64,000 bases of DNA from Bacteroidia bacterium (GTDB taxonomy: Bacteria > Bacteroidota > Bacteroidia > J057): the NCBI GenBank assembly GCA_033391075.1, contig JAWPMV010000001.1:5580001-5644000 (forward strand), written 5' to 3'. Made by a program: the position numbers and the translations under genes. Positions 1 through 64,000 of this stretch are shown piece by piece. Numbering within the stretch: position 1 is the stretch's first letter; each line of letters starts with the position of its first letter. The notes under the pieces are model-generated. The model was not told the DNA's origin. It made no database searches and was given only the letters and a program-made list of their open reading frames with translations.

Positions 1-448
1 ATAAAATGATCCGATTTTCTTTTCCTGAGGAAGCACTCGTAAAACTAGCGGCCTGGCTGTAGCCCAGGGAAGTATTAGCCTGATCCCAGACTTTGACTTT
101 CCAGAAATATTCTTTCCCTTGCGCTAACTCCTGTCCTCTATATATGATATCCTCATGCTGGCTACTAGCCCTTTTTCCACTGTCCCACAAATCTCCTATT
201 CCAGCTGCAAGTTTTGCTTTATCACTAGCCACTATAATCTGATAAGCCTTCTGTTGTGAAATCTCTGCAGAGTTTTTCCAACTAAAGGCATATAGATCTA
301 CATCTATTCCTATGGTTTGTTCGACGAATTTGGTTTGCAATTCCTGAGGGGCATCTGAAGAAATTTTTTGCCCGGGCAATTGCCCACTTTGGCAGGAAAC
401 GAGAAATATAAGGCAAATGCCGAGTAAAGACAGCGTAGTAGTTTTCAT
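1..448 (-). CDS. Alpha-L-rhamnosidase (GH78 type), N-terminal fragment, lipoprotein
   Basis: The gene runs off the left edge; about 149 codons are present, reading leftward from the ATG at 448. The first residues are a lipoprotein signal (MKTTTLSLLG..., lipobox LVSC, Cys at residue 19), so the product should be anchored in an envelope membrane. The mature part shows the Fn3-like N-terminal domain typical of bacterial GH78 rhamnosidases: 'SWKNSAE', 'QKAYQIIVAS', 'LWDSGK', and 'YFWKVKVWDQ'. The catalytic (alpha/alpha)6 domain lies outside the window. The family releases terminal L-rhamnose from glycans, which fits the rhamnose catabolic locus at 42848-49352. The family is inferred from the N-terminal domain only; another enzyme carrying the same accessory domain is possible. 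Confidence 0.72.
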   Translation of the reverse strand, partial: MKTTTLSLLGICLIFLVSCQSGQLPGQKISSDAPQELQTKFVEQTIGIDVDLYAFSWKNSAEISQQKAYQIIVASDKAKLAAGIGDLWDSGKRASSQHEDIIYRGQELAQGKEYFWKVKVWDQANTSLGYSQAASFTSASSGKENRIIL

Positions 449-493
449 AAAAATCAATCTAGGAAAGCCCTGAACGAATATCAAGCGTGAGCG

Positions 494-528
494 AAAAAGC
501 AAAACCCCCACACCCAAAGGTGCAGGGG
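494..528 (-). terminator. Rho-independent terminator after the ABC exporter gene
   Basis: Read on the minus strand, a CCCC/CACC-type stem (505-528, with a small internal loop and a short loop) is followed by a T-rich tract (TTTTGCTTTTT, 504-494). It lies 12 bases past the stop of the ABC exporter gene and before the start of the rhamnosidase gene, so it separates the two transcripts. Confidence 0.7.
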
Positions 529-539
529 ATTATGTATAC

Positions 540-2318
540 TTAAGCTTTGATCAAAAAGCCGCCCACCTGATGTTTCCAGAGTCGGGCATAGGTTCCGCCC
601 AATTCGAGAAGTTCATGATGGGTACCATCCTCGACGATTCGACCATTTTCCATAACGAGGATTCGATCCATAGCCAGGAGAGTAGACAAACGGTGCGCAA
701 TTGCGATTACTGTTTTGTCTGTGATCAATTCGAGGAGTGCTTCCTGAACCATTCGCTCGCTTTCGCTATCCAAAGAACTGGTAGCTTCATCGAGTATCAG
801 GATAGGAGCGTTCTTGAGCATGGATCGGGCAATGCTGACACGTTGTGCCTGCCCACCACTCAATTTCACTCCTCGCTCACCTACCAGGGTTTCATAGCCC
901 TCAGACAGATCCTTGATAAACTCATGTGCGCGAGCGCCCTGAGCTGCATGCTGGATTTCTGCCTCTTCGCTTTCCGGATCACCATAACTGATGTTATCCC
1001 GGATGCTCCGATGGAAAAGATGAGACATCTGCGGTACAAAGCTTATCGCTTTCCGCAAGCTTTCCATGCTATGCATAGAAATGTCCTGACCATCAATGTA
1101 GATTCCTCCTTTCTGGACGTCATACATCCGAAGAAGAAGTTGGGTAAGGGTACTCTTACCAGCACCACTTTCCCCTACAAGACCCACTTTTTGACCTGCA
1201 GGTATCTCCAGATTGAAGTTTTCAAAAATTGGACGACCCAATTCATAGGAGAATGAGACATTTTCCAATTTGATAGCTCCATGTGCAACATCCAAAGGAG
1301 CAGCATCGGACTGATCTACCAGTTCATGCTCATGCAGGATGATATCCAGGGCTTCCTGTACTTCCCCATAGCTTTCCATCATATGGTTCATACTATTACC
1401 GATGAAAAGCAAGGCATCCAGGATTCCCCAACTCAGCTGAATCATCATGACTACCTCTCCGATGGTAAGGGTTCCATCCTGAAGAAGTTTCAGAGAGAGG
1501 AACATCATGGTAGCCATCAAAAATACCTGAAGCGTGTTGTTGAAAATCAGTACAAACTCCGAATAGGTCCAGCTTTTGATCACCTTATCTTTGAAGTTTT
1601 GGACATAAGCTCCCACTCGAACCACTTCCTGAGGTCGACGGGCAAACTGATGAACCACTCGTATGTTGGTCAGAATATCCACCATTTGTCCTTTCAGTCT
1701 GGTATAAGCCTCAGCTGAGTTCTTGGAAAGAAATGCTTTCTTCTTTACCAGAAAGGCATTGATAAGGATGAAACATACAGCCCATATTCCCAGAATAACG
1801 GCCAGTATAGGTTTCGCTAACCAGGCAATACCAATGGAAAGTATGAGTCGTAAAGTGGTCGGGAGAAAATCCCAAAGCACTTTACCCAGCATGTGGTTGA
1901 CTCCGTTTGCTGCATTGGTAACCTTGGTTGCAAGAGAACCGGCAAAGCGATCTGAAAAATAATTGCTACTGTGCTTGCTCAGGTAATCATACAAAACATT
2001 GGCACTTTCGGAGCGTGTGTTTGTATGCCAGTGCATACCGAGAAAACCACTACTACGCCAGCAGATTGTAGAGATCGCGAAAATCCCCACATAAATCAGG
2101 GCATAGTTCCACATGGCCTCATCTTTCATATCCAGGGCATCCACCAATTCCTTCATCACATAGGTATTTGAGATACCCAGGGTCATACCCACTAGGACGG
2201 CAATCAAAGCCGGAATCGCATATCGGGCATATTTGCGGCTGACAAATAGACTAAATTTAAATGCCTGACGGGGCAACCGCGACACATCAGACATAGATTG
2301 GTAAGGTTTCGATTTCAT
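540..2318 (-). CDS. ABC exporter, fused transmembrane and ATPase domains (MsbA/MDR-like)
   Basis: A 592-residue ABC half-transporter with one exporter-type membrane domain (about six helices within residues 30-330) and one nucleotide-binding domain. Walker A is GESGAGKST near residue 383, the signature is LSGGQAQR near 486, Walker B is ILILDEAT near 507, and the switch histidine is in IAHRLST near 539, so the ATPase looks intact. Such proteins work as homo- or heterodimers exporting lipids, peptides or drugs from the inner membrane; the substrate cannot be read from the sequence. There is no adjacent partner half-transporter, which favours a homodimer. The gene stands alone, with a terminator directly downstream. 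Confidence 0.9.
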   Translation of the reverse strand: MKSKPYQSMSDVSRLPRQAFKFSLFVSRKYARYAIPALIAVLVGMTLGISNTYVMKELVDALDMKDEAMWNYALIYVGIFAISTICWRSSGFLGMHWHTNTRSESANVLYDYLSKHSSNYFSDRFAGSLATKVTNAANGVNHMLGKVLWDFLPTTLRLILSIGIAWLAKPILAVILGIWAVCFILINAFLVKKKAFLSKNSAEAYTRLKGQMVDILTNIRVVHQFARRPQEVVRVGAYVQNFKDKVIKSWTYSEFVLIFNNTLQVFLMATMMFLSLKLLQDGTLTIGEVVMMIQLSWGILDALLFIGNSMNHMMESYGEVQEALDIILHEHELVDQSDAAPLDVAHGAIKLENVSFSYELGRPIFENFNLEIPAGQKVGLVGESGAGKSTLTQLLLRMYDVQKGGIYIDGQDISMHSMESLRKAISFVPQMSHLFHRSIRDNISYGDPESEEAEIQHAAQGARAHEFIKDLSEGYETLVGERGVKLSGGQAQRVSIARSMLKNAPILILDEATSSLDSESERMVQEALLELITDKTVIAIAHRLSTLLAMDRILVMENGRIVEDGTHHELLELGGTYARLWKHQVGGFLIKA

Positions 2319-2721
2319 GAATGTTGGTGCTTAACAAGATGAAAAAGGCAGACAGCCTCCGATTTTGTTGGTAACAAAAAGGAAGCTTGTATACGCGTAA
2401 CGCATAATAGGCTTTGCAATAGGAATTTCTTCCTGGTACAAAGTCCGGGACATCGTTTGAGAGGTGAGAAGGGATAAAAATCCCAGGGGTCGGGTGTAAA
2501 ACAGTAGAGCTTACATGACAGTATGATTAAATGCGAGACTAGATTACGAAGCTAAGATCGGAATGGTTGTGTCATCCATTAAAAAGATGATCTTTCCCCT
2601 ACAATATCTTTGTCGGAAACTTCTGATTTATTGTTGTGTAGCATGCACTCAACTTGCCCATTCTTCATGCATGGGGGATATTAGGAGAATTTCCCTATCT
2701 TCTGGCCAGCAAAAAATAAAT
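2319..2721. other. Divergent intergenic region, ABC exporter / aldo-keto reductase
   Basis: About 400 bases between two divergent genes, so it should carry promoters for both. On the plus strand, TATCTTTG at 2604-2611 matches the Bacteroidota -7 element (TAnnTTTG); no convincing -33 partner was found at the usual distance. An in-frame upstream ATG at 2563 would add 53 unconserved residues to the reductase, but it lies upstream of this -7 element and is probably not the start. No RNA gene or repeat was recognised here. Confidence 0.5.
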
Positions 2722-3645
2722 ATGCAATACAGAACGCTAGGTAAAACAGGACTTGAGGTTTCCATGATTAGTTTGGGAGGCTCAGCGCTTGGAGGAGTAT
2801 TTCAGAAGATAAATGAGGTAAAGGCCATACAAACCGTATTCACGGCTTTAGATAATGGGATCAATCTCATAGACACAGCCCCTGCATATGGAGACACCCG
2901 CGCAGAAAAAGTTCTGGGAAAAGCCTTGCAAAAAATTCCCCGGGATCAATACTACCTTTCGACAAAAACCGGAAAATACAGCAATACAGATTTTGACTAT
3001 TCTTATAAGCGCATCATCAAGGAGGTTGAGGAAAGCTTCAAGCGTTTACATGTTGATTATGTTGATATCCTGCACCTGCATGATTTCGAATTCCAAAACG
3101 GGATTCACAAAGAGCAGGCTTTGAATGAAGGCTATAAAGCCCTGGTAGATTTGAAGAAACAGGGGAAAACCAGAAATATAGGGATTGGCATTTATCCGGT
3201 TGACTGGTGTAAAGAGATCATCGAAAGCCATGAACTGGATGCTATGATTTGCCACAATCATCATACCCTGAATGATGATCGCATCCTGGGTATTTTACCG
3301 ACGATAAAGAAAAAGAACATTGGCTTTATAAATGCAGCCCCTATGGCTATGGGTTTGCTTACGAAAAGAGGCCCTGCTGACTGGCATCCAATCGAGCAAG
3401 AAGATTTTGATTTCTTTCAGGAAGCTGTTGAATTTTGCCTCAAGGAAGGCAGCAAAATCGAGCGTCTGGCGATTCAGTTTGCTGTAAGTAATCCCGATAT
3501 TCCTACGACTCTGGTGAGTACTCCTTTACCCGAACAAATCATCGAGAACATCCAATGGGCATCAGAAGAGCCCGACTGGGATTTGGTAGATGCAGTCAAA
3601 GAGATCATCGAACCCGTTTTAAACAAAGACTGGATTGTAGGATGA
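2722..3645 (+). CDS. Aldo/keto reductase, L-galactose dehydrogenase-like
   Basis: A 307-residue aldo/keto reductase barrel. The start at MQYRTLGKTG is chosen because AKRs begin with this motif and the -7 promoter element at 2604 lies downstream of the longer reading's start (2563). The catalytic tetrad is visible: Asp51 and Tyr56 in DTAPAYG, Lys82 in STKTG, and His near 118 in DILHLHD. Overall it follows the plant L-galactose dehydrogenase / D-threo-aldose 1-dehydrogenase pattern, including 'APMAMGLLTKRGPADWHP' in the C-terminal third. It probably oxidises or reduces a free 6-carbon or 6-deoxy sugar with NAD(P). No sugar operon is adjacent, but rhamnose and sulfated-glycan genes lie in the same window. 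Confidence 0.82.
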   Translation: MQYRTLGKTGLEVSMISLGGSALGGVFQKINEVKAIQTVFTALDNGINLIDTAPAYGDTRAEKVLGKALQKIPRDQYYLSTKTGKYSNTDFDYSYKRIIKEVEESFKRLHVDYVDILHLHDFEFQNGIHKEQALNEGYKALVDLKKQGKTRNIGIGIYPVDWCKEIIESHELDAMICHNHHTLNDDRILGILPTIKKKNIGFINAAPMAMGLLTKRGPADWHPIEQEDFDFFQEAVEFCLKEGSKIERLAIQFAVSNPDIPTTLVSTPLPEQIIENIQWASEEPDWDLVDAVKEIIEPVLNKDWIVG

Positions 3646-3665
3646 TTTGGGGAATGCTTAGCGAG

Positions 3666-5141
3666 CTAATCATACAAGCCCGTATTCCCTTTCTCCAAAA
3701 GCTGCAATAAACTATCGACCCGTACAGCGTTTTCAGCTGCTATATTCACTTGTTCATAAGGATCAGCTTCATGATCATATAATTCGATTTGAGGTTCCTG
3801 CTCCCGAAAGTATTTACTAATTCTGTATCGATCCGTCCTCAGGCTAATTCCTTTTCGAAAATAGGACCAGGCATGACTCTCCCATTGGGGCTGTTCATCT
3901 GTCCACAAAGTTGCCAATTCTCTGCCATCCAATCCCTTGGGGCTTTCCAACCCACACAAATCCATCAAAGTCGGATAAATATCGGTGGTACTCACCACCT
4001 GATCGAATTCCTTCCCACCTTGCTTTCCCCCTGGCAAACGAATAATCAATGGACTTTTCAAGGCACGGTCAAACAAGGTATGCTTTCCCCAAACACGCTG
4101 ATCTCCCAAATGCCAACCATGATCTCCCCAAAGTACAACGATGGTATTATCAGCAAGACCTTCCTCTTCCAATGCATGCAGGACTTTCCCTATCAGCGCA
4201 TCCGTATAACTCACACAAGCAAGATAGGCATGGCGAAGTTTGCGGGCATACTGATCTGAAAGAGGCTTTTCCAAAGAATTCTTCTCTTCCCCCAGTTTGT
4301 ATTGGTTAAATTCTCCACTCTCATGCAAACTGGACAAATGGATATTTTCAGGAATCCCGGGATTGGGACTTAACGGAATCTCATTCGGCTCATAAAGATC
4401 CCAGTATTTTTTCGGAGCATTGAAGGGCAAGTGAGGTTTAAAGAAACCTACTCCCAGAAAGAAAGGTTGCTTTTTATCCTTCAACTCCCGGAGCTTTCTG
4501 ATGGCCAAGTTTGCAGTCAAACCATCTGGATAGCCCTCATCCTCCACATCAGCTGCTTCATAGGGCTTTACTTCTTTCTCCTTGTCATTTCGATTGCTTC
4601 CATCTGCATAGCCAAAAAACACCCCCCAACTCGATCCCCATTTCCCAACATCCAGCAACATCTCATCCCAGCTATTGGGCAATTCCCATCCTTTTACTTC
4701 CTTTTTGTTTTGCGGCATGATTTTCCCATCCACATAGTGGGTAATCTTTCCTATGCCGACTGTGTAATAATCATTTTTCCTAAACTGATGAACAAAAGAT
4801 TCCGGCTCCGGACCTTCTTTCTTGCTAGCAATCAATTCCTGTATAGCCGTATTGCGTAAGCCCGTCAGACTTCTTGGCCATTTCCCGGAGAGCAAGCTAT
4901 AGCGGGAGGCTCCGCAGGTCGGCATATTCACAAAATGATTTCTGAACAATAGGCCATCTTTTGCAAGTCTATCTATATGGGGAGATTTGACATAGGACTT
5001 CCCATAAGCTCCCAATTCCGGTCGAAGGTCATCTACTGCAATAAAAAGTACATTGGGTTTTGCAGCTGCTTCCTCCACTTTTTCCAAACAACTAAAAGCA
5101 GCTAAAAAAGGGAGGATGAGTAGTAGGTTAAGCCATTTCAT
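3666..5141 (-). CDS. Sulfatase, iduronate-2-sulfatase-like lipoprotein
   Basis: A 491-residue type I sulfatase. The N terminus is a lipoprotein signal (lipobox AAFSC, Cys18). The metal-binding start of the fold is NVLFIAVDDLRPELGAYG, and the formylglycine motif is C-G-A-S-R with Cys76, a C-x-A-S-R variant that anaerobic or aerobic maturases can use. 'GDHGWHLGDQRVWGKHTLFD' supplies further active-site residues typical of the iduronate-2-sulfatase-like branch. It probably removes sulfate esters from a polysaccharide at the cell surface or in the periplasm. It converges on the aldo/keto reductase with a 20-base gap. No maturase gene is in the window. The exact substrate is unknown. Confidence 0.88.
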   Translation of the reverse strand: MKWLNLLLILPFLAAFSCLEKVEEAAAKPNVLFIAVDDLRPELGAYGKSYVKSPHIDRLAKDGLLFRNHFVNMPTCGASRYSLLSGKWPRSLTGLRNTAIQELIASKKEGPEPESFVHQFRKNDYYTVGIGKITHYVDGKIMPQNKKEVKGWELPNSWDEMLLDVGKWGSSWGVFFGYADGSNRNDKEKEVKPYEAADVEDEGYPDGLTANLAIRKLRELKDKKQPFFLGVGFFKPHLPFNAPKKYWDLYEPNEIPLSPNPGIPENIHLSSLHESGEFNQYKLGEEKNSLEKPLSDQYARKLRHAYLACVSYTDALIGKVLHALEEEGLADNTIVVLWGDHGWHLGDQRVWGKHTLFDRALKSPLIIRLPGGKQGGKEFDQVVSTTDIYPTLMDLCGLESPKGLDGRELATLWTDEQPQWESHAWSYFRKGISLRTDRYRISKYFREQEPQIELYDHEADPYEQVNIAAENAVRVDSLLQLLEKGNTGLYD

Positions 5142-5323
5142 AGGAAAGATATAAGCGGTTTAATAAAAAGGTAGAAAGAAAACTATGGATTGTAAATACG
5201 AGCGGAAATTTATTACTTGAATAAGATCGAAAAATTACTACTCGAAGCCTTTCATTCCAGCCTATTTCTCTCTGCATATCATTTCTCGATTTGGTTTTCG
5301 ACAGTTAATCTTTTAAAACCACT

Positions 5324-6100
5324 ATGGACAGGATAAAAAACCGATTTAATTTAGAAGGTAAAGTCGCTATCGTCACCGGTTCCTCCAAAGGGATTGGAGA
5401 AGCCATTGCCAGAGGCCTGGCAGAATTTGGAGCTAAAGTAATCATTAGCAGTCGCAAGCAAGAGGCTGTAGATGAAGTAGCTTCTGCGTTTAAAGCCGAT
5501 GGACTGGAGGCTCACGGAATTGCTTGTCATGTAGGAGATGAGGAGCAATTGAAAGCCCTGGTGGAAGCTACAGTAGCTAAATATGGAGGAGTAGATATAG
5601 TGGTAAACAATGCAGCTACTAATCCTTTCTTTGGTCCCCTTACCCAGGTGGATGGAGCTACTTTCGAGAAGATCATGAACACCAATGTAAAATCCTGTCA
5701 TTTACTGGGAAATATGGTGCAGCCTATCATGAAAAGTCGGGGCGGAGGTTCGATCATCAATATCTCATCTGTTGGAGGATTAAAGGCTCCGGATATGATT
5801 GCGATTTATGGGGTTAGTAAAGCTGCTCTCATTATGCTTACTCAGGTTCAGGCCAAAGAATGGGGTCCGGATGGTATACGCGTAAACGCCATTTGTCCGG
5901 GATTGATCAAAACAAAATTTAGCGCAGCCCTTTGGCAAAACGAACAAATGCTCAAAGCCGTAGAGCGCAACTTCCCTTCCCGCCGCATAGGTGAAGCAGA
6001 TGAAATTGCGGGTATGGCAGTATTCCTGGCTTCTGATGCTTCCAGCTATAGCACAGGAGGAGCCTTCACTGCTGATGGAGGACTTTTATTGGCAGGTTAA
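5324..6100 (+). CDS. Short-chain dehydrogenase/reductase (DHRS4-like)
   Basis: A 258-residue classical SDR. It has the NAD(P)-binding TGSSKGIG motif (about residues 18-25), NNAA in the middle, the catalytic Ser in NISSVGG, and the YGVSK Tyr/Lys pair, followed by the IRVNAICPG loop. It resembles the DHRS4/glucose-dehydrogenase branch rather than FabG. It is first in a three-gene plus-strand operon with a second SDR (29-base gap) and a histidine phosphatase. Similar SDR/phosphatase sets in other bacteria accompany acyl-CoA dehydrogenase and hydroxy-acid catabolism; that role here is only an inference. Confidence 0.88.
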   Translation: MDRIKNRFNLEGKVAIVTGSSKGIGEAIARGLAEFGAKVIISSRKQEAVDEVASAFKADGLEAHGIACHVGDEEQLKALVEATVAKYGGVDIVVNNAATNPFFGPLTQVDGATFEKIMNTNVKSCHLLGNMVQPIMKSRGGGSIINISSVGGLKAPDMIAIYGVSKAALIMLTQVQAKEWGPDGIRVNAICPGLIKTKFSAALWQNEQMLKAVERNFPSRRIGEADEIAGMAVFLASDASSYSTGGAFTADGGLLLAG

Positions 6101-6129
6101 TTCAAGAATAAATCTTTAACTCATATATA

Positions 6130-6867
6130 ATGGACATATTAAAAGGACAAGTTGCTATCGTCACCGGAGGTGCGCGCGGAATCGGCGAAGGGATCTCAAA
6201 ATTATTTGCAGCGGAAGGCGCCCAGGTGGTGATTTGGGATGTATTGGAGGATGGAGAGGAAACGGCTGAGAAACTACGCGCAGCAGGTGGTCAGGCTATA
6301 TTTCAAAAAGTTAGTGTTACGGATCGGGATCAAATCGCCCAGGCGGTAGAGCAGGTCAAAGCTCAATTTGGCAGAATTGACATACTCATCAATAATGCAG
6401 GAATTGTACGAGATAAGTCTTTCCTCAAAATGAGTCAGGAAGAATGGGATTTGGTAATTGATGTTAATCTCAATGGTGTATTCAATTGTACCAAAGCGGT
6501 GCTTCCCCACATGGTTGAGGCTGGCTATGGACGTGTAGTATCAGCCAGTTCTATCAATGGAATTGTAGGTGCTTTCGGACAGACCAATTATGCTGCCACC
6601 AAAGCTGCTATCATTGCCTTTACTAAATCACTGGCGAAAGAAGTCGGAAAAACAGGGGTTACGGTTAATGCAGTTGCTCCTGGTTTTGTAAAAACGGATA
6701 TGACCGCAACCATTCCTGAAGAAATGCTGAGAGGAATCGAAAAAACCATTCCGGTTAGACGTTCGGGAACTACCGAAGAATTGGCACATGCCTATCTCTA
6801 TCTGGCATCTCCCCACTCTGGTTTTACCAATGGACATACCATGAGTGTGAACGGAGGTTCTTTCTAA
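6130..6867 (+). CDS. Short-chain dehydrogenase, FabG-like 3-oxoacyl reductase
   Basis: A 245-residue SDR with TGGARGIG near the N terminus, NNAGI, catalytic Ser in SASSING, Tyr/Lys in NYAATKAA, and a C-terminal NGHTMSVNGGSF ending typical of FabG and acetoacetyl-CoA reductases. It likely reduces a 3-oxoacyl thioester or oxidises a 3-hydroxyacyl thioester with NADP(H) or NAD(H) in the cytoplasm. It follows the first SDR by 29 bases and precedes the histidine phosphatase gene by 3 bases, so the three are almost certainly co-transcribed. No fab genes are nearby, so a housekeeping fatty acid synthesis role is less likely than a catabolic one. Confidence 0.87.
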   Translation: MDILKGQVAIVTGGARGIGEGISKLFAAEGAQVVIWDVLEDGEETAEKLRAAGGQAIFQKVSVTDRDQIAQAVEQVKAQFGRIDILINNAGIVRDKSFLKMSQEEWDLVIDVNLNGVFNCTKAVLPHMVEAGYGRVVSASSINGIVGAFGQTNYAATKAAIIAFTKSLAKEVGKTGVTVNAVAPGFVKTDMTATIPEEMLRGIEKTIPVRRSGTTEELAHAYLYLASPHSGFTNGHTMSVNGGSF

Positions 6868-6870
6868 ATA

Positions 6871-7599
6871 ATGAGCCGCCTCTTACTCATACGACACGCA
6901 CAAGCCTCTTTTTTCTCCGATAATTATGACCAATTATCGGAGAAAGGCTTTTTACAGGCTCGCTTATTGGGAGAACACTTGGCAAGCGAAAGAAGAATCT
7001 TTGATACGGTTTATTCAGGTCCGCTTCGTCGGCAATTGCAAACGCTTGAAACAGTAAGACAAGTGTATAAGGAAGCCAAACTTCCCTTTCCCCAAAAAGA
7101 AATCATTTTAGCAGAACTCAGTGAACATTCGGGTTCTAGTGTGATGCGGAGCCTGATGCCGCAATTCAAAACCGTAGATCCTATTTTTCAGGCCTTTGAA
7201 CCAGAAGTTGACAGAGCTCCACAAGATCAGATCAAACATTTCCTTAAAGCTTTTCATCATTTCCTCAGAATATGGGCGAAAGATGAACTGGGATTTCCGC
7301 ATCCGGTCGATATTGAGAATTGGAAGGAATTCAGAGCCCGCGTGGATAGTGGTATGCAAAAAATGATGGCTGAAAATCAAGCAGGTGAAAACATCATTGC
7401 ATTCAGTTCTGCTGGAGCTGTTTCTGCCAGTGTGGGATTTGCCTTAAATATGAAGGATCAGGAGAAAGTAGTCGGATTAGGGGGACAGGTTCGGAATAGT
7501 GCTATCACGGAATATGTTTTTTCGAGTTCTAAAATCAACTTACATGCTTTTAATCGGAGTCCTCATTTACAGTCTGAGGAGTTGATTACACATATTTAG
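6871..7599 (+). CDS. Histidine phosphatase superfamily protein (phosphoglycerate mutase-like)
   Basis: A 242-residue protein opening with LLLIRHAQAS, the RH(G/A) phosphohistidine motif of the histidine phosphatase superfamily; conserved Arg residues follow in 'YSGPLRRQLQT', and the second catalytic region is near 'FSSAGAVSASVGFAL', where the usual GH is replaced by SA. It begins 3 bases after the FabG-like gene, so it is translationally linked to it. Family members dephosphorylate sugars, phosphoproteins or small metabolites. In bacterial acyl-CoA dehydrogenase/APH clusters a member of this family often accompanies SDRs; the substrate here cannot be told. The altered second histidine could reduce activity. 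Confidence 0.82.
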   Translation: MSRLLLIRHAQASFFSDNYDQLSEKGFLQARLLGEHLASERRIFDTVYSGPLRRQLQTLETVRQVYKEAKLPFPQKEIILAELSEHSGSSVMRSLMPQFKTVDPIFQAFEPEVDRAPQDQIKHFLKAFHHFLRIWAKDELGFPHPVDIENWKEFRARVDSGMQKMMAENQAGENIIAFSSAGAVSASVGFALNMKDQEKVVGLGGQVRNSAITEYVFSSSKINLHAFNRSPHLQSEELITHI

Positions 7600-7681
7600 T
7601 CTTTCATTTTTCTGATTAATTTTTGGAGGATTTTTCTCTCTCTTTTTGGGGGGTTGTTTCCATCTTTTTTAGGGGGTATTT

Positions 7682-7704
7682 CCATCTTTTTTAGAAAAAG
7701 ATGG
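7682..7704. repeat. Perfect 10-bp inverted repeat (hairpin)
   Basis: CCATCTTTTT (7682-7691) and AAAAAGATGG (7695-7704) pair perfectly around a TAG loop. The left arm repeats a sequence found about 25 bases earlier (TTTCCATCTTTTTTAG, near 7658). It may terminate the histidine phosphatase operon or mark the edge of the intergenic element. Confidence 0.7.
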
Positions 7705-7715
7705 AGTCAAAAATC

Positions 7716-7768
7716 GCAGCGCCAAGAACCAGCCGCACTTAGCCGCCCCTTTTCCCGATTGGCGCTGC
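7716..7768. repeat. 10-bp inverted repeat with 33-base loop
   Basis: GCAGCGCCAA (7716-7725) is repeated inverted as TTGGCGCTGC (7759-7768). The loop holds two AGCCGC copies. It looks like a REP/MITE-type palindrome rather than an operator, given its GC-rich arms and its position between convergent genes. Confidence 0.6.
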
Positions 7769-7783
7769 CGGGCATGCGCGCTT

Positions 7784-7831
7784 GGGTGGTTGGGTGGGTG
7801 GTTGGTTGGGTGGTTGGGTGGTTGGGAGAGG
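7784..7831 (+). repeat. G-tract tandem repeat, quadruplex-capable
   Basis: Degenerate tandem copies of GGGTGGTT and GGGTGGGTGGTT run for about 48 bases, with five GGG runs and several GG runs separated by 1-8 bases. That satisfies loose G-quadruplex spacing rules on the plus strand. It is non-coding as far as can be seen. Confidence 0.65.
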
Positions 7832-7968
7832 TAGATTCTATTATGAATTAACTCCAACACCCTAACACTCTAACACGCCAACACTTCCCTCTGCGCGCCG
7901 GGGCCCCGCTGCTGCATCGGGTGCGGGGGCCGGACTCTGCGGCAGGTTTGCAGCAGCTTGATTTTTTG

Positions 7969-7995
7969 CTTCTTTTTCATCTAAGGAAAAAGAAG
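7969..7995. repeat. Perfect 10-bp inverted repeat near the end of the SDR gene
   Basis: CTTCTTTTTC (7969-7978) and GAAAAAGAAG (7986-7995) pair around a 7-base loop, 30 bases past the stop of the minus-strand SDR gene. On the minus strand it is followed by CAAAAAATC rather than a T tract, so termination would be inefficient. It resembles the 7682-7704 hairpin in composition and may be the other border of the same element. Confidence 0.6.
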
Positions 7996-8025
7996 AAAGA
8001 AACACAAGAAGAAGAAAAAATAAAA

Positions 8026-8787
8026 TTAAGCGGTTAGCCCTCCATCAACCGGCAAGGCATGCCCCGTAATAAAACTCGCTTTATCTGATCCCAACCACAA
8101 AATGGCTTCTGCCATTTCTGAGGCTTCAGCAAAACGCTTCATGGGTACTCCGCTTTTGAGTTTGCGGGAAAGGCCCTCTGAAATTTGATCCATCACATCG
8201 GGCTGGAACATAGGGGTAACGGTAAAGACCGGACAAACCGCATTGATCCGGATATTGTGCCGAGCGTATTCCATAGCAGCTGTTTTGGTCATCCCTACAA
8301 CGGCATGTTTGCTTGCCACATAGGAAAGGCTATTGGGCAATCCTCTTAAGCCTGCAATGGACGCTATATTGATGATAGATCCTCCGCCTTGTGCCATCAT
8401 CTGTTTGAGCTCTTCCTTCATGCAGTAAAAAACACCTGTGGTGTTTACCGAAATCACCCGATCCCAGTCCTCTACATCCGCATCAGCCGTTCGCTGAGGT
8501 TTTCTATTGGCTACGCCCGCATTGTTTACCGCAACATCTAAACGACCAAATTGCTCAACAATATCAGCGATCAATTTTTTCACAGCCTCATAATCGGCAA
8601 CATTCGAAGACATAAATACGGCTTTTCCTCCCGCTGCAATGATGGCATCACGGGTTTCCTCTCCTCCTTTTTCATTGATATCAGAGACAATGACCGTAGC
8701 ACCTTCCTGTGCATATAATTTGGCAGTTACCTGTCCGATTCCTGAACCAGAACCCGTAATGAGTACAATTTTATCTTGATGGGACAT
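8026..8787 (-). CDS. Short-chain dehydrogenase (glucose 1-dehydrogenase-like)
   Basis: A 253-residue classical SDR: TGSGSGIG cofactor motif at the N terminus, NNAGVANRKP, catalytic Ser in NIASIAG, Tyr/Lys in SYVASKHA, and the C-terminal GHALPVDGGLTA. The acidic residue after the second strand (SDINEKGG) suggests NAD rather than NADP. It lies 11 bases downstream of the quinone-reductase-like gene on the same strand, so both form one operon. The substrate is not evident. This operon converges with the SDR/phosphatase operon across the repeat-rich element. Confidence 0.87.
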   Translation of the reverse strand: MSHQDKIVLITGSGSGIGQVTAKLYAQEGATVIVSDINEKGGEETRDAIIAAGGKAVFMSSNVADYEAVKKLIADIVEQFGRLDVAVNNAGVANRKPQRTADADVEDWDRVISVNTTGVFYCMKEELKQMMAQGGGSIINIASIAGLRGLPNSLSYVASKHAVVGMTKTAAMEYARHNIRINAVCPVFTVTPMFQPDVMDQISEGLSRKLKSGVPMKRFAEASEMAEAILWLGSDKASFITGHALPVDGGLTA

Positions 8788-8798
8788 ATCTAGAAGTT

Positions 8799-9773
8799 TT
8801 AGGGCATTTCAATGATAACTTTTCCTTTGACCTTACGATCCATCATATCCTGTAAAGCTTGAGCTCCATTTTCCAGGGGATAGACTTTATCAATATGAGG
8901 TTTCAATTTCCCTTCTGCATACATTTTGATCAGTTCCATGGTATTCTGCATATTCTTCCCGGCTTCTTCCATAGTAAATCTTCCCCAGAATACTCCCTGC
9001 ACATCGCATCCTTTCAACAAAGGCAAATTCATCGGTATTTTTGCAATACCAGCGGGAAAACCAACTACCAAAAATCGTCCTTTCCAGGCCATCGCCCGTA
9101 AAGCAGCTTCAGTATAATCTCCTCCTACCGGATCATAAACTACGTTTACGCCCTTTCCTCCGGTCAATTCTTTGGCTCTGCTTTTCAGATCTTCTTCGGT
9201 GTATTTGATCACTTCATCCGCCCCGTATTTTTTGCAGAGTGCCAATTTCTCATCTGTAGATGCCGCGGCAATCACTTTCGCCCCCATCAATTTCCCCAAC
9301 TCAACCGCAGCTAATCCAACTCCTCCTGAAGCTCCCAACACCAGGAGTGTTTCACCTTCTTTCAGGCGAGCTCTGTCCTTTAATGCATGATAAGAAGTCG
9401 CATAGGCCATCATGAAAGAGGCTGCTACTTTATAATCCATCATAGGAGGCTTGGGAAAGACCACATTTTTATTGGCAATGGCATGTGTGGAGAATCCTCC
9501 ATGGGGAATCAAGCCAAAAACCTCATCCCCTACTTTGTAATTTTTGACTTTTTCTCCTACTGCTGCTACTGTCCCGGCTATATCACTACCGGGAGCGAAG
9601 GGAAGTTCTGGTTTGAATTGGTATAAACCCTGGATCATTAAGGTGTCGGGGAAGTTGACACTACAGGCTTTAACTTCTATAAGGACTTCTTTTTCTCCGG
9701 GAGTGGGAGTAGGGAGTTCTTCCAGGACCATTTTGGAAGGAGGCCCAAGTTCTTTGCAGAGTAGAGATTTCAT
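8799..9773 (-). CDS. NADPH:quinone oxidoreductase family protein (zinc-free MDR)
   Basis: A 324-residue medium-chain reductase. It has the GroES-like N-terminal fold with 'ACSVNFPDTLMIQGLYQ' and 'PGSDIAGTV', then the Rossmann nucleotide site LGASGGVGLAAVELGK, where a GASGGVG loop marks the NADPH quinone reductase branch. The Cys/His structural-zinc cluster of true alcohol dehydrogenases is missing. Members reduce quinones or enoyl-type double bonds. It is first in a two-gene operon with the SDR at 8026-8787. In other bacteria such a pair sits beside acyl-CoA dehydrogenase genes, but none is in view. Confidence 0.88.
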   Translation of the reverse strand: MKSLLCKELGPPSKMVLEELPTPTPGEKEVLIEVKACSVNFPDTLMIQGLYQFKPELPFAPGSDIAGTVAAVGEKVKNYKVGDEVFGLIPHGGFSTHAIANKNVVFPKPPMMDYKVAASFMMAYATSYHALKDRARLKEGETLLVLGASGGVGLAAVELGKLMGAKVIAAASTDEKLALCKKYGADEVIKYTEEDLKSRAKELTGGKGVNVVYDPVGGDYTEAALRAMAWKGRFLVVGFPAGIAKIPMNLPLLKGCDVQGVFWGRFTMEEAGKNMQNTMELIKMYAEGKLKPHIDKVYPLENGAQALQDMMDRKVKGKVIIEMP

Positions 9774-10015
9774 GCTGAGTCTAAAAATTAAATGGATGTC
9801 AGACTACACAATTTATGCTTATGTGGTCGATTCGCCTAATTTCACAAAAAATACTATACCAGTTAAATAAAGCTATGTTCGCTCAGGAATCCACCTCTCT
9901 GGAACAATAGTCCATACAAATAGAACAATACTGCACATCCCGAAAAAAACAAATGCTGAAATTTGAATAGAAATCAGTCAGTAGACAATATTCAATGTCT
10001 AAGGAGTAAACCTTG

Positions 10016-10042
10016 AGCCCGGGCTTTGTCCCGGGCTTTTTT
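10016..10042 (+). terminator. Strong hairpin with T run at the end of the PmoA-like gene
   Basis: AGCCCGGG (10016-10023) and CCCGGGCT (10030-10037) pair around CTTTGT, followed on the plus strand by TTTTTT. It overlaps the first base of the minus-strand stop codon of the PmoA-like gene. The T run is on the plus-strand side although no plus-strand gene ends here. For the minus-strand transcript the hairpin lies just past the stop without a T tract, so its main role there may be 3'-end protection. The rest of the 9774-10040 gap shows nothing recognisable. Confidence 0.55.
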
Positions 10043-11009
10043 ATTTAGCCATGCCTTCTACCATACTATTCAATTCTTCGGTCGCGATTTCTCCGGTATA
10101 AACCAGCAAACTGAACTTCATGCTTTCAGCTTCTCCTTTTGCGATGGTCCAGTCGCCTTCAATGGCTCGACAGGGTCCAATTCCTAATTGCCCATCGACT
10201 CTCCAGGGAGTAGGATAGTTGACATTTTCAGGATGATCCAGAATGGCAATATGTCCCCAATCTTCCCTTCCTTCTATGCTCATCCCCACATCTACCCATT
10301 TAGCTTTTTTACCCTCTGCATCCTGATTTTCTTGTCCTTCCGAATTTACAGCTGCTCCTGCTATTTCTTTATGCCAGGGCATACGCAAAAACATTCCCCC
10401 ATAATCAAAGGCTCCGATGCGAATATCTCTAAAGGCTTCGGCTTTCCATACGAGATCCAGTCTGTTTTTATCTCCTTCCTGACTAAAGGTCCAGCTTTGT
10501 GTTTCCTGGATCATAATCTCTCCCTCTTCGTCCAGCATTTCATATTGAGTTTGCCAGCGGAGGCGATCCTCACTTTCTTCCAGCACTTCTAGTCCAATTC
10601 TGTTCCAGTAATCCCCATCCGGATGATGAAAGAAATCTCTTCCTACCAAAGCTTGCTGCTCTGGTGTTTTTTCCCGGCTGTAGAAAAATCGCAGCAGACT
10701 ATCAGGATTAGCTATTGCTCCATTTACTCGGGTAAAGCCCCAATATAAACCCGTCTGATGACGATGATGGCCAGGACTGTATTGGGTAAGTTCTCCCTTT
10801 CCATCCGGTGCCATGATAGGATGCAAATAAGGACGATGAGCTGTTTTAGCTACTTGAGTCAATTGCAGTTGATCTCCGAGGTAGATCTCCAGCTGTTCAT
10901 CCGAAACTTTCAAGGAAAGTTGATCATTCGTTTCAGCTACTTTTTGCTTGCTTTGAGAACAGGAAAGTAGTAGGCATACTGCCAGTCCTAAAAATAGTTT
11001 AGATTTCAT
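10041..11009 (-). CDS. PmoA-like / DUF6807 family lipoprotein
   Basis: A 322-residue protein with a lipoprotein signal (MKSKLFLGLAVCLLLSC, Cys17). The mature part has the PmoA-family signature: 'HRPYLHPIMAPDG' followed by 'GHHRHQTGLYWGF', a His-rich stretch conserved in this beta-sandwich family, and C-terminal 'DWGHIAILDHPENVNYPTPW'. The family name comes from a weak similarity to methane monooxygenase naming; the proteins are common in glycan-rich Bacteroidota and Planctomycetes loci and their activity is not settled. The gene is alone on its transcript, with a LacI-like palindrome 71 bases upstream of the start. Confidence 0.82.
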   Translation of the reverse strand: MKSKLFLGLAVCLLLSCSQSKQKVAETNDQLSLKVSDEQLEIYLGDQLQLTQVAKTAHRPYLHPIMAPDGKGELTQYSPGHHRHQTGLYWGFTRVNGAIANPDSLLRFFYSREKTPEQQALVGRDFFHHPDGDYWNRIGLEVLEESEDRLRWQTQYEMLDEEGEIMIQETQSWTFSQEGDKNRLDLVWKAEAFRDIRIGAFDYGGMFLRMPWHKEIAGAAVNSEGQENQDAEGKKAKWVDVGMSIEGREDWGHIAILDHPENVNYPTPWRVDGQLGIGPCRAIEGDWTIAKGEAESMKFSLLVYTGEIATEELNSMVEGMAK

Positions 11010-11079
11010 GAGTAGTAGGTTCTTTCGTTAATTATAAAGGCAATCACGCAATAAGTCAAATGAATTCTTTCTCATATTA

Positions 11080-11095
11080 AAGAAAGCGCTTTCTT
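11080..11095. promoter_or_regulatory. 16-bp perfect palindrome, LacI/GalR-like operator
   Basis: AAGAAAGCGCTTTCTT at 11080-11095 is a perfect palindrome with the central GC step and GAAAGCGCTTTC core usual for LacI/GalR-family operators. It sits between the divergent PmoA-like gene (start 11009) and the T9SS protein gene (start 11279), closer to the former. No LacI-family gene is in the window. The remaining bases of this 269-bp gap show no other clear element. Confidence 0.5.
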
Positions 11096-11278
11096 CGCTC
11101 AATATAGTAGCAGAATGAACGTTCATTTGAAAGAATCCACCAAAGCCAGGCCTCATTTCATTTTTTGGCAATTCTAAGTTGGTTTTAATTTTTTGGATGG
11201 ATTGTTTAAAAATTGTAATTAGAGCTTTAACCAAAATTACCCAAACAAACGGGCTCGATTATATCGGCCCATTCAAGT

Positions 11279-13153
11279 ATGAAGAAGCTACACCCTGGCA
11301 AACTTTGCTTGCTCTCAGTGCTCCTTTTCCCTCTTTTTATTCAAGCCCAGATTTCAGGTGTCGTCAATCAGTACACCGAGGTACTTTCTGTTGATGCTGT
11401 CACAAATTCTGTCGAAGTCGCAAATCCCGCAATGTTTACTACCACGGACCGGGTAATGCTGATCCAGATGAAAGGGGCTCAAATGGATGAAAGCAATAGT
11501 AGCAATTTTGGGGATATCACCAATCTGAACAATGCAGGCAGTTTTGAAATAGCTACAGTCTGTGATGTAGTAGGCAATGATGTGCTTTTCTCCTATGAAA
11601 TAAAGAATAGTTACAACCCTTCTTCTGCTTCCAATCCTCGCTTACAATTAGTCAAAGTTTATAGTGCTACAGATGAAACAGTCAATGCTACTTTGACTGC
11701 CAGTCCCTGGAATGGAAGTACAGGAGGTGTACTTGTATTGGAACTCAGCGGGACCCTAACCCTCAATGCTGATATTGATCTAAGTGGAAGAGGCTTCAGA
11801 GGAGCTGAAGCTTTTAGTTCGACCTATGCCTGTAGCTTTGCCGTGGAGAGTAACGGATTTTTTTACGATTTTGCTGGAGGAGCGGCTAGAGGAGCCGAGA
11901 AAGGAGAAGGCATTGCCAATTTTATCACCAATAAAGAATATGGAAAAGGGAAGCAGATCAGTGGCGGAGGCGGAGGAAATGATCACAATACAGGAGGTGG
12001 CGGAGGTTCTAATTATGGAACCGGAGGAAATGGGGGCAGTCGGACAACCGGATTCTTTTCTTGCCAGGGCGATCATCCAGGACTCGGAGGTTCAGCACTT
12101 TCCGGCCAAGGATACTCCGTAGCAAACCCGCGGGTCTATTTCGGTGGCGGCGGCGGAGCTGGTCATGACAATAATGGTGACGCTGATGATGCAGGAGATG
12201 GCGGAGGAATTGTGATCATCATTGCTAATCAGATCGAAGGCAATGGAAATGCCATTTTGGCAAATGGAACTGATGCATTAATTACCGGAGGGGATGGTGC
12301 TGCCGGAGGTGGAGCTGGGGGAAGCATCTTATTGAGTGTAAACGGATATGGAACTACCGCTTTACATGTGGAAGCTACAGGAGGAAATGGTGCAAATACT
12401 ACCATCAATTGTGAAGGGCCGGGAGGCGGAGGTGGCGGAGGAGCCATTTGGGTTTCTACAGCTTTGGGGGGAATGGTTACAAGTGATGTAACGGGAGGTA
12501 ACAATGGAACTGCCACTGCCTGCGCTGCTACCAATGGAGCTACAGCCGGTGGAAATGGAGCAGTGCTTACTGCACTCGCTATTCCCGAAGAAATTGTAAA
12601 TACCAGTAGTTGTGTACTCAACAGTTCGATTGAGCTTAGTGGAAGAATCAGTCCCGAAAAAGAAATTCTCCTGAATTGGGAATCACTTCCCCGAAGTGAA
12701 TATAGAGGTGTCGAACTCGAAAAAATGAACCAGTCAGGTAACTTTGGTTTACTTGCCCGTCTTTCTCCGAATAAAAATCGATTCCTGGATCGGCTTGTCA
12801 ATACAGGAGAAAATATCTATCGCCTGAAACTGATTCGCCAGGATGGAAGCATGAGTTATAGCAATCCCCTAAGCCTGATCCTGGATGGATTTTCCGGAAT
12901 TTCTATTGCTTTGAAACCCAATCCCATTAAGGTCGGAGAAAATCCTTCTCTCATTTATAGCATACCTGAAGATGGAAGAGCTGTGGTTCGGATTTTGGAT
13001 ATGCTGGGAAAAGAGGTATGGAGGGAAGAATTGCCTGCAAGCGGAGGAAGACAAGAGATCTCGCTCAATCTTCCTGCCATGAGCAGAGGAGTCTATCTTT
13101 TGAGTTTTCGATATCTCGGTATTGAAAGGACAGAGAAAATGAGGATCGAATAA
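11279..13153 (+). CDS. Glycine-rich secreted protein with type IX sorting domain
   Basis: A 624-residue protein with a signal peptide (cleavage near FIQA-QISG). Residues about 215-430 hold several glycine clusters (GGGGG, GGDGAAGGGAGG, GGGGGGGA) between short hydrophobic strands such as GIVIII and GSILLSV, a pattern seen in repeat-rich surface proteins. The last 85 residues form a type A T9SS sorting domain: 'KPNPIKVGENPSLIYSIPE', 'VRILDMLGKEVWREEL', 'LPAMSRGVYLLSFRY'. It should cross the outer membrane by the type IX system and be attached or released. No enzyme motif was found. The glycine codons create GGAGGC-rich DNA around 11960-12010 and 12420-12440. Confidence 0.85.
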   Translation: MKKLHPGKLCLLSVLLFPLFIQAQISGVVNQYTEVLSVDAVTNSVEVANPAMFTTTDRVMLIQMKGAQMDESNSSNFGDITNLNNAGSFEIATVCDVVGNDVLFSYEIKNSYNPSSASNPRLQLVKVYSATDETVNATLTASPWNGSTGGVLVLELSGTLTLNADIDLSGRGFRGAEAFSSTYACSFAVESNGFFYDFAGGAARGAEKGEGIANFITNKEYGKGKQISGGGGGNDHNTGGGGGSNYGTGGNGGSRTTGFFSCQGDHPGLGGSALSGQGYSVANPRVYFGGGGGAGHDNNGDADDAGDGGGIVIIIANQIEGNGNAILANGTDALITGGDGAAGGGAGGSILLSVNGYGTTALHVEATGGNGANTTINCEGPGGGGGGGAIWVSTALGGMVTSDVTGGNNGTATACAATNGATAGGNGAVLTALAIPEEIVNTSSCVLNSSIELSGRISPEKEILLNWESLPRSEYRGVELEKMNQSGNFGLLARLSPNKNRFLDRLVNTGENIYRLKLIRQDGSMSYSNPLSLILDGFSGISIALKPNPIKVGENPSLIYSIPEDGRAVVRILDMLGKEVWREELPASGGRQEISLNLPAMSRGVYLLSFRYLGIERTEKMRIE

Positions 13154-13161
13154 TAAAAGAA

Positions 13162-13246
13162 ACCCGGGCCAAGGCCCGGGTCATGCAAGGCATACTTAGT
13201 ATGCGACAAAAGGTTTCGTCGATATCTTTTGCAGTCAGAAACTGCA
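13162..13246. terminator. Three consecutive hairpins between convergent genes
   Basis: ACCCGGGCC/GGCCCGGGT (13162-13181), GCATACT/AGTATGC (13190-13204) and TGCAGT/ACTGCA (13230-13246) follow each other within 85 bases. The last is followed on the plus strand by TCTTCTCTTTT. They lie between the stops of the T9SS protein gene and the converging small secreted protein gene and probably end both transcripts. Confidence 0.5.
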
Positions 13247-13261
13247 TCTTCTCTTTTCGAT

Positions 13262-13618
13262 TTAGGGTAGTGATCGCTTGGGTTTAGCGTTTGGATTGGC
13301 AAGGGCATTCTTCCCTTCTCTTTTGAGTAAGACTTGTCGTTTGTTGATAAAGGGCTTTGATAATTGCAAAGAAGTGATCCTGAGTCTTTTGTTTTGGCTC
13401 CCTTTCCTCATCAATTCCAAAGATTGCGAAGGAGGGACTTCATAGGATTCCATTTGCTCGACAGGAAGATCAAGGTTTTCAGCGATCTTACTGATAGCTG
13501 CCTTTTCCTTCATCGGCTTTCTGGCACTTTCAGGACTGTTTTGAGCAGAGACAAGGACTGAGTTGAGGCTAAAGAAAAAGCAAACTGCAAGTGTGCTAAA
13601 TACCTGTTTAGTAGTCAT
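13262..13618 (-). CDS. Small secreted protein of unknown function
   Basis: A 118-residue protein with a clear signal peptide (MTTKQVFSTLAVCFFFSLNSVLVSA, cleavage before QNSPES). The mature 90-odd residues are basic and polar, rich in Lys, Arg, Ser and Pro, with no cysteine and no recognised domain. The C terminus is strongly basic (NPNAKPKRSLP). The gene converges with the T9SS protein gene and is preceded by a 400-bp AT-rich gap. I do not recognise a family. The signal peptide and ATG context support it as a real gene. Confidence 0.6.
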   Translation of the reverse strand: MTTKQVFSTLAVCFFFSLNSVLVSAQNSPESARKPMKEKAAISKIAENLDLPVEQMESYEVPPSQSLELMRKGSQNKRLRITSLQLSKPFINKRQVLLKREGKNALANPNAKPKRSLP

Positions 13619-13810
13619 GGGGGTCAGGATTTATCGTTATACGTTGCCTGCGTAGGCTGTATTACGATAAATCCAAGAAAAATGCCACCAAGCCAAAACC
13701 CTTATAAGTAGCTGATTTTTAGCATATTACAGATTTTCCCATTTTGGCATATAATCTCATTATGAGAAATTGAAATTCATTTTGAGAAAAAAGGGGGCCT
13801 AAAACCAAAA

Positions 13811-13981
13811 ATGACAAGAAGAAATAGGATACATTTCATCTTGTCATTCACATTGTGTTTTCTCAGCGGGCTTTTTATTTCCCGAATAGAAGAATTTGAA
13901 GAATTTTGCCCTTCAAACCCTGCTGTTTTTAAAATTCCACAAATTAACCCACCTCCCAACTACCTAATTATTGAAAATTAG
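13811..13981 (+). CDS. Possible 56-residue single-helix peptide
   Basis: A short reading frame in the 427-bp gap 13619-14045. It opens with basic MTRRNR, continues with one hydrophobic segment (IHFILSFTLCFLSGLFI), then an acidic and proline-rich tail. That is the layout of a small single-pass membrane peptide or a short secreted peptide. No ribosome site stands out. It converges with the LuxR-type regulator gene. A competing 60-residue frame on the other strand covers the same bases and is less plausible. The rest of the gap (13619-13810, 13982-14045) is AT-rich with no clear element. Confidence 0.25.
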   Translation: MTRRNRIHFILSFTLCFLSGLFISRIEEFEEFCPSNPAVFKIPQINPPPNYLIIEN

Positions 13982-14045
13982 GTATTGTCTGAGTCAACTG
14001 CTCAGCTTTGGTCATCTTCGGTTTTTGAAGAGAACTAAACCGTCA

Positions 14046-14849
14046 TTATAAATATCCATTTTCCTGCAAACTATTGGCCGCCTCTTTTACAGTGGAGAAA
14101 TTTCGATGAAAAATCTTATTGGCTTTGGCCAGGATATCTTTATTGTGGGTATAAAGTGTCTTTTTGCTAATGGTGAATGAAGCCGCGATATCATCTGTAC
14201 TCGTACCGGAGGCATACAACTTGAGCATTTGGAATTTTCGTTTCCCAAAGGTAGAAGAGACATACTCTCTTACATACTCCTCCATCGTAAAAGCGAAATC
14301 CTTTCTGGGAAGGTTATTCTCCAAAATTTCGCCCTTAATGGCCCAGTTCTTCCAGGCTTCATAGGCGATGCCCACTCGATAGATATTGAGATGGGTCAAA
14401 AGATTTCGATCGGCATCAAATTGTAGCGGAATCGCAATCTGTGTGAGCCAGTAATATTCGCCCGCCCGGTTCTTGACGGGCAACATGGTTCTATATTCTT
14501 GTTTCAGGGGTTGTAAAACCTTTCGATTTTCGGGATCATAAGCTGCCGTATATGCAGCTTCTCCCCAGGTGAGGAACATTTCTCGATAGGCTTCATTGAT
14601 CTGGGAAAAGAAATAGGGAAAGCTGAGTTCCTTTATTCCAAAAAAAGATTCTGTCCCATGGCTAAACGTAAAGGCCATTTTCCGGAGATCCATGAGGGCA
14701 TAAAAAGTATCAGAAGAAAGGGGAGTATTCAGGATATTATCTTCCAGGTATTTTTTGGCATCTTCCTCATTCAAATCCTGTGCTTCTCCAAAGTTTTCCA
14801 TGAGTGTGCTCATAAAGGCAAAGCCCTGAGCCATGCGATCCAAATCCAT
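14046..14849 (-). CDS. LuxR-type HTH regulator with PAS-like sensor region
   Basis: A 267-residue regulator. The C-terminal 65 residues form a LuxR/GerE-type helix-turn-helix: 'MLKLYASGTSTDDIAASFTISKKTLYTHNKDILAKAN', close to the usual 'LA.G.s.keIA..L.iS..TV..H...I' pattern. Residues about 55-190 look like a PAS fold ('FFGIKELSF...', 'YRTMLPVKNRAGEYYWLTQIAIPLQFD'), so it probably senses a small molecule or redox state directly, not through phosphorylation. The arrangement is common in Bacteroidota. It lies 68 bases from the hydrolase gene on the same strand and may be co-transcribed with it or control it. Confidence 0.8.
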   Translation of the reverse strand: MDLDRMAQGFAFMSTLMENFGEAQDLNEEDAKKYLEDNILNTPLSSDTFYALMDLRKMAFTFSHGTESFFGIKELSFPYFFSQINEAYREMFLTWGEAAYTAAYDPENRKVLQPLKQEYRTMLPVKNRAGEYYWLTQIAIPLQFDADRNLLTHLNIYRVGIAYEAWKNWAIKGEILENNLPRKDFAFTMEEYVREYVSSTFGKRKFQMLKLYASGTSTDDIAASFTISKKTLYTHNKDILAKANKIFHRNFSTVKEAANSLQENGYL

Positions 14850-14917
14850 ACAGTATTCTATTAATTAAGTAGTCTGACCAAATCTTCTTTCAGGGGCTTT
14901 CTATCTATCATTTGCCT

Positions 14918-15835
14918 TTATCCGAAGCTTTCTCGGTAAAAAGCAGAAATACTTTTCACCCAAATCTCCGGACTACCCAACTGACAAAAATGCCCCACTC
15001 CCGGCATGAGACTCAAAACCGCCTCTTTGCAAATATTTTCCTTCAGATAGTGTGCCATTTCTACTCTTGCTACAGCATCTGCTTCGCCCCAGCAAATATG
15101 AATAGGCAATTTCACCTCTTTCAGAGCTGGTAACCATCGAGTCTTTTCAAATCTTTTGCGATCATTGAGGTATTTGATGATCAGGTGGTTTTTGCGATGG
15201 CCTTCTTGCTGGATGATATTTTCCCACAACAATTCTACATCTTTATCAGACAGCGTATCATTTCCATGACCACTCCGGACCTGCTGATTAAAGATACGAA
15301 AAGAAGTAAGCTTGCTCATCAAATGCCCATACCTTCCCAGCAAGATTTTTTGGGTGATTCTCAAATCGGCCAGTTCCAATACCATGCTCCCATTGGTGAA
15401 GGTGAAGGACTGAAAACCTTTGGAGAACCAGGCAGGAAGAATTCCGGCTATATGACGCGCCACCAATTCAGTGGCTACACTATCTCCCATATCATGCGAA
15501 AGCAAATGGCCTCCCGCTATCCCCAGTTCTTTCCAGACTTGAAGAGCCGTATCCGCTTGCTCAAAAAGTGAATAGGTATAATGTTCCCAGGGTTTATCAC
15601 TCAAGCCATAACCGGGCATATCAAAGACAACTACTCTTTCAAAAAAGGCGGAAATTCCCGGAATAATTTTATGGTAAGAATAGGAAGACTCAGGGAAACC
15701 ATGTAAAAGCAAAAGGGTTTTTTCCGGACTCGCATCCTCTTTCGCCAAATCTCTCACAAAGACTTTTATCTTGAAAGGTCCGATCTCCAGATATCGCCCT
15801 CCCTTTTCCCATTGTTGTAGTTCTGTAGTAAGCAT
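14918..15835 (-). CDS. Alpha/beta hydrolase, MEST (PEG1)-like
   Basis: A 305-residue alpha/beta hydrolase. The oxyanion region is LLLHGFPESSYSYHK, and the nucleophile elbow is LLSHDMGDSVA, giving Asp as nucleophile as in haloalkane dehalogenases and epoxide hydrolases. The catalytic His is in GVGHFCQLGSPE. The sequence follows the animal MEST/PEG1 protein at many places ('SLFEQA', 'LSHDMGD', 'KYLNDRKRFEKTRWLPAL', 'LPIHICWGEAD'). It is probably cytoplasmic; there is no signal peptide. The LuxR-type regulator gene follows on the same strand. The substrate is unknown; the Asp nucleophile argues against a serine esterase. Confidence 0.83.
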   Translation of the reverse strand: MLTTELQQWEKGGRYLEIGPFKIKVFVRDLAKEDASPEKTLLLLHGFPESSYSYHKIIPGISAFFERVVVFDMPGYGLSDKPWEHYTYSLFEQADTALQVWKELGIAGGHLLSHDMGDSVATELVARHIAGILPAWFSKGFQSFTFTNGSMVLELADLRITQKILLGRYGHLMSKLTSFRIFNQQVRSGHGNDTLSDKDVELLWENIIQQEGHRKNHLIIKYLNDRKRFEKTRWLPALKEVKLPIHICWGEADAVARVEMAHYLKENICKEAVLSLMPGVGHFCQLGSPEIWVKSISAFYRESFG

Positions 15836-15954
15836 AGTAGAAGAAATATATCTTTATTTTGGGCAGATTAAAACATAAGTCTGAAAATCTTCCCATCTTT
15901 AAAGGAGCCACATCCCACTTCCTTTCATTGGATCTCTAGTCAAAGCTGCTACTT

Positions 15955-17586
15955 ATGCTCATAAGCAATCATCAAGGGCTATTAACTGGATTGGGAATAT
16001 TCCTATACCTCTGTTTGGGAAACAGCTCTCTTTTGGGGCAAAATCTTGTCCCCAATCACGACTTCAGTCAGTTTGTTCGCTGCCCTTCAAACAGAGGTCA
16101 GGTCGATCAGGCTTTCCCCTGGTATTCTCCAAATTATAAAACAACAGACTTTGCCCATACCTGCGCCGGGACTGGCTTTGCAGGGATGCCCATCAATCAC
16201 TGGGGCTTTCAGGCACCCTATATCGGAGAGGGCTACGCAGGCATACGAACCTGGCTCAATGGAGATTCACACAATCGAATGTACAGGGAGTATTTGGCCG
16301 TTCCTCTGATGGATAGCCTGGAAGCAGGAAAGATGTACAGAGCAGCTTTTTTTGTGAGCCCGGGAGATAGTTCCAAATTTGTAACTGATGACATCGGACT
16401 ATATGTTTCTCCTGATAGCATCCCTAATCTCGATCTGCTCCCCTATACTCCCCAGGTGAGAAATCCTCAGGATAATTTTTTACGCAGCATGACCTCCTGG
16501 ACCAAGATTGAAGGAAACTTTCGAGCTGAAGGCGGAGAAAAGCATCTGGTCATAGGTAATTTCTGGGACCATGATAATACCAGCGTTGACCGCAGGAATG
16601 TCGATGTAGGTTTTGAAAGCACCTATCTCTACATAGACAATGTGATATTGGAAGAATGCAATCCCGTACTTCCTGATAAACTTATCATAGCCCGTGACAG
16701 CCTCCTTTGTCCAGGCGAAATGCTTGAATTGAAGGCTATGACTTTTAGTGGGGCTTCTTATAATTGGGGGAATGGAAATACAGATAGTGTTTTCAGCATT
16801 TCCCAAACCGGAGTATACACACTAGAAATCAAAGTGGGCGGCTGTGTCTGGACAGACAGCATCCAACTCAATTCGGCAGAGATTCCTGTTTTTGACTTAG
16901 GGGCAGATACCCTGCTTTGCCAGCAAGACGTCTTAGAAATTGGATTGGAAGAAAATGTCGATAATTTTCGTTGGAATGATCGAAATCCTGATCTAAAAAG
17001 GAGCATTGAGCAGGCTGGCACCTATATATTAGAGATTGTAAAAGGAGGCTGTAGCTATAGCGACTCTATCAGCATAGCCTATGAAGCCCTTTACCAGGGG
17101 CAGGAAGAATTAGATACCCTCGTTTGTCTGGATTCTCCCGTCAATTTTATCGCCAGTTATGAAGATGCCCAATATCTATGGTCCGACCTGAGCGATAAGA
17201 ACAATTTCCAGGCGAAAGAAGCAGGCCTCTATTGGGTAGATATAAATGGGCAATGTTTTCAAGCCCGGGAATATTTCAGGCTAACTACTCAGGACTGTGG
17301 ATGTGAAAGTTTTATCCCCAATGTCTTTAGCCCAAATGGAGACGGCATTCACGATGAATTTATTCCCCAATTCAGAGAAGGGATACAGGATCTCCAGGTC
17401 GAGATATTTGACAGCTATGGGCGGATACGATTCAAAAGCAATAATCCGGAAGAATACTGGGACGGTAAATGGAAAGGCAAAGACTTGCCAGTTGGCGTAT
17501 ATTATTGGGTATTTCGTTATCGCTGTTACGGAGGAAATGACTTCCAGGAAATAGTAAAAAAAGGCTATGTAAGCCTATTAAAGTAG
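15955..17586 (+). CDS. Secreted protein with gliding-motility-type C-terminal sorting domain
   Basis: A 543-residue protein with a long hydrophobic N-terminal signal ending near SLLGQ-NLVPNHDF. Residues about 30-240 form the 'NLVPNHDFSQFVRCPS' domain often found in Bacteroidota surface proteins, probably a galactose-binding-like sandwich. Three repeats of about 80 residues follow, each with a 'tC.g..l.l......y.Ws.g......i...G.Y.v.v..g.C' pattern, which are Ig-like units. The end is the CHU_C/gliding motility-associated domain: 'CGCESFIPNVFSPNGDGIHDEF', 'VEIFDSYGRIRFKS', 'WDGKWKGKDLPVGVYYWVFRY'. It should be exported by the type IX system as a surface protein. Confidence 0.87.
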   Translation: MLISNHQGLLTGLGIFLYLCLGNSSLLGQNLVPNHDFSQFVRCPSNRGQVDQAFPWYSPNYKTTDFAHTCAGTGFAGMPINHWGFQAPYIGEGYAGIRTWLNGDSHNRMYREYLAVPLMDSLEAGKMYRAAFFVSPGDSSKFVTDDIGLYVSPDSIPNLDLLPYTPQVRNPQDNFLRSMTSWTKIEGNFRAEGGEKHLVIGNFWDHDNTSVDRRNVDVGFESTYLYIDNVILEECNPVLPDKLIIARDSLLCPGEMLELKAMTFSGASYNWGNGNTDSVFSISQTGVYTLEIKVGGCVWTDSIQLNSAEIPVFDLGADTLLCQQDVLEIGLEENVDNFRWNDRNPDLKRSIEQAGTYILEIVKGGCSYSDSISIAYEALYQGQEELDTLVCLDSPVNFIASYEDAQYLWSDLSDKNNFQAKEAGLYWVDINGQCFQAREYFRLTTQDCGCESFIPNVFSPNGDGIHDEFIPQFREGIQDLQVEIFDSYGRIRFKSNNPEEYWDGKWKGKDLPVGVYYWVFRYRCYGGNDFQEIVKKGYVSLLK

Positions 17587-17616
17587 CTTCCAGGGCCTAA
17601 TCTGCCAGAAGGTTTT

Positions 17617-17660
17617 TATTTTTGTAAACATATTTCTACATTTGTAGAAACAATTTTACA
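17617..17660 (+). promoter_or_regulatory. Promoter -7 element and nested BlaI operator dyads
   Basis: TATTTTTG at 17617-17624 matches the Bacteroidota -7 element. It is followed by TTTCTACA-TT-TGTAGAAA (17633-17650), which contains TACA/TGTA half-sites like those of BlaI/MecI operators. An outer dyad, TGTAAA (17623-17628) and TTTACA (17655-17660), is centred on the same point. A bound BlaI-type dimer would cover the promoter and the start region, so the pair at 17669-19482 is expected to be autoregulated. Positions and dyads are seen directly; the binding protein is inferred. Confidence 0.7.
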
Positions 17661-17668
17661 TAAATAGA

Positions 17669-18037
17669 ATGAAACTGCCTGAAAAAGAAGAACAAGTCAT
17701 GAGCTATCTCTGGAAGCTCAAAAAGGCATTCATGAAGGATTTACTGGAAGCGTATCCAGATCCCAAGCCTTCTCCCAGCACCCTTGCCACCCACCTCAAA
17801 AGGCTTCAACAAAAGGAAGCTGTTGACTTCAAGACCTATGGGAGTGTGAGAGAATATTATCCTCTCATTTCTCGGGATGAATACTTCTCGGGCAAGATCA
17901 AACAAGTGATCAACAACTTTTTTGATGGATCGAAACTGGCCTTCGCCTCCTTCTTCACTTCTGAAACAGCCCTGAGTGAAGAAGAAATACTGGAGCTAAA
18001 GAAAATGTTGGATGAAAAGCTAAACTCTCAAAAGTAA
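17669..18037 (+). CDS. BlaI/MecI/CopY-family transcriptional repressor
   Basis: A 122-residue winged-helix repressor: 'LPEKEEQVMSYLWKLKKAFMKDLLEAYPDPKPSPSTLATHLKRLQQKEAVDFKTYG' gives the helix-turn-helix and wing, and the C-terminal part ('FFDGSKLAFASFFTSE...LSEEEILELKKMLDEK') is the dimerisation helix set. These repressors bind TACA/TGTA dyads and are cleaved when a membrane M56 partner is activated. The partner gene follows directly with a one-base overlap (stop TAA shares its last A with the ATG at 18037). A matching operator lies 19 bases upstream. No beta-lactamase is nearby, so the signal is probably not a beta-lactam. Confidence 0.92.
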   Translation: MKLPEKEEQVMSYLWKLKKAFMKDLLEAYPDPKPSPSTLATHLKRLQQKEAVDFKTYGSVREYYPLISRDEYFSGKIKQVINNFFDGSKLAFASFFTSETALSEEEILELKKMLDEKLNSQK

Positions 18038-19482
18038 TGGCTATTTACCTGCTAAAAACTATGATCTTGATGGCCCTTTTCTGGGGCTTTTATCAGCTTG
18101 TATTGCGGAAAGAGAAGATGCTGAAATTTAATCGCTTTTTCCTGCTCTTTTCTATAACGGCTTCCTTTCTAATTCCTTTCTGGATAATCAGCACCAGCTA
18201 TCGTAATATCTCAAGCTCATCTACTCCTAGCGCGGAAATGGAGAGCTGGACCTCGATGGAAGTCATAGAGACAAGTTCTATGATAAGCTGGGAAAGTTTT
18301 TTGGGAGGAATTTATGCTATGGGGGTATTCCTCATGCTGATTCGATTTGGGAAGAAACTGTATCCAATCCTCCAAAGGATTCGAGAGGGTAAGCAAATCA
18401 GGAAAGAAGGATACATACAAATCCTTCACTCCAATACACAGCAGGCATTTAGTTTCCTCCACTTCATTTTCCTCCCGACATCAGAGAATACAAAGCTATT
18501 GCTTCAACATGAATTGGCCCATGTGAAACAAAAACATAGCCTGGACATTCTTTGGGTTGAATTCCTGCATTGTCTTGCCTGGTTCAATCCCATGATCATC
18601 CCATTGAAAAGAGCCATCCGATTAAATCATGAATTTCTGGCAGATCAGTCGGTTACCAGGGAGTTACATTCACCAGAACCTTATGTACAGCTCATCTTGC
18701 AAAAAGCATCTGCTCCAAGGGCTTCTATGCTCGTTAGTCCTCTGAACATGGGGCAAACCCGAGAAAGATTTGAAATGATATTCACCTCTAATAATAAAGT
18801 CATGAAAATGCTCAAACAACTTCTATGCATCCTCTTCATCCTCGCTTCTTGCCAGTTATTTGGTAGAGAACACATCGTTTGGCAAAGCGAAAGTCCTCTG
18901 TCTGAGAATTCTCTTTCTGTTGAAGCCCTTTCCTCAGAGGGAAATGATGAAGTATTTAAAGATTTGAATATGGAAGACGGCGGTATGATGCTGTATGTGG
19001 AAGTTGAGGGTCGAAAAGGCCGTTATATACTCGGATGGGTTGTGGGAGAGTCCAAAGTAAGATTCCTCAATGAGGCAGGAGAATGGACGAGCAAAATCTG
19101 TAAAGAGCTGAGTCAAGCAGAACGCGAATGGTTTTGGAATTTGGAGGTATCAAAAGCCCAGGTCTTTCGCAAAGTTATAGCCTTCAAAGAACCCACGCCA
19201 GAGCAAATGAAGGATTTTCAAAATCCGGAGAAATACGGACTTTGGCTCAATGGGAAAAGAACCCCTAATCATGAACTTGGCAATTTTAGTCCAGATAAAA
19301 TTCATAGCTTCAATTATAGCGAACTCAAAAAAAATGCGGCCCACTATGGCCAGTATACCTATCATCTGACCGTAGAAACCAAAGGATATATTGCTAGAAA
19401 ATATTCTACAGATAAGGGTGGAAATTGGGAAGATGTTTACCTAAAAGAAAAAGACCACTACAAAAAACACTTTAAGAAATAA
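18037..19482 (+). CDS. M56-family membrane metallopeptidase (BlaR1-like sensor)
   Basis: A 481-residue protein. About three N-terminal membrane helices (around residues 1-110) precede the cytoplasm-facing zinc protease motif LLQHELAHVKQKHS (HExxH near residue 157), with a downstream 'NHEFLADQSV' supplying the third ligand. Another hydrophobic segment follows near residue 265 ('MLKQLLCILFILASCQLFG'). The C-terminal 200 residues are outside-facing and do not show a penicillin-binding domain, unlike classical BlaR1. The partner BlaI-type repressor is encoded immediately upstream with overlapping codons. The likely role is to sense an envelope signal and destroy the repressor. A terminator follows at 19505-19541. 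Confidence 0.88.
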   Translation: MAIYLLKTMILMALFWGFYQLVLRKEKMLKFNRFFLLFSITASFLIPFWIISTSYRNISSSSTPSAEMESWTSMEVIETSSMISWESFLGGIYAMGVFLMLIRFGKKLYPILQRIREGKQIRKEGYIQILHSNTQQAFSFLHFIFLPTSENTKLLLQHELAHVKQKHSLDILWVEFLHCLAWFNPMIIPLKRAIRLNHEFLADQSVTRELHSPEPYVQLILQKASAPRASMLVSPLNMGQTRERFEMIFTSNNKVMKMLKQLLCILFILASCQLFGREHIVWQSESPLSENSLSVEALSSEGNDEVFKDLNMEDGGMMLYVEVEGRKGRYILGWVVGESKVRFLNEAGEWTSKICKELSQAEREWFWNLEVSKAQVFRKVIAFKEPTPEQMKDFQNPEKYGLWLNGKRTPNHELGNFSPDKIHSFNYSELKKNAAHYGQYTYHLTVETKGYIARKYSTDKGGNWEDVYLKEKDHYKKHFKK

Positions 19483-19504
19483 GGACATATAAATCGAAAC
19501 AAGT

Positions 19505-19541
19505 AGCGATCTGGTAGCAATTATCAGATCGCTTTTCTTTT
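19505..19541 (+). terminator. Rho-independent terminator after the M56 gene
   Basis: AGCGATCTG (19505-19513) and CAGATCGCT (19525-19533) form a perfect 9-bp stem with an 11-base loop, followed by TTTTCTTTT. It lies between the M56 gene and the BtuF-like gene. Confidence 0.85.
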
Positions 19542-19561
19542 AGAGTGGCAGGGGAATTAAC

Positions 19562-20386
19562 TTGCATCTCAAAAGCAAAAAGCTTGTGCGAGGACCTCAA
19601 AGAATCATAGCCCTTACAGAAGAAACTACCGAATGGCTCTACCTGCTCGGAGAGCAGGATCGATTAGTGGGGATCAGCGCTTATACAGAAAGGCCTGTAC
19701 AAGCCAAAGCAGAAAAGCCTGTAGTTTCCGCATATATCGGAGGCAGTGTAAAAAAGATCAAGGCCCTCAAACCAGATTTGGTGATCGGATTTTCGGATGT
19801 ACAGGCGGAATTGGCCAGGGAGCTTATTACAGAAAATCTGCAAGTACTCATTACCAATCAGCGATCCGTTGAGGATATTTTTGGCGTACTGGAGATGATG
19901 GCGAGAATAATAGGTGCAGAGGAAAAGGCAGAAAAACTCCTGGGAGGGTTTCGGAATAAGCTTCTTCAAAGAACTGAAGAGAGGAAAGCAAGAAGCTACA
20001 GGCCCAAAGTTTATTTTGAGGAATGGGATGAGCCTGCCATAAGTGCGATAGAATGGGTAAGTGAATTAGTAGAAATGGCCGGAGGCGATCCCATTTTTGC
20101 GGATCGGGCGAAAGGAAAAGCCTCCAAAGAGCGCTATGTCAAGCATCAGGAAGTTCTGGATAGGAATCCCGATATATTTATAGCTTGTTGGTGTGGAAAG
20201 CCTTTGGATAAAGAGGCGGTCCTAAGCAGGGAGGGCTATAAAGATATTCCCGCGATCAAGCATCAGCATATCTACGAAATGGATCCAGCCATCATCCTGC
20301 AACCCGGACCCGCTTGTTTGACAGATGGTTTTCGTGAGCTTTGCCGGATCATAGATGAGGTATATGAAAAACAGATGCATAGCTAA
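19562..20386 (+). CDS. BtuF-like substrate-binding-fold protein without signal peptide
   Basis: A 274-residue class III periplasmic-binding-protein fold of the cobalamin/siderophore group: 'RIIALTEETTEWLYLLGEQDRLVGIS', 'KKIKALKPDLVIGFSDVQ', 'PKVYFEEWDEP', and 'AGGDPIFAD' occur in the order seen in BtuF. No ATG opens the frame: the best start is TTG at 19562, preceded by AGGGG, or GTG at 19586; a stop at 19541 prevents a longer reading. The N terminus is polar and has no signal peptide or lipobox, which is odd for a transport binding protein. No permease or ATPase gene is adjacent. It may be a cytoplasmic corrinoid- or metal-binding protein, or a gene that lost its signal. Confidence 0.78.
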   Translation: MHLKSKKLVRGPQRIIALTEETTEWLYLLGEQDRLVGISAYTERPVQAKAEKPVVSAYIGGSVKKIKALKPDLVIGFSDVQAELARELITENLQVLITNQRSVEDIFGVLEMMARIIGAEEKAEKLLGGFRNKLLQRTEERKARSYRPKVYFEEWDEPAISAIEWVSELVEMAGGDPIFADRAKGKASKERYVKHQEVLDRNPDIFIACWCGKPLDKEAVLSREGYKDIPAIKHQHIYEMDPAIILQPGPACLTDGFRELCRIIDEVYEKQMHS

Positions 20387-20431
20387 GCTTCATCTTGTCT
20401 TCATTTTCGACCTCTTTCCCCTACTGAATCT

Positions 20432-20605
20432 TCACAATTCCTTAAAAATCGCATAAATGCGGTCAGGAGATAAGTCCGTAATTTTATTATGGGTTTGGGA
20501 GAGCATTCTGACATATCCAGGATTCATTCCTTTAATCTTCTTTATCACTCTCACTTCATGCGGCTGAAGCTCCTGCTTCGGTCGTTTCTTTTTGGAAATA
20601 AGTAA
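20432..20605 (-). pseudogene. Coding remnant of unknown family
   Basis: Reading leftward, an open frame of 57 codons with no start codon at its head ends in TGA at 20432-20434. It contains a well-ordered basic/helical sequence ('PHEVRVIKKIKGMNPGYVRM', 'ITDLSPDRIYAIFKEL') that looks like real protein. Just upstream, in another frame (about 20618-20704), is another plausible stretch beginning MSPGAIDIPLPKDEF and ending in tandem TAA stops. Together they suggest a small gene broken by stops and frameshifts. I do not recognise the family. The region 20387-20714 has no intact gene. Confidence 0.4.
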
Positions 20606-20789
20606 TTATTATTCCGAGCCCAGTCCTGGAAACTCTTTCTTCAGCTGATATCTTGAAAACTCATCTTTGGGAAGGGGAATATCAATAGCCCCTGGAGACA
20701 TAAAGGTTTATGCCTCATTGAGCTGCTATTTCCATCGAATTCTGAACTTCCACCAAATCCACCCTTTCCCCATCCATATAAGCGACTAC

Positions 20790-21383
20790 TCAGGCATCTT
20801 TCACACCCAGTTTTCTGATCAGATCCCTAAACTCCAATGAAGCTTCATATTGACGGAAGCTTCCCAATACATATTTATTATAATTATCTACCTCTTCAAC
20901 CAAAAACATATCCGGCTCAAAAGGAAAGGCCGGCAAGGCTTCATCTTCCAACATTCCAATCTGTACCCGATAAAGCAGGCCTTGCTGCTCTCTTTCGGAT
21001 TCCAGGGACAGGTAGGCCTCCTTCAACATAGATCTTGAACTGGCAAGTTGCTTTTTAAGTTGGGCGATTTCTTTTTCTTTGGAAAGATTGATTTCCGCAA
21101 CCTTATTCAACTTATCTGTCATAAAGGCCAATTCTATATTCTTTTCTTCCAGCAATTGATCCCTGCTTTCCAGTTCCATCTCTTTATTTCTACTTCTTTC
21201 AACCGCATCCTGCAGAGATACTTCCAATTCTTCTATTTCACCCGTCAACTGAGTAACAGTTGGTAGGCGTTGTTTCCTTTGCCTGTTTTCATACCATTCA
21301 GAAATAAAAAGCAGAAGAATAAGGCCGCCAAAGATCATAAGCATAGCAGCCCAGAAGTTGCGATTGTAGAAGTATTTTTCCAT
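20790..21383 (-). CDS. Membrane-anchored coiled-coil protein with truncated SPOR-like domain
   Basis: The 197-residue product starts at MEKYFYNRNF (an in-frame upstream start at 21467 adds 28 unlikely residues). One membrane helix (about residues 10-32) is followed by a coiled coil (about 45-125) and a SPOR-like end: 'YRVQIGMLEDEALPAFPFEP' and 'NKYVLGSFRQYEASLEFRDLIRKLGVKDA'. The TGA at 20790-20792 falls inside the domain: the same frame continues with VVAYMDGERVDLVEVQNS for 24 codons to a TGA at 20715-20717, exactly where SPOR domains read '(D)A(F/W/Y)VVAY..G.R'. A Trp codon (TGG) mutated to TGA would explain it. The intact protein would bind denuded peptidoglycan glycans at the division site or envelope. 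Confidence 0.75.
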   Translation of the reverse strand: MEKYFYNRNFWAAMLMIFGGLILLLFISEWYENRQRKQRLPTVTQLTGEIEELEVSLQDAVERSRNKEMELESRDQLLEEKNIELAFMTDKLNKVAEINLSKEKEIAQLKKQLASSRSMLKEAYLSLESEREQQGLLYRVQIGMLEDEALPAFPFEPDMFLVEEVDNYNKYVLGSFRQYEASLEFRDLIRKLGVKDA

Positions 21384-21436
21384 TTGTGTCTGTTCTTTCT
21401 TTTGGGATAAACAGAAGGGAGAGAAGTCACAATAAA

Positions 21437-21463
21437 CTCCTCTGCCTTTATGCGACAGAGGAG
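21437..21463 (-). terminator. Hairpin after the TonB-C-like gene
   Basis: CTCCTCTG (21437-21444) and CAGAGGAG (21456-21463) pair perfectly. Read on the minus strand it lies 36 bases after the stop at 21499 and is followed by TTTATTG, a weak T tract. Confidence 0.5.
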
Positions 21464-21498
21464 ACACTCATGTACTAATACTATTTAGCTTTTCCCGA

Positions 21499-21915
21499 TT
21501 AATGCCTTAACCTGAATCGGAAAGGGAGACTTATTTTGGCTTTGACTGCTTTTCCATTTCGCATAGCAGCCTTAAATCGAAGTTGAGACAGATATGGTTC
21601 TATTTCCTTCATGAACATGGGAGAGGCTTTGCCCAGCACTTTATGACTGTGATAGCGGCCCTGCTCATCAACCATCACGGATATTTTGATATCGGCTTCT
21701 ATCCCGGCTTCCATAGCAACTTTGGGATAAGGAACCTTTTGGGCGATTTCTTTAAAATTTAGGGGAATCGGGTACCAGGCTTCATCTGAGTCATTAGCAG
21801 TTTCTACTACTTTTACTTCCGGAGAATCCGTTGAAAGGGCAATATTTTGCGCCTGCATCTGAGGAATAAACAAAATGCTAAGCAAGAGGGCGAAAAATTT
21901 TAAGGACGATTTCAT
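21499..21915 (-). CDS. Secreted TonB C-terminal-like protein
   Basis: A 138-residue protein with a signal peptide (MKSSLKFFALLLSILFIPQMQAQ). The mature part ends in a TonB-C-like fold: 'VPYPKVAMEAGIEADIKISVMVDEQGRYHSHKVLGKA', 'EIEPYLSQLRFKAAMRNGKAVKAKISLPFRFRL', following the usual 'YP..A...gieG.v.v...vd..G.v....V.......l' pattern. There is no N-terminal membrane anchor or proline-rich spacer, so it is not a complete TonB. Free periplasmic proteins of this type are frequent in Bacteroidota, with unclear roles. It is probably transcribed alone; a hairpin follows. Confidence 0.75.
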   Translation of the reverse strand: MKSSLKFFALLLSILFIPQMQAQNIALSTDSPEVKVVETANDSDEAWYPIPLNFKEIAQKVPYPKVAMEAGIEADIKISVMVDEQGRYHSHKVLGKASPMFMKEIEPYLSQLRFKAAMRNGKAVKAKISLPFRFRLRH

Positions 21916-22014
21916 AATAATTTTGTTTGTTAAGATTGATACAAAGCTATTATGAGTGCCCCCTATGGCACATGAGGGCAGGCAGGGAAATCCCTGGGGT
22001 CCAAACCCTAATGC

Positions 22015-22050
22015 AAAAAAGAGCCCTCCTGAAGACAGAAGGACTCTTTT
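22015..22050 (-). terminator. Terminator after the fasciclin gene
   Basis: On the minus strand GAGTCCTTCT...AGGAGGGCTC forms a stem followed by TTTTTT. The A run on the other side makes it look bidirectional. It lies 29 bases past the fasciclin stop. Confidence 0.75.
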
Positions 22051-22078
22051 ATATATGTTAAAGGGTATACACCCGCTA

Positions 22079-23023
22079 CTAGGGTAGCAATACAGTGCTT
22101 ACAACATGTACAACTCCATTGGTACCTTGAACATCTGTCAATACGATGTCTACAGACTGTCCACTTGTAGTTTCCAGCTTAGCACCATTTGAAAGATCTG
22201 TAGTGAAAGTTCCGCCCAAAGCAGTGATGTCCTGGTTGTCAGTCAACTGATCAGCCTGAACATTAGCTCCACTTACTACGTGGTAGTTCAATACAGCTTC
22301 TAAAGTTGCTACAGGAATATCGTCGAGGGTGTTCCACTCATTGTTAGAATCAAGCAGGTCAGCGAAAGCCTGGTTGGTTGGAGCAAATACTGTGAAAGGT
22401 CCATTTCCAGTCAATACTGAAACATAGTCAGTTGTCAGGTCAGCTCTAGTCAAAGCAGCTACCAGGATAGAGAAGTCGCTATTGTTCAAAGCGAGGTTCA
22501 CTACATTTGGAGGAAGCATAACTTCGTCGATGATGTGTACAACTCCATTTGAAGCTTCATTGTCAGTAGAGCTAGGAGAAGCAGAACCGTTGAAGTTTAC
22601 TCCATTGCTGATATCAACCTGAAGAGAAAGAGGCTCATCGTTTGGACCTTTAGCCAAAGTAGGAACATAGGTATTGCTCAGATCAGCCGCTCTTACTCCA
22701 CCTTCGATTACGTGGAACAACAATACATTGGTCAAAAGATCAATGTCGATGTCTTCTAGTGAATTCCAGGCAGGATTAGAATCAAGCAATGCCTGAAAAG
22801 CAGTGTTTGTTGGTGCGAAAACAGTTTTTGTTCCAGCAGCTTCAAGTGCTGATACCAGATTGGCTCTCTGAAGAGCAGCAACCAAAGAACTTAATTCGGG
22901 GGCATCCAGGGCCAACTCAACGATATTGGGAGTAGCTGGAGTAGGAACTTCCTCCTCACAAGCGGTAAAACTAAATAGCCCAAATACCAGAAGGCCGATT
23001 GTCATTAATTTTGCTAGACGCAT
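22079..23023 (-). CDS. Lipoprotein with two fasciclin (FAS1) domains
   Basis: A 314-residue lipoprotein (lipobox SFTAC, Cys22) carrying two tandem FAS1 domains, about residues 34-170 and 172-314. Each opens with 'NIVELALDAPELSSLVAALQRANL' or 'NVVNLALNNSDFSILVAALTRADL', has the H1 motif '(K)TVFAPTNTAFQALLDSN' or 'FTVFAPTNQAFADLLDSN', and closes with 'NGVVHIIDEVMLPP' or 'NGVVHVVSTVLLP'. FAS1 domains mediate cell adhesion or polymer contact; in Bacteroidota they are common surface lipoproteins. The gene is monocistronic. In its 282-bp upstream region lies a TGTAAA-TT-TTTACA dyad (23190-23203) of unknown meaning. Confidence 0.92.
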   Translation of the reverse strand: MRLAKLMTIGLLVFGLFSFTACEEEVPTPATPNIVELALDAPELSSLVAALQRANLVSALEAAGTKTVFAPTNTAFQALLDSNPAWNSLEDIDIDLLTNVLLFHVIEGGVRAADLSNTYVPTLAKGPNDEPLSLQVDISNGVNFNGSASPSSTDNEASNGVVHIIDEVMLPPNVVNLALNNSDFSILVAALTRADLTTDYVSVLTGNGPFTVFAPTNQAFADLLDSNNEWNTLDDIPVATLEAVLNYHVVSGANVQADQLTDNQDITALGGTFTTDLSNGAKLETTSGQSVDIVLTDVQGTNGVVHVVSTVLLP

Positions 23024-23246
23024 GGTTTATTTGTTTTTAAAGTTTATAAAGTTTCGTAATAACAGTGCTTCTAACAGCGGCTATCCGAATCTTGTTTCAA
23101 CCCATGCCTATATTTTCGTCTGACTGCATTTTGGGGCATTTCAGAATCCCTAAACCCAAACACATATTAAATCCTGACAATCAGTTATTTGTAAATTTTT
23201 ACAGATTTATTTCATCCTAAATCGGAGAAAATCTATAGCAAAAACA

Positions 23247-23291
23247 CAGGCTCCGACTCAGTTTTTAATCACTGAATCGGAGCCTGGTTTT
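23247..23291 (-). terminator. Bidirectional terminator after the second sulfatase gene
   Basis: CAGGCTCCGA-C-TCAGT (23247-23262) pairs with ACTGA-A-TCGGAGCCTG (23271-23286), a 15-bp stem with one mismatch. It is flanked by TTTTT on the plus strand and TGTTTTTGC on the minus strand. It lies 15 bases past the sulfatase stop. Confidence 0.85.
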
Positions 23292-23305
23292 TCAATAATT
23301 CAGCC

Positions 23306-24730
23306 CTATTCTTCTACTTTTTCTATCCGTTTTGCCAGATTATCCGGCAAGGCATCAGCCATACTTGCTTTATGTTCTTCAATCCGTTTCATGATTTTAT
23401 CAACCTCTTCCGGATAGTCTTCAAAGCGATTGTATTTCTCCGAAATATCTGTTTCCACATCATATAATTCCGGCTGCTCCAATAGAATTTCCTTTCCATA
23501 ATGAACTGGAGCCCTTTGTTGCATATGCAATTTCCAATTTCCTATTCGGGCCGCATGAAATTTCCCAAAAGCCCAGTAGAAAAATTCCTTTCGTGGACTT
23601 GCTCCTTCTCCTTTCAAAACGGGGGAAAGATCGTATCCATCCATCTTGCGATCTTCCGGAGCCTTAACGCCTGCCAGGCTAGCAAAAGTTTTAATTACAT
23701 CCAGGGTGGATCCCATTTCATCAACCAATCCCGGCTTTACCATACCCGGTCCCCAGAAAATCGTGGGCACCCGCTGACCTCCTTCGAAAGTTGTTCCTTT
23801 TCCTGCCCGTAAGGGTCCTGCTGAGCCTCCATGTGTCTGGAAAGCCAACCAGGGCCCATTATCCGAACTGAACATCACAATGGTATTTTCTTCCAGCTTT
23901 AATTCTTTGATCGTATTCAGTATTTGCCCTACCGTCCAGTCCAGTTCCTGCAAAACATCTCCATATAAGCCTCTTTTGCTGGTATTGAGAAAGTCTTTGC
24001 CTGCAAAGAGGGGAATATGGGGTTGATTATGGGCCAAATAGAGGAAAAAGGGCTTGTCCTTATTGGCTCTGATGAATTCGAGGGATTTTTCTGTGCAGCG
24101 ACGGGTATAGGTATTCTGATCAGCCGGCCGTTCGATGATCTCCTCATCTTGCATGAGAGGTACATTGTAGGCAGAAATATCCGCCAGAAAACGAGGATCT
24201 TTATGCGCTTCCTGATAATAGTTGTGAGAGCCTTTGACAAAATCCATGTCATTAGAATAGGGAATGCCGAAATAGGAATCGAATCCCTGAGTGGTGGGCA
24301 GATATTGAGGAAGGTGGCCCAGGTGCCATTTACCGATATGGGCAGTTGCATAGTCCTTTTGTTTCAAGACCTCAGCTATCGTAACCTCATCAGCCGGCAA
24401 ACCTCCGTCAGAATCCGGGAAAAGAACCGCTCTTGCAGGAGAGGTCATACCATTGCGAATCGGATACCTGCCTGTCATCAAAGCAGCCCGACTCGGTGTA
24501 CAAACCGGATCGGCCACATAGAATTGGGTCCATTTTTGCCCCTCCATAGCCATTTGATCCAGATTAGGAGTTTTGATCAGGGGATTGCCGAAACAACTCA
24601 AATCTCCATAGCCCAGGTCATCCGCATAGATGATGATGAAATTGGGATCGCGGGCTTCAGATGGTTTCTGAGCCTCACAAGCATTGAGGAATAGCAGGCA
24701 AATACCTGCAAGGAAATAGTAGTAGTTCAT
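23306..24730 (-). CDS. Arylsulfatase A-like sulfatase, lipoprotein
   Basis: A 474-residue type I sulfatase with a lipoprotein signal (lipobox FLNAC, Cys18). The metal site IIIYADDLGYGDLSCFG is followed by the formylglycine motif C-T-P-S-R (Cys77) in DPVCTPSRAALMTGRYPIRNG. Further active-site elements are 'GKWHLGH', 'FFLYLAHNQPHIP' and 'MFSSDNGPW'. The arylsulfatase A-like layout differs from the iduronate type at 3666-5141, so the two probably act on different linkages. It starts 39 bases after the DUF1080 gene on the same strand, indicating an operon. Cell-surface glycan desulfation is the likely role. Confidence 0.9.
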   Translation of the reverse strand: MNYYYFLAGICLLFLNACEAQKPSEARDPNFIIIYADDLGYGDLSCFGNPLIKTPNLDQMAMEGQKWTQFYVADPVCTPSRAALMTGRYPIRNGMTSPARAVLFPDSDGGLPADEVTIAEVLKQKDYATAHIGKWHLGHLPQYLPTTQGFDSYFGIPYSNDMDFVKGSHNYYQEAHKDPRFLADISAYNVPLMQDEEIIERPADQNTYTRRCTEKSLEFIRANKDKPFFLYLAHNQPHIPLFAGKDFLNTSKRGLYGDVLQELDWTVGQILNTIKELKLEENTIVMFSSDNGPWLAFQTHGGSAGPLRAGKGTTFEGGQRVPTIFWGPGMVKPGLVDEMGSTLDVIKTFASLAGVKAPEDRKMDGYDLSPVLKGEGASPRKEFFYWAFGKFHAARIGNWKLHMQQRAPVHYGKEILLEQPELYDVETDISEKYNRFEDYPEEVDKIMKRIEEHKASMADALPDNLAKRIEKVEE

Positions 24731-24769
24731 ATTTCTATAGCTTAGGCTGAAAGAGCCTGATGAAAATGC

Positions 24770-25465
24770 TTAAATACTGTCTCCCAAATCTTTGATTCGG
24801 ATATTTCTAAAGCTCAGTACATCCCCATGCCCCAGAAAACCAATATGTCCTTTGCTTCTTTGAAGGCCGGGATGGTCCTTGCCATCCATGGTTCCCTCTT
24901 TACTGGCTTCTAGAAAATCTCCATCCACAATGGCCGTTCCGTTCAGGATGACCTTTACTTTGGAACCTTCAACAATCACTTCCTGCTCATTCCATTCCCC
25001 TACCGGCTTTTGAAATCCTCTTTTGGCAGGAATAACCCCATAGACAGAACCATGGTATTGATACGGTTCAAGTTCTGCATACTTTTCAGCTGTATTATCC
25101 AAAATCTGCAATTCCTTCCCCACATAAGCCGCATCGCCTTCCAGAGGTGCATGAATACCGAGTCCGTTATTCGCTCCTGGAGTCAGTTGAAATTCAAATT
25201 GAAGGACAAAATTGCTGTACTCTTTTTCGGTATAGAGATTACCTCCACTTCCTCCGCCTGCCGGATCAATGACTATCATCCCATTTTCAACTGTATAGGA
25301 ATCTTTATTACCGACCCAACCGTCCAGGTTTTCGCCATTAAAAAGGGAAACAAATTCCGGCTCGGCAACTTCAGGCTCTTCTGTAGCCTGCGTTGTTTGA
25401 CTTTCCCCACAGGCAAAAAGGGCCAAAATGAATAGAAATGGATATAGGGATCTTAGGTAGTTCAT
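24770..25465 (-). CDS. DUF1080 (3-keto-disaccharide hydrolase-type) lipoprotein
   Basis: A 231-residue lipoprotein; the start is set at MNYLRSLYPF because the lipobox (LFACG) needs it, with CTACT just upstream of the ATG. The mature part is a DUF1080 beta-jelly roll: 'FVSLFNGENLDGWVGNKDSYTVENGMIVI', 'YTEKEYSNFVLQFEFQLTPGANNGLGIHAP', 'IGFLGHGDVLSFRNIRIKDLG'. Recent work assigns 3-keto-glycoside hydrolase activity to members of this family, which often act with Gfo/Idh/MocA oxidoreductases; one is encoded at 26638-27930. It is first in an operon with the sulfatase. The exact reaction is inferred. Confidence 0.88.
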   Translation of the reverse strand: MNYLRSLYPFLFILALFACGESQTTQATEEPEVAEPEFVSLFNGENLDGWVGNKDSYTVENGMIVIDPAGGGSGGNLYTEKEYSNFVLQFEFQLTPGANNGLGIHAPLEGDAAYVGKELQILDNTAEKYAELEPYQYHGSVYGVIPAKRGFQKPVGEWNEQEVIVEGSKVKVILNGTAIVDGDFLEASKEGTMDGKDHPGLQRSKGHIGFLGHGDVLSFRNIRIKDLGDSI

Positions 25466-25568
25466 AGTAGATTCTTTAGATACAAACCTAATATTATTCA
25501 AATTCCTGCTAAGAAGCGATAGGCCAGGCAGAAGAATTCTGTATATTTCTCCTAAAGCTCATTTTGCA

Positions 25569-26465
25569 ATGAAAAAACTTATCCTTTTCCCCATACTCCT
25601 GTCTTTTTCTCTCTGCTTTTCCCAACAAAAAAGTGAGAGCGGTATCAAACACTCCTTTGTGATAAGTGGCCCTAAAACTATGGAGATTGATGAGGAAGGG
25701 AAAGTAGTATGGGAATACCGGGATAACTCCCGCGATATTTCAAAATTGGCCAATGGGAATTACCTCATCACCTATGCATCCAAGGTGGTAGAAGTAACTC
25801 CCGACAAAAAAGAAATCTGGAGCTATGTAAGTGTAACCAATCCTGAGTTGATGAGTGCTCAACGATTGCCCAATGGACGTACCCTGATTACAGAGCAAGG
25901 CGAGCAACCGCGACTGGTAGAAGCAGATGAAAGGGGCTTTCTTAAAGATTTTCTTCCCATTTATCCCGAGTCCTACAATATCCATATGCAAACGAGGATG
26001 AGCAGAAAACTCCCCAATGGTCGCTACCTTGTCCCACACCGAATCAGTCCTTTCGTTAAGGAATACAACAAAAATGGAAAGACCCTTCGGACCTTTCGGG
26101 TAGATATTCCTGAGTTGGGAGGAAAGAATGCCAAAAACGGAACTTTTGCAGCTATCCGGATGAAAGATGGCTCAACACTCGTTACCCTCGCCTCTGGAAA
26201 TCGCATGGTTCGTTTTGACAAAAGGGGAAAAGTTGCCTGGCAACTGACCAATGAAGAAATGGATGGGCAGTTGAATGATGTTTGTGGATTGCAAGTCCTC
26301 AAGAATGGGAATTACCTGGTTTCCTGTTATGGAAATCAGGCGGAAGATGGACTAAAGATGATGGAGATTACTCCGGATAAAGAGGTGATTTGGACCTATC
26401 AAAATCCGGATGTGAAGTATGTTCACAATTTTCAGGTTTTGAGTACCAATGGAGTGAGGGAGTGA
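25569..26465 (+). CDS. Secreted beta-propeller protein (arylsulfotransferase/PQQ-like fold)
   Basis: A 298-residue protein with a signal peptide (MKKLILFPILLSFSLCFSQ). The mature part is built of about six propeller blades with repeated 'NG..L.t....v.e.d..g...W.y' units ('KLANGNYLITYASKVVEVTPDKKEIWSY', 'RLPNGRTLITEQGEQPRLVEAD', 'VLKNGNYLVSCYGNQ...KMMEITPDKEVIWTY'). It is divergent from the DUF1080/sulfatase operon with a 103-bp gap. The last residues (VHNFQVLSTNGVRE) stop abruptly at the edge of an intergenic repeat, and homologous folds normally run a little further, so the C terminus may be replaced. No catalytic residues were identified. Confidence 0.7.
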   Translation: MKKLILFPILLSFSLCFSQQKSESGIKHSFVISGPKTMEIDEEGKVVWEYRDNSRDISKLANGNYLITYASKVVEVTPDKKEIWSYVSVTNPELMSAQRLPNGRTLITEQGEQPRLVEADERGFLKDFLPIYPESYNIHMQTRMSRKLPNGRYLVPHRISPFVKEYNKNGKTLRTFRVDIPELGGKNAKNGTFAAIRMKDGSTLVTLASGNRMVRFDKRGKVAWQLTNEEMDGQLNDVCGLQVLKNGNYLVSCYGNQAEDGLKMMEITPDKEVIWTYQNPDVKYVHNFQVLSTNGVRE

Positions 26466-26519
26466 GGAATTTCCGTAGTGGCGAGATGACACGCTATGTT
26501 TGGCATTATTTACTACTAG

Positions 26520-26625
26520 CTAGAAATCCCGGCTCTTGGTTTAAGGCCGGGATGACAAATTCATTTCATATGAAGTCTATACAATTCAATCATCCCGGAA
26601 TCTGGCAGATATCCGGAATCTCTGT
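26520..26625. repeat. REP-like palindromic intergenic repeat
   Basis: ATCCCGGC (26526-26533) and GCCGGGAT (26546-26553) form a hairpin, and CCGGAATCTG / CAGATATCCGG (26595-26616) form a second imperfect one. 'ATCCCGG...CCGGGATGAC' repeats of this kind are common between genes in several bacterial groups. It lies directly after the propeller gene and before the convergent Gfo/Idh gene. Confidence 0.6.
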
Positions 26626-26637
26626 CAATTACCACAA

Positions 26638-27930
26638 TCAAAAGCTCCGATAAGGAGCCGTCAGCAATTGATTCGCCTCCGCCTCGGCAAACTTTGAACT
26701 CGCATTATCCCAATGCAAAGTTTCCCCCGGAAAACGATTTGCCGCCACTCCCAAGAGAATAGCTTCCGACAAACGAGCTGCATAAGAAAAGGGTGCACTA
26801 ACCTCATCTTTCCCTAAACAGGCATCCACAAACTGATGATAGTGATTAGCCTCATCCAGCTCAGGGAATTCGAGCTCTTCAAATTTACCGTCAATAAGTA
26901 GTTTCGGATAATCGATATGCGGAAGTAGCAAACGACCTTTCTCTCCTACAAACATAGCGCCCTGTCCCGGAAGTTTTTCCTTTTTGGGCATCTTCAAATC
27001 CTCATGCTTTTTCGGAGCCTTTTTCCCATCATACCAAATCCAGGTAAGACTATCAGTGGTATAAGGAGTTCCGGGAAATTCGTAGCTAACTTTGTTTCTT
27101 TCCGGATGGCCAAAACCTGTCGGCTTTCGACATTCACAACGCACGGTCTTAGGGACATCCAGGGCAAGAGCCGTATAAGGTGTATCAAAAATATGGACTC
27201 CCATATCTCCCAGAGTTCCACATCCATAATCCAATAACTTTCTCCAATTGCCCGGATGGTATATCTCCGCTTTATAAGACCTTTCCGGAGAAGTCCCTAA
27301 CCATAAGTTCCAATCTAAATCGGCAGGAATCGGATCGCTCCCTTTAGGTGCTTTTCCATTATAGCCCCAATTTTTATTGGACCAGGCATGAACCGTATGT
27401 ACTTTACCAATTATTCCTGATTGAATGAGTTTTGCTGTCCCCCGATATTGTTTCCAGGAATGAATCTGTATACCCATTTGAGTAATGAGTTGATTTTCCT
27501 CCGCCATTTTCCGCATGGCCCGTGCCTCCGAGACATGGTGTGTAAGGGGCTTCTGACAATAGACCGGTTTCCCCATTTCCATAGCCAACAAAGAAGCAGG
27601 TGCATGGGTATGATCCGGCGTGGAAACAATAACCGCATCTATCTCCTTCCCTACTTGATCAAAGAGTTTCCGATAATCTGCAAATAGCTTTGCCTTTGTA
27701 TGTAGCTGCTTCGCTTTGTTCAGATTCCCAGCATCTACGTCGCAGAGAGCAACAACGTCTACTAATTCATGTTCGGATATCGATTTGAGGTCATAGCCTC
27801 CCATTCCCCCAACTCCAATATGAGTCGTCCTGAGTCGGGTATTTTTAGCGGATGCCCAAACAGAAGCGGGCAAAAATAAAGTTCCTGCCCCGAAGGCAGT
27901 GCTTTGCTTAAGGAATGATCTTCTTTTCAT
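26638..27930 (-). CDS. Gfo/Idh/MocA oxidoreductase with Tat signal
   Basis: A 430-residue protein with a twin-arginine signal (MKRRSFLKQSTAFGAG, cleavage near VWASA), so it is exported folded with its cofactor. The Rossmann site is 'HIGVGGMGGYDLKSI', and 'YCQKPLTHHVSEARAM' provides the conserved Lys/Pro of the family (the usual E-K-P is Q-K-P here). The C-terminal half has 'GCGTLGDMGVHIFDTPYTAL'. Such secreted members oxidise or epimerise sugars, often with tightly bound NAD, and recent work links them to 3-keto-sugar formation used by DUF1080 enzymes. It is downstream of the SGNH gene with a 66-base gap, likely one operon. Confidence 0.9.
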   Translation of the reverse strand: MKRRSFLKQSTAFGAGTLFLPASVWASAKNTRLRTTHIGVGGMGGYDLKSISEHELVDVVALCDVDAGNLNKAKQLHTKAKLFADYRKLFDQVGKEIDAVIVSTPDHTHAPASLLAMEMGKPVYCQKPLTHHVSEARAMRKMAEENQLITQMGIQIHSWKQYRGTAKLIQSGIIGKVHTVHAWSNKNWGYNGKAPKGSDPIPADLDWNLWLGTSPERSYKAEIYHPGNWRKLLDYGCGTLGDMGVHIFDTPYTALALDVPKTVRCECRKPTGFGHPERNKVSYEFPGTPYTTDSLTWIWYDGKKAPKKHEDLKMPKKEKLPGQGAMFVGEKGRLLLPHIDYPKLLIDGKFEELEFPELDEANHYHQFVDACLGKDEVSAPFSYAARLSEAILLGVAANRFPGETLHWDNASSKFAEAEANQLLTAPYRSF

Positions 27931-27996
27931 AAGGAAGGATTAGTAGTAGTATAGAATTTAATAAGAAGGAAGCAGAATTAGAGAGTAAGAAGAAAT

Positions 27997-28755
27997 TTAT
28001 TTATCAGCATACTCTTTCAAAATTTCTTCAGCAACTTTTTGACAAAAGAGGGCATTTTCGGAAGATTGAATATTGAGATAAACCTTTTCTCCATGGCTAT
28101 CTGTAGCGATCAGCCTAAACGGTAATCCTACAGGTGATTCGCCGCTAAACATTCCATAAAAAACGCAGGCCGTCAGATAGGTTCCCAAAGGCGATGGATG
28201 GCTTTGGTCATCATCATATAAGGGAAATCCGGGCCTAAGCTGACGGGCTCGTTCCCAGGCTGGGCCTACCGGAACGATTTTCGCCCCAATTTTTTCTGCC
28301 AGGGCCATATACTGCTCACTGATCTCTGCCTGCATATAAGGATTCCATTCTCTGGCCCAGGTCATGTATAGATACATGTCTGCCTCCTTTGATTTTACAA
28401 GCTCCGCAAAGAGACTCCCAAAATAGAACATACTATCCACACGATTCAGGGCACTCATGCTATGATTTTGAAAAACCACTCCGCTGAAGTTTCCAGTCTC
28501 AATTTTTTCCCGGCTTTTTAAGTCTCTTTCTCCCCGCCAATGATGTCCCCAATGAGTACCTCCACTTGTTGATTGCCGGGCTTCCAGTGGAAAGGCTTTT
28601 TCCTTAGCCATTGCTTCAACAGTCTGAGGCAAATTCCAAAAGTAGGTATAGCTGTTCCCGACAAAAAGAATCTTTTTTGCTTCCGTTTCTTGTGCAAAAG
28701 ATATAGGTAGTTGTATAAATAAAAGGATCAGGATCAACAGGCAATCTTTCTTCAT
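27997..28755 (-). CDS. Secreted SGNH/GDSL-like hydrolase
   Basis: A 252-residue protein. The ATG at 28755 (MKKDCLLILI) is chosen over an upstream in-frame TTG because it gives a standard signal peptide ending LPISFAQ and has CTACT directly before it. The catalytic-site pattern is ILFVGNSYTYFWNLP (block I, Ser in GNSYT) and DDQSHPSPLGTYL (Asp/His pair), as in SGNH hydrolases. Blocks II and III are 'STSGGTHWGHH' and 'FQNHSM'. The family removes acyl groups from carbohydrates, so deacetylation of a glycan fits the neighbouring sugar oxidoreductase, sulfatase and DUF1080 genes. It heads a likely operon with the Gfo/Idh gene. Confidence 0.82.
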   Translation of the reverse strand: MKKDCLLILILLFIQLPISFAQETEAKKILFVGNSYTYFWNLPQTVEAMAKEKAFPLEARQSTSGGTHWGHHWRGERDLKSREKIETGNFSGVVFQNHSMSALNRVDSMFYFGSLFAELVKSKEADMYLYMTWAREWNPYMQAEISEQYMALAEKIGAKIVPVGPAWERARQLRPGFPLYDDDQSHPSPLGTYLTACVFYGMFSGESPVGLPFRLIATDSHGEKVYLNIQSSENALFCQKVAEEILKEYADK

Positions 28756-28912
28756 AGTAGTTTTCAATTTATCTCAATCTATTTACAAGGAATCTGGCAG
28801 AAAGCAAAAAGGCCTTTTTGATTAAAGGATAAATTCTTAGGGCTCTTTCCTATTCTTCCCAAAAATTAGTTAACCTAATTAACTATTATCATTAGCCAAC
28901 ATTAAGAAACCT

Positions 28913-29337
28913 ATGGAACAGATACTACTCACGATTACTATATGCCTGCTGTTACGTCCTCTTTCGGCTCAGAAAGTTACTTTTAGTGGGGCGAAGGCCC
29001 TTGAGGTCAAGTAAAAAAACCACCCGTGGAACCCTCGACGAAGGAAAAACTCGATATGGAGTTTGGGAAGGTCGTGTACAGGGAGAAAAGATCTCCATCT
29101 CTTCAATGTCATCGGAATCATTGTTCGACAATGCGATTGTGTGGAAGATGGAGTAAGAGGAAAGGGATTTCGATCTGTTTCCAGAGAAGTCATGGTTTAT
29201 ACTGATCCAGAAACCCATGAGGTCATAGATATGCAGGAGCACCCTTTCACAGGGCAAAAAGTCGAAGTGGTTCAGGTGGTTAAAGATCCTGTAAATATGC
29301 GTGCCTATGCCTATGAAAAGAATGCGGAGGGAAAATG
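28913..29337 (+). pseudogene. Decayed DUF1838 family gene
   Basis: Starting at 28913, MEQILLTITICLLLRPLSA is a plausible signal peptide, but the frame stops at 29012. The next frame continues with 'TLDEGKTRYGVWEGRVQGE', then at an A run near 29085 the first frame resumes with KDLHLFNVIGIIVRQC, 'SVSREVMVYTDPETHEVID', 'HPFTGQKVEVVQVVKDPVNM' and stops at 29337. These motifs fit DUF1838 proteins in order. Two frameshifts and the lack of the C-terminal part indicate a dead gene. Sequencing errors could produce the two shifts but not the early end. The family assignment is from memory of its motifs. Confidence 0.65.
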
Positions 29338-29382
29338 AGCGGGGAAAGGCAGAAGAGAAACTGTTTTTGTTTTTGAGAAGCA

Positions 29383-29434
29383 ATGTAAAATATTTTTTAC
29401 ATAATGAACAAAATACTTTACCTTGCGTAAAGTA
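29383..29434. promoter_or_regulatory. Two perfect dyads upstream of the membrane protein/XRE pair
   Basis: ATGTAAAA-TATT-TTTTACAT (29383-29402) and TACTTTAC-CTTGC-GTAAAGTA (29414-29434) are both perfect 8-bp inverted repeats, 12 bases apart, ending 33 bases before the start at 29468. They share GTAAA half-sites. They are likely binding sites of the XRE-type regulator encoded two genes on, giving autoregulation. Confidence 0.6.
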
Positions 29435-29467
29435 AAGCATACATCCATTATCCATACCTTTAGCGCA

Positions 29468-29920
29468 ATGAATACCAGTTATCAGGAAAACCGCACCATA
29501 TCCTATTTGATTAGTATCCTATTGGTTACGGCCTATTATCTATGCTTTTTGTGGGAAGAGTTTCAGAAAGGTACGTTTGAAACGGACACCATCCCCAGTG
29601 AATGGGGCTGGACGGTTTTAAAACTGGTGGGAGCTCAGATTGTCCTGAGTATTTTAGCGAGCATAGGGGTTAGTATCATGTATGCCGTTCTGAATCGTGA
29701 AATGGAAAAGGAAGTTTCGGATGAAAGGGACAAATTATTTGAATTGAAAACCAATCAGCTCAGTTTCACGATCTTCGGCCTGGGTTTTCTTTCCGCTATG
29801 TTATGTCTGGCTTTGGGAACTTCTCCTCTTTTGGTATTAAATCTTATTGTACTTTCGATGTTTGTGGGAAGTATGCTCGGTTATATTGCCAAACTTTACT
29901 TCTACAGAAGAGGGTATTGA
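29468..29920 (+). CDS. Four-helix membrane protein paired with an XRE regulator
   Basis: A 150-residue protein; the start at MNTSYQENRT lies after the two operator-like dyads. Four hydrophobic segments are visible (about residues 10-30, 50-75, 100-120 and 122-142) with a charged stretch (NREMEKEVSDERDKLFELKTN) between the second and third. The 'DERD' linker and four helices are typical of small DUF2178-like membrane proteins that are co-encoded with a HTH regulator; function is unknown. The regulator gene follows with one base between stop and start. Confidence 0.7.
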   Translation: MNTSYQENRTISYLISILLVTAYYLCFLWEEFQKGTFETDTIPSEWGWTVLKLVGAQIVLSILASIGVSIMYAVLNREMEKEVSDERDKLFELKTNQLSFTIFGLGFLSAMLCLALGTSPLLVLNLIVLSMFVGSMLGYIAKLYFYRRGY

Positions 29921-29921
29921 T

Positions 29922-30137
29922 ATGGCGAAGAGCAAGATCAAAAATAACATACGACTCATGCGCTTTATGCAGGAGGAAATGACGCAGCAGGAGTTGGCGG
30001 ATAAAGTCGGCGTAAGTCGTCAGACCATCTATGCCATGGAAAAGGGCAAGTATTCGCCCTCTTTGGAATTGGCTTTTAAGATTGCAAAAGTTTTCGGCCT
30101 TCCACTGGAAGAAGTTTTCTCCTACGAAGGCGAATAG
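29922..30137 (+). CDS. XRE-family HTH regulator, short
   Basis: A 71-residue protein that is little more than one Cro/C1-type helix-turn-helix: 'NNIRLMRFMQEEMTQQELADKVGVSRQTIYAMEKGKYSPSLELAFKIAKVFGLPLEEVFSYEGE'. Its start ATG follows the membrane protein's stop by one base, so both are co-translated. This pair (membrane protein plus short XRE regulator) recurs in many bacteria. It probably binds the dyads at 29383-29434. Confidence 0.9.
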   Translation: MAKSKIKNNIRLMRFMQEEMTQQELADKVGVSRQTIYAMEKGKYSPSLELAFKIAKVFGLPLEEVFSYEGE

Positions 30138-30218
30138 TAATACCAACATTATGACCTGATATTTCCCGACTCAAATCCGGGCCGGGATAGCTATTCCTAA
30201 CTCAAATACAAAATTCTC

Positions 30219-30887
30219 ATGAGCAAGAAACCTTCATCCGGGTGGCTTGGACCCATCCTCCTATTGCTTTTAGGTTCCCTAAATATCCTTTCCGGAGCCT
30301 TCCAACTGGACAATATTTTTCAGGGGCCAGATCTTCCCATAGCAGAAACAGAATCCCCTCATTATCATTTGACTCCCTTTCCCATTGTGATCCACATCAT
30401 CGCGGGAATACTCTTCAACCTGCTTGCCCCTTTTCAATTTGCACCCTCGATTCTCAAAAAATGGCCCCAATATCATAGGTGGATGGGTAGAGTCTTAGTA
30501 ATAAGTGCACTGGGAGTAGGATTTAGTGGGATTTGGATGAATGAGAACTTCCCCGTTTTTGGCGGCTTCCTGAAGTATTCCGGCGTTCATCTTTCTGCCA
30601 TTGGACTGATTCTATCACTGGCTTTGTCGATCAGATTTATCCTGCGTAGAAATGTCCGAAAGCATAGAATCTGGATGATGCGAGCCATTGCTCTAGGCTT
30701 AGGGCCAGCAACTCAGCGGCTGATTATCCTGCCTGTTTTTTTTGCCTATGGTTTGCCGAGCGAACTCGCGATTGGCTTATTGGTTTGGGGAGGCTATATC
30801 ATCAATCTGGGCTTTGTAGAATGGGTTCTTTTCAAGGAAAAGAACAAGCAAGCTTCCAGACTTCATGCCTCACTGTCCAAGCCCTGA
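30219..30887 (+). CDS. DUF2306 family membrane protein
   Basis: A 222-residue integral membrane protein with about six helices. The family signature is 'HIIAGILFNLLAPFQFAPSILKKWPQYHRWMGRVLVISALG', including the HRWxGR motif between helices, and 'NVRKHRIWMMRAIALGLGPATQRLI' later. Histidines in and near the helices are reminiscent of a cytochrome-like or redox membrane domain, but the family has no proven role. It starts 81 bases after the XRE gene, perhaps in the same transcript, and converges with the metalloprotease gene with only a 5-base gap. Confidence 0.8.
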   Translation: MSKKPSSGWLGPILLLLLGSLNILSGAFQLDNIFQGPDLPIAETESPHYHLTPFPIVIHIIAGILFNLLAPFQFAPSILKKWPQYHRWMGRVLVISALGVGFSGIWMNENFPVFGGFLKYSGVHLSAIGLILSLALSIRFILRRNVRKHRIWMMRAIALGLGPATQRLIILPVFFAYGLPSELAIGLLVWGGYIINLGFVEWVLFKEKNKQASRLHASLSKP

Positions 30888-30892
30888 AATCC

Positions 30893-31804
30893 TTAGGGAG
30901 AGCCAGGATTGTAGCCGCTTGATTTCAGAAAAGAAGCATAATCATCAATATTCAGGATTCGACTGATTACATCGGGCTCTCCTTTATATTTTTTATAATA
31001 GGCCTCGACGATTTTATAGCCCATCCAATAGCCCAGATCTTTCATCCGTCCTTTTTCCTGTGTGTACAGCCAGTTATGGTAGTTGTTGGCATTCATGTCA
31101 GAACGAAACTCCTGCCATAATTCGGCTTCTTTGGGATTGGCAAAATCATGGATATGTTGATTCATATTCTTGTCCATGACCATCTCGGTGATAAAGTCTG
31201 CACTTCCCTCTCGAATAGAGGCTGCTAAGAGCGTTTTATCATCAATTCTTTTTTGTTGGTAATGGACCATTTCATGGATCACGACGGCAGGTAATGCAGC
31301 AAAGTTGACCGTATTTGTATTATCGATGACTTGGGATTTCGCGGGAAACATCTCGACGCTAATGGCAAGTTTCCCATTCATAAATGCACCTGCCGAAGAA
31401 AAAGTCCCAACAGCAAAATAGACATCAGCAAATTGGGCGGCGGGATAGATTTCTTTCAAGCCCCGATATCCTTTTCTGATTTCCCCTACAATCTCTTCGG
31501 ATCGAAAATCGAGTTTCTTTAAGCCCTCAAAGTAATCCGGATAGGTATTGACGAGACGAGTCAATACCTTTCCACGCTTACCTACGATAAAAGGAATATA
31601 GACCTGCTGAAGATCAGCAGAAGCGGGACTGAGGTATATTTGCTTGAGGGTTTTACGAGATAAACCAGGATAATCCTGCTCATAAGCTTTCCAGAAATTA
31701 TCCATATCGGAAAAGATGAGTTTAGCATCTTTCCAGGAATCCTTTTCTCCCTGAGCAAAGACAAAAGCAGGTAGTAGTAGTAAAATGACGATCCAGTATT
31801 TCAT
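30893..31804 (-). CDS. Secreted putative Zn-metalloprotease (DUF2268-like)
   Basis: A 303-residue protein with signal peptide MKYWIVILLLLPAFVFAQ. The putative zinc site is AVVIHEMVHYQQKR (HExxH near residue 179) followed about 20 residues later by 'SIREGSADFITE', a glutamate-containing third-ligand motif as in DUF2268 and GldB-related predicted proteases. 'AQFADVYFAVGTFSSAGAF' upstream is also typical. It probably acts in the periplasm or on the surface; the substrate is unknown. It is transcribed alone. Confidence 0.75.
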   Translation of the reverse strand: MKYWIVILLLLPAFVFAQGEKDSWKDAKLIFSDMDNFWKAYEQDYPGLSRKTLKQIYLSPASADLQQVYIPFIVGKRGKVLTRLVNTYPDYFEGLKKLDFRSEEIVGEIRKGYRGLKEIYPAAQFADVYFAVGTFSSAGAFMNGKLAISVEMFPAKSQVIDNTNTVNFAALPAVVIHEMVHYQQKRIDDKTLLAASIREGSADFITEMVMDKNMNQHIHDFANPKEAELWQEFRSDMNANNYHNWLYTQEKGRMKDLGYWMGYKIVEAYYKKYKGEPDVISRILNIDDYASFLKSSGYNPGSP

Positions 31805-31937
31805 GTTTTTCGTAAAGACTGATTGCCCTTCCTTATAGTTGTCCGGATGCTAAAAATTATGCTAATAATAAGCAGTAATCAAGGGGTCAGGTTTTCCTCC
31901 CGTACATCCCGGCTAGCTCTTTATCCTTTCCTGTCTC

Positions 31938-32972
31938 TTAATAGCTATTTATTTTCTTCTGGGGGTTTAGGGCTCCTAACTGAAGCATATAATGCTCCAT
32001 CAATTGAAGGTACTTCCGAACTTCTTCAAGATGTGGCTGAGGCTCTTCTGCCTGCAATGCCCTGAGGAGATTTACTTTTGCCCTTACATTGGCACGATAT
32101 GCTTTAAAATAGGTAAAAAGCCCCCATTCTTCAGCGGACTTTATGCAAGGGAAAGCCTGCAGGTAGATACTCATAAATTTTGCACTCATTTCATCTGCAT
32201 CATGGGCTTCCAAATCCATACAGAAAAAGGCTACATCATTCAGAACATCAATTTGCCGAAAGGAATCATTGAACTCAATGCAATCAAAAATGACAGGCTC
32301 ATCATAGATAAATATATTTTTTGCATGAAGATCTCCATGGACATCTCTGACATATCCCTCTTTTAGCCTTTCTCCAATCATTTTTTTGTGTTGAAATAGA
32401 AACTGGTCGCTTTGGTCCACTGAGGCTTTCAGCAGTTCACGAGCTTCTGCTCCTATAAATTCACTCAGCTTAGATTCCAGCTTCCAGAAATCATTAAAAT
32501 CAGCTTTTAGGCGATGGAGATCCAATTCCTTTCTGATAGGTTCAGCCGATCGATGAAAATCAGCAATCTGGATTGCAAGTTTCTTTATGTCCTTTAGTTT
32601 GAGATTGCCGGATTGTATAACAACATCCATTTTTCTGGATGCTTGCAGGCGCTTCATCTTGACAGCATAATCTATCAATCTACCTTGAGATTCTCCCAGA
32701 TGAATATTTCCCTCAAGTTCATAGATCGGTAAAACTTCCAAATAGATATCACTCAAACGTCTATTCAACAGCAGTTCACGTTTACAGTAGAACTCTCTTT
32801 GTTCGATGCTGGAAAAATCAAGGAAGGGATACTGAATCGGCTTTTTGATTTTATACACGAATTTAGTCGTCAAAATCAGCCAGGAAATATGTGTTTCTAT
32901 AAGTTCTGTCTCTTGAGACGCTCCTTCAAAAAGCCCTTTGCTCAACAAGAGGTCAATGTGCTGCTGCTTCAT
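31938..32972 (-). CDS. APH-type kinase domain protein
   Basis: A 344-residue protein with a choline/aminoglycoside-kinase-like fold: 'FVYKIKKPIQYPFLDFS' (ATP-binding Lys region), Brenner's motif VHGDLHAKNIFI (near residue 212), and the DFG-like 'VIFDCIEFNDSFRQIDVLNDVAFFCMDLEA'. These match the first half of the common bifunctional 'aminoglycoside phosphotransferase/ATP-binding' proteins of about 500 residues. Here the second half is a separate gene upstream, with a 20-base overlap. Antibiotic resistance is unlikely; the family probably phosphorylates a metabolite. The 31805-31937 gap downstream has no clear feature. Confidence 0.83.
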   Translation of the reverse strand: MKQQHIDLLLSKGLFEGASQETELIETHISWLILTTKFVYKIKKPIQYPFLDFSSIEQREFYCKRELLLNRRLSDIYLEVLPIYELEGNIHLGESQGRLIDYAVKMKRLQASRKMDVVIQSGNLKLKDIKKLAIQIADFHRSAEPIRKELDLHRLKADFNDFWKLESKLSEFIGAEARELLKASVDQSDQFLFQHKKMIGERLKEGYVRDVHGDLHAKNIFIYDEPVIFDCIEFNDSFRQIDVLNDVAFFCMDLEAHDADEMSAKFMSIYLQAFPCIKSAEEWGLFTYFKAYRANVRAKVNLLRALQAEEPQPHLEEVRKYLQLMEHYMLQLGALNPQKKINSY

Positions 32973-33465
32973 GATTGAGGGATAAATAGTCTATAGAGAT
33001 TGCCAACATTTCTTGCAGATTGTCTCGCTTTGATTCGAGAATCAGGTGCTCTTCAGTCAGGGGATCAAATAGCTTTTTCACCTTTTCATAAACCGCAAAA
33101 TCTGCTTCACTGAAAGGTCTTTTTTTAGCGACTCTTTCGCGAATTATTTCTTCATCAGCCTTGATTTCAATATATGATACCTCCTGTCCCAACTGCATGG
33201 AAATATTTTCCAGCAGCTTCCGTGTGCTTTTTTGAGAGAAACTTGCATCAAGAATGACATATTTTGAATGCTCCAGGGCAAAAGGAATTCTATTAAACAT
33301 CTCCTTGTAAACCCTATGCTTTTCAGATGCTTCATAGGATCTTATTTCCAGAATTTCCCTACGAATCCTGTCACTACTCAAATAAGCAGCATTTAAAAGT
33401 CGGGCTAAATGTTGGGCAAAATAGCTTTTACCACTTCCCGGCAATCCAAAAACAACAATTATCAT
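32953..33465 (-). CDS. P-loop kinase (AAA_33 type)
   Basis: A 170-residue P-loop protein. The start MIIVVFGLPGSGKS puts Walker A at the N terminus as is normal; an in-frame upstream ATG at 33501 adds 12 residues. Walker A is GLPGSGKSYFAQHLA, 'YLSSDRIRREI' follows, and 'YVILDASFSQKSTRKLL' is the Walker B region; the lid is 'RVAKKRPFSEADFAVYEKVKKLFDPL'. It equals the C-terminal half of the usual APH/ATP-binding fusion. Its end overlaps the APH-type gene by 20 bases, so the two are translationally coupled but in the opposite order from the fusion. Confidence 0.85.
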   Translation of the reverse strand: MIIVVFGLPGSGKSYFAQHLARLLNAAYLSSDRIRREILEIRSYEASEKHRVYKEMFNRIPFALEHSKYVILDASFSQKSTRKLLENISMQLGQEVSYIEIKADEEIIRERVAKKRPFSEADFAVYEKVKKLFDPLTEEHLILESKRDNLQEMLAISIDYLSLNHEAAAH

Positions 33466-33584
33466 GAGAACTTTTGAACCCAAGCTATAGGATTTACCCA
33501 TAAAGCTGAGGGATCAAAGTCAATCACGGGAAAGAGAAAAATCACTCCCGACCAAAAGGTACATCTGGCAGACCAGGCAAAAGC

Positions 33585-35162
33585 TTATTCCTGGGACAAA
33601 GGAATCCATCTGGCAGAGAGGTCAGGATCTTCCATCTCTTTATCAATCGGGAACATCGGTCTTTTGATTCGTTTATAGCCCAGTCGATCAAGGTCCTGAT
33701 CCACCCCACCTGGCGTAAGTGCCATCAACCAATCGGCTCTCATATTGTATAATTCAGGGACCAGATATCCGATTTTCACAACGACTATATCGGACTCCCG
33801 CGGATTGAGACCCAAATTCGTAAAGTCTTTTTCCTTATGATAAGGCTTCCGTTTTTTGGTAACAATGACTTGCACGCTTCCCACTTTAACAACTACCTCG
33901 GTCTCCGCATGCATATCGCCATGCTCTATCGCCAGAATGGTTCCTGATAAAGAAATAGGAGGTGCATATCGAGCGTCAACTGCTGCTCCGGCTGTGGCAT
34001 TGATCTTTCCACCTACCCCAATTTTTATTGCTTCCTCCACAAACTCAGGTCCGGGTATTGAAGCATAAATCAAAGAGGGTCCATCTTCTTTTTGAAATTC
34101 TGCTCGCTCCAGAATTTTCTCCAGGGTCCAGGTAACATCCCCGGCACCACCCGCAGTTGGATTGTCTCCCATATCGCTGATCATGAAAGGCTTTTTATCA
34201 CTTGCCAAGGCTTTATTGAGGGCATCTTTTAAAGTGGTAGTAGGTGCAACAAATTCAAATTCATCGCGAACTTGCCAGAAATGACGGGCCAGTTCTTCCG
34301 CACTTTCTGCTACGGCTTCTTTTTCATCTCCAGTAACCATCACAACGGCATGATTCCTCGGCTCATCTGCCCATGCATATCCTACCCAGATTGCTGCATC
34401 AATTACTCCTTCTTTCTTTGTGATAGGGTCAATCTTTGCATACAGGCTTTTGGCGGGTTCGATCCGCGTGCTGGTTTTCTCACCAGGTAGCAGGATAGGC
34501 ACGGGAATCCAGGCTTTATATGCCGGCTTTCCCTTTCCACTTTCAATTCTATCCAACAGATTTGTCAGGGCTCTGTGCTTGGACTCCAAAGCATCTTCAT
34601 GAGGTGCCATGCGATAACAGCTTATCAGATCACTATGTTTCGCCAAAGCTTCTGACACATTACCATGCAAATCCATAGAAGTTGAAATAAGCATATCCGT
34701 TCCCAGCATATCTCTGATCCTTTTGATAAAATCTCCTTCCGGATCGTCCAGTCCTACAACACTCATAGCTCCATGTATATCCAGAAACAAGCCATCATAG
34801 GGAGCATTGGCCTTCAATAGGTCCAACATTTTCCCAACCAAAGACTCATAAGCTTCCTCTGTAACAATTCCTCCTGGCAAGGCATGCCCTTTTAATGCCG
34901 GGAACCATTGGGCTCTTTTCCGGGTCTCCGCGCCTTCCTCCATAAAAGGATACAAACCATAAATCTCCTCTCCCGTCCTTGCATGGAAAGCTTCTTCATG
35001 GGTAAAAGCTGGAGAAAAAGTACTGGATTCTATGGCCAAACCTGCGATTGCAATTCTGGGAAGTTCAGTGGAATTGTCCTGCTCTTTTTGCGAGGAACAA
35101 CTGCCGATAAGAAGAAATGAAAAAAAGAGTGGAAGCAAAGTCCGAAATGATGAATAAAACAT
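33585..35162 (-). CDS. M81 family metallopeptidase (MlrC-like) lipoprotein
   Basis: A 525-residue lipoprotein (start at MFYSSFRTLL; lipobox IGSC). The mature sequence shows the M81 domain 'RIAIAGLAIESSTFSP', 'GLFLDIHGAMSVVGLDDPEGDFIKRIR', 'STSMDLHGNVSEAL', 'YRMAPHEDALE', containing the Asp, His and His residues thought to bind zinc, followed by the MlrC C-terminal domain ('MISDMGDNPTAGGAGDVTWTL'). MlrC was first described in microcystin breakdown, but the wider family acts on varied peptides or amino-acid conjugates. The gene is single, with a 158-base gap to the divergent beta-barrel gene. Confidence 0.9.
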   Translation of the reverse strand: MFYSSFRTLLPLFFSFLLIGSCSSQKEQDNSTELPRIAIAGLAIESSTFSPAFTHEEAFHARTGEEIYGLYPFMEEGAETRKRAQWFPALKGHALPGGIVTEEAYESLVGKMLDLLKANAPYDGLFLDIHGAMSVVGLDDPEGDFIKRIRDMLGTDMLISTSMDLHGNVSEALAKHSDLISCYRMAPHEDALESKHRALTNLLDRIESGKGKPAYKAWIPVPILLPGEKTSTRIEPAKSLYAKIDPITKKEGVIDAAIWVGYAWADEPRNHAVVMVTGDEKEAVAESAEELARHFWQVRDEFEFVAPTTTLKDALNKALASDKKPFMISDMGDNPTAGGAGDVTWTLEKILERAEFQKEDGPSLIYASIPGPEFVEEAIKIGVGGKINATAGAAVDARYAPPISLSGTILAIEHGDMHAETEVVVKVGSVQVIVTKKRKPYHKEKDFTNLGLNPRESDIVVVKIGYLVPELYNMRADWLMALTPGGVDQDLDRLGYKRIKRPMFPIDKEMEDPDLSARWIPLSQE

Positions 35163-35320
35163 GATATTTAGGTAGAAGTAGTGCTTAGAATTTTGGGTAT
35201 GAAAAGCTGTTCCCAATATATAAGATTTATGAGCAAGAGAATAATTGCTGGTGAAATCAAGGATATCTCACGGAAATCCCTTTAATTGGAAAATACTTAG
35301 CCATATTTAAACCATAGAAA

Positions 35321-36037
35321 ATGAACCTAAAGAAAACTGTCCTTTTACTACTTCTTGCTGCCCTCTTTACCTTAAAACCTCAAGCTCAGGACCGAAAGTT
35401 TGGCTTGAAGATTTATCCAATCCCGCTCATCGTTGGAAAAACGCCTCTTCAGGCAGAACTAATGGTTTCTCCCTACAGATCGATTACCCTCGATTTTAGC
35501 AATCGGAATCTCAACCTTGATGATGGTTTTATTGCAAATGTCATAGAGGAAAATGTTGATGAGCCCGTCAGTGGTAGCTTTAAATCTCTATTGATCAACC
35601 CTTCATTCCGGATGTATTCCAAAAAGAAAGAAGGCCCGAGAGGAGGATACTTTGCAGCAGGTATTCGCTATAATTCTGCTGATGCTGATATAGTTATTGA
35701 TCTCGATGATTATCCCGGCAGTCGGGTGGGCTTCACGAGTTCGATGATGGGAGTCACCCTTGATTTAGGAGTTCAGTGGTTGATCGGAAACCGGGTTTCC
35801 GTTGACTGGAATATTTTGGGAGTTGGCTTACAGTATGGAAATATCAGTGGTTCAGTTACCTCTGCCAATCTTACGGCTCAGGAGGCTCAGGATTTAGCTG
35901 ATGATCTCAATGGAGAACTGGATGGGATTCCTCTGGTAAATATTGAATTTTCCGCTACTGACAATATAGTCTCTATGGACGCGAATCAAGTCCTTCCTTT
36001 TCTGCGATCCCGATTTTCACTGGGTATATTCTTCTAA
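35321..36037 (+). CDS. Outer-membrane beta-barrel protein, unknown function
   Basis: A 238-residue protein with a signal peptide ending KPQAQ. The rest alternates short amphipathic strands separated by loops ('KFGLKIYPIPLIVGKTPLQAELMVSPYRSITLDFSN', 'GGYFAAGIRYNS', 'GVTLDLGVQWLIGNRVSVDWNILGVGLQYG') and ends in an aromatic residue (FSLGIFF), as outer-membrane barrels do. It resembles DUF3575-type barrels; a similar small barrel is encoded at 56575-57165. It is monocistronic with a strong terminator right after the stop. Confidence 0.7.
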   Translation: MNLKKTVLLLLLAALFTLKPQAQDRKFGLKIYPIPLIVGKTPLQAELMVSPYRSITLDFSNRNLNLDDGFIANVIEENVDEPVSGSFKSLLINPSFRMYSKKKEGPRGGYFAAGIRYNSADADIVIDLDDYPGSRVGFTSSMMGVTLDLGVQWLIGNRVSVDWNILGVGLQYGNISGSVTSANLTAQEAQDLADDLNGELDGIPLVNIEFSATDNIVSMDANQVLPFLRSRFSLGIFF

Positions 36038-36039
36038 GC

Positions 36040-36078
36040 AAAAAAAAGCCCCTCTTAGTAAGAGGGGCTTTTTTTTTT
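36040..36078 (+). terminator. Strong bidirectional terminator
   Basis: AAGCCCCTCTT and AAGAGGGGCTT pair perfectly around a 3-base loop, with ten T on the plus-strand side and eight A on the other. It serves the beta-barrel gene and the converging small membrane protein gene. Confidence 0.93.
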
Positions 36079-36089
36079 AGATAAGGTAT

Positions 36090-36455
36090 TCAGGAAGAAA
36101 AATACGCTCTTGCTGATTTGGTAAAGGTCAAGCCGAAAGCAATCAGAGACAGCAGAATACTGATAAAAGCAGTTGCCGGAAGAGCAGCCAGAAGATCGAC
36201 CAGAATGGCAATCCTCAGGGGCAGCAATTGTTTTTTATTAAAGAAATATAGAATAGGTACTGCCAATACACAAAATGCCAGGAAGGTATACAAGATAAGC
36301 TGTGGCCCTACACTTCCTACCGTTATGTCCTTAATTGTGAAGACGATGTAAAAAACGAGTGCGAGTAATGCCCTCACAATAATGATAATGGGAATTGCCT
36401 TTACAGAAGTAGGCTTGGAAATAAGATTTGCTGCATTAGACTCAAGGGTACTCAT
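36090..36455 (-). CDS. Small membrane protein, unknown function
   Basis: A 121-residue protein (start at MSTLESNAAN; an upstream in-frame start at 36530 would add an unlikely 25 residues). Three to four hydrophobic helices (about residues 22-42, 48-70 and 78-112) separated by short polar turns ('KDITVGSVGP', 'NKKQLLPLR'). No domain was recognised. It converges with the barrel gene across the shared terminator. Confidence 0.6.
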   Translation of the reverse strand: MSTLESNAANLISKPTSVKAIPIIIIVRALLALVFYIVFTIKDITVGSVGPQLILYTFLAFCVLAVPILYFFNKKQLLPLRIAILVDLLAALPATAFISILLSLIAFGLTFTKSARAYFSS

Positions 36456-36622
36456 GATGATTGATTTTATAATGATCGATGAGTCAAAGTTCCTAAGAAT
36501 AAGGATAATGGCTTGGGTGAAAGAGGCCAAAGATTTGGATTATTAGCTCAATCCTCAGCCTATCAGATTTCATCCAGATGGGCCTTTTAGTATATTCAGA
36601 CAAAATTAAGCTATCAATACAC

Positions 36623-39600
36623 ATGAGATTTTTCGGATTTATTCTACTACTATTTCTAATCCCCAGCCTTTCTTTTGGACAAGAAAAGGAAGCCAATGTT
36701 CCGGCAAATGAACTGGACACATATTATAAAAATGTCAAATGGAGAAACATAGGTCCTTTTCGCGGGGGCCGTTCGGTTTCGGCATCTGGCGTCATAGGTG
36801 ATCCCCTGACCTATTATATGGGGACTACTGGGGGAGGCCTCTGGAAGACTGAGGATGCGGGACAACATTGGCAGAACATTTCGGATGGCTATTTCAAAAC
36901 CGGTTCTGTTGGTGCAGTGGCTGTCTCCACAAGCGATCCCAACATCGTCTATGTGGGTATGGGAGAACATGCTCCCCGAGGAGTCATGACCTCTCATGGA
37001 GATGGAGTATATAAATCCACAGATGCCGGCAAGAGTTGGAAGCATATGGGATTGGAAGCGACTCAGCATATTTCGCGCATTATCATTCACCCCAAAGATC
37101 CTGATCTGATTTATGTTGCGGCTCAGGGTGCTCTGCATGGACCGAATCCAGAGCGTGGGATATATAAGTCTACAGATGGAGGCGAAAGCTGGGAGCAAGT
37201 CCTCTTTGTCAATAATCTCACGGGCTGTTCGGAACTCTCTATGGACCTGCACAATCCTCAGGTCCTATATGCGGCAATGTGGGAACATCAACGCTTGCCC
37301 TGGCAGGTAGTAAGTGGGGGCGCAGGAAGCGGCTTGTATAAATCTACAGATGGAGGTAAAAGCTGGAATAAAATTCACAAAGGTTTGCCTAAGGAAATGG
37401 GGAAAATGGCCATTGCCGTTTCGCCAGCAAATCCGGAGAAAGTATACGCCCTGATCGAAAGCGATTCTGATAAAGAAAAAGGAGGGCTCTTTGTTTCGGG
37501 AAATGCCGGTAAATCCTGGTCCCGTATTAGCAAAGACCACCGTTTGATCCAAAGGGCCTGGTATTATATCGAAGTCTTCCCCGATCCACAAGACGAGCAT
37601 ACAGTCTATGTATTGAGTGCTTCAGCTTTGCGATCTATTGATGGAGGAAAAAGCTGGGAAACTATCCGGGGAACGCATGGAGATTATCATGACCTTTGGA
37701 TCAATCCCGACAATCCAAAAAACCTATGTATCGCCAATGATGGAGGAGCTGCTATAAGCTTCAATCGAGGGAAAAGCTGGTCCACCCAGGCCAATATGCC
37801 CACCGTGCAATTTTACCGAGTCAATGTTGATAATGAATTCCCTTACAATGTCTATGGCGGCCAACAGGACAATACTTCTGTTAAGATAGCGAGCAGAGAG
37901 TTCAACAGTGGTGGGATTACTGTCCGTAGCTGGTCTTATTCAGCGGGTGGAGAAAGTGCTTTTCTGGCTTTCGACCCGGACAATCCTCGCTATGTCATGG
38001 GAGGAAGCTACCTCGGCACAATCAATTTGCTGGATACGGAAGCTCAGGCTGGCACCAATGTCATGGCTGCCCCTATCCAATACCTGGGAAGAGAAGCCCG
38101 AGACATGAAGTATCTCTACAATTGGAATGCCCCGATCATTTGGTCGCAGCATGAGCCCAATACCTTTTATCATGGTGCTCAGTATTTGCTCAAAACTTCT
38201 GATATGGGAAAAAGCTGGAAAGAAATTTCTCCCGATCTGACCCGCAACCAGAATGATAAACAAGGAAATGGTGGTGGTCCATACACCAATGAAGCCGTAG
38301 GTGCAGAAAACTATGGAACCTTGAGTTATGTTGCAGAATCCTCGCATGAAAAGGGAGTAATCTGGACAGGAAGTGATGATGGTTATGTACAGCTTACAAG
38401 AGATGGAGGAGAGAGTTGGAAGAATGTTACGCCTAAGGGGCTGGAAGAATGTCTGATCAATGCCATTGAAGTTTCGCCCCATGATCCTGCTACCGCCTAC
38501 ATAGCTACTACCCGCTATAAATTCAATGACAAAACTCCCGGCATTTATAAAACCACTAACTATGGGAAAAGCTGGACCAATATCAGCGAAGGCATACCTA
38601 TGGGAGCTTTTACCCGGGTAATTCGTGAAGATGACAAACGCAAAGATCTACTCTTTACCGGAACAGAAACGGGACTCTATATTTCCTGGGATGGAGGAAA
38701 GGCATGGGAACCCTTTCAACTCAATCTCCCTATTACGCCGGTTTTGGATATGATTATTCGCCATGATGACCTGATCCTGGCTAGTTCAGGTAGAGGATTC
38801 TGGATTTTGGATGATTTGAGTCTGATACGTCAAAAGGGGGCGAAAACGGAGTCAGCAAAACTCTTTAAACCTGAAGACACCTATATGGTAGCCGGTTATA
38901 CCTTCAGTCAATTGGATAGAACGAATCCTGAATTTACGGGAATGCAGCCCTTCCAAGGCGTGAATCCCGCAACAGGTGTAGTGATGTATTATGAGTTACC
39001 CAAGCTTGCGGATAGTGTGCAGATTGAAATGGAAATCAGAGATGCATCTGGAGCTCTGGTCAATTCTTACCGTTCAGCTCCTGATAAATCCTTCAAAAGC
39101 TATCCTGGCGGACCTTCTCCGGCTCCTTTGCTCAGCAAAAAAGAAGGCCTCAATCGCTTTGTATGGAATATGCGGCACAAAAGCATGGCAGGTGCTACCA
39201 ATGTCTATGTAGAAGGAAGTTATAGCGGACATAAAGTTTCTCCGGGAGCCTTCAGCATGACCCTAAAAGTGGGAGAAACCCTTCATAAAAGTACTTTTAC
39301 GATCAAGGCGAATCCTCTTTATCCGAAAGACATTGACTATGCCGGCTACCATAAGATGATGAGCGAAATGGAAGGCAATCTGAGTGAAATGCACCTGATG
39401 ATCAATTCCCTCTACAAGAAAATGAATCAGATCAATGAGGTAATGCCCTTGCTTTCCAAAGAACCAAAGCATGCAGAACTCAAAAAAGAGGCGAAAGAGT
39501 TGGTGGAAAAAATCAAGGCCTGGGACGAAGACATGGTCCAGCGAAAATCTAAAGCCTATGATGATGTCGAGAACTTCCCCAATAAATTTACTGCCAACTA

Positions 39601-39784
39601 CCTCTTTTTGATCAATCAAACGGAGAGCGCCATCCCTCGGGTGAATCAGGGCTCCATCGACAGACGCAAAGAGCTTGATGCAAAATGGGAGAAACTATCC
39701 GCTCGAGGCAAAGAATTGCAGGAGGCGATCCCGGCTTTTAATAAGAAACTCTGGGAAGCAGGTGTGGGAGCGATTTGGAAGTAA
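36623..39784 (+). CDS. Large secreted Asp-box propeller protein (VPS10/sortilin-like)
   Basis: A 1053-residue protein with signal peptide [20 protein letters not shown], the start chosen for that signal. It carries about eleven Asp-box-like units (S-x-D-x-G-x-x-W) spread over residues 60-720, such as [29 protein letters not shown] and LTRDGGESW, forming one or two beta-propellers as in BNR/sortilin VPS10 domains. '[18 protein letters not shown]' at the start is typical of the bacterial branch. A C-terminal part (about 770-1053) has a beta-sandwich ('NRFVWNMRH') and a helical tail. Members are often annotated as glycosyl hydrolases, but no catalytic residues are proven. The stop is 3 bases from the end of the convergent gene. 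Confidence 0.85.
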
Positions 39785-39787
39785 GAG

Positions 39788-40981
39788 CTAATACCGAAGC
39801 AAGAATTTCTGGTAGTGCAGGGCTTTATCTTTGGGACCAATGCCCAATAGATAGAGTCCTGCGCTTAAGCCTTTTGCCCAAAAAACCCTTTCATCACCCG
39901 CAAACTCTTTTTCAAAGATCAATCTACCTTGTAAATCCAGAACGCGAAGTTGATAAAGCTCATTCGCCGACAGCTTCGCACAGATAAAGGGAGCATCTGT
40001 ACTAGCAGGATTGGGAAGTGGACAAATTTCGAACAAAGAAGAAGTATAGTTGGGAACTTCTTCCTCAAATGATTTCCCATAAATTTCCCAGAAATAAACA
40101 CGGCCCCAGCTTTGGGATTGGCTATTCCAGATGTCCTTTGCTTCCAGTTTCAATCTACCAGAAGCATCAAATTCATAGACGATTCGTTCATCCGTATTCC
40201 ATTGAGTCCCGGATAAGGATGACCTATCTTTAATAAGTTCGACAAGTCGTCCCTGTGAGTCATAAACACTCGAAAAAGCCGTCTGTTTATACTCCTCGCT
40301 TTCTCCGGAAAACTGTTCTTCCCTAAGAATTTTCCCATCTGCGTTATAGGCAAATGTAACATTGACAATCGGAGCTTTTGTAGAAGAATCCGGATTACTT
40401 ATAAAGTATGTTAAACGCCCTAATTCTCCATTATCTCTATATACATACTCAGCAATAAGGGTCGACGGCCAAAAGATTTGAGTCGAATCAGTCGGATAAA
40501 AAACCGTCTGTTCTAATTTCCCATCCAAATTATATGAGAATAACACCTCGCTTTCAGTTTTCCATTCTTTCTTATCTTCAGCATAGACTTGTTGAAGCGT
40601 TTGTACGACTTGCCCAGAAACATTATAAATAGAGCTATCTCTTGAAATGAGTTTCCAGCTTTGTTCACGATCTAGCCATCGCCAGCTCTTCATAGCCATT
40701 TCATCGTTAAAAATGGCATGATATCTCCACCTAAATCGCTTTACAGGATTCCAACTACTATCTCTACTATCGATGGTATATTGAATGCGTTCTAAAGGTT
40801 TGCCGGTAGCATGCCATCTCCAATTTTCCTTCAATCTTGGCTTAAAATTTGGCTCGGGCCAACTCCCATGAAACTGAATCATGGAATCAATTCGGGTATC
40901 CTTGTCCACTCCCTTGAGAATCTGGGCATCTGTTTTTGAGAAACAGCAATATACAATTAGCAATAGTAGATAATTCCTCAT
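39788..40981 (-). CDS. Secreted T9SS sorting-domain protein with YD/RHS-like strands
   Basis: A 397-residue protein with signal peptide MRNYLLLLIVYCCFSKTDA. The middle has repeated 'YD..G.l...' strands such as 'FSYNLDGKLEQTVFYPTDST', 'FAYNADGKILREEQF', 'SVYDSQGRLVELIKDRS' and 'YEFDASGRLKLEAKD', which resemble antitoxin-like/YD repeat beta-strands. The last 75 residues are a type A T9SS sorting domain: 'CPLPNPASTDAPFICAKLSA', 'RVLDLQGRLIFEKEF', 'GLSAGLYLLGI'. It is probably a surface protein. No enzyme motif was found. It converges on the VPS10-like gene with a 3-base gap. Confidence 0.78.
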   Translation of the reverse strand: MRNYLLLLIVYCCFSKTDAQILKGVDKDTRIDSMIQFHGSWPEPNFKPRLKENWRWHATGKPLERIQYTIDSRDSSWNPVKRFRWRYHAIFNDEMAMKSWRWLDREQSWKLISRDSSIYNVSGQVVQTLQQVYAEDKKEWKTESEVLFSYNLDGKLEQTVFYPTDSTQIFWPSTLIAEYVYRDNGELGRLTYFISNPDSSTKAPIVNVTFAYNADGKILREEQFSGESEEYKQTAFSSVYDSQGRLVELIKDRSSLSGTQWNTDERIVYEFDASGRLKLEAKDIWNSQSQSWGRVYFWEIYGKSFEEEVPNYTSSLFEICPLPNPASTDAPFICAKLSANELYQLRVLDLQGRLIFEKEFAGDERVFWAKGLSAGLYLLGIGPKDKALHYQKFLLRY

Positions 40982-41195
40982 AGCATCTAATCCTGAAGTT
41001 AAAATTGTAGACGAGCACCTCTAAGATTATTTCTGCAGCTAGATTTTACTAACTGAATTTTAGGAACAGAAAGAGAAGTTTTGCGAATTGCCGTAAACTG
41101 AATGATTGATCAGGCTTGTTTTTTTGTGTAAATCCATAAAAATCGGCTTTAGTGTTCTCCTGAGAAAAATTTGTGAGCCGGGTCAAAAGTTAAGA

Positions 41196-41229
41196 CAAAA
41201 AAACAGGGACAGTTTTTGACTGCCCCTGG
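41196..41229 (-). terminator. Rho-independent terminator after the patatin gene
   Basis: On the minus strand CCAGGGGCAGT...ACTGTCCCTG forms a stem of about 10 bp with a short loop, followed by seven T. It lies 39 bases past the patatin stop. The remainder of the 40982-41267 gap shows nothing else. Confidence 0.85.
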
Positions 41230-41267
41230 AATATTCAAAATTTGATTTCCGATCAAATTGAATTGTA

Positions 41268-42386
41268 TTACGCTTGTTTTATTTTTTGAGCCACTGAATT
41301 TGTAGCAGCTATATTCGGATCATTTGCTACCAATTTCCGTGCAATTTCGTCTAAGGTATCGCGGAAGTTCTCTACATTCTTTTTGGCAGCTTCTCTGAGG
41401 TTCTCAAGGTTCTTTTTAGAGGCATCATCCATCACAGTATTTGCTTCATAAAGATCCGGCTCAATGCGGTAATAATCATTTTTGGAACCATTGGTAGCCT
41501 CATCGTACAACATGGAAAGTTTGTGATCCACAGTCTCTGCATTTCCGGACATTTGGATATCAATAATAGGGCTGATCCAGTTGGCCTTCCCGGCCTTGCT
41601 CATCTTCTCATAGTCGTACTTTTTCCGCTTATGCCCGGCACTCAGAGAAAGCATGATGATATCATCTGCGGTAGGGATATTTCCATTTATGTGGAACTCC
41701 TTCATTTTCTTCACTTCAACAAAAGCACACATGGAAGGATTATTGGCGAACATGCCTCCATCTGTAAGGAAATACGGCATACCGTTTTCTGCCTTCAGAT
41801 GGACAGGTTTGAAGAAGGTTGGTGCAGAAGAAGATGCACAGGTACTCTGCCAGGTCAGAAAGTTCTTGGAAGGTTTATTGGCGGCATTTCCACTGGTAAA
41901 GAAAATGGCTTTCCGCTTGGTAATATCATAAGCCGTAACCATCATTGGTTTGATCATATCACTCAACCAGGTATTTCTTCCAATAGCATCTTTCAGTTCC
42001 AATTCCAATTGACGGGAGCTGTACCTAACTCTCCACCAACCAAAAATTGTTCTCAGTCTCCGGGTGATACTTTTACCAAAAATCTTAGGGGCTTTTTCAT
42101 AATAGAATCGCTCAGCATCTGCAGCCTTAAATTTAGGTCGGGTGGGGTTCAAGGGATCTGGGGTTAAAAGGGTAGAGACCAAAATGGCTCCTGTGCTGGT
42201 ACCGGCGAAGAAATCAAAATAGTCCGCAATGCGAGCGTCGGGATTTCCACTTTCTCTTTGCAAGGCAGACTCCAGATATGTCAATAAAGTGACAGGTAAT
42301 ACGCCTTTGACTCCTCCTCCATCAATAGAAAGTACTCTAATCTTCTTCTTTTGGGCAGATTTGTGTGTGTTCGTTGTAGGTCTCAT
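41268..42386 (-). CDS. Patatin-like phospholipase (CapV-like)
   Basis: A 372-residue patatin-fold acyl hydrolase. The oxyanion loop is LSIDGGGVKGVLP, the nucleophile elbow FFAGTSTGAIL (Ser in GTSTG), and the catalytic Asp is in LTDGGMFANNP, so the Ser-Asp dyad is complete. The order 'RIADYFDFFAGTSTG...' and the insertion 'RFYYEKAPKIFGKSI' resemble the cyclic-nucleotide-activated CapV group. The C terminus is lysine-rich and helical ('KKNLENLREAAKKNVENFRDTLDEI'). No nucleotidyltransferase or other CBASS gene is adjacent, so a housekeeping or stress lipase is equally possible. It has no signal peptide. Confidence 0.88.
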   Translation of the reverse strand: MRPTTNTHKSAQKKKIRVLSIDGGGVKGVLPVTLLTYLESALQRESGNPDARIADYFDFFAGTSTGAILVSTLLTPDPLNPTRPKFKAADAERFYYEKAPKIFGKSITRRLRTIFGWWRVRYSSRQLELELKDAIGRNTWLSDMIKPMMVTAYDITKRKAIFFTSGNAANKPSKNFLTWQSTCASSSAPTFFKPVHLKAENGMPYFLTDGGMFANNPSMCAFVEVKKMKEFHINGNIPTADDIIMLSLSAGHKRKKYDYEKMSKAGKANWISPIIDIQMSGNAETVDHKLSMLYDEATNGSKNDYYRIEPDLYEANTVMDDASKKNLENLREAAKKNVENFRDTLDEIARKLVANDPNIAATNSVAQKIKQA

Positions 42387-42847
42387 TGATTTAAAATATG
42401 GGTTTGGTACAATTGTTCTTCAGGCTCCTAATAAGAGGAGTTTATTCGTGTATCTTTTAAAGCTTTCGATTTTTGCAAAAGAGATTGGGTTCAGGCAGTT
42501 TAACATTCTGCCAGACACAGGTACTCCCTAAGGCTTTGGCTCCTGAGTGGGAGATTGCCATAGGTGCATTTTTCGATCGCCCCGATCGTCAAAATTTTCT
42601 TTTGGGAAATTGCTTATGCTTGGATACTCTATTTACGCCCTTAGTTATGGGAAGTTTCTCAAGGTTTTCCGGTAGAATGTGTAAGGGATTACCTTTAATT
42701 TTATCCATTTTCCCCAACAACTCCGCCCTATCTGCTCAATATCTTCTTTTTTACTTTGATAAAATTTGGGATATTCTTATCAAAGTAAAATTTTCAGATA
42801 GAATGCGAAAGCCTATTATGTCCCATTTCTTAAAATGATCTTTTCTC
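42387..42847. other. Upstream region of the rhamnose operon
   Basis: About 460 bases between the divergent patatin gene and the rhamnose isomerase gene. It holds the long inverted repeat at 42749-42790 and is otherwise AT-rich. A 121-codon plus-strand frame (42473-42838) exists but its composition and lack of any motif or signal argue against a gene. Promoters of both neighbours should lie here; no exact TAnnTTTG was found near the isomerase start. Confidence 0.5.
42749..42790. promoter_or_regulatory. Perfect 14-bp inverted repeat upstream of the rhamnose isomerase gene
   Basis: TTTTACTTTGATAA (42749-42762) and TTATCAAAGTAAAA (42777-42790) are exact inverted copies separated by 14 bases, ending 57 bases before the isomerase start. 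The 28-bp centre-to-centre spacing (close to three helix turns) suits a dimer or tetramer of a sugar-responsive regulator. Alternatively the transcript could form a hairpin in the leader. No regulator gene is encoded in the rhamnose locus in this window. Confidence 0.6.
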
Positions 42848-44131
42848 ATGCGCATCACTTCCTCTCAGATAGAGCAGCACAACAAAGCATCAGGTTCACA
42901 TCATCCGGCTGAACTAGAATTCCTTGCTCAGAAATTAGCTAAGAAAGGGCTACAGATAGATTCCATCATCCAAAAAATTCAGGACTTTCAGCTTGCTATT
43001 CCCAGTTGGGCACTTGGGACGGGAGGTACCCGCTTCGCCCGCTTTCCCATGGGAGGGGAGCCCGCAAATCTGGAAGAAAAGATTGCCGATATAGGCATCA
43101 TTCATGCCTTGACGCAGTCCGCGGGAGCAATCTCTCTACACATCCCCTGGGACATACCGGAAGATGCTCAAAAAATACGCGAGCTCGCAGACACCTACGG
43201 AATCCTCTTTGATGCGGTCAATTCCAATACTTTTCAGGATGCAGCCGCTCAAGCACATAGCTATAAATTTGGTTCCCTTTGCCATACGGAAGCAAACATT
43301 CGAGCTCAGGCAATTCAACATAACAAAGAAGTAATAGATCATGGAATCTCGCTAGGATCTAAAAGTATTACCGTTTGGCTGGCAGATGGTTCTTCTTTCC
43401 CTGGACAGCTCAATTTTCAAAGAGCCCTCCAAAGAACCCTCGACAGCCTGAAAGAGATATATGCTCATATGCCGGCAGATTGGAAAATGTACATAGAGTA
43501 CAAACCGTATGAACCCAATTTTTATAGCACAGTGATTCAGGATTGGGGGACTTCCCATTTACTGGCGGAAGAAGTCGGTGAAAGGGCCTATTGCCTGGTT
43601 GACCTTGGCCACCACCTTCCCAATACCAACATTGAACAGATCGTAGCCACCCTAATGTGGACAGGCAAATTGGGAGGTTTTCACTTCAATGACAGCAAAT
43701 ACGGAGACGATGATCTGACAGTGGGTTCTATAAAACCTTTTCAGCTTTTCCTCATCTTCAATGAATTGGTGTATGGCATGGAAAACAATAGGCGCGGAAA
43801 TCCTGATCTGGCCTGGATGATAGATGCCAGCCACAACCTCAAAGATCCGCTCCTTGACCTCATGCAAAGCCTGGAGGCAATTCGATTGGCACTTGCCCAA
43901 GCCCTTATTGTCAATCATGAAAAATTGGAAAGCTATCGGAATCGCAATGATGTAGTTGGTTCCCAGGAATTATTGCAGGATGCCTTTCGGACAGATGTAC
44001 GACCATTATTAAAAGAAGCCCGACTAAGATCCGGAGGGGCCCTCAATCCTCTTGAATTTTACCGAAAATCTAAAATTCGCGAAAAACTGATCGAGGAAAG
44101 AGGATATGAAACCATTGCTACCGGATTGTAA
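42848..44131 (+). CDS. rhaI: L-rhamnose isomerase (RhaI type)
   Basis: A 427-residue sugar isomerase with a TIM barrel. Metal-binding and catalytic residues are visible in order: 'YIEYKPYEPNFY' (Glu), 'CLVDLGHHLPNTNIEQ' (Asp, His), 'GGFHFNDSKYGDDDL' (His, Asp), 'MIDASHNLKDP'. The pattern is that of the Pseudomonas-type L-rhamnose isomerase rather than the E. coli RhaA type. It converts L-rhamnose to L-rhamnulose in the cytoplasm. The kinase gene starts on the last base of its stop codon, so the two are coupled. The 14-bp inverted repeat upstream may control this transcript. Confidence 0.92.
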   Translation: MRITSSQIEQHNKASGSHHPAELEFLAQKLAKKGLQIDSIIQKIQDFQLAIPSWALGTGGTRFARFPMGGEPANLEEKIADIGIIHALTQSAGAISLHIPWDIPEDAQKIRELADTYGILFDAVNSNTFQDAAAQAHSYKFGSLCHTEANIRAQAIQHNKEVIDHGISLGSKSITVWLADGSSFPGQLNFQRALQRTLDSLKEIYAHMPADWKMYIEYKPYEPNFYSTVIQDWGTSHLLAEEVGERAYCLVDLGHHLPNTNIEQIVATLMWTGKLGGFHFNDSKYGDDDLTVGSIKPFQLFLIFNELVYGMENNRRGNPDLAWMIDASHNLKDPLLDLMQSLEAIRLALAQALIVNHEKLESYRNRNDVVGSQELLQDAFRTDVRPLLKEARLRSGGALNPLEFYRKSKIREKLIEERGYETIATGL

Positions 44132-45426
44132 TGAAGGTTCGGGCAGTTTTTGATATCGGCAAATCCAATAAGAAACTCTTCCTGTTTGACGAAAACTTTC
44201 AGGAGGTAAAACGCCTCTATACAGAAATTCCTGAGATCAAAGATGAAGACGACTTCCCATGTGATGACCTTGCCGCAATTGAAAAATGGGTAAAAGAAAG
44301 TCTTTTTTCCCTACTTGATGATGACACCTACAACATTCAAAGCCTAAACTTTTCTACTTATGGAGCCAGCTTTGTCCATATAGGAAAAGACGGAAAAGCT
44401 CTCTCGCCCCTCTATAATTACCTCAAGCCGTATCCAGAGAAACTTCTACAGACCTTCTATGACCAATATGGAGATGCATTGACTATAGCAAGAGAAACGG
44501 CCTCTCCTCCTTTAGCTATGCTCAATTCAGGCCTACAGCTTTATTGGCTAAAACATGAACGTCCACAACTTTATCAGCAGCTTTACTGCTCCCTTCATCT
44601 TCCCCAATATTTATCCTTCTTATTTAGTGGAAAGCTAGTAAGTGAATATACAAGCATTGGCTGCCATACAGCCTTATGGGATTATCAAAAAAGAGCCTAT
44701 CATCGATGGGTGTATGCGGAAGGAATAGAGAAAAAACTTGCCGCTATACAGCCTACAACTCAAACTTTCCAGCAGAATATTGAAGGTATACACATGAAGA
44801 TAGGGCCGGGAATTCACGATAGTTCTGCAGCCCTTATTCCTTACCTGAAGAAAAGTAGCGAGCCTTTCATGCTTTTGTCTACGGGAAGCTGGAACATCGT
44901 TTTAAATCCCTTTAATCAAGAGGCCTTGACTACAGAGGAACTTAGGATGGACTGCTTGAATTTTATCCAAATCGATGGACAGGCTGTTAAAGCTTCTCGT
45001 TTGTTTCTGGGAAATGAGTACAAGATCTGGACGAAAAAACTGGCAAAGCATTTTCAAAAGTATCCAGGCATTCACAAACAAATGAATCCCCAATCGGATA
45101 TTCTGAATAAACTTGAGTACTTGCCAGAACAAGTTTATGCATGGGAAAGTATAACTACCTATCCCTCTTCCATATCTACAGACCTGAGCCTTTTCCCCGA
45201 CTACGAAACTGCCTATCACAAACTGATGCAGGAATTGGTCGAACTACAAATACGGGCTCTCCACCTCGCTAAGGGTAAAACTTCTATTCAAAAGCTCTAT
45301 GTTGACGGAGGTTTTATCGACAATGAGCTCTTTCTGCTTTTGCTGGCGAAAGGCCTTCCGCAGCTGGAGATTCTTCCGGCTCATAATCCTATTGGGTCAG
45401 CTTTGGGAGCTGCAATGGTTTTGTAA
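44131..45426 (+). CDS. L-rhamnulokinase (FGGY family)
   Basis: A 431-residue FGGY-family carbohydrate kinase. 'AVFDIGKSNKKLFLFDENF' is the N-terminal phosphate loop and 'LSTGSWNIVLNPF' the second ATP-site motif; 'YVDGGFIDNELFLLLLAKGLPQLEI' near the C terminus is typical. 'ALGAAMVL' closes the protein. By position directly after the isomerase it should phosphorylate L-rhamnulose at O-1 to L-rhamnulose 1-phosphate, the substrate of the aldolase encoded at 47253-49352. The sequence differs from E. coli RhaB, and other ketoses (fuculose) could also be used. It overlaps the isomerase gene by one base and converges with the mutarotase gene. Confidence 0.88.
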   Translation: MKVRAVFDIGKSNKKLFLFDENFQEVKRLYTEIPEIKDEDDFPCDDLAAIEKWVKESLFSLLDDDTYNIQSLNFSTYGASFVHIGKDGKALSPLYNYLKPYPEKLLQTFYDQYGDALTIARETASPPLAMLNSGLQLYWLKHERPQLYQQLYCSLHLPQYLSFLFSGKLVSEYTSIGCHTALWDYQKRAYHRWVYAEGIEKKLAAIQPTTQTFQQNIEGIHMKIGPGIHDSSAALIPYLKKSSEPFMLLSTGSWNIVLNPFNQEALTTEELRMDCLNFIQIDGQAVKASRLFLGNEYKIWTKKLAKHFQKYPGIHKQMNPQSDILNKLEYLPEQVYAWESITTYPSSISTDLSLFPDYETAYHKLMQELVELQIRALHLAKGKTSIQKLYVDGGFIDNELFLLLLAKGLPQLEILPAHNPIGSALGAAMVL

Positions 45427-45469
45427 GCAAAAAAAGGGATCAGGGAACAGCTCTGAAGACAATTCATTT

Positions 45470-45784
45470 TTACTCCATATAAAACAACTCTTCCAATGGA
45501 ACTGAGAGTGGAGAATTATCGGGATTTACCTGCATAAGGTCTGCCATGTAGTCCCACCACTTTTTCACAATAGCTGTACCGCCCAAATCTTGCGAACCCC
45601 CATCTCCTGACAACTTCTGGAAGGCAAAGAGGATATGCGTCTCTTCATCCAGAAAAATAGAGTATTCATGGATTCCCGTATCTTTCAGCAAAGTTTCCAA
45701 TTCCGGCCAAATTTGCTGATGTCGAAGTTTATATTCCTCTTTCTGCCCTTCTTTGAGTTGCATTTTGAAGGCAAGTCTTTGCAT
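45470..45784 (-). CDS. rhaM: L-rhamnose mutarotase
   Basis: A 104-residue RhaM-family protein of normal length: 'RLAFKMQLKEGQKEEYKLRHQQIWPELETLLKDTGIHEYSIFLDEETHILFAFQ' and 'KKWWDYMADLMQVNPDNSPLSVPLEELFYME'. The His in LRHQQIWPEL, the tyrosine and the WW pair are the known active-site residues. It interconverts alpha and beta L-rhamnose so that all the sugar can be used by the isomerase. It is last in the minus-strand operon after the permease gene (29-base gap). Confidence 0.95.
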   Translation of the reverse strand: MQRLAFKMQLKEGQKEEYKLRHQQIWPELETLLKDTGIHEYSIFLDEETHILFAFQKLSGDGGSQDLGGTAIVKKWWDYMADLMQVNPDNSPLSVPLEELFYME

Positions 45785-45813
45785 AGGATTTTGATTTATG
45801 GGGTATACTTAAA

Positions 45814-47214
45814 TTAGAATTTTGCTTTTTTCTGCATATACCGACTAAACACCAGAAAAAGTATCCCGCAACTGATCCAGGCCGGCAAGGTCAAAAAAGA
45901 AAGGAAAATCCCTTGCGTAGTCGAAATGAGGTAAAAGACCCCAAAACTCAGGCCCCAGGCAAGGATCACGGGAACATTAACTGAAATGCCTGCCTTTTCT
46001 GCATAGTTCTTTATGATACCAGCCCGGTCTCCCCAGAAATGTTCAAAGGCTATGATAGCCCCTATCGGAGCAAGGATAAACCCATAGAGTGCCACAAAGT
46101 CGAGCAACTTCATAGCAATGGCGGGAAATAATCCGGCAATAGTCGCAATTCCTCCAGCGATAATGGTAACCCAGAAGGTAGATGCCCGGGGAATGATAGC
46201 TTGAAAAGCCAGACCTGCACGATAAATCGTAGGGTTGGCAGTGGTCCAACCAGCGATTATTACGGCAAGTATTCCGAAAACACCGATCGCATTGTAAGCC
46301 AATGGTCCGGGAGCTACAGGAGGAGCCTGTCCCTGATCTAAAAAGGCCTGAGCCTCTCCACTTTTCAGGTAAACGGCATACAATAAAGCCGCAGCTATCC
46401 AGGCAATGTAATGGCCTACATACATACCAGCAGCAGTAGTCCAACCTGAATTTACCTTTTCCGCATAGCGAAAAACCGAAAGATCCGACATGCCAATGTG
46501 CATGGCAGCATTACAGAACCAGGACCAAAGCAATACATGCCAGAAAGTATATTTGATTTGGCCGGGGAATGGTTCACTTCCTTCTCCCCATATGTTCCAA
46601 AAGTCAGCAAAACTTTTCACTTCCAATTGCCCTAGAGCCACAAAGCCACAGGCGAGGAATCCCAGGATGATCAGAGGTGCCATCCAATTGGCTGCTTTGG
46701 AGACTGAATCATAGCCTCGAGCTGCGATAAATGCAATCAAGGCTCCTACGATCAGTACGATCAACACCCAACTTAAGCTATTGGGCATGGTGTCCGTCAA
46801 TTTGGGCATTTCCAGATCAAAAGGAACGCCCACTGCTGTTGCAGAAACCGTGATCATGGCACCCGCCAGGAAACAAAAGAGTATCCCATTGGCCAGGTTG
46901 TAGAAAGTAACCAGTCTTTTTCCACAGATTTTCTCCAATTGATAATAAAGGGTCAGTCGGTGCCTGACCGCGATTTCTGCTGTAAGAAAACGCCAACTCA
47001 AAACTGCCATCAAATTGCCCAACAGTAAACCGACAATCAGATCAAATGCACTTACACCTGCTGTGAGAAATAAAGGCCCAATCATGAATTCAGTACCTGC
47101 CGCATGTTCTCCGGCATACATTCCCAGAAAACTCTTCCAGGATTTTAAATGATTCTCGGGTACAGCTTGGCGTTCAAATTCTTCGCTTTGAAGTAGTTGT
47201 TTTTCTGCTTCCAT
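45814..47214 (-). CDS. NCS1-family permease in the rhamnose operon
   Basis: A 466-residue membrane protein with about 12 helices. The fold and motifs are those of the cytosine/purine NCS1 family: 'GMYAGEHAAGTEFMIGPLFLTAGVSAFDLIVGLLLGNLMAVLSWRFLTAEIAVRHRLTLYYQLEK' and 'IAGWTTANPTIYRAGLAFQAI'. It sits between the aldolase/dehydrogenase and mutarotase genes with short gaps (38 and 29 bases), so a role in L-rhamnose uptake is the simplest reading, although NCS1 proteins usually carry nucleobases, hydantoins or vitamins. No other rhamnose transporter (RhaT, RhaP, MFS, ABC) is encoded in the window. Confidence 0.85.
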   Translation of the reverse strand: MEAEKQLLQSEEFERQAVPENHLKSWKSFLGMYAGEHAAGTEFMIGPLFLTAGVSAFDLIVGLLLGNLMAVLSWRFLTAEIAVRHRLTLYYQLEKICGKRLVTFYNLANGILFCFLAGAMITVSATAVGVPFDLEMPKLTDTMPNSLSWVLIVLIVGALIAFIAARGYDSVSKAANWMAPLIILGFLACGFVALGQLEVKSFADFWNIWGEGSEPFPGQIKYTFWHVLLWSWFCNAAMHIGMSDLSVFRYAEKVNSGWTTAAGMYVGHYIAWIAAALLYAVYLKSGEAQAFLDQGQAPPVAPGPLAYNAIGVFGILAVIIAGWTTANPTIYRAGLAFQAIIPRASTFWVTIIAGGIATIAGLFPAIAMKLLDFVALYGFILAPIGAIIAFEHFWGDRAGIIKNYAEKAGISVNVPVILAWGLSFGVFYLISTTQGIFLSFLTLPAWISCGILFLVFSRYMQKKAKF

Positions 47215-47252
47215 TATAGGTGTGGTTTTTGCCCATAAGGGCTGAAGCTAAA

Positions 47253-49352
47253 TTATCGTACAAAGGCCGTAGCCATTCCGCCATCCACATTGATCATATT
47301 TCCAGTACTTTTATCCAGGATCGCTACCAGCGCAAAAACTGCATTGGCAATGTCTTTGGGCCGGATAATCTCATTCATTAGATTACGTTTGGCATAAAAG
47401 GCCGGCAATTCTTCTACCTTTATTCCATAAGCTTTGGCTCTACCTTCGGCCCAACCCCCTTCCCAGATTTTGCTTCCAATCACAACTCCATCCGGATTGA
47501 CTGCATTCACTCTGATCTTTTCAGGTCCAAGTTCAGCTGCCAAAAGACGAGTCATGTGTTGCTGTGCAGCCTTAGCTGTTCCATACCCCACATTATTCGG
47601 TCCGGCAAAGAGGCCGTTTTTAGAGCCAACGTGAATGATATTTCCTCCCATACCTTGTTTCCGCATGATTTCTACGCCTTTTCTGGCAAGAAGAAATTGT
47701 CCCTTCACCATCACGTTCTGCAAAAGATCCCAATCCGCTTCGCTATGCTCTGCCAAAGGCTTGGAAATCGCCAGGCCTGCAGAATGAATAACTATATCAA
47801 CTCCCCCAAATGCCAGGGCCGCATGGGCAAAAGCTCCGCTTATTTCGGCTTCTTTGCTTACATCACAAGCTATATAAGTGGAAACATCTCGTCCGAAATC
47901 GGCATTTGCTGCTTTAAGGTACTCTTCGGAAATATCTGTAAGGACAAGATTTGCTCCAGCTGCCGCTAGTTTGTCTGCGATGGCTTTTCCTATACCACCA
48001 CCACCACCACTTACCAGGGCGACCTTTCTCGAAAGAGGTTTTTCGGGAGCTTGCCTTTGCAGTTTTGCTTCTTCCAGCTGCCAGTATTCAATTTTAAAAG
48101 CCTCTTGTCTACTCAAAGCCGTATACTCCGTGATGGCTTCCGATCCTCGCATCACATTAATCGCATTGATGTAAAATTCGGAGGCAACACGTGCCGTTTG
48201 CTTGTTTTTGGCAAAGCTAAACATGCCTACTCCCGGATAGAGAATGATCACGGGATTTGTATCTCGAATCGCTGGGCTATCCGGATACTTACATTTTTCA
48301 TAATAGGCTATATATGCTTCTCGATACTTTTCAAAAGCAGGTGTGAGTTTTTCTTTGATTTGGGTAGCATCTGACAGATCTGCATCAGCTTCTAATTCCA
48401 ATACCAGGGGTTGAATTTTGGTACGGAGGAAATGGTCCGGACATGACGTCCCCAAAGGTGCCAGGCGCGCCAAATCTTTGCTATTGATAAACTGCAGGAC
48501 TCGCTCATCATCGGTAAAATGGCCGATCATCGATTGGTAGGTTGAACAAAGTCCTCTCAGGATAGGCGCCATATGAGCGGCCTGGTTTTTTCTGTCAGTA
48601 TCGGACAGACTTCCCCTTAGAGCTCCCCCGAATACAGGCCGATCTTTACCTTCTCTTTCTTCAATGTATAAGGAAGCGGTTTCAATTACTTCCAGGCTAT
48701 TGAGGTAGCACTCATAAGCCGAATCTCCCCAAGTAAAGAGTCCATGTCCCCCTAATACAATCCCACGTATTCCGGGATTTTCATCTACACACTTTCTCAA
48801 TTGCAATCCCAGGTCAAAACCCGGTCTCTGCCAGGGAACCCAGCCCATTTTATCCCCCCAAATCTCTCGGGTAACTCTTTCACTGTCTTTGGCAGCTGCT
48901 ACGCTTATCAGGGCATCGGGATGAAGATGGTCTATATGTTTAAAAGGTAGCAATCCATGCAAAGCCGTATCAATGGAGGGAGCCTTACTTTCCAGATCAT
49001 ACAGGCAATGGTAATAGAGAGGGACAATTTCATCCTCGTGATCAATGCCTCGATAAACATTGTTCAGGGCTCTCAACTTATCTACATACAGACCAGCAAT
49101 CCCATTCCTTTTGAGAGTTCCGATATCTCCCCCTGAGCCTTTCACCCATAACACCTCTACTTCTTCCCCACTCAAAGGATCTTTTTCAATGGTTTTGCAT
49201 GAAGTATTTCCCCCTCCATAATTGGTAACCCTGAGGTCAGCACCCAACTTATTGGAACGGTATAAAAAAAGAGAAACCTCATCGGCTCCCAGGATAGCAG
49301 CTTCTTGCTCATCCCATAGGTAATCTACATGCTTGAAAGAATCGGCATTCAT
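47253..49352 (-). CDS. Bifunctional L-rhamnulose-1-phosphate aldolase / short-chain dehydrogenase
   Basis: A 699-residue fusion. Residues about 20-420 are a class II aldolase domain: 'LRVTNYGGGNTSCKT', 'WVKGSGGDIGTLKRNGIAGL', 'HLHPDALISVAAAKDSE' (zinc His pair), 'VLGGHGLFTWGD'. Residues about 440-699 form an SDR: 'VSGGGGGIGKAIADKL', 'SAGLAISKPL', 'HVGSKNGLFAGPNNVGYGTAKAAQQH', 'VNPDGVVIGSKIWEGGW', ending 'GNMINVDGGMATAFVR'. The first domain splits L-rhamnulose 1-phosphate to DHAP and L-lactaldehyde; the second oxidises lactaldehyde. The same fusion (RhaEW-type) is known in Bacillus and other Bacteroidota. It is the first gene of the minus-strand operon. Confidence 0.93.
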   Translation of the reverse strand: MNADSFKHVDYLWDEQEAAILGADEVSLFLYRSNKLGADLRVTNYGGGNTSCKTIEKDPLSGEEVEVLWVKGSGGDIGTLKRNGIAGLYVDKLRALNNVYRGIDHEDEIVPLYYHCLYDLESKAPSIDTALHGLLPFKHIDHLHPDALISVAAAKDSERVTREIWGDKMGWVPWQRPGFDLGLQLRKCVDENPGIRGIVLGGHGLFTWGDSAYECYLNSLEVIETASLYIEEREGKDRPVFGGALRGSLSDTDRKNQAAHMAPILRGLCSTYQSMIGHFTDDERVLQFINSKDLARLAPLGTSCPDHFLRTKIQPLVLELEADADLSDATQIKEKLTPAFEKYREAYIAYYEKCKYPDSPAIRDTNPVIILYPGVGMFSFAKNKQTARVASEFYINAINVMRGSEAITEYTALSRQEAFKIEYWQLEEAKLQRQAPEKPLSRKVALVSGGGGGIGKAIADKLAAAGANLVLTDISEEYLKAANADFGRDVSTYIACDVSKEAEISGAFAHAALAFGGVDIVIHSAGLAISKPLAEHSEADWDLLQNVMVKGQFLLARKGVEIMRKQGMGGNIIHVGSKNGLFAGPNNVGYGTAKAAQQHMTRLLAAELGPEKIRVNAVNPDGVVIGSKIWEGGWAEGRAKAYGIKVEELPAFYAKRNLMNEIIRPKDIANAVFALVAILDKSTGNMINVDGGMATAFVR

Positions 49353-49442
49353 TGTTTAATAGTAGTAAAGTTTTTCTGGCTATTGAAGCAGTCAGATCTA
49401 TATGTTTTTCTATTCCCAATATACGGGAAATGTAGCAGTCCT

Positions 49443-50957
49443 CTATGGCTTTTCCTGCCGATCATCTCCTATCAAAAGGGATAAACGTTGATCATTTGCT
49501 TCGATAAGTTTGAGTAATTCTTCCGAACTCAAATTCCCTTTTGTATTCCAAATCCTTTCGACAAAAGCAGGTACTCTTCTCCTCAGACTAGGAATCTCGG
49601 CTTCTTCTGGCTGCTCCCAGGCACACATCTCAGCACCTATGATGAGAGGCGTTTTTTCTAGCTGAATAGGCTCAAAGGAAGGAGCTTTATCCCACCAGTT
49701 TTCCCAACGCCACATATTCCATCCATAAATCGTCTCCGCTGACCACTTCCTTTGATTTACCACATACAAGGGTTTCCAGGAAGTATTGACTACCGTATAG
49801 CCATCCTTAATGAGTTGATCGGGAAGGTAGCGATTGGTTTCAAATTCAAATACAAGGATGTCTTTGGGGATTTCGACTTCCCCTTCCGGGCCAAATCCTT
49901 CCCAGACACACATTTGTTTGCCAAATCCTTTGATCATCTCATTCATCTGGATCAGGAAATGGCGGTACAGCTCATGCACATCAGGTTTAATTCCTCGTTT
50001 CTCTACATAGGCCTGAACCTTGGGATCATCCATCACTTTGTGGAAATAGGCTTCATCGCCTCCAATATGAAAATAAGAACTGGCCCGAAAGACATCCATC
50101 ATTTCCTGGCTAATCCGGGAAATGGCTTCATACGCCTCTTCGTTCCCCATATTGATGATCCATTTATTTTCGGCCGTATCCTCCAGCGCAAATATTTCAG
50201 GATATTGAGTTACAAATTGCATCGCATGACCAGGTACTTCCAATTCGGGGATGATAGTAACTCCCCTGGCCTGTGAGTACTTTTCCCAGGACTCTAATTC
50301 CTCCAGGCTATAATGACGGTCTGGCGTGGGAAGTTTGGGATACTCTCTGCTAGGGAAAGTGAAAGATTGATGATCGGTAAAATGCAGATGCAGGTATTTA
50401 ATCTTATAAAAGGCAGCCAGGTCAATCAACTTTAGCACCGATTTTGAGCTGTGCCATTTACGAGCAAGATCAATCATCAAACCCCGAAAATTGGCATCGG
50501 GCTGATCATAAATAGAAAGGATAGGAAATATCAATCTGCCTTCCTGTTCTTGCACCAATTGAAGCAAGCTACTTTTTGCCATCGCCAGAGCCGCCTCACT
50601 TCCGCCTCGTACTTCCACTACATCAGAAATTTCTATTTGATAGCTTTCCTTCGATAAACCAGGCTTTATCCCAAAAACAATATCTGCCTCACTTCCCATA
50701 GAGGAAGTAGTTTCCATAGATACTCCTGTAAGTTTCTCCAGCTCTTTACTAAATACCTCTGCCAGGCCTTCAATTGTGGAATTAGGCGCATATATCTTGC
50801 TGCTTTCCGTTAACATCAGGGATTTCTCTCCCATTTTCAGCTGCTTTGGCTTGGGGATCAAACTAACTTCCAGGCTTTGGTCCAGAAACTCGGTAGTTTG
50901 ATCACAGGAAAATAGGCTAAGGCCTATGAGGGAAAGAAGTAGTAGGATTTTATTCAT
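49443..50957 (-). CDS. Beta-N-acetylhexosaminidase (GH20), lipoprotein
   Basis: A 504-residue GH20 enzyme; the start MNKILLLLSL gives a lipoprotein signal (lipobox LFSC). An N-terminal GH20b domain is followed by the catalytic barrel: 'FRGLMIDLARKWHSSKSVLKLIDLAAFYKIKYLHLHFTDHQSFTF', 'IIPELEVPGHAMQF' and the catalytic Asp-Glu pair in YFHIGGDEAYFHK (around residue 300); 'GWNMWRWENWW' follows. It removes terminal GlcNAc or GalNAc from oligosaccharides, working with the chitinase encoded 15-60 bases upstream on the same strand. Confidence 0.93.
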   Translation of the reverse strand: MNKILLLLSLIGLSLFSCDQTTEFLDQSLEVSLIPKPKQLKMGEKSLMLTESSKIYAPNSTIEGLAEVFSKELEKLTGVSMETTSSMGSEADIVFGIKPGLSKESYQIEISDVVEVRGGSEAALAMAKSSLLQLVQEQEGRLIFPILSIYDQPDANFRGLMIDLARKWHSSKSVLKLIDLAAFYKIKYLHLHFTDHQSFTFPSREYPKLPTPDRHYSLEELESWEKYSQARGVTIIPELEVPGHAMQFVTQYPEIFALEDTAENKWIINMGNEEAYEAISRISQEMMDVFRASSYFHIGGDEAYFHKVMDDPKVQAYVEKRGIKPDVHELYRHFLIQMNEMIKGFGKQMCVWEGFGPEGEVEIPKDILVFEFETNRYLPDQLIKDGYTVVNTSWKPLYVVNQRKWSAETIYGWNMWRWENWWDKAPSFEPIQLEKTPLIIGAEMCAWEQPEEAEIPSLRRRVPAFVERIWNTKGNLSSEELLKLIEANDQRLSLLIGDDRQEKP

Positions 50958-51020
50958 AACGTTTTTCTCTTGAGCTAAAATAGAAGTACTATCGCAATTT
51001 TGCACTTGAATTTGAAGACC

Positions 51021-52241
51021 TTACCTCTTGATCAGCTTCTTGATATAACTTCGCCCATTTGTATGAATGACTAAGAGATACAAGGCATCAGCTAAATGGG
51101 ATAAATTCCAGCTCTTTAGGTTCGGTCCTATATTTAGTCTTTCCTCCAGTAATACACGCCCCTGCATGTCACGTATTTCTATCCGTGAATTTCTATCCTC
51201 CACATTCATTTCCAGACTGATCTGATCTGAAAAAGGATTGGGATACAAAGTCGCATTCAATTGAGCAAGTTCAGGTTCGAGGGGAGTGGTTTGCGCTATC
51301 TGCTCATAGATAGTTTTCAGCAAAGAATAATGTTCCAAAGCTCCAAAAACATCTTGTCCGATCTCCCAGATCATAATGCCCGAAGTTTCCATTTGGGCCA
51401 ATTGAGTTTTAGCCTGTATGCCCGGAATGCCATTGTAATATCGTTGACCGACTGTATCCTCATAGGCATAGCTGCTATCTTCTGCCACCATCGACGCATA
51501 GGTAAATGCCTGACCGGTATTTGGGCTATCCCAATTCCTTCCATAAAAAGGCACCCCCAGATTCATACGCTCAGCACTGACTCCATGTCCTTTCCAAAAA
51601 GCGATTCCCTGATTGGCGAAGGAATAGGGAGAGTGATCTCCGGGGCTATTGGGATTCCAGGGGCCTGTGAGGTCATAGGCCATAAGGTTGATCCAGTCAA
51701 AGCTGGCCAATGCAGCATCCGTGATATCGGCATATCGAGTAGTCGCGGGCCAGGCGGCAGATATTTCAAATCCTTTGGCGTGCAGAGAATCCGCCAGCTC
51801 CAAAACAAAGGGGCTATACAAGGCATCCACATGGCTCCATTCCAGGTCTACATCTATTCCATCCAGATTATGGCTTTCAACATAAGCCACCAATTGATGC
51901 ACAAAGGCTGTACGATTGACTGCTTGCATACGCAATTTATAGGCAGCTTCCCACTCAGGCGTGAGCCCACCTCCCGCTATCGCAACAAATACCTTAATCG
52001 ATGGATTCAAACTTCTGGCTCGCGCTACAATGGGATCAATGTCTTGTCCACCTATAACCAGATTCCCATTGGCATCCGGATTGAGGAAAGACAAATTCAA
52101 ATGGGTGATCCTCTCAAAATGAATATCATTTTGCAGGGCAAACCTATAGTGAGGGAAATATGCAATAATCCGAAAATTCTGTGCTGTGAGATCAGAACAG
52201 AGAAAAAACAGGCAGCAAATAAGAAGCAGCAGTTTTCGCAT
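51021..52241 (-). CDS. Secreted chitinase (GH18) with type IX sorting domain
   Basis: A 406-residue protein with signal peptide MRKLLLLICCLFFLCSDLTAQ. The GH18 barrel runs from 'RIIAYFPHYRFALQNDIHFERITHLNLSFLNPD' through 'KVFVAIAGGG' to the catalytic motif DGIDVDLEW (DxxDxDxE, Glu near residue 132), then 'INLMAYDLTGPW' and 'GIMIWEIGQDV'. The last 80 residues are a type A T9SS domain ('LYPNPFSDQISLEMNVE', 'IEIRDMQGRVLLEERL', 'ALYLLVIHTNGRSYIKKLIK'). It should cut chitin or related beta-1,4-GlcNAc chains outside the cell, with the GH20 lipoprotein finishing the fragments. The GH20 gene follows on the same strand after a 63-base gap. Confidence 0.93.
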   Translation of the reverse strand: MRKLLLLICCLFFLCSDLTAQNFRIIAYFPHYRFALQNDIHFERITHLNLSFLNPDANGNLVIGGQDIDPIVARARSLNPSIKVFVAIAGGGLTPEWEAAYKLRMQAVNRTAFVHQLVAYVESHNLDGIDVDLEWSHVDALYSPFVLELADSLHAKGFEISAAWPATTRYADITDAALASFDWINLMAYDLTGPWNPNSPGDHSPYSFANQGIAFWKGHGVSAERMNLGVPFYGRNWDSPNTGQAFTYASMVAEDSSYAYEDTVGQRYYNGIPGIQAKTQLAQMETSGIMIWEIGQDVFGALEHYSLLKTIYEQIAQTTPLEPELAQLNATLYPNPFSDQISLEMNVEDRNSRIEIRDMQGRVLLEERLNIGPNLKSWNLSHLADALYLLVIHTNGRSYIKKLIKR

Positions 52242-52675
52242 GATGAGTCTATTTTTTGAGTAGAGGCAATATGCCTTAATTCACCTAAACAGTAAAAAAA
52301 GAGGGGGAATTTGTGATAAAGACTTTAGCTATTTCCCCTTTTGCACATAGCCTTAAATTTTCCCGGACATCCAATTCTATAATACTGAATTCTCCCAATA
52401 TTCACGCTCCTGATTTTTGTAAGCATAGGAGATTAGGTCTAATTTGAGGTCTCAGATATGCATCCTGGTTGCGATTTATTGTACTAAAGGGAATTCTGTG
52501 AAAGAATCATAGAAGCTTGTTATAAATCATTCCATCTGAAGATTTTTCCCCTTTGTACTTGCTTATTTTTTTTAAAGCTTCCTATTGTCAAGACGCGGAT
52601 ATCTCAAGGTAATCCCATAATTATTCAGATAATTCGGAGGTCTTTGCATTGAATATCAGAAAAAATCCGTCTTCT
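52242..52675. other. Divergent intergenic region before the UbiA-like operon
   Basis: About 430 AT-rich bases between the chitinase gene and the UbiA-like gene, both reading away from it. The promoters of both should lie here. 'TTTGTACTTGC' near 52552 and 'GGAGG' at 52636-52640 stand out but no complete -33/-7 pair was found. No RNA gene or repeat was recognised. Confidence 0.4.
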
Positions 52676-53545
52676 ATGCGGAAGCGAGTTATCAGAAGAT
52701 TTGTCATGGACGAGAAACATATATTTTTTATAAAGGATAAGCGGCTTTTTCAGTTTTTGCTGGCTACTCTCGCACTTTTACTGAGCGGTAGTATTGCAGC
52801 GAATAAGTTAAATCCTGTCTATCTGGGACTTCTCATTATTTCTGGTTTTTGTGGAGTAGTTTTAATTTATGACCTTCCCTTAGTTAATCACCGATTACCA
52901 CTCCGGGAAAGGTTGCAGGATTTCCTCCAACATAAAAGAAAGGTCTTTTATACTGCTTTGCTTATCCTGATTTCTCCTTTTGCCATAAACTACTTCTCTG
53001 CCTTTAGTTTTGTCCTCCTGGCCATCACCGCAATTTTAGGCGTTCTCTATTCTTTTCCTTTGAAAATAAAGGGAGAATTTACCCGGCTCAAGAACTTTCT
53101 TTTCCTTAAGAATTTTATGATTGGAATTGCCTGGGGATCCCTGATTCTGATAGGCGGGGGAAGCTGGGAAGATCCCTTGCTGATTTCTCTTTTCATATTC
53201 GCCAGCCTGCAAGTATTTATTGGTAGTATGATTCGGGATGTACCAGATCTGGAGAGAGATATACGGATTGGAATCAGAAGCTTTCCTGTCGTTTATGGAG
53301 TTAAGCATAGCATTGTATTCATGCATATACTCAACCTCCTTTCCTGGGGCCTTAGTTTCTATCTTTATGGTAATATGGAGTCTATGATTCTGGTTTCCAT
53401 AATCGTCCTTTGGCGCTATGTAAATCTACTCATGCTCAATAAGTATCAAAGGTCTAAACTCTGGGGTCAGAGTTTCAACCTCATGACCTGCAATCTCTTT
53501 TTTGGGGTATTATTAATTCAACACCTTTATGGACTTTATGTATGA
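52676..53545 (+). CDS. UbiA-like prenyltransferase family membrane protein
   Basis: About 289 residues with eight or nine hydrophobic helices. The start is uncertain: TTG 52649, ATG 52676 or ATG 52706 are all in frame. The second Asp-rich motif of UbiA enzymes is clear: GSMIRDVPDLERDIRIGIRSFPVVYG. The first motif is degenerate: 'IYDLPLVNHRLPLRER' stands where many bacterial small members read '(V)YTLDRLLD', so Mg-diphosphate binding by that motif is doubtful. 'GVLYSFPLK(I)KG..TRLK' is also family-typical. Real family members move prenyl groups onto aromatic or lipid acceptors in the inner membrane. The next gene overlaps its end by 17 bases, marking a tight operon. Confidence 0.75.
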   Translation: MRKRVIRRFVMDEKHIFFIKDKRLFQFLLATLALLLSGSIAANKLNPVYLGLLIISGFCGVVLIYDLPLVNHRLPLRERLQDFLQHKRKVFYTALLILISPFAINYFSAFSFVLLAITAILGVLYSFPLKIKGEFTRLKNFLFLKNFMIGIAWGSLILIGGGSWEDPLLISLFIFASLQVFIGSMIRDVPDLERDIRIGIRSFPVVYGVKHSIVFMHILNLLSWGLSFYLYGNMESMILVSIIVLWRYVNLLMLNKYQRSKLWGQSFNLMTCNLFFGVLLIQHLYGLYV

Positions 53546-54053
53546 AATAAGCCCAATGTACTGGGCTTCCCTTATTTTAATATCAGCCACAGGCTTTACC
53601 ATCCTCTGGTTATTTGATGCCCTTACCCACAAAGAGTTGGTCGAGGTAGATATCACGGATAAGGAATTACAAACACATCGAAATATTCTGGTCGTTTCTG
53701 TCCTGATGGAAATGTCTCTGGTAGGGATGTACTGGTGGAAGCTGGAAATGCTTCCCCTTTTCCTCACCTTCTTTATCGTAAGGACAGTGCATGAGTTTAT
53801 AGACGAACTTCACTTCCATACCGACAGATGCAGTGTATATGAATCTCGTTTACATCTGGGCATGTGGGTCTTTGTGATTGGGAAAACGATTGCCATGTTT
53901 ATGTGGGGCTTCTTTACCCAATACCAGGGCATCGAAAGCTTACCACTGATCTATTATATCTGGGGAGCGATTATTCTCTCAGTCATGTCTGTAGTCAGCA
54001 TGGCAGAATGGCAAAGAGGCCTGGACATGAAATGGGTAAAACTCAATATATGA
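53529..54053 (+). CDS. Four-helix membrane protein of unknown function
   Basis: A 174-residue integral membrane protein with about five hydrophobic segments. Between them is a conserved-looking polar stretch, 'RTVHEFIDELHFHTDRCSVYESRLHLGMW', holding four His, several Glu/Asp and one Cys, which could bind a metal or substrate at the membrane face. No family was recognised. The gene overlaps the UbiA-like gene by 17 bases and the reductase gene by 4 (ATGA), so it is an integral part of the operon. Confidence 0.72.
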   Translation: MDFMYEISPMYWASLILISATGFTILWLFDALTHKELVEVDITDKELQTHRNILVVSVLMEMSLVGMYWWKLEMLPLFLTFFIVRTVHEFIDELHFHTDRCSVYESRLHLGMWVFVIGKTIAMFMWGFFTQYQGIESLPLIYYIWGAIILSVMSVVSMAEWQRGLDMKWVKLNI

Positions 54054-55063
54054 AAGCCTTGTTCCTAACGGGATACGGATTCAACATCAAAGACAATGTC
54101 AAATTCCTCAAAAAGGAAATAGGCAGTCCGGGTCCCCATGATGTACAGATCAGCGTTCATGCTGCGGCCTTAAATCCCGTGGACTATAAGATTGTCTGGG
54201 GATTTGCCCTCATCATTACCCGTCCTAAACGTCCCTTTGCTTTGGGATTTGATCTGGCGGGGACTGTGATAGGCAAAGGCGAGCAGGTAAAGGATTTCGA
54301 TATGGGAGATGAGGTATATTCGAAAGTGCCCTGGGAACAGATGGGAACCCTGACAGAGGAAATCATTGTCCACTCAGATGCGGTCGCCCTGAAACCCCGA
54401 AATTTGAGTTTTGAGGAGGCTGCCGGTATTCCTTTGATCTCCTGTACTATTTATGATGCTTTTGAAGTAGCCGGAATAAAGAAAGGGGACCGTGTTTTGA
54501 TCACAGGAGGTTCTGGAGGAAGTGGAAGCTTTGCAATACAGTATGCAAAGCATTTGGGTGCCTATGTATATACGACTACCAGCAGCTCCAATGTCGATTG
54601 GGTAAGGGAGTTGGGAGCAGATGAGGTAATCGATTATAAAAAGAAGGATTTTAGAAAAGAGATAAGCGAATTGGATATTGTAATTGATACCATAGGAGGA
54701 AGATATCCCTGGCAAAGTTTAGAAGCAGTAAAAAGGGGAGGAAAAATTATCTCCATAGCCGGACATCATGATGAGGAAACCTTGAAGGAAGTAGGCATCG
54801 CCAAAATCTTTCGCCTCCTTTTCCAACTCAAAGGAAGTATCCTCATGTATCGCATGCGGAGGAAAGGAGTTTTCTACAAGCATGTGTGGAGTTATCCAAA
54901 TCAGGAAAAGCTCAACTACATCCGTAAGCTTTTTGAAGAAGAAAAGATTAAAGCAATCGTAGATAGGGTTTACGAATTCAAAGATGCCGTTGAAGGGCTT
55001 TTATACCTAAAAACCCATAGAGCCAAAGGAAAAGTGATCATCCGGATAAAAGAATCTTCTTAA
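54050..55063 (+). CDS. Zinc-free MDR family oxidoreductase
   Basis: A 337-residue medium-chain reductase. The start MKALFLTGYG overlaps the stop of the preceding gene (ATGA). The N-terminal GroES-like part is 'VHAAALNPVDYKIVWG' and 'PFALGFDLAGTVIGKG', and the nucleotide site is 'VLITGGSGGSGSFAIQYAKHLGAYVYTTTS', where GGSGGSG replaces the usual G-x-G-x-x-G loop. No zinc cluster is present. Such enzymes reduce quinones, enones or prenyl-type double bonds with NADPH. It lies in the operon with the UbiA-like protein and the flavoprotein. Confidence 0.87.
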   Translation: MKALFLTGYGFNIKDNVKFLKKEIGSPGPHDVQISVHAAALNPVDYKIVWGFALIITRPKRPFALGFDLAGTVIGKGEQVKDFDMGDEVYSKVPWEQMGTLTEEIIVHSDAVALKPRNLSFEEAAGIPLISCTIYDAFEVAGIKKGDRVLITGGSGGSGSFAIQYAKHLGAYVYTTTSSSNVDWVRELGADEVIDYKKKDFRKEISELDIVIDTIGGRYPWQSLEAVKRGGKIISIAGHHDEETLKEVGIAKIFRLLFQLKGSILMYRMRRKGVFYKHVWSYPNQEKLNYIRKLFEEEKIKAIVDRVYEFKDAVEGLLYLKTHRAKGKVIIRIKESS

Positions 55064-55074
55064 AGAAATTTCCC

Positions 55075-56592
55075 GTGAAGGAGAAAAGAGAAATATATGA
55101 TATGATTATTATAGGTGGTGGACTTGCCGCCAGCTTTTTGTCATTGTCTATTTTTAAACGAAATCCGGATTTTCGCATTCTCATCATCGAAAAAACAGAA
55201 TATTTCCCCCAGAAAATAGGAGAATCCCTGCTAGACATAGCAGCTCTTTTCGTCAAAAGTCTGGATATAGATCATATTCTCTCAAGACATACTGCAAAAA
55301 GTGGAATTCGATTTCTGTTCAATGAAAACAAGAGTTCGGACCTCTCTCAAATAGCCGAATTTGCCAGTCCGACTTTTCCTGGTTTGATCAAAGGCTATCA
55401 TCTCGATAGGAAGCTATTTGATCAGGACATTCTGGATGAGGTTGACCGTAAAGGAGCCCAAATTTACAGACCCGCTCAAATCCTGAGATTCAGCCATGAA
55501 GATTTTAAAAATGAGCTTGATCTTGAAGTAGCAGGTGAATTTAAAAAAGTGCAGGCAAAATGGCTGGTTGACGCTACAGGCAGGCACCGATACATTCCGA
55601 ATGAATTGAAATGGGAGGACAGGAAAATTGGTTTGAATACAGGAGCCATTATGGCCCATTTCAAAAACATAGCCCCTACTGAAATTTGGGATACTCCACA
55701 AAATGAATATTGGGATACGGCTTCTATCGGACTTAGAAAATTTAGTACCACCCATTTGATGCGCAAGCATTGCTGGTGGTGGATCATTCGTCTGGATGAG
55801 GAACGGACCAGCATAGGAGTAGTTTTTGATAAGCATAAGGTCGACTTTGAAGACCCTCAAGCTTTCTTCCTCCAGCAAATACAGGAAGACCCCCAACTTT
55901 CTCTCATGACCGAAGGGGCAGAAAGAGGCAAAATCAGACATATAGAACATCTGCCCTATGTGAGTAAACATTTGTACTCAAAAGGAATAGCCTTATTGGG
56001 AGAAAGTGGAGCCTTTCTTGATCCATTTGTAAGTCCAGGTATAGAGTTGATCGGACAACAATGCATTTTTCTATCAGAGCTTCTTTGTCAGGAAAAAGAA
56101 TCAAATCGCTTTGATGCGAAGGCCTGGAAATCATACGAAGGGATTTTTCAACACGCCTATACTTCTCGTTTGAGAATTTATGAAGAGGCCTATCAGTTTA
56201 TGGACTCCTATGAGCTTTTCACCAATTGGCTCATGCAGGGCAACTTCATGTATTTTGTTCGGGTGGTATACCCAGCGGTCATATTCCCACATCGTCTCAG
56301 ACTCCCTTTGCGTTTCAATCTGATGGAGAGAGTCGCCCTCAACTATTTCAGCCAGCGTTTCAAAAAAATATATGAGCAACGAAAACAGCAAAATCGCCAG
56401 CTAGTTTATCCTCCCAATAGCTTGAAATATTCAGGTGTTCGCCTGACTAGAGGTCCTCGCTTTTTGCTGACCCCAATAATTTTATTTGCAAAAATATTGG
56501 GAGGATATCTGAAACTGGAACTAAAGGAATTGAATTATTTATTCAAGTCTGATCCGGGTCGAGTTCGCTTTTCCTTAAAATCTCCACCCTAA
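55075..56592 (+). CDS. FAD-dependent oxidoreductase of the halogenase/geranylgeranyl reductase type
   Basis: A 505-residue flavoprotein. The FAD-binding start is MIIIGGGLAASFLSLS, followed by 'IEKTEYFPQKIGESL' (the KIGES element of flavin-dependent halogenases and related monooxygenases), and the second FAD site is 'LLGESGAFLDPFVSPGIELIGQQC'. Halogenases carry W-x-W-x-I-P; here the corresponding region reads HCWWWIIRLDE, so the Pro is replaced by Arg and halogenation is not assured. A C-terminal 120 residues are unusual. It ends the operon with the UbiA-like, membrane and MDR proteins (11-base gap to the MDR gene) and may oxidise, hydroxylate or reduce the operon's product. Confidence 0.8.
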   Translation: MKEKREIYDMIIIGGGLAASFLSLSIFKRNPDFRILIIEKTEYFPQKIGESLLDIAALFVKSLDIDHILSRHTAKSGIRFLFNENKSSDLSQIAEFASPTFPGLIKGYHLDRKLFDQDILDEVDRKGAQIYRPAQILRFSHEDFKNELDLEVAGEFKKVQAKWLVDATGRHRYIPNELKWEDRKIGLNTGAIMAHFKNIAPTEIWDTPQNEYWDTASIGLRKFSTTHLMRKHCWWWIIRLDEERTSIGVVFDKHKVDFEDPQAFFLQQIQEDPQLSLMTEGAERGKIRHIEHLPYVSKHLYSKGIALLGESGAFLDPFVSPGIELIGQQCIFLSELLCQEKESNRFDAKAWKSYEGIFQHAYTSRLRIYEEAYQFMDSYELFTNWLMQGNFMYFVRVVYPAVIFPHRLRLPLRFNLMERVALNYFSQRFKKIYEQRKQQNRQLVYPPNSLKYSGVRLTRGPRFLLTPIILFAKILGGYLKLELKELNYLFKSDPGRVRFSLKSPP

Positions 56593-57165
56593 GGAAATCT
56601 GAGGCAGGAAAAAAACCTGCTTTATTTCCTCAGTCCGGTTCTCGATACTGTATGTGGGATTTAGATATAATACACTCCTCAATTGAGGATTTACATATAA
56701 AACATCTTTATAAAAATAGATTTCTCCACCTATATAAGGAGTTAGTAAAATGACATCTACTCTTAAATCTTCCTTGGCAGGATTTACCAGGGTGAAATAT
56801 TCCCAACCACTAACCAGGCCTATATATGGGTTGCTCTCTCTGTCTTTGAAGAGTTCGATCTTATATCGGGTATTTAGGGTGAGCTGTAGTCCCACTCTCA
56901 ATACATCTTCATCAACTGTATTATCAAAAATCCTCTCTGTCAAGACATCGGGAACATCTGTCGCAAGAGTATACAGGGCCATACTCAGCTTCCCATCCTT
57001 TGTCAGGTTTCGGCCGATATGCAGAAAAAAACCATTCAGGATGAAAGGAGAAGGTTCTATTTCCACTCGCCAGTTTTTGGAGGATTCCGAGTTTTCGTCT
57101 TGCGAAAATGCAGATTGCTGGCTAAGAAAGAGGAAGGTCAAAAGAAAAATAACTAGACGGTTCAT
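56575..57165 (-). CDS. Small outer-membrane barrel protein (DUF3575-like)
   Basis: A 196-residue protein with signal peptide MNRLVIFLLTFLFLSQQSAFSQ. The rest is built of amphipathic strands ('SPFILNGFFLHIGRNLTKDGKLSMALYTLATD', 'VGLQLTLNTRYKIELF', 'PYIGLVSGWEYFTLV', 'YIGGEIYFYKDVLYVNPQLRSVLYLNP') and ends in Phe (ISLGWRF), as outer-membrane proteins do. It may be related to the barrel at 35321-36037. It converges with the flavoprotein gene and overlaps its last 18 bases. Confidence 0.7.
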   Translation of the reverse strand: MNRLVIFLLTFLFLSQQSAFSQDENSESSKNWRVEIEPSPFILNGFFLHIGRNLTKDGKLSMALYTLATDVPDVLTERIFDNTVDEDVLRVGLQLTLNTRYKIELFKDRESNPYIGLVSGWEYFTLVNPAKEDLRVDVILLTPYIGGEIYFYKDVLYVNPQLRSVLYLNPTYSIENRTEEIKQVFFLPQISLGWRF

Positions 57166-57236
57166 GACTTTAGTTTTGCTGTGTAAGAAGAAATTAGCTT
57201 ATGTTAAGTATTTATTGTTCAAAAACAGATTAGGCC

Positions 57237-58886
57237 ATGATTAATTTTAACAAAGGAATATTAAGCCTAATCCTTCTCAGCTGTTCGCTCTCACTAATTT
57301 CTCAAATTAGTAGGGGAACTTTACTGGATCAGGAAGCCCCTTTATCTACAGCCTCCTTTTTTACAGCAGATCAACTCAATCTGGAGGCTCTTAGAAAAAC
57401 CACCTCCTTTTTGACAAATCGGGATATAAAGACCTATCGGGGATATCAAATTCCCAAAAGGAAGAAGGCCTTTATGCGGCATGTCAAACACCTAAGCGAG
57501 ATTCTTGAGCAGCACTATCAGGAACAAAAAAAGAGTACAGCCGAGATTCATGAATGGGTGTATGAATTATACCTACTGGAGTCCTCATTAAAACAAAAAA
57601 CGCTGGCCAGAGCAAGAACAAAAGTCACTCTTGGAGAGAAGATTAATCTGGTTCTGGATTCTTATCGGAGTAGAAGGGTATTCCGATACAAGATTCCTGA
57701 AGCGTCGAGGGAAATTTATGAAATTCCTGAATCTCCCTATTATCATCCGCTCTCCAAGGAGCGTTCTCCGCATAAACAATTTGGTTATCTGGCCAAGCAA
57801 AAAAAGGTGGATGCGAAGAAAAATATGGTGGTCCTTTTCAAAGACTTAAGCTTAAGCGGATCAGCCCCTAAAATTGGTACCCATGATCTGGACCTGGACA
57901 ATGAATGGTCTCTGAAATGGGGCGATGAAGTTCATACAGATGTAGTGGGTTCCCGAATATTTGCAGCGCTGGGCTATGATGTGGATCATCCCTATTTCTA
58001 TGGTCGGGATAAACTGACCCTTGTATTTGATGAGCCCACCGAAGTAAATAATGCTGAGGAATTGATACAGGCGCTTAAAAAGATTTACAAAGTAGATATA
58101 GGTCCCTTTATCTCAAATTATGGAACTGTAAGTGAGGAGATGGCAAAGACGCAGAAGAAACTAACCGCCTTTATTGGCAAGCCCTATGTTCGTTTTGTAA
58201 AATGTGCCATCGAGGCTCGTCCGGATCGTGTAAAGCGGATCGGTTCTTTTATTCCCCATACTCCCCTCAATCAGGATCGGCGGGAACTGAAAGCCTCCTT
58301 ACTGGCCCATCATTTTATTGGAAACTGGGATACAAAAGAGTCAAATACTTTATTGACGACGGTTCATAGTGGAAATTACAATTACCGTATTTCAGCTGTG
58401 TTCTCTGATTTGGGTACCAGCATGGGAGTGAGTCTCAAAACCCTGAATCGAGATTTCAAAGTGGGCCTGGTCAACAAATTGCCCTGGGAAGTAGTAAAGA
58501 AAAAGGGGAATAAATTGAAGTTCAACAACCGCATTAATAGCATTTTGCCTGCTTATAAAAAGGCGAATTATCATGACCTGCTATGGATGGCTGAAAAAAT
58601 TGCTTTGCTAGACGAAACTATGCTCCGAAAGATTATAGAAAAGGCACAATGGCCCGAACCTATAGCCGAACTATACTTTCACAAAATGGCATCCAGACGA
58701 GCTTCTATTCTGAAAGCATTTAATATACAAGATCCCCATCCTATCAAATTCGACAGAAAGTTGAACCTGTATGAATTGGGAGAATTGGTGGTGAAGGAAG
58801 GGAAGCTAATCAAAGACTATCAAGCAGACAGGAATCCCGAAAGTTTCCTGAAAAAGAAAGGCAGATTTAGAAATTATGGAAACTAG
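57237..58886 (+). CDS. Secreted protein with kinase-like catalytic motifs
   Basis: A 549-residue protein with a signal peptide (MINFNKGILSLILLSCSLSLISQ). Near residue 365 it has HHFIGNWDTKESNTLL and about 30 residues later FSDLGTSMGVS. This spacing recalls the catalytic loop (D...N) and the metal-binding D-L/F-G of kinase-fold proteins such as HipA, CotH and secreted Fam20-like kinases. The upstream 'DVVGSRIFAALGYDVDHPYFYG' is like the segment where those families bring in the nucleotide-binding lobe ('E...a..la..lG....P'). I do not recognise a named family. It overlaps the next gene by 11 bases, so the pair forms one unit. Confidence 0.6.
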   Translation: MINFNKGILSLILLSCSLSLISQISRGTLLDQEAPLSTASFFTADQLNLEALRKTTSFLTNRDIKTYRGYQIPKRKKAFMRHVKHLSEILEQHYQEQKKSTAEIHEWVYELYLLESSLKQKTLARARTKVTLGEKINLVLDSYRSRRVFRYKIPEASREIYEIPESPYYHPLSKERSPHKQFGYLAKQKKVDAKKNMVVLFKDLSLSGSAPKIGTHDLDLDNEWSLKWGDEVHTDVVGSRIFAALGYDVDHPYFYGRDKLTLVFDEPTEVNNAEELIQALKKIYKVDIGPFISNYGTVSEEMAKTQKKLTAFIGKPYVRFVKCAIEARPDRVKRIGSFIPHTPLNQDRRELKASLLAHHFIGNWDTKESNTLLTTVHSGNYNYRISAVFSDLGTSMGVSLKTLNRDFKVGLVNKLPWEVVKKKGNKLKFNNRINSILPAYKKANYHDLLWMAEKIALLDETMLRKIIEKAQWPEPIAELYFHKMASRRASILKAFNIQDPHPIKFDRKLNLYELGELVVKEGKLIKDYQADRNPESFLKKKGRFRNYGN

Positions 58887-59832
58887 AACACTCATATTCA
58901 CAATCCTCTTTTTATCTATCTTTTCGCTGGCTTTCTCCCAAACCGAAAACCAGCGAAAATATTTGCCAGGGGATTATGTAGGAATCAGTGGCTTTATTCA
59001 ATCTTCTCAAGCTACGGAATCCTTTTCTACACACTTCCATTCGGATGACATGTATTATGATCTCTACCTCGATAGCCCTGATTATTTTTTGTTGAAAAAT
59101 CGGATGTCTCTGAGATTTCGAAAAAGGGTTCCCGGAGATAAGAAAAAAGCTCCCAGCTATGCTTTTCAGCTCAAGAGTGAAATGGACTCCCTCAATAGTG
59201 TCCGGATGGAGGTAGAAGAAACAGAACTGGATTTTTATATGCTAAAGTCAGAAGGAAAATGGATAGCGATGAGCGTATTGCTGGACAGCATTTTCTATTA
59301 TATCGATCAAAATCCGGAGCAGCCTATCAATGCGCGTACCTCTGCGGCCTTTGAATTGATTACGAACTGGATAGCCTTCAAAGCAGGCGGTGCCATTGCT
59401 CCATTCCAAAAGCTCTTGTTTCTAGGATTTAGCCTGGAAGAGATACAGTGTCTTCAACCTGTAACCAGCGGGAAGACCAGACGCATGAGAAGCCATGTTT
59501 ACAGCACTGCTACTCAAACAAACATGCTGGAGGTACAAAAGAATCGAATCAAGGCTAATAAGCTCCCTAAATTTTTCAAAAAGAAGCCAGATCATAACTG
59601 GTTGTTAGAATCTTCGCTGGATATGGCCGTATTCTTTCCCCTATATCCCAGCAAAATAAAAGAAGCCCGGCTTTCTGAATATGAGGTCGAAAATAAATAC
59701 CATCTACCAGAAGTAGGGGAAAAGCTGATGGCAGTTTATGCAAAGGAGTTGTCGGATCGTTTTTCACTTGTCGCCAAATTGGACTCTAAATACAGGCAAG
59801 TGATCCTGGCCTTTGGACAGCTTCCTAAATAA
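58876..59832 (+). CDS. Secreted CYTH/VTC-like domain protein
   Basis: A 318-residue protein with signal peptide METRTLIFTILFLSIFSLAFS. Residues about 50-110 read 'MYYDLYLDSPDYFLLKNRMSLRFRKRVPG' then 'YAFQLKSE', the 'YyDt.d..L...g.sLRiR..g...' and substrate-Lys pattern of CYTH/VTC triphosphate tunnel enzymes. The C-terminal end (EYEVENKYHLPEVGEK...FSLVAKLDSKY) again looks like the acidic and basic strand pairs of that fold. Known relatives hydrolyse or polymerise triphosphates; a VTC-like protein often pairs with a CotH kinase in bacteria. Here the secreted version is paired with the kinase-like protein and overlaps its gene by 11 bases. Confidence 0.55.
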   Translation: METRTLIFTILFLSIFSLAFSQTENQRKYLPGDYVGISGFIQSSQATESFSTHFHSDDMYYDLYLDSPDYFLLKNRMSLRFRKRVPGDKKKAPSYAFQLKSEMDSLNSVRMEVEETELDFYMLKSEGKWIAMSVLLDSIFYYIDQNPEQPINARTSAAFELITNWIAFKAGGAIAPFQKLLFLGFSLEEIQCLQPVTSGKTRRMRSHVYSTATQTNMLEVQKNRIKANKLPKFFKKKPDHNWLLESSLDMAVFFPLYPSKIKEARLSEYEVENKYHLPEVGEKLMAVYAKELSDRFSLVAKLDSKYRQVILAFGQLPK

Positions 59833-59910
59833 GAAAAAGATCAAGTATCAATTGCAAACGCAAGTAAGACTGATAACTAAACTTGAGACTTGCGCTTGAA
59901 CTTTTTCCGC

Positions 59911-59944
59911 AAAAAAAAAGGTACAGTCTCAGGACTGCACCTTT
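59911..59944 (-). terminator. Rho-independent terminator after the NlpC/P60-like gene
   Basis: On the minus strand AAAGGTGCAGTC and GACTGTACCTTT form a stem with one mismatch around CTGA, followed by nine T in all. It lies 17 bases past the stop at 59962; the gene at 59832 on the other strand ends nearby. Confidence 0.88.
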
Positions 59945-59961
59945 ACCCAAATTAAATAAAC

Positions 59962-60870
59962 CTATTTTGTTGTCATGATGTTGGCCACGGCAACCCATTG
60001 TTGGCTCCAATTTCCAAAAGCGGGTAATCCTTTCGTTCTAGTGCTTTGAACTTCTTTGCTTCCACTTCTTGAAGCATGTACCCGCTTATTTCTTCCATGC
60101 ATGATGGTGTATTCCAATACATTTCCATCTTCATCTGTTCTGACACTGGTAACAACCGCAATGTGCATAATGGCTCCATTGTTTGTATAGTTGTTATTCT
60201 TATCTGTCAGAGACTCAATGGTCATGTCCTTAAATTTCTTATTAGGTTTTCCATAGAACATCACAGAACCCGGACGAATAGAATTACGTGATGCGAGGGG
60301 ATCTTCTACGATAAGCAAATTGCCATTTTTATGATACCAGTCGGCAATTTGGCGACTGCTGCGAATATTTTTGTATTCCGGATACTGATAAGCCCCACTA
60401 CCCGCCAATGCCGGAAGGCGTTTCTGCAAACTATCTTTCAATTGGTGATAGATCCCCGAACAATCCTGGGCCTTGCTACTTACATAGGCCAGTTTCTTTT
60501 TCTCCATATTCTCGGCAATGTTGCTGAGGATTTCTCCAATCTTCCTGTCACTGATACCTGTATTGATGCGGTTAAGTACCACCCCCTCAGAGGGTATAGG
60601 ATTTGAAGTCAGTTCGTCTGCTTCCATTACTTCCATAGGCTTGATCTCTTCCCCTTCTGCTTTTGTACTATCTGTTCTTCCGCTTCCATCCAGGTCTGAA
60701 GTAGAAGCCATAAGATCTGTGGCGCTTGCTTGATTTGTAGGCACTTCTTTGTTTGTTGCTTTTATATTATTTGAAGCGGTTTCTTTGGCCGGAAAGCTAC
60801 GTCCGACAAAAAAGCTGAGTATAGCCGTAACAACTATCGCAGCTGCGAAGCTTGGGACTGAAAATTTCAT
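59962..60870 (-). CDS. Membrane-anchored NlpC/P60-like cysteine peptidase
   Basis: A 302-residue protein with an N-terminal hydrophobic anchor (SFAAAIVVTAILSFFVG) and a low-complexity linker (about residues 30-105) rich in Ser, Thr, Glu and Asp. The C-terminal domain shows an NlpC/P60-type arrangement: Cys in SKAQDCSGIYHQL, 'RPGSVMFYGKPN', His in AIMHIAVVTSV, and 'YTIMHGRN'. That fits a papain-like amidase acting on peptidoglycan stems or a similar amide. No SH3 domain is present. The linker would let the domain reach the wall from the inner membrane. The 274-bp upstream gap shows no clear promoter. Catalytic identity is inferred from the Cys/His pattern only. Confidence 0.65.
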   Translation of the reverse strand: MKFSVPSFAAAIVVTAILSFFVGRSFPAKETASNNIKATNKEVPTNQASATDLMASTSDLDGSGRTDSTKAEGEEIKPMEVMEADELTSNPIPSEGVVLNRINTGISDRKIGEILSNIAENMEKKKLAYVSSKAQDCSGIYHQLKDSLQKRLPALAGSGAYQYPEYKNIRSSRQIADWYHKNGNLLIVEDPLASRNSIRPGSVMFYGKPNKKFKDMTIESLTDKNNNYTNNGAIMHIAVVTSVRTDEDGNVLEYTIMHGRNKRVHASRSGSKEVQSTRTKGLPAFGNWSQQWVAVANIMTTK

Positions 60871-61088
60871 GCGAATGTAAATTAAGATTGTAGTGAAAAA
60901 GGGTAAGTCTTCCTTATATGAGCAATCTTTAGGTGAAAAATTCCCGGAGTGTTTAGACTGTTAATTCAATAAAACATTATTAAAACAATAAGTAAAGTTT
61001 TACAGTCCGAATGTTCTGAATGGTCGTAGTTTTGTTCTGAATGGTACGGTATGCCTGAAAACATGGGGGAATTTCTAACCCCAAATGA

Positions 61089-61121
61089 CAATCGCCCTCC
61101 CTTTTTAGAGAAGGGCGATTG
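61089..61121 (-). terminator. Hairpin after the NTF2-like gene
   Basis: CAATCGCCCT (61089-61098) and AGGGCGATTG (61112-61121) pair perfectly. No T tract follows on either strand. It lies 24 bases past the stop of the minus-strand gene at 61145. The 60871-61144 gap otherwise shows AT-rich sequence only. Confidence 0.5.
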
Positions 61122-61144
61122 CTAGTTTAGCAAGGTGCAATTAC

Positions 61145-61660
61145 TTATTCAGTATCTGGCACCATCTTAAATCCTAGTTGCTTACCGATGGTTGCGGTAT
61201 CATAATAGCTGTACATGCGGATGATCTTATCACCTTCAAATACAAATACCCCATGATTCATAAATTCTATGGATTTACCTGAAGAAATCTGGGTTCCGGT
61301 AGCTTTTCCCCAAAGGAAAACCACATGTGCCCCCTGTTCTGTTTTAATACAGGTTGAGATCCCATTCCAGGTGGCATCTTTCCATTCTTTGCTAAATCCT
61401 GCCCAATCTTCCAGGGACTTTTCTTTACTCAGAGAATCTTGTCCTGCACCCGGAGGGAATTGATAATAAGCTTCATGCATCATAGCTTTCATACTTTCCA
61501 TGTCTCCCGTGAAACCAGCATTCATAAATGATTCTGCTTTGCCAATCATTTCATCCTTGTTCTCAGGGACAGTGGCAGAGGGTTTGACAAAACTTGCTTG
61601 TGCAAATACACTGGAGGCGCCAAGCAGGCAGACCAGTACGAACAATACGGACTTTTTCAT
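61145..61660 (-). CDS. Secreted NTF2/SnoaL-like protein
   Basis: A 171-residue protein (start MKKSVLFVLVCLLGASSVFAQ gives a clean signal peptide). The mature part has the cone-shaped NTF2/SnoaL-like pattern: an N-terminal helix pair ('AESFMNAGFTGDMESMKAMMHEAYYQFPPG') and a long curved sheet ('CIKTEQGAHVVFLWGKATGTQISSGKSIEFMNHGVFVFEGDKIIRMYSYYDTA'). Members of this fold are often binding proteins or enzymes on small molecules; no active-site residues can be named here. It is monocistronic. Confidence 0.72.
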   Translation of the reverse strand: MKKSVLFVLVCLLGASSVFAQASFVKPSATVPENKDEMIGKAESFMNAGFTGDMESMKAMMHEAYYQFPPGAGQDSLSKEKSLEDWAGFSKEWKDATWNGISTCIKTEQGAHVVFLWGKATGTQISSGKSIEFMNHGVFVFEGDKIIRMYSYYDTATIGKQLGFKMVPDTE

Positions 61661-61897
61661 AAGAATTGTGTGATTAGAATTAAAAAGTATTCTTAGATAG
61701 ATAAATAGAAATAAGGGCTGACCGCTGAGGTACAGCATCCACGTTTGGCGGGAAAAACTTTAGGAGATATGTATAATCTACTACTGTTCTCTCTACTTTC
61801 CAAAAGCATTGAGAGGATGAGAGGCAGCTGTAAATTAAAATACTGGCTTTTATTGCTAGAATAAAAGCCAGTATTTCCCCGGAGAAAAAGAGGAGTA

Positions 61898-64000
61898 TTA
61901 TCTATTATAATTCAGCAAAATCCAATTGGCATTTAACACATACTGGTCTGGATCAGCCGGATTTTTAAAGACTAAATATAGAGGCCCTTTGATTGTCGTA
62001 GGTTCCAGAGAAATGTCATAATATTTCTTAGCAGCTTTTTTGGGGTGAGAATACCCCAGTTTCGCCTGTCCTAATAACTTTCCATCTATTGATCCTTGCC
62101 TGACCTCTACAGAACCTGCATAATTATAGTCCGCATTGTATGCTGCTGCCAATTGAATGCTCTCCAGGTTTTTGAAACTTACGCCTTCAAACTTCAGAAA
62201 AGTATTATGTGCAATAGAGCCGACGAGTCTTGCTCCCTGGCTATTCCATACTCCCAAATCTTCACTTTTTTCATCTGCATCTTCAGCTTCCAATTTCGGA
62301 AGGGTAAAGATGATTTGCTGACTACTGGCGAGTGTACTTTGTGCTACTTTTTCATTTCCCTCATCCAGATAGGAAGCCATTAGTATGTACTTTCCTCCTG
62401 CCTTATTTCCTTTATATTCTTTAAAAGAAAGGCTACCAGAAAGAGGCATTTTATTGTCGGCATCCTTTTCTTCCGGACGAAGCGAGAAGATATAGTCAAT
62501 GATTTTACCAACCTCTTCGACCTCTAATTGGGGATGAGCCGCCATCATGGTTTCCCCCCAAATGCCTGAACTTCCTTTAATAACCCTCCCAATCAGGGTG
62601 TTTTTATCCTCTCTTGTGTATTTAGAAGCAATATCCTCATAAGAAGGGCCATTTACTTTCAGCTTTTCAGCATGGCAGGCTTTACAGTCAGAGTTTTCGA
62701 TCAATAATTTCCCCTCTGGTTGAGTAGTTTGTTGATGCCCTATGGTGGCCATGACAATATCTTCCCCTTCCGGCAGATAGGTGAAGCTTACCTTCACTTT
62801 GTCAGGATCTATGCTTCCATCCTCGGTCGAACCATCTTCCCGGTCCTTGACAACTACCTTATAATCAATCTTTCGTCCATCCCAGTAAATATTATCCTCA
62901 ACTTCCATTTCTATCCTTAATTCCGGCGCTTCATTTCCTACCAGAATTTTATGGGTGGTATTCGCATGTCCTCCATCCGGATCTTCAACTCTTAGCTTGA
63001 CTGTATAGATGCCTTCTTTTTGGAAGGTAAAGGAAGGATTTTCCTCTGTGGACTGCACCTCATCCGAATCGAAGGACCACTGATAGGCAAGTTTATCCCG
63101 ATCAAAATCAATAGAACTTTCAGCCGAAAACTGCACGCTCAATGGAAGAGCCCCGACTTCTTTATCTGCCTCAATTTTGGCTATAGGAGTTCGGTTTCCT
63201 TTGATGTAGCTGATTTGGCTTAAACGGGCATCCAGATTTTGGGAATTCCATTTTTGTCCGTACTCAAGCACATATAGGTTCCCATCAGAACCAAAGATCA
63301 TATCCATAGGATGTGAGAATTCTGTTTCCGGCATAAAAGCTTCAGCTTTTACATATTGATGATTTTCATCCATTGTTACCACATACACCCAGTCCCGCAT
63401 CCATTCATAGACAAAGAGCTTATCTTCGAAATAGTCCGGAAATCCTTCTGCATAATCAGCCGCATGAAAAACTGGCCCAGCCATGGGATTTACCCCTCCT
63501 TTGCCCAACCAGGGAAATTCATCGGAAGAGTCATATGAAAACCAGATCATAGATTCCTGTGCGGGAGGGAGTTCCTGAATTCCGGTATTATTGGGGGAGT
63601 CGTTGATGAGTTTTTGGGGATTAAATTTCTCCCCGGCGGTAGAACTGGCGAATTGATAATCATTATAGCGTTGATTATTGCCACGGGTGTAGGGCCAGCC
63701 CCAGAATCCGGCTGCTCTGGCCTGGTTAAATTCGCCCATGCCTTTGGGGCCTCTATCCGGATCGGTTTCTCCTGCATCTGGTCCTACATCTCCCCAATAT
63801 AAATATCCGGTTTTGCTATCGATAGAAGGACGGAAAGGATTTCTACATCCCATCACGAATATCTCCGGACGCGTATTGGGAGTTCCGGGGGCGAAAAGGT
63901 TACCTTCTGGAATAGAATAGCTACCATCATCTTCCGGTTTTATTCTAAGAATTTTTCCTCTCAGATCATTGGTATTGGCAGCTGACTTTTGTGCATCCCA
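61898..64000 (-). CDS. PQQ-type sugar dehydrogenase with PKD, cytochrome c and C-terminal carbohydrate-binding-like part, partial
   Basis: The right edge cuts the gene: 701 codons are present and the N terminus is missing. The visible start (DLRGKILRIKPEDDGSYSIPEGNLFA, VMGCRNPFRPS, GFWGWPYTRGNN) belongs to a glucose/sorbosone dehydrogenase propeller. It continues with a PKD domain ('FSAESSIDFDRDKLAYQWSFDSDE'), a class I cytochrome c with CKACH and a distal Met region ('GIWGETMMAAHPQ'), and a C-terminal sandwich like CBM6 ('EDADEKSEDLGVWNSQGARLVG', 'ADYNYAGSVEVRQGSIDGK'). Such proteins oxidise sugars or polymer ends in the periplasm and pass electrons to the heme. The order matches multidomain proteins of glycan-degrading Bacteroidota and Planctomycetes. 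Confidence 0.88.
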   Translation of the reverse strand, partial: WDAQKSAANTNDLRGKILRIKPEDDGSYSIPEGNLFAPGTPNTRPEIFVMGCRNPFRPSIDSKTGYLYWGDVGPDAGETDPDRGPKGMGEFNQARAAGFWGWPYTRGNNQRYNDYQFASSTAGEKFNPQKLINDSPNNTGIQELPPAQESMIWFSYDSSDEFPWLGKGGVNPMAGPVFHAADYAEGFPDYFEDKLFVYEWMRDWVYVVTMDENHQYVKAEAFMPETEFSHPMDMIFGSDGNLYVLEYGQKWNSQNLDARLSQISYIKGNRTPIAKIEADKEVGALPLSVQFSAESSIDFDRDKLAYQWSFDSDEVQSTEENPSFTFQKEGIYTVKLRVEDPDGGHANTTHKILVGNEAPELRIEMEVEDNIYWDGRKIDYKVVVKDREDGSTEDGSIDPDKVKVSFTYLPEGEDIVMATIGHQQTTQPEGKLLIENSDCKACHAEKLKVNGPSYEDIASKYTREDKNTLIGRVIKGSSGIWGETMMAAHPQLEVEEVGKIIDYIFSLRPEEKDADNKMPLSGSLSFKEYKGNKAGGKYILMASYLDEGNEKVAQSTLASSQQIIFTLPKLEAEDADEKSEDLGVWNSQGARLVGSIAHNTFLKFEGVSFKNLESIQLAAAYNADYNYAGSVEVRQGSIDGKLLGQAKLGYSHPKKAAKKYYDISLEPTTIKGPLYLVFKNPADPDQYVLNANWILLNYNR

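Follow-up and report, generated by a model that had tools for sequence, protein, structure and literature searches.

In the accessible parts of two published sources, clusters of CotH, polyphosphate-polymerase, and DUF4956 genes are described (PMC7112168) and VTC genes are placed near CotH (PMC2879425), the former source leaving the role of CotH in such clusters open. The CotH-DUF4956-VTC arrangement is also present elsewhere in the genome of the Bacteroidia bacterium studied here, and the VTC protein of that copy (L054:1891-2535) has no leader, as judged by eye. Other comparisons are offered by the Ser/Thr kinases CtkA, HipA, and HipT, by the Fam20C secretory-pathway kinases of eukaryotes, which are exported atypical kinases with, to our knowledge, no tunnel-enzyme partner, and by the CYTH/TTM tripolyphosphatases AtTTM3 and E. 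coli YgiF. Among the literature matches listed, and as far as titles and the beginnings of abstracts reveal, we recognized no exported CYTH protein or kinase/CYTH pair.

Here, we analyzed two genes, ORF1 and ORF2, in a window of 64,000 nucleotides from this genome (Table 1). As in CotH-DUF4956-VTC, a predicted kinase-fold gene is grouped with a predicted triphosphate-tunnel gene. In contrast to that system, with its leaderless tunnel enzyme, both window proteins have leaders; its DUF4956 membrane protein has no counterpart that we recognized on reading the neighborhoods of the pair (nor did Pfam, applied to part of the neighbors, give a DUF4956 match), and its profiles, PF08757 and PF09359, match neither window protein.

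An earlier note on this DNA had called the pair a distant, wholly exported analogue of CotH-VTC and regarded an exported pair as new. The leaders in the window are hydrophobic, ending in ...ISQ (ORF1) and ...FSQ (ORF2), and leader-like stretches stand at or near the N terminus of ORF1 in all 15 rows that include it (L022 is cut) and of ORF2 in 13 of 13, so that by eye both proteins appear to be exported. The novelty has to be narrowed, because the six CotH proteins that we read from the same genome also have leader-like starts (by eye), and an exported kinase alone is therefore not new. What is new is the leader on the tunnel partner as well as on the kinase. Since the CotH-DUF4956-VTC genes lie elsewhere in the genome with a leaderless VTC protein, the pair appears to be a new, all-exported variant of the kinase/tunnel-enzyme pair.

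Table 1. Features of the gene pair and its surroundings, numbered from the first base of the window
Feature	Position	Strand	Description
UbiA-family membrane protein	52703..53545	+	in 7/15 related loci
174-aa membrane-like protein	53529..54053	+	no Pfam family; in 8/15 related loci
FAD protein	55075..56592	+	Trp_halogenase/geranylgeranyl-reductase-like; in 6/15 related loci
196-aa protein with leader	56575..57165	-	Phe at end, perhaps an outer-membrane barrel (by eye); near ORF1 in 9/15 related loci
ORF1	57237..58886	+	predicted kinase-fold protein with leader, 549 aa
ORF1 leader	57237..57305	+	signal-peptide-like, about residues 1-23, by eye
ORF1 kinase-fold core	57810..58733	+	about residues 192-499; CtkA alignment spans model residues 169-476 (add 23)
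Lys227 (WSLKWG)	57915..57917	+	candidate beta-3 ATP-binding lysine; 24/24, partly by construction
NWDTKESN, putative catalytic loop	58323..58346	+	residues 363-370; Asp365 and Asn370 (D-x4-N), 24/24 each
DLGTSMG, putative metal loop	58407..58427	+	residues 391-397; Asp391 and Gly393, 24/24 each
ORF1/ORF2 overlap	58876..58886	+	11 bases; ORF1 end (NYG[N/H/Y/K] tail) and ORF2 start
ORF2	58876..59832	+	predicted CYTH/triphosphate-tunnel protein with leader, 318 aa
ORF2 leader	58876..58938	+	signal-peptide-like, about residues 1-21, by eye; runs straight into first tunnel strand
E24-x-Q26-x-K28	58945..58959	+	CYTH ExExK strand with Gln at second Glu; E24 12/12, Q26 11/12, K28 12/12
SLRFRKR	59107..59127	+	residues 78-84; R80 and R82, basic tunnel residues, 12/12
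QLKSE	59167..59181	+	K100 and E102, tunnel residues, 12/12
Second RxR	59482..59490	+	R203 12/12, R205 11/11 rows with a letter
EYEVENK acidic strand	59677..59697	+	E268, E270, E272, K274; 10/10 rows reaching there
SK[YF]	59785..59793	+	near C terminus; K305, 10/10 rows reaching there

Arrangement and distribution of the gene pair

The 11 bases that the earlier note had described as shared by the two genes are indeed common to both. The identical overlap, with an in-frame ATG in the equivalent position, occurs in 13 of the 14 Bacteroidota loci that show both genes, which argues against chance; the sole exception, L009, has a gap of 58 bases. The ORF called mechanically in L022 begins further upstream at a non-ATG codon, and its true start is uncertain. 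ORF2 is probably made from the message of ORF1 by translational coupling, and the overlap suggests co-expression of the two proteins rather than contact between them. The frames are kept in relatives at 21 to 67% identity for ORF1 and 33 to 57% for ORF2, and dN/dS between L013 and L015 is 0.10 for ORF1 and 0.13 for ORF2 (partial, 213 codons); by these measures both behave like real genes.

In the survey of related loci, ORF1 and ORF2 lie side by side wherever the two can be seen in Bacteroidota, at 14 of 14 loci. The note had staked its reading on this adjacency and on the predicted folds described below, and both came out in its favor. Among 395 sampled genomes of the class, ORF1 was found in 3 and close relatives of ORF2 in the same 3, and a class-wide spread is rejected. 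Two further genomes matching the ORF2 profile, G114 and G175, are not counted as holding relatives of the pair, as their proteins are leaderless and lie beside a DUF4956-like gene by reading; for G175 (L040), Pfam confirmed VTC and DUF4956. A contig scan with ORF1 alone yielded 52 stretches and no relative.

Records of the ORF1 family come from Bacteroidota, Riflebacteria, Methylomirabilis, and Bdellovibrionales. None of the 11 loci with distant kinase relatives (Riflebacteria and others) shows an ORF2 partner (L034 ends at the gene), indicating that the kinase family works without one, and these partnerless relatives also lack the NYG tail, the end of ORF1 within which ORF2 begins. Where both genes are present, their distances agree (r 0.86 over 10 pairs, reached in 0 of 5000 shuffles), an agreement that may reflect only shared ancestry.

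The conservation counts come from two alignments in which identical proteins were counted once (L002 and L005 with L009; L006 with L023). The ORF1 structure alignment (A5) holds the window and 23 of 26 loci, leaving out L020 (X letters), L033 (broken frame), and L034 (gene reaches the contig end). The ORF2 alignment (A6) holds the window and 11 others, leaving out L012 (insufficient length), L020 (X letters), L014 and L021 (cut off by the contig end), and the distant loci, which have no ORF2-like gene.

One explanation of the pairing is that two exported enzymes merely share a lipid- or pigment-type operon with the UbiA, FAD, and outer-membrane-like proteins, without joint chemistry. The neighbors do recur in related loci, and downstream of the pair in L016 come genes for alcohol dehydrogenase, a FabA-like protein, and ketoacyl synthase, along with others that read as SDR- and carrier-protein-like. 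Against this, ORF1 and ORF2 are together in 14 of 14 loci and overlap in 13, whereas each of the five other neighbors tested was seen in 2 to 9 of 15 (lower bounds, as contigs are short), and we consider the explanation improbable.

Kinase-like features of ORF1

The two proteins were described in the note as unrecognised. In profile searches, ORF1 matches no Pfam family, ORF2 gives only a sub-threshold CYTH match, and NCBIfam profiles gave no meaningful match for either. A kinase-like fold for ORF1, as the note had proposed, is supported by a predicted model (pLDDT 79.7, pTM 0.83) and structural search. The top 17 rows are all kinase-fold entries (Z 11.5 to 7.7), comprising CtkA, actin-fragmin kinase, Fam20A/C, HipA/HipT, and three entries titled bacterial or unnamed kinase. 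Individual alignments include CtkA (3akk; Z 11.5, rmsd 4.6, 217 aligned), 1cja (Z 10.8, rmsd 4.4, 233 aligned), and Fam20C (5yh0; Z 10.7, rmsd 3.9, 241 aligned), with HipT at 9.0 and HipA at 7.7. Foldseek alone fell short of significance, with a best E of 0.025 and no match at 0.001. The nearest solved folds are those of CtkA, actin-fragmin kinase, Fam20C, and HipA/HipT. ORF1 differs from CtkA, HipA, and HipT in its leader, in an extra N-terminal part (about residues 24-190), and in having no sequence-level family match; likewise, despite the resemblance to Fam20C, it has no sequence-profile match to solved chains. The PDB sequence-profile search returned seven chance-like matches with the larger profile (E 0.51 and above), and a two-row profile was also fruitless.

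The comparison with CotH drawn in the note does not extend to the sequence. PF08757 matches none of the 24 aligned members at E<=1, a range in which HMMER filters drop most matches above about 0.1, and ORF1 is ruled out as a CotH protein by sequence. No CotH structure is listed in the best 50 structural rows, an absence that excludes nothing. Comparison by hhalign with six CotH proteins encoded in this genome aligned the leaders alone (probability 2.1%), and HipA gave 0.9%; given these low values, we claim no sequence-level homology to either. Single members gave stray matches, to HipA_2 (1/24, E 0.058) and, as the best Pfam match of this kind, to a BT_3535-like family (1/24, E 9.2e-5).

The putative catalytic residues are constant. 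Both motifs quoted for ORF1 in the note are present, and D365, N370, and D391, which fall in motifs named ahead of any alignment, show no variation in 24 of 24 sequences, at identities as low as 21%; chance motifs are rejected on such invariance across distant relatives. The three residues also occur in L007, L020, and L034, while the longer piece of L033 has D365 and N370 and does not show D391. The very weak HipA alignment by hhalign sets D365 and N370 on D309 and N314. Conservation of K227 is partly by construction, as KWGDEVH served as one of the two search patterns for the loci, but the lysine is kept in L007, which was not selected in this way. One distant relative, L008, has Arg for the lysine and has lost both aspartates and the asparagine. 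Because one of the structural matches, Fam20A, is a pseudokinase, activity cannot be read from the fold by itself. Together, the predicted fold and residues support ORF1 as a putative atypical kinase with a HipA/CtkA/Fam20C-like fold and intact catalytic residues.

Tunnel features of ORF2

The CYTH/VTC-like tunnel fold proposed for ORF2 is likewise supported by its predicted model (pLDDT 92.6, pTM 0.89) and structural search (Foldseek E 4.5e-8). The best alignment, with AtTTM3 (5a68), has Z 16.9, rmsd 2.7, and 196 aligned residues. By its predicted fold, ORF2 belongs to the tunnel superfamily and is nearer to AtTTM3 and YgiF (16.9 and 16.5) than to yeast Vtc2 and Vtc4 (12.0 and 11.8). The TTM domain of Arabidopsis TTM1 (7z67) scored 11.1; in that protein, kinase and TTM domains stand in tandem, coupled as in the pair, but the kinase domain there is of the P-loop, uridine-kinase-like type, which differs in fold from ORF1.

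In profile searches, window ORF2 scores 20.5 bits against PF01928 (CYTH; cut-off 23.2), and E<=1 is reached by 11 of 12 members, the best at 1e-7, with L019 at 26.1 bits, L010 at 23.2, and L018 without a CYTH match. Comparison by hhalign gave low probabilities for YgiF (8.2%) and the VTC protein of the same genome (0.9%), and we claim no sequence-level homology to these. The PDB sequence-profile search gave weak class IV adenylate cyclase matches (E 0.0018 to 0.08), and a two-row profile was fruitless. A repeat protein scored better in the same search (E 1.1e-4) and appears chance-like.

Window ORF2 has no match to PF09359 (VTC) at E<=1 and is rejected as VTC by sequence. Could the pair still belong, in diverged form, to the CotH-VTC polyphosphate system already described? 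The same two kinds of fold are paired, CotH/polymerase/DUF4956 clusters are described in the part of PMC7112168 available and one lies in this genome, and PF09359 is touched by 3 of 12 ORF2 members, if weakly (best E 2.7e-4). Opposed to this are the failure of PF08757 across the 24 ORF1 members, the apparent lack of a DUF4956-like gene in the neighborhoods as read, the leader on ORF2 set against the leaderless VTC protein of the genome (by eye), and a Z score to Vtc4 that is 5 below that to AtTTM3. We regard such membership as unlikely.

The motifs quoted for ORF2, YYDLYLD (residues 60-66) and SLRFRKR, are present, and the RxR, K, and E residues of AtTTM3 and YgiF are kept, R110 and E112 being conserved tunnel residues in addition to those in Table 1. 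ORF2 differs from these enzymes in its leader, its kinase-fold gene partner, and the Gln at the second Glu of ExExK. Position 26 is Glu only in L022 among the 12 sequences; this register comes from aligned ranges, with model residue 3 on residue 1 of 3v85 and model residue 1 on residue 1 of 5a60. In AtTTM3, according to the part of the source available, replacing this metal-site Glu by Asp or Ala greatly reduces hydrolysis (PMC4641920). With Q26 in place of that residue, ORF2 may be no ordinary hydrolase, and ordinary triphosphate hydrolysis by this protein is doubtful.

Possible roles of the apparently exported pair

Our preferred reading, for which we see the balance as about even, is that the pair forms an exported two-protein phosphotransfer module, with its activity, partnership, location, donor, and substrate all conjectural. 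ORF1 would be an exported atypical kinase with intact catalytic residues, acting together with ORF2 in the periplasm or at the cell surface. ORF2 would bind a metal ion along with triphosphate or polyphosphate, while ORF1 would pass phosphate to an envelope substrate, perhaps one linked to the neighboring outer-membrane-like and lipid-type genes. The periplasm is generally not expected to contain ATP, which counts against such a module.

The same expectation favors a scaffold, in which the folds are right but ORF1 would bind nucleotide or phosphate and ORF2 would be a tri- or polyphosphate tunnel without turnover, serving, for example, to sense or hold polyphosphate in the envelope. Q26 in 11 of 12 sequences and the loss of all four kinase residues (lysine, asparagine, and two aspartates) in the distant relative L008 also fit. 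The invariance of D365, N370, and D391 at 21 to 67% identity, together with nearly all other tunnel residues, is more than binding seems to need, and we see this explanation as a credible but clearly less probable one. A kinase that is free of ATP is a more speculative idea: beyond the cytoplasm, ORF2 would hold or make tri- or polyphosphate, which ORF1 would use in place of ATP as donor for envelope proteins or lipids, a proposal to which we give little weight.

Gene groups of a kinase and a tunnel enzyme, CotH with polyphosphate polymerase, recur in bacteria, and with both proteins apparently leaving the cytoplasm, the locus studied here sets the pairing apart from polyphosphate synthesis in the cytoplasm. 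It makes testable the question of what a kinase fold does beside a triphosphate tunnel where ATP is not expected, and points to an unnamed, apparently exported kinase-fold family across the four lineages listed above. As judged from the predicted models, the pair suggests phosphate-transfer chemistry outside the cell interior in some Bacteroidota.

Predicted folds and candidate active sites

The two overlapping frames, their 11-base overlap and all of the quoted motifs lie where the earlier note had placed them. It had also read the first protein, ORF1, as kinase-like and the second, ORF2, as a CYTH/triphosphate-tunnel protein, and structure prediction favors both readings. The ORF1 model, built on a 24-row alignment, has a pLDDT of 79.7 and a pTM of 0.83 (pLDDT across five models, 79.7 down to 58.0). 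Its VIA-align list is headed by CtkA (Z 11.5), actin-fragmin kinase (10.8), and Fam20C (10.7), followed by entries titled as kinases (9.4-9.1), HipT (9.0), and HipA (7.7), with the lipid-kinase group lower (6.5 and less). As the best Foldseek E-value was only 0.025, the case for a kinase rests on this consistent kinase-only top list and on the motif; a kinase fold is, on the model, very probable. The ORF2 model (pLDDT 92.6, pTM 0.89) aligns with AtTTM3 (Z 16.9; 196 of 203 target residues), YgiF (16.5), and yeast Vtc2 and Vtc4 (12.0 and 11.8); a tunnel fold is, on the model, almost certain.

Against Pfam and NCBIfam profiles, ORF1 showed nothing noteworthy. When its 24 aligned members were compared with Pfam, every family was touched by at most two of them, including HipA_2 (one member, E 0.058) and BT_3535-like (one, E 9.2e-5); CotH was absent from these matches. 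ORF2 scores 20.5 bits against CYTH (PF01928), under the cut-off of 23.2. Of its 12 aligned members, all but one show a CYTH match at E<=1 (best 1e-7), and three show one to VTC (best 2.7e-4).

D365 and N370 (NWDTKESN) and D391 (DLGTSMG), all in motifs picked out by the earlier note, are invariant in all 24 ORF1 members, as is K227, though the search pattern selected for the latter. All four are present in L007, a distant relative found without that pattern, and none in L008, also distant. A very weak hhalign match (probability 0.9%) places D365 and N370 on D309 and N314, residues with a role in HipA.

ORF2 retains R80, R82, K100, R110, E112, R203, R205, E268/E270/E272, K274, and K305. Q26, found in 11/12 members, falls at the position of AtTTM3 Glu-4 and YgiF Glu-6, in a register inferred from aligned ranges. 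One study describes strongly reduced tripolyphosphate hydrolysis when AtTTM3 Glu-4 becomes Asp or Ala, impairment of YgiF by Glu-6 to Ala, and basic residues replacing the acidic patch in Vtc4 (PMC4641920). With Gln for Glu, the other tunnel residues kept, and the Vtc4 patch basic, ORF2 appears intermediate between the AtTTM3/YgiF and Vtc4 kinds.

By eye, leader-like stretches occur at or near the N-terminus in 15/15 ORF1 rows possessing one, several start codons being uncertain, and in 13/13 ORF2 rows. Those of ORF1 and ORF2 end beside a Gln, and the mature ORF2 chain begins right at the first tunnel strand.

Distribution and pairing

ORF1 and ORF2 have one match each in the host genome (9.49 Mb, 5 contigs), and a family search found each in the same 2 of 13 genomes. 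In the class sample, ORF1 was found in 3/395 genomes and the ORF2 profile matched in 5/395: the three ORF1-bearing genomes, with strong scores, and two with VTC-like proteins (E about 4e-4). The phylum sample matched ORF1 in 3/395, namely the window's genome, L007, and L008. A search of genome_contigs that took a three-row alignment as query, and detects only members retaining KWGDEVH or P[KN]RKKAF[MI], returned 26 loci. Fifteen carry titles of Bacteroidota groups; the other 11 are distant, with titles naming Riflebacteria, Ozemobacter(aceae), Methylomirabilis, Bdellovibrionales, and, in a single case, Erysipelotrichia. Values of dN/dS were 0.10 and 0.17 for ORF1 and 0.13 (partial) and 0.18 (dS 1.9, near saturation) for ORF2; three further comparisons were saturated.

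The adjacency of the two genes proved conserved, with a CYTH-profile ORF directly after ORF1 in all 14 readable Bacteroidota loci (the window and 13 others). In 13 of these the 11-base overlap recurs with the ATG at the same place; in L009, the exception, ORF2 starts 58 bases past the ORF1 stop. In L014 that shared ATG is present too, but the contig then ends, and the L021 contig ends within ORF1. The partner was seen in none of the 11 distant loci, one of which (L034) stops at the ORF1 relative. The NYG tail of ORF1, which holds the ORF2 start, is present in all Bacteroidota rows reaching the end and in no distant row. Pairwise distances among ORF1 proteins track those among ORF2 proteins (r 0.86, 10 pairs, 0/5000 shuffles), which fits joint inheritance and does not prove contact.

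Gene neighborhood

Near ORF1, as lower bounds given short contigs, are a 196-aa outer-membrane-like protein (at least 9/15 loci), a membrane-like protein of 164-174 aa that has no Pfam family (8/15), UbiA (7/15), a Trp_halogenase/GG-reductase-like FAD protein (6/15), and a quinone-oxidoreductase-like gene (2/15). The L016 run resembles a fatty-acid or polyketide cluster, and the window's UbiA may be inactive or altered, judging from its motif.

Coordinates of the pair, neighboring genes, and related loci
Feature	Position	Strand	Description
ORF1	57237-58886	+	549 aa
ORF2	58876-59832	+	318 aa
Recurring neighborhood	52703-57165		UbiA, 164-174-aa, FAD, and 196-aa proteins; also around the pair in L009-L023
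UbiA	52703-53545		first Asp motif seemingly missing by eye (YDLPLVNH vs NDFID or NDFTD in L012, L018)
L016	8548-13475		directly after pair: alcohol dehydrogenase, FabA-like, ketoacyl-synthase genes; further on, by reading, SDR-like and carrier-protein-like genes
L007	346-2520		very distant ORF1 relative with catalytic residues; adjoins gene reading like PAP2 phosphatase
L008	304-2028		very distant ORF1 relative; catalytic residues all lost
L054	G000:C1:3678000-3688000		window's own genome; compact run, CotH 977 aa, 4-base overlaps at two junctions

Relation to CotH-VTC loci

CotH, DUF4956, and polyphosphate polymerase have been described together (PMC7112168), and another report places a Clostridium perfringens VTC gene two genes away from CotH (PMC2879425). 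The window's genome has 11 CotH matches, two apparently within one 738-aa frame, and a single VTC match; leader-like N-termini were seen in 6/6 CotH proteins read. The VTC gene sits in a run DUF4956 - CotH - metallophosphatase - VTC (L054), and its product, unlike ORF2, lacks a leader by eye. Thus, the canonical arrangement and an exported variant would coexist in one genome.

We propose that ORF1 and ORF2 would constitute an exported phosphotransfer module. A putative functional partnership between them is fairly likely and active phosphotransfer, as predicted, slightly less so, while the module as a whole stands at about an even chance.
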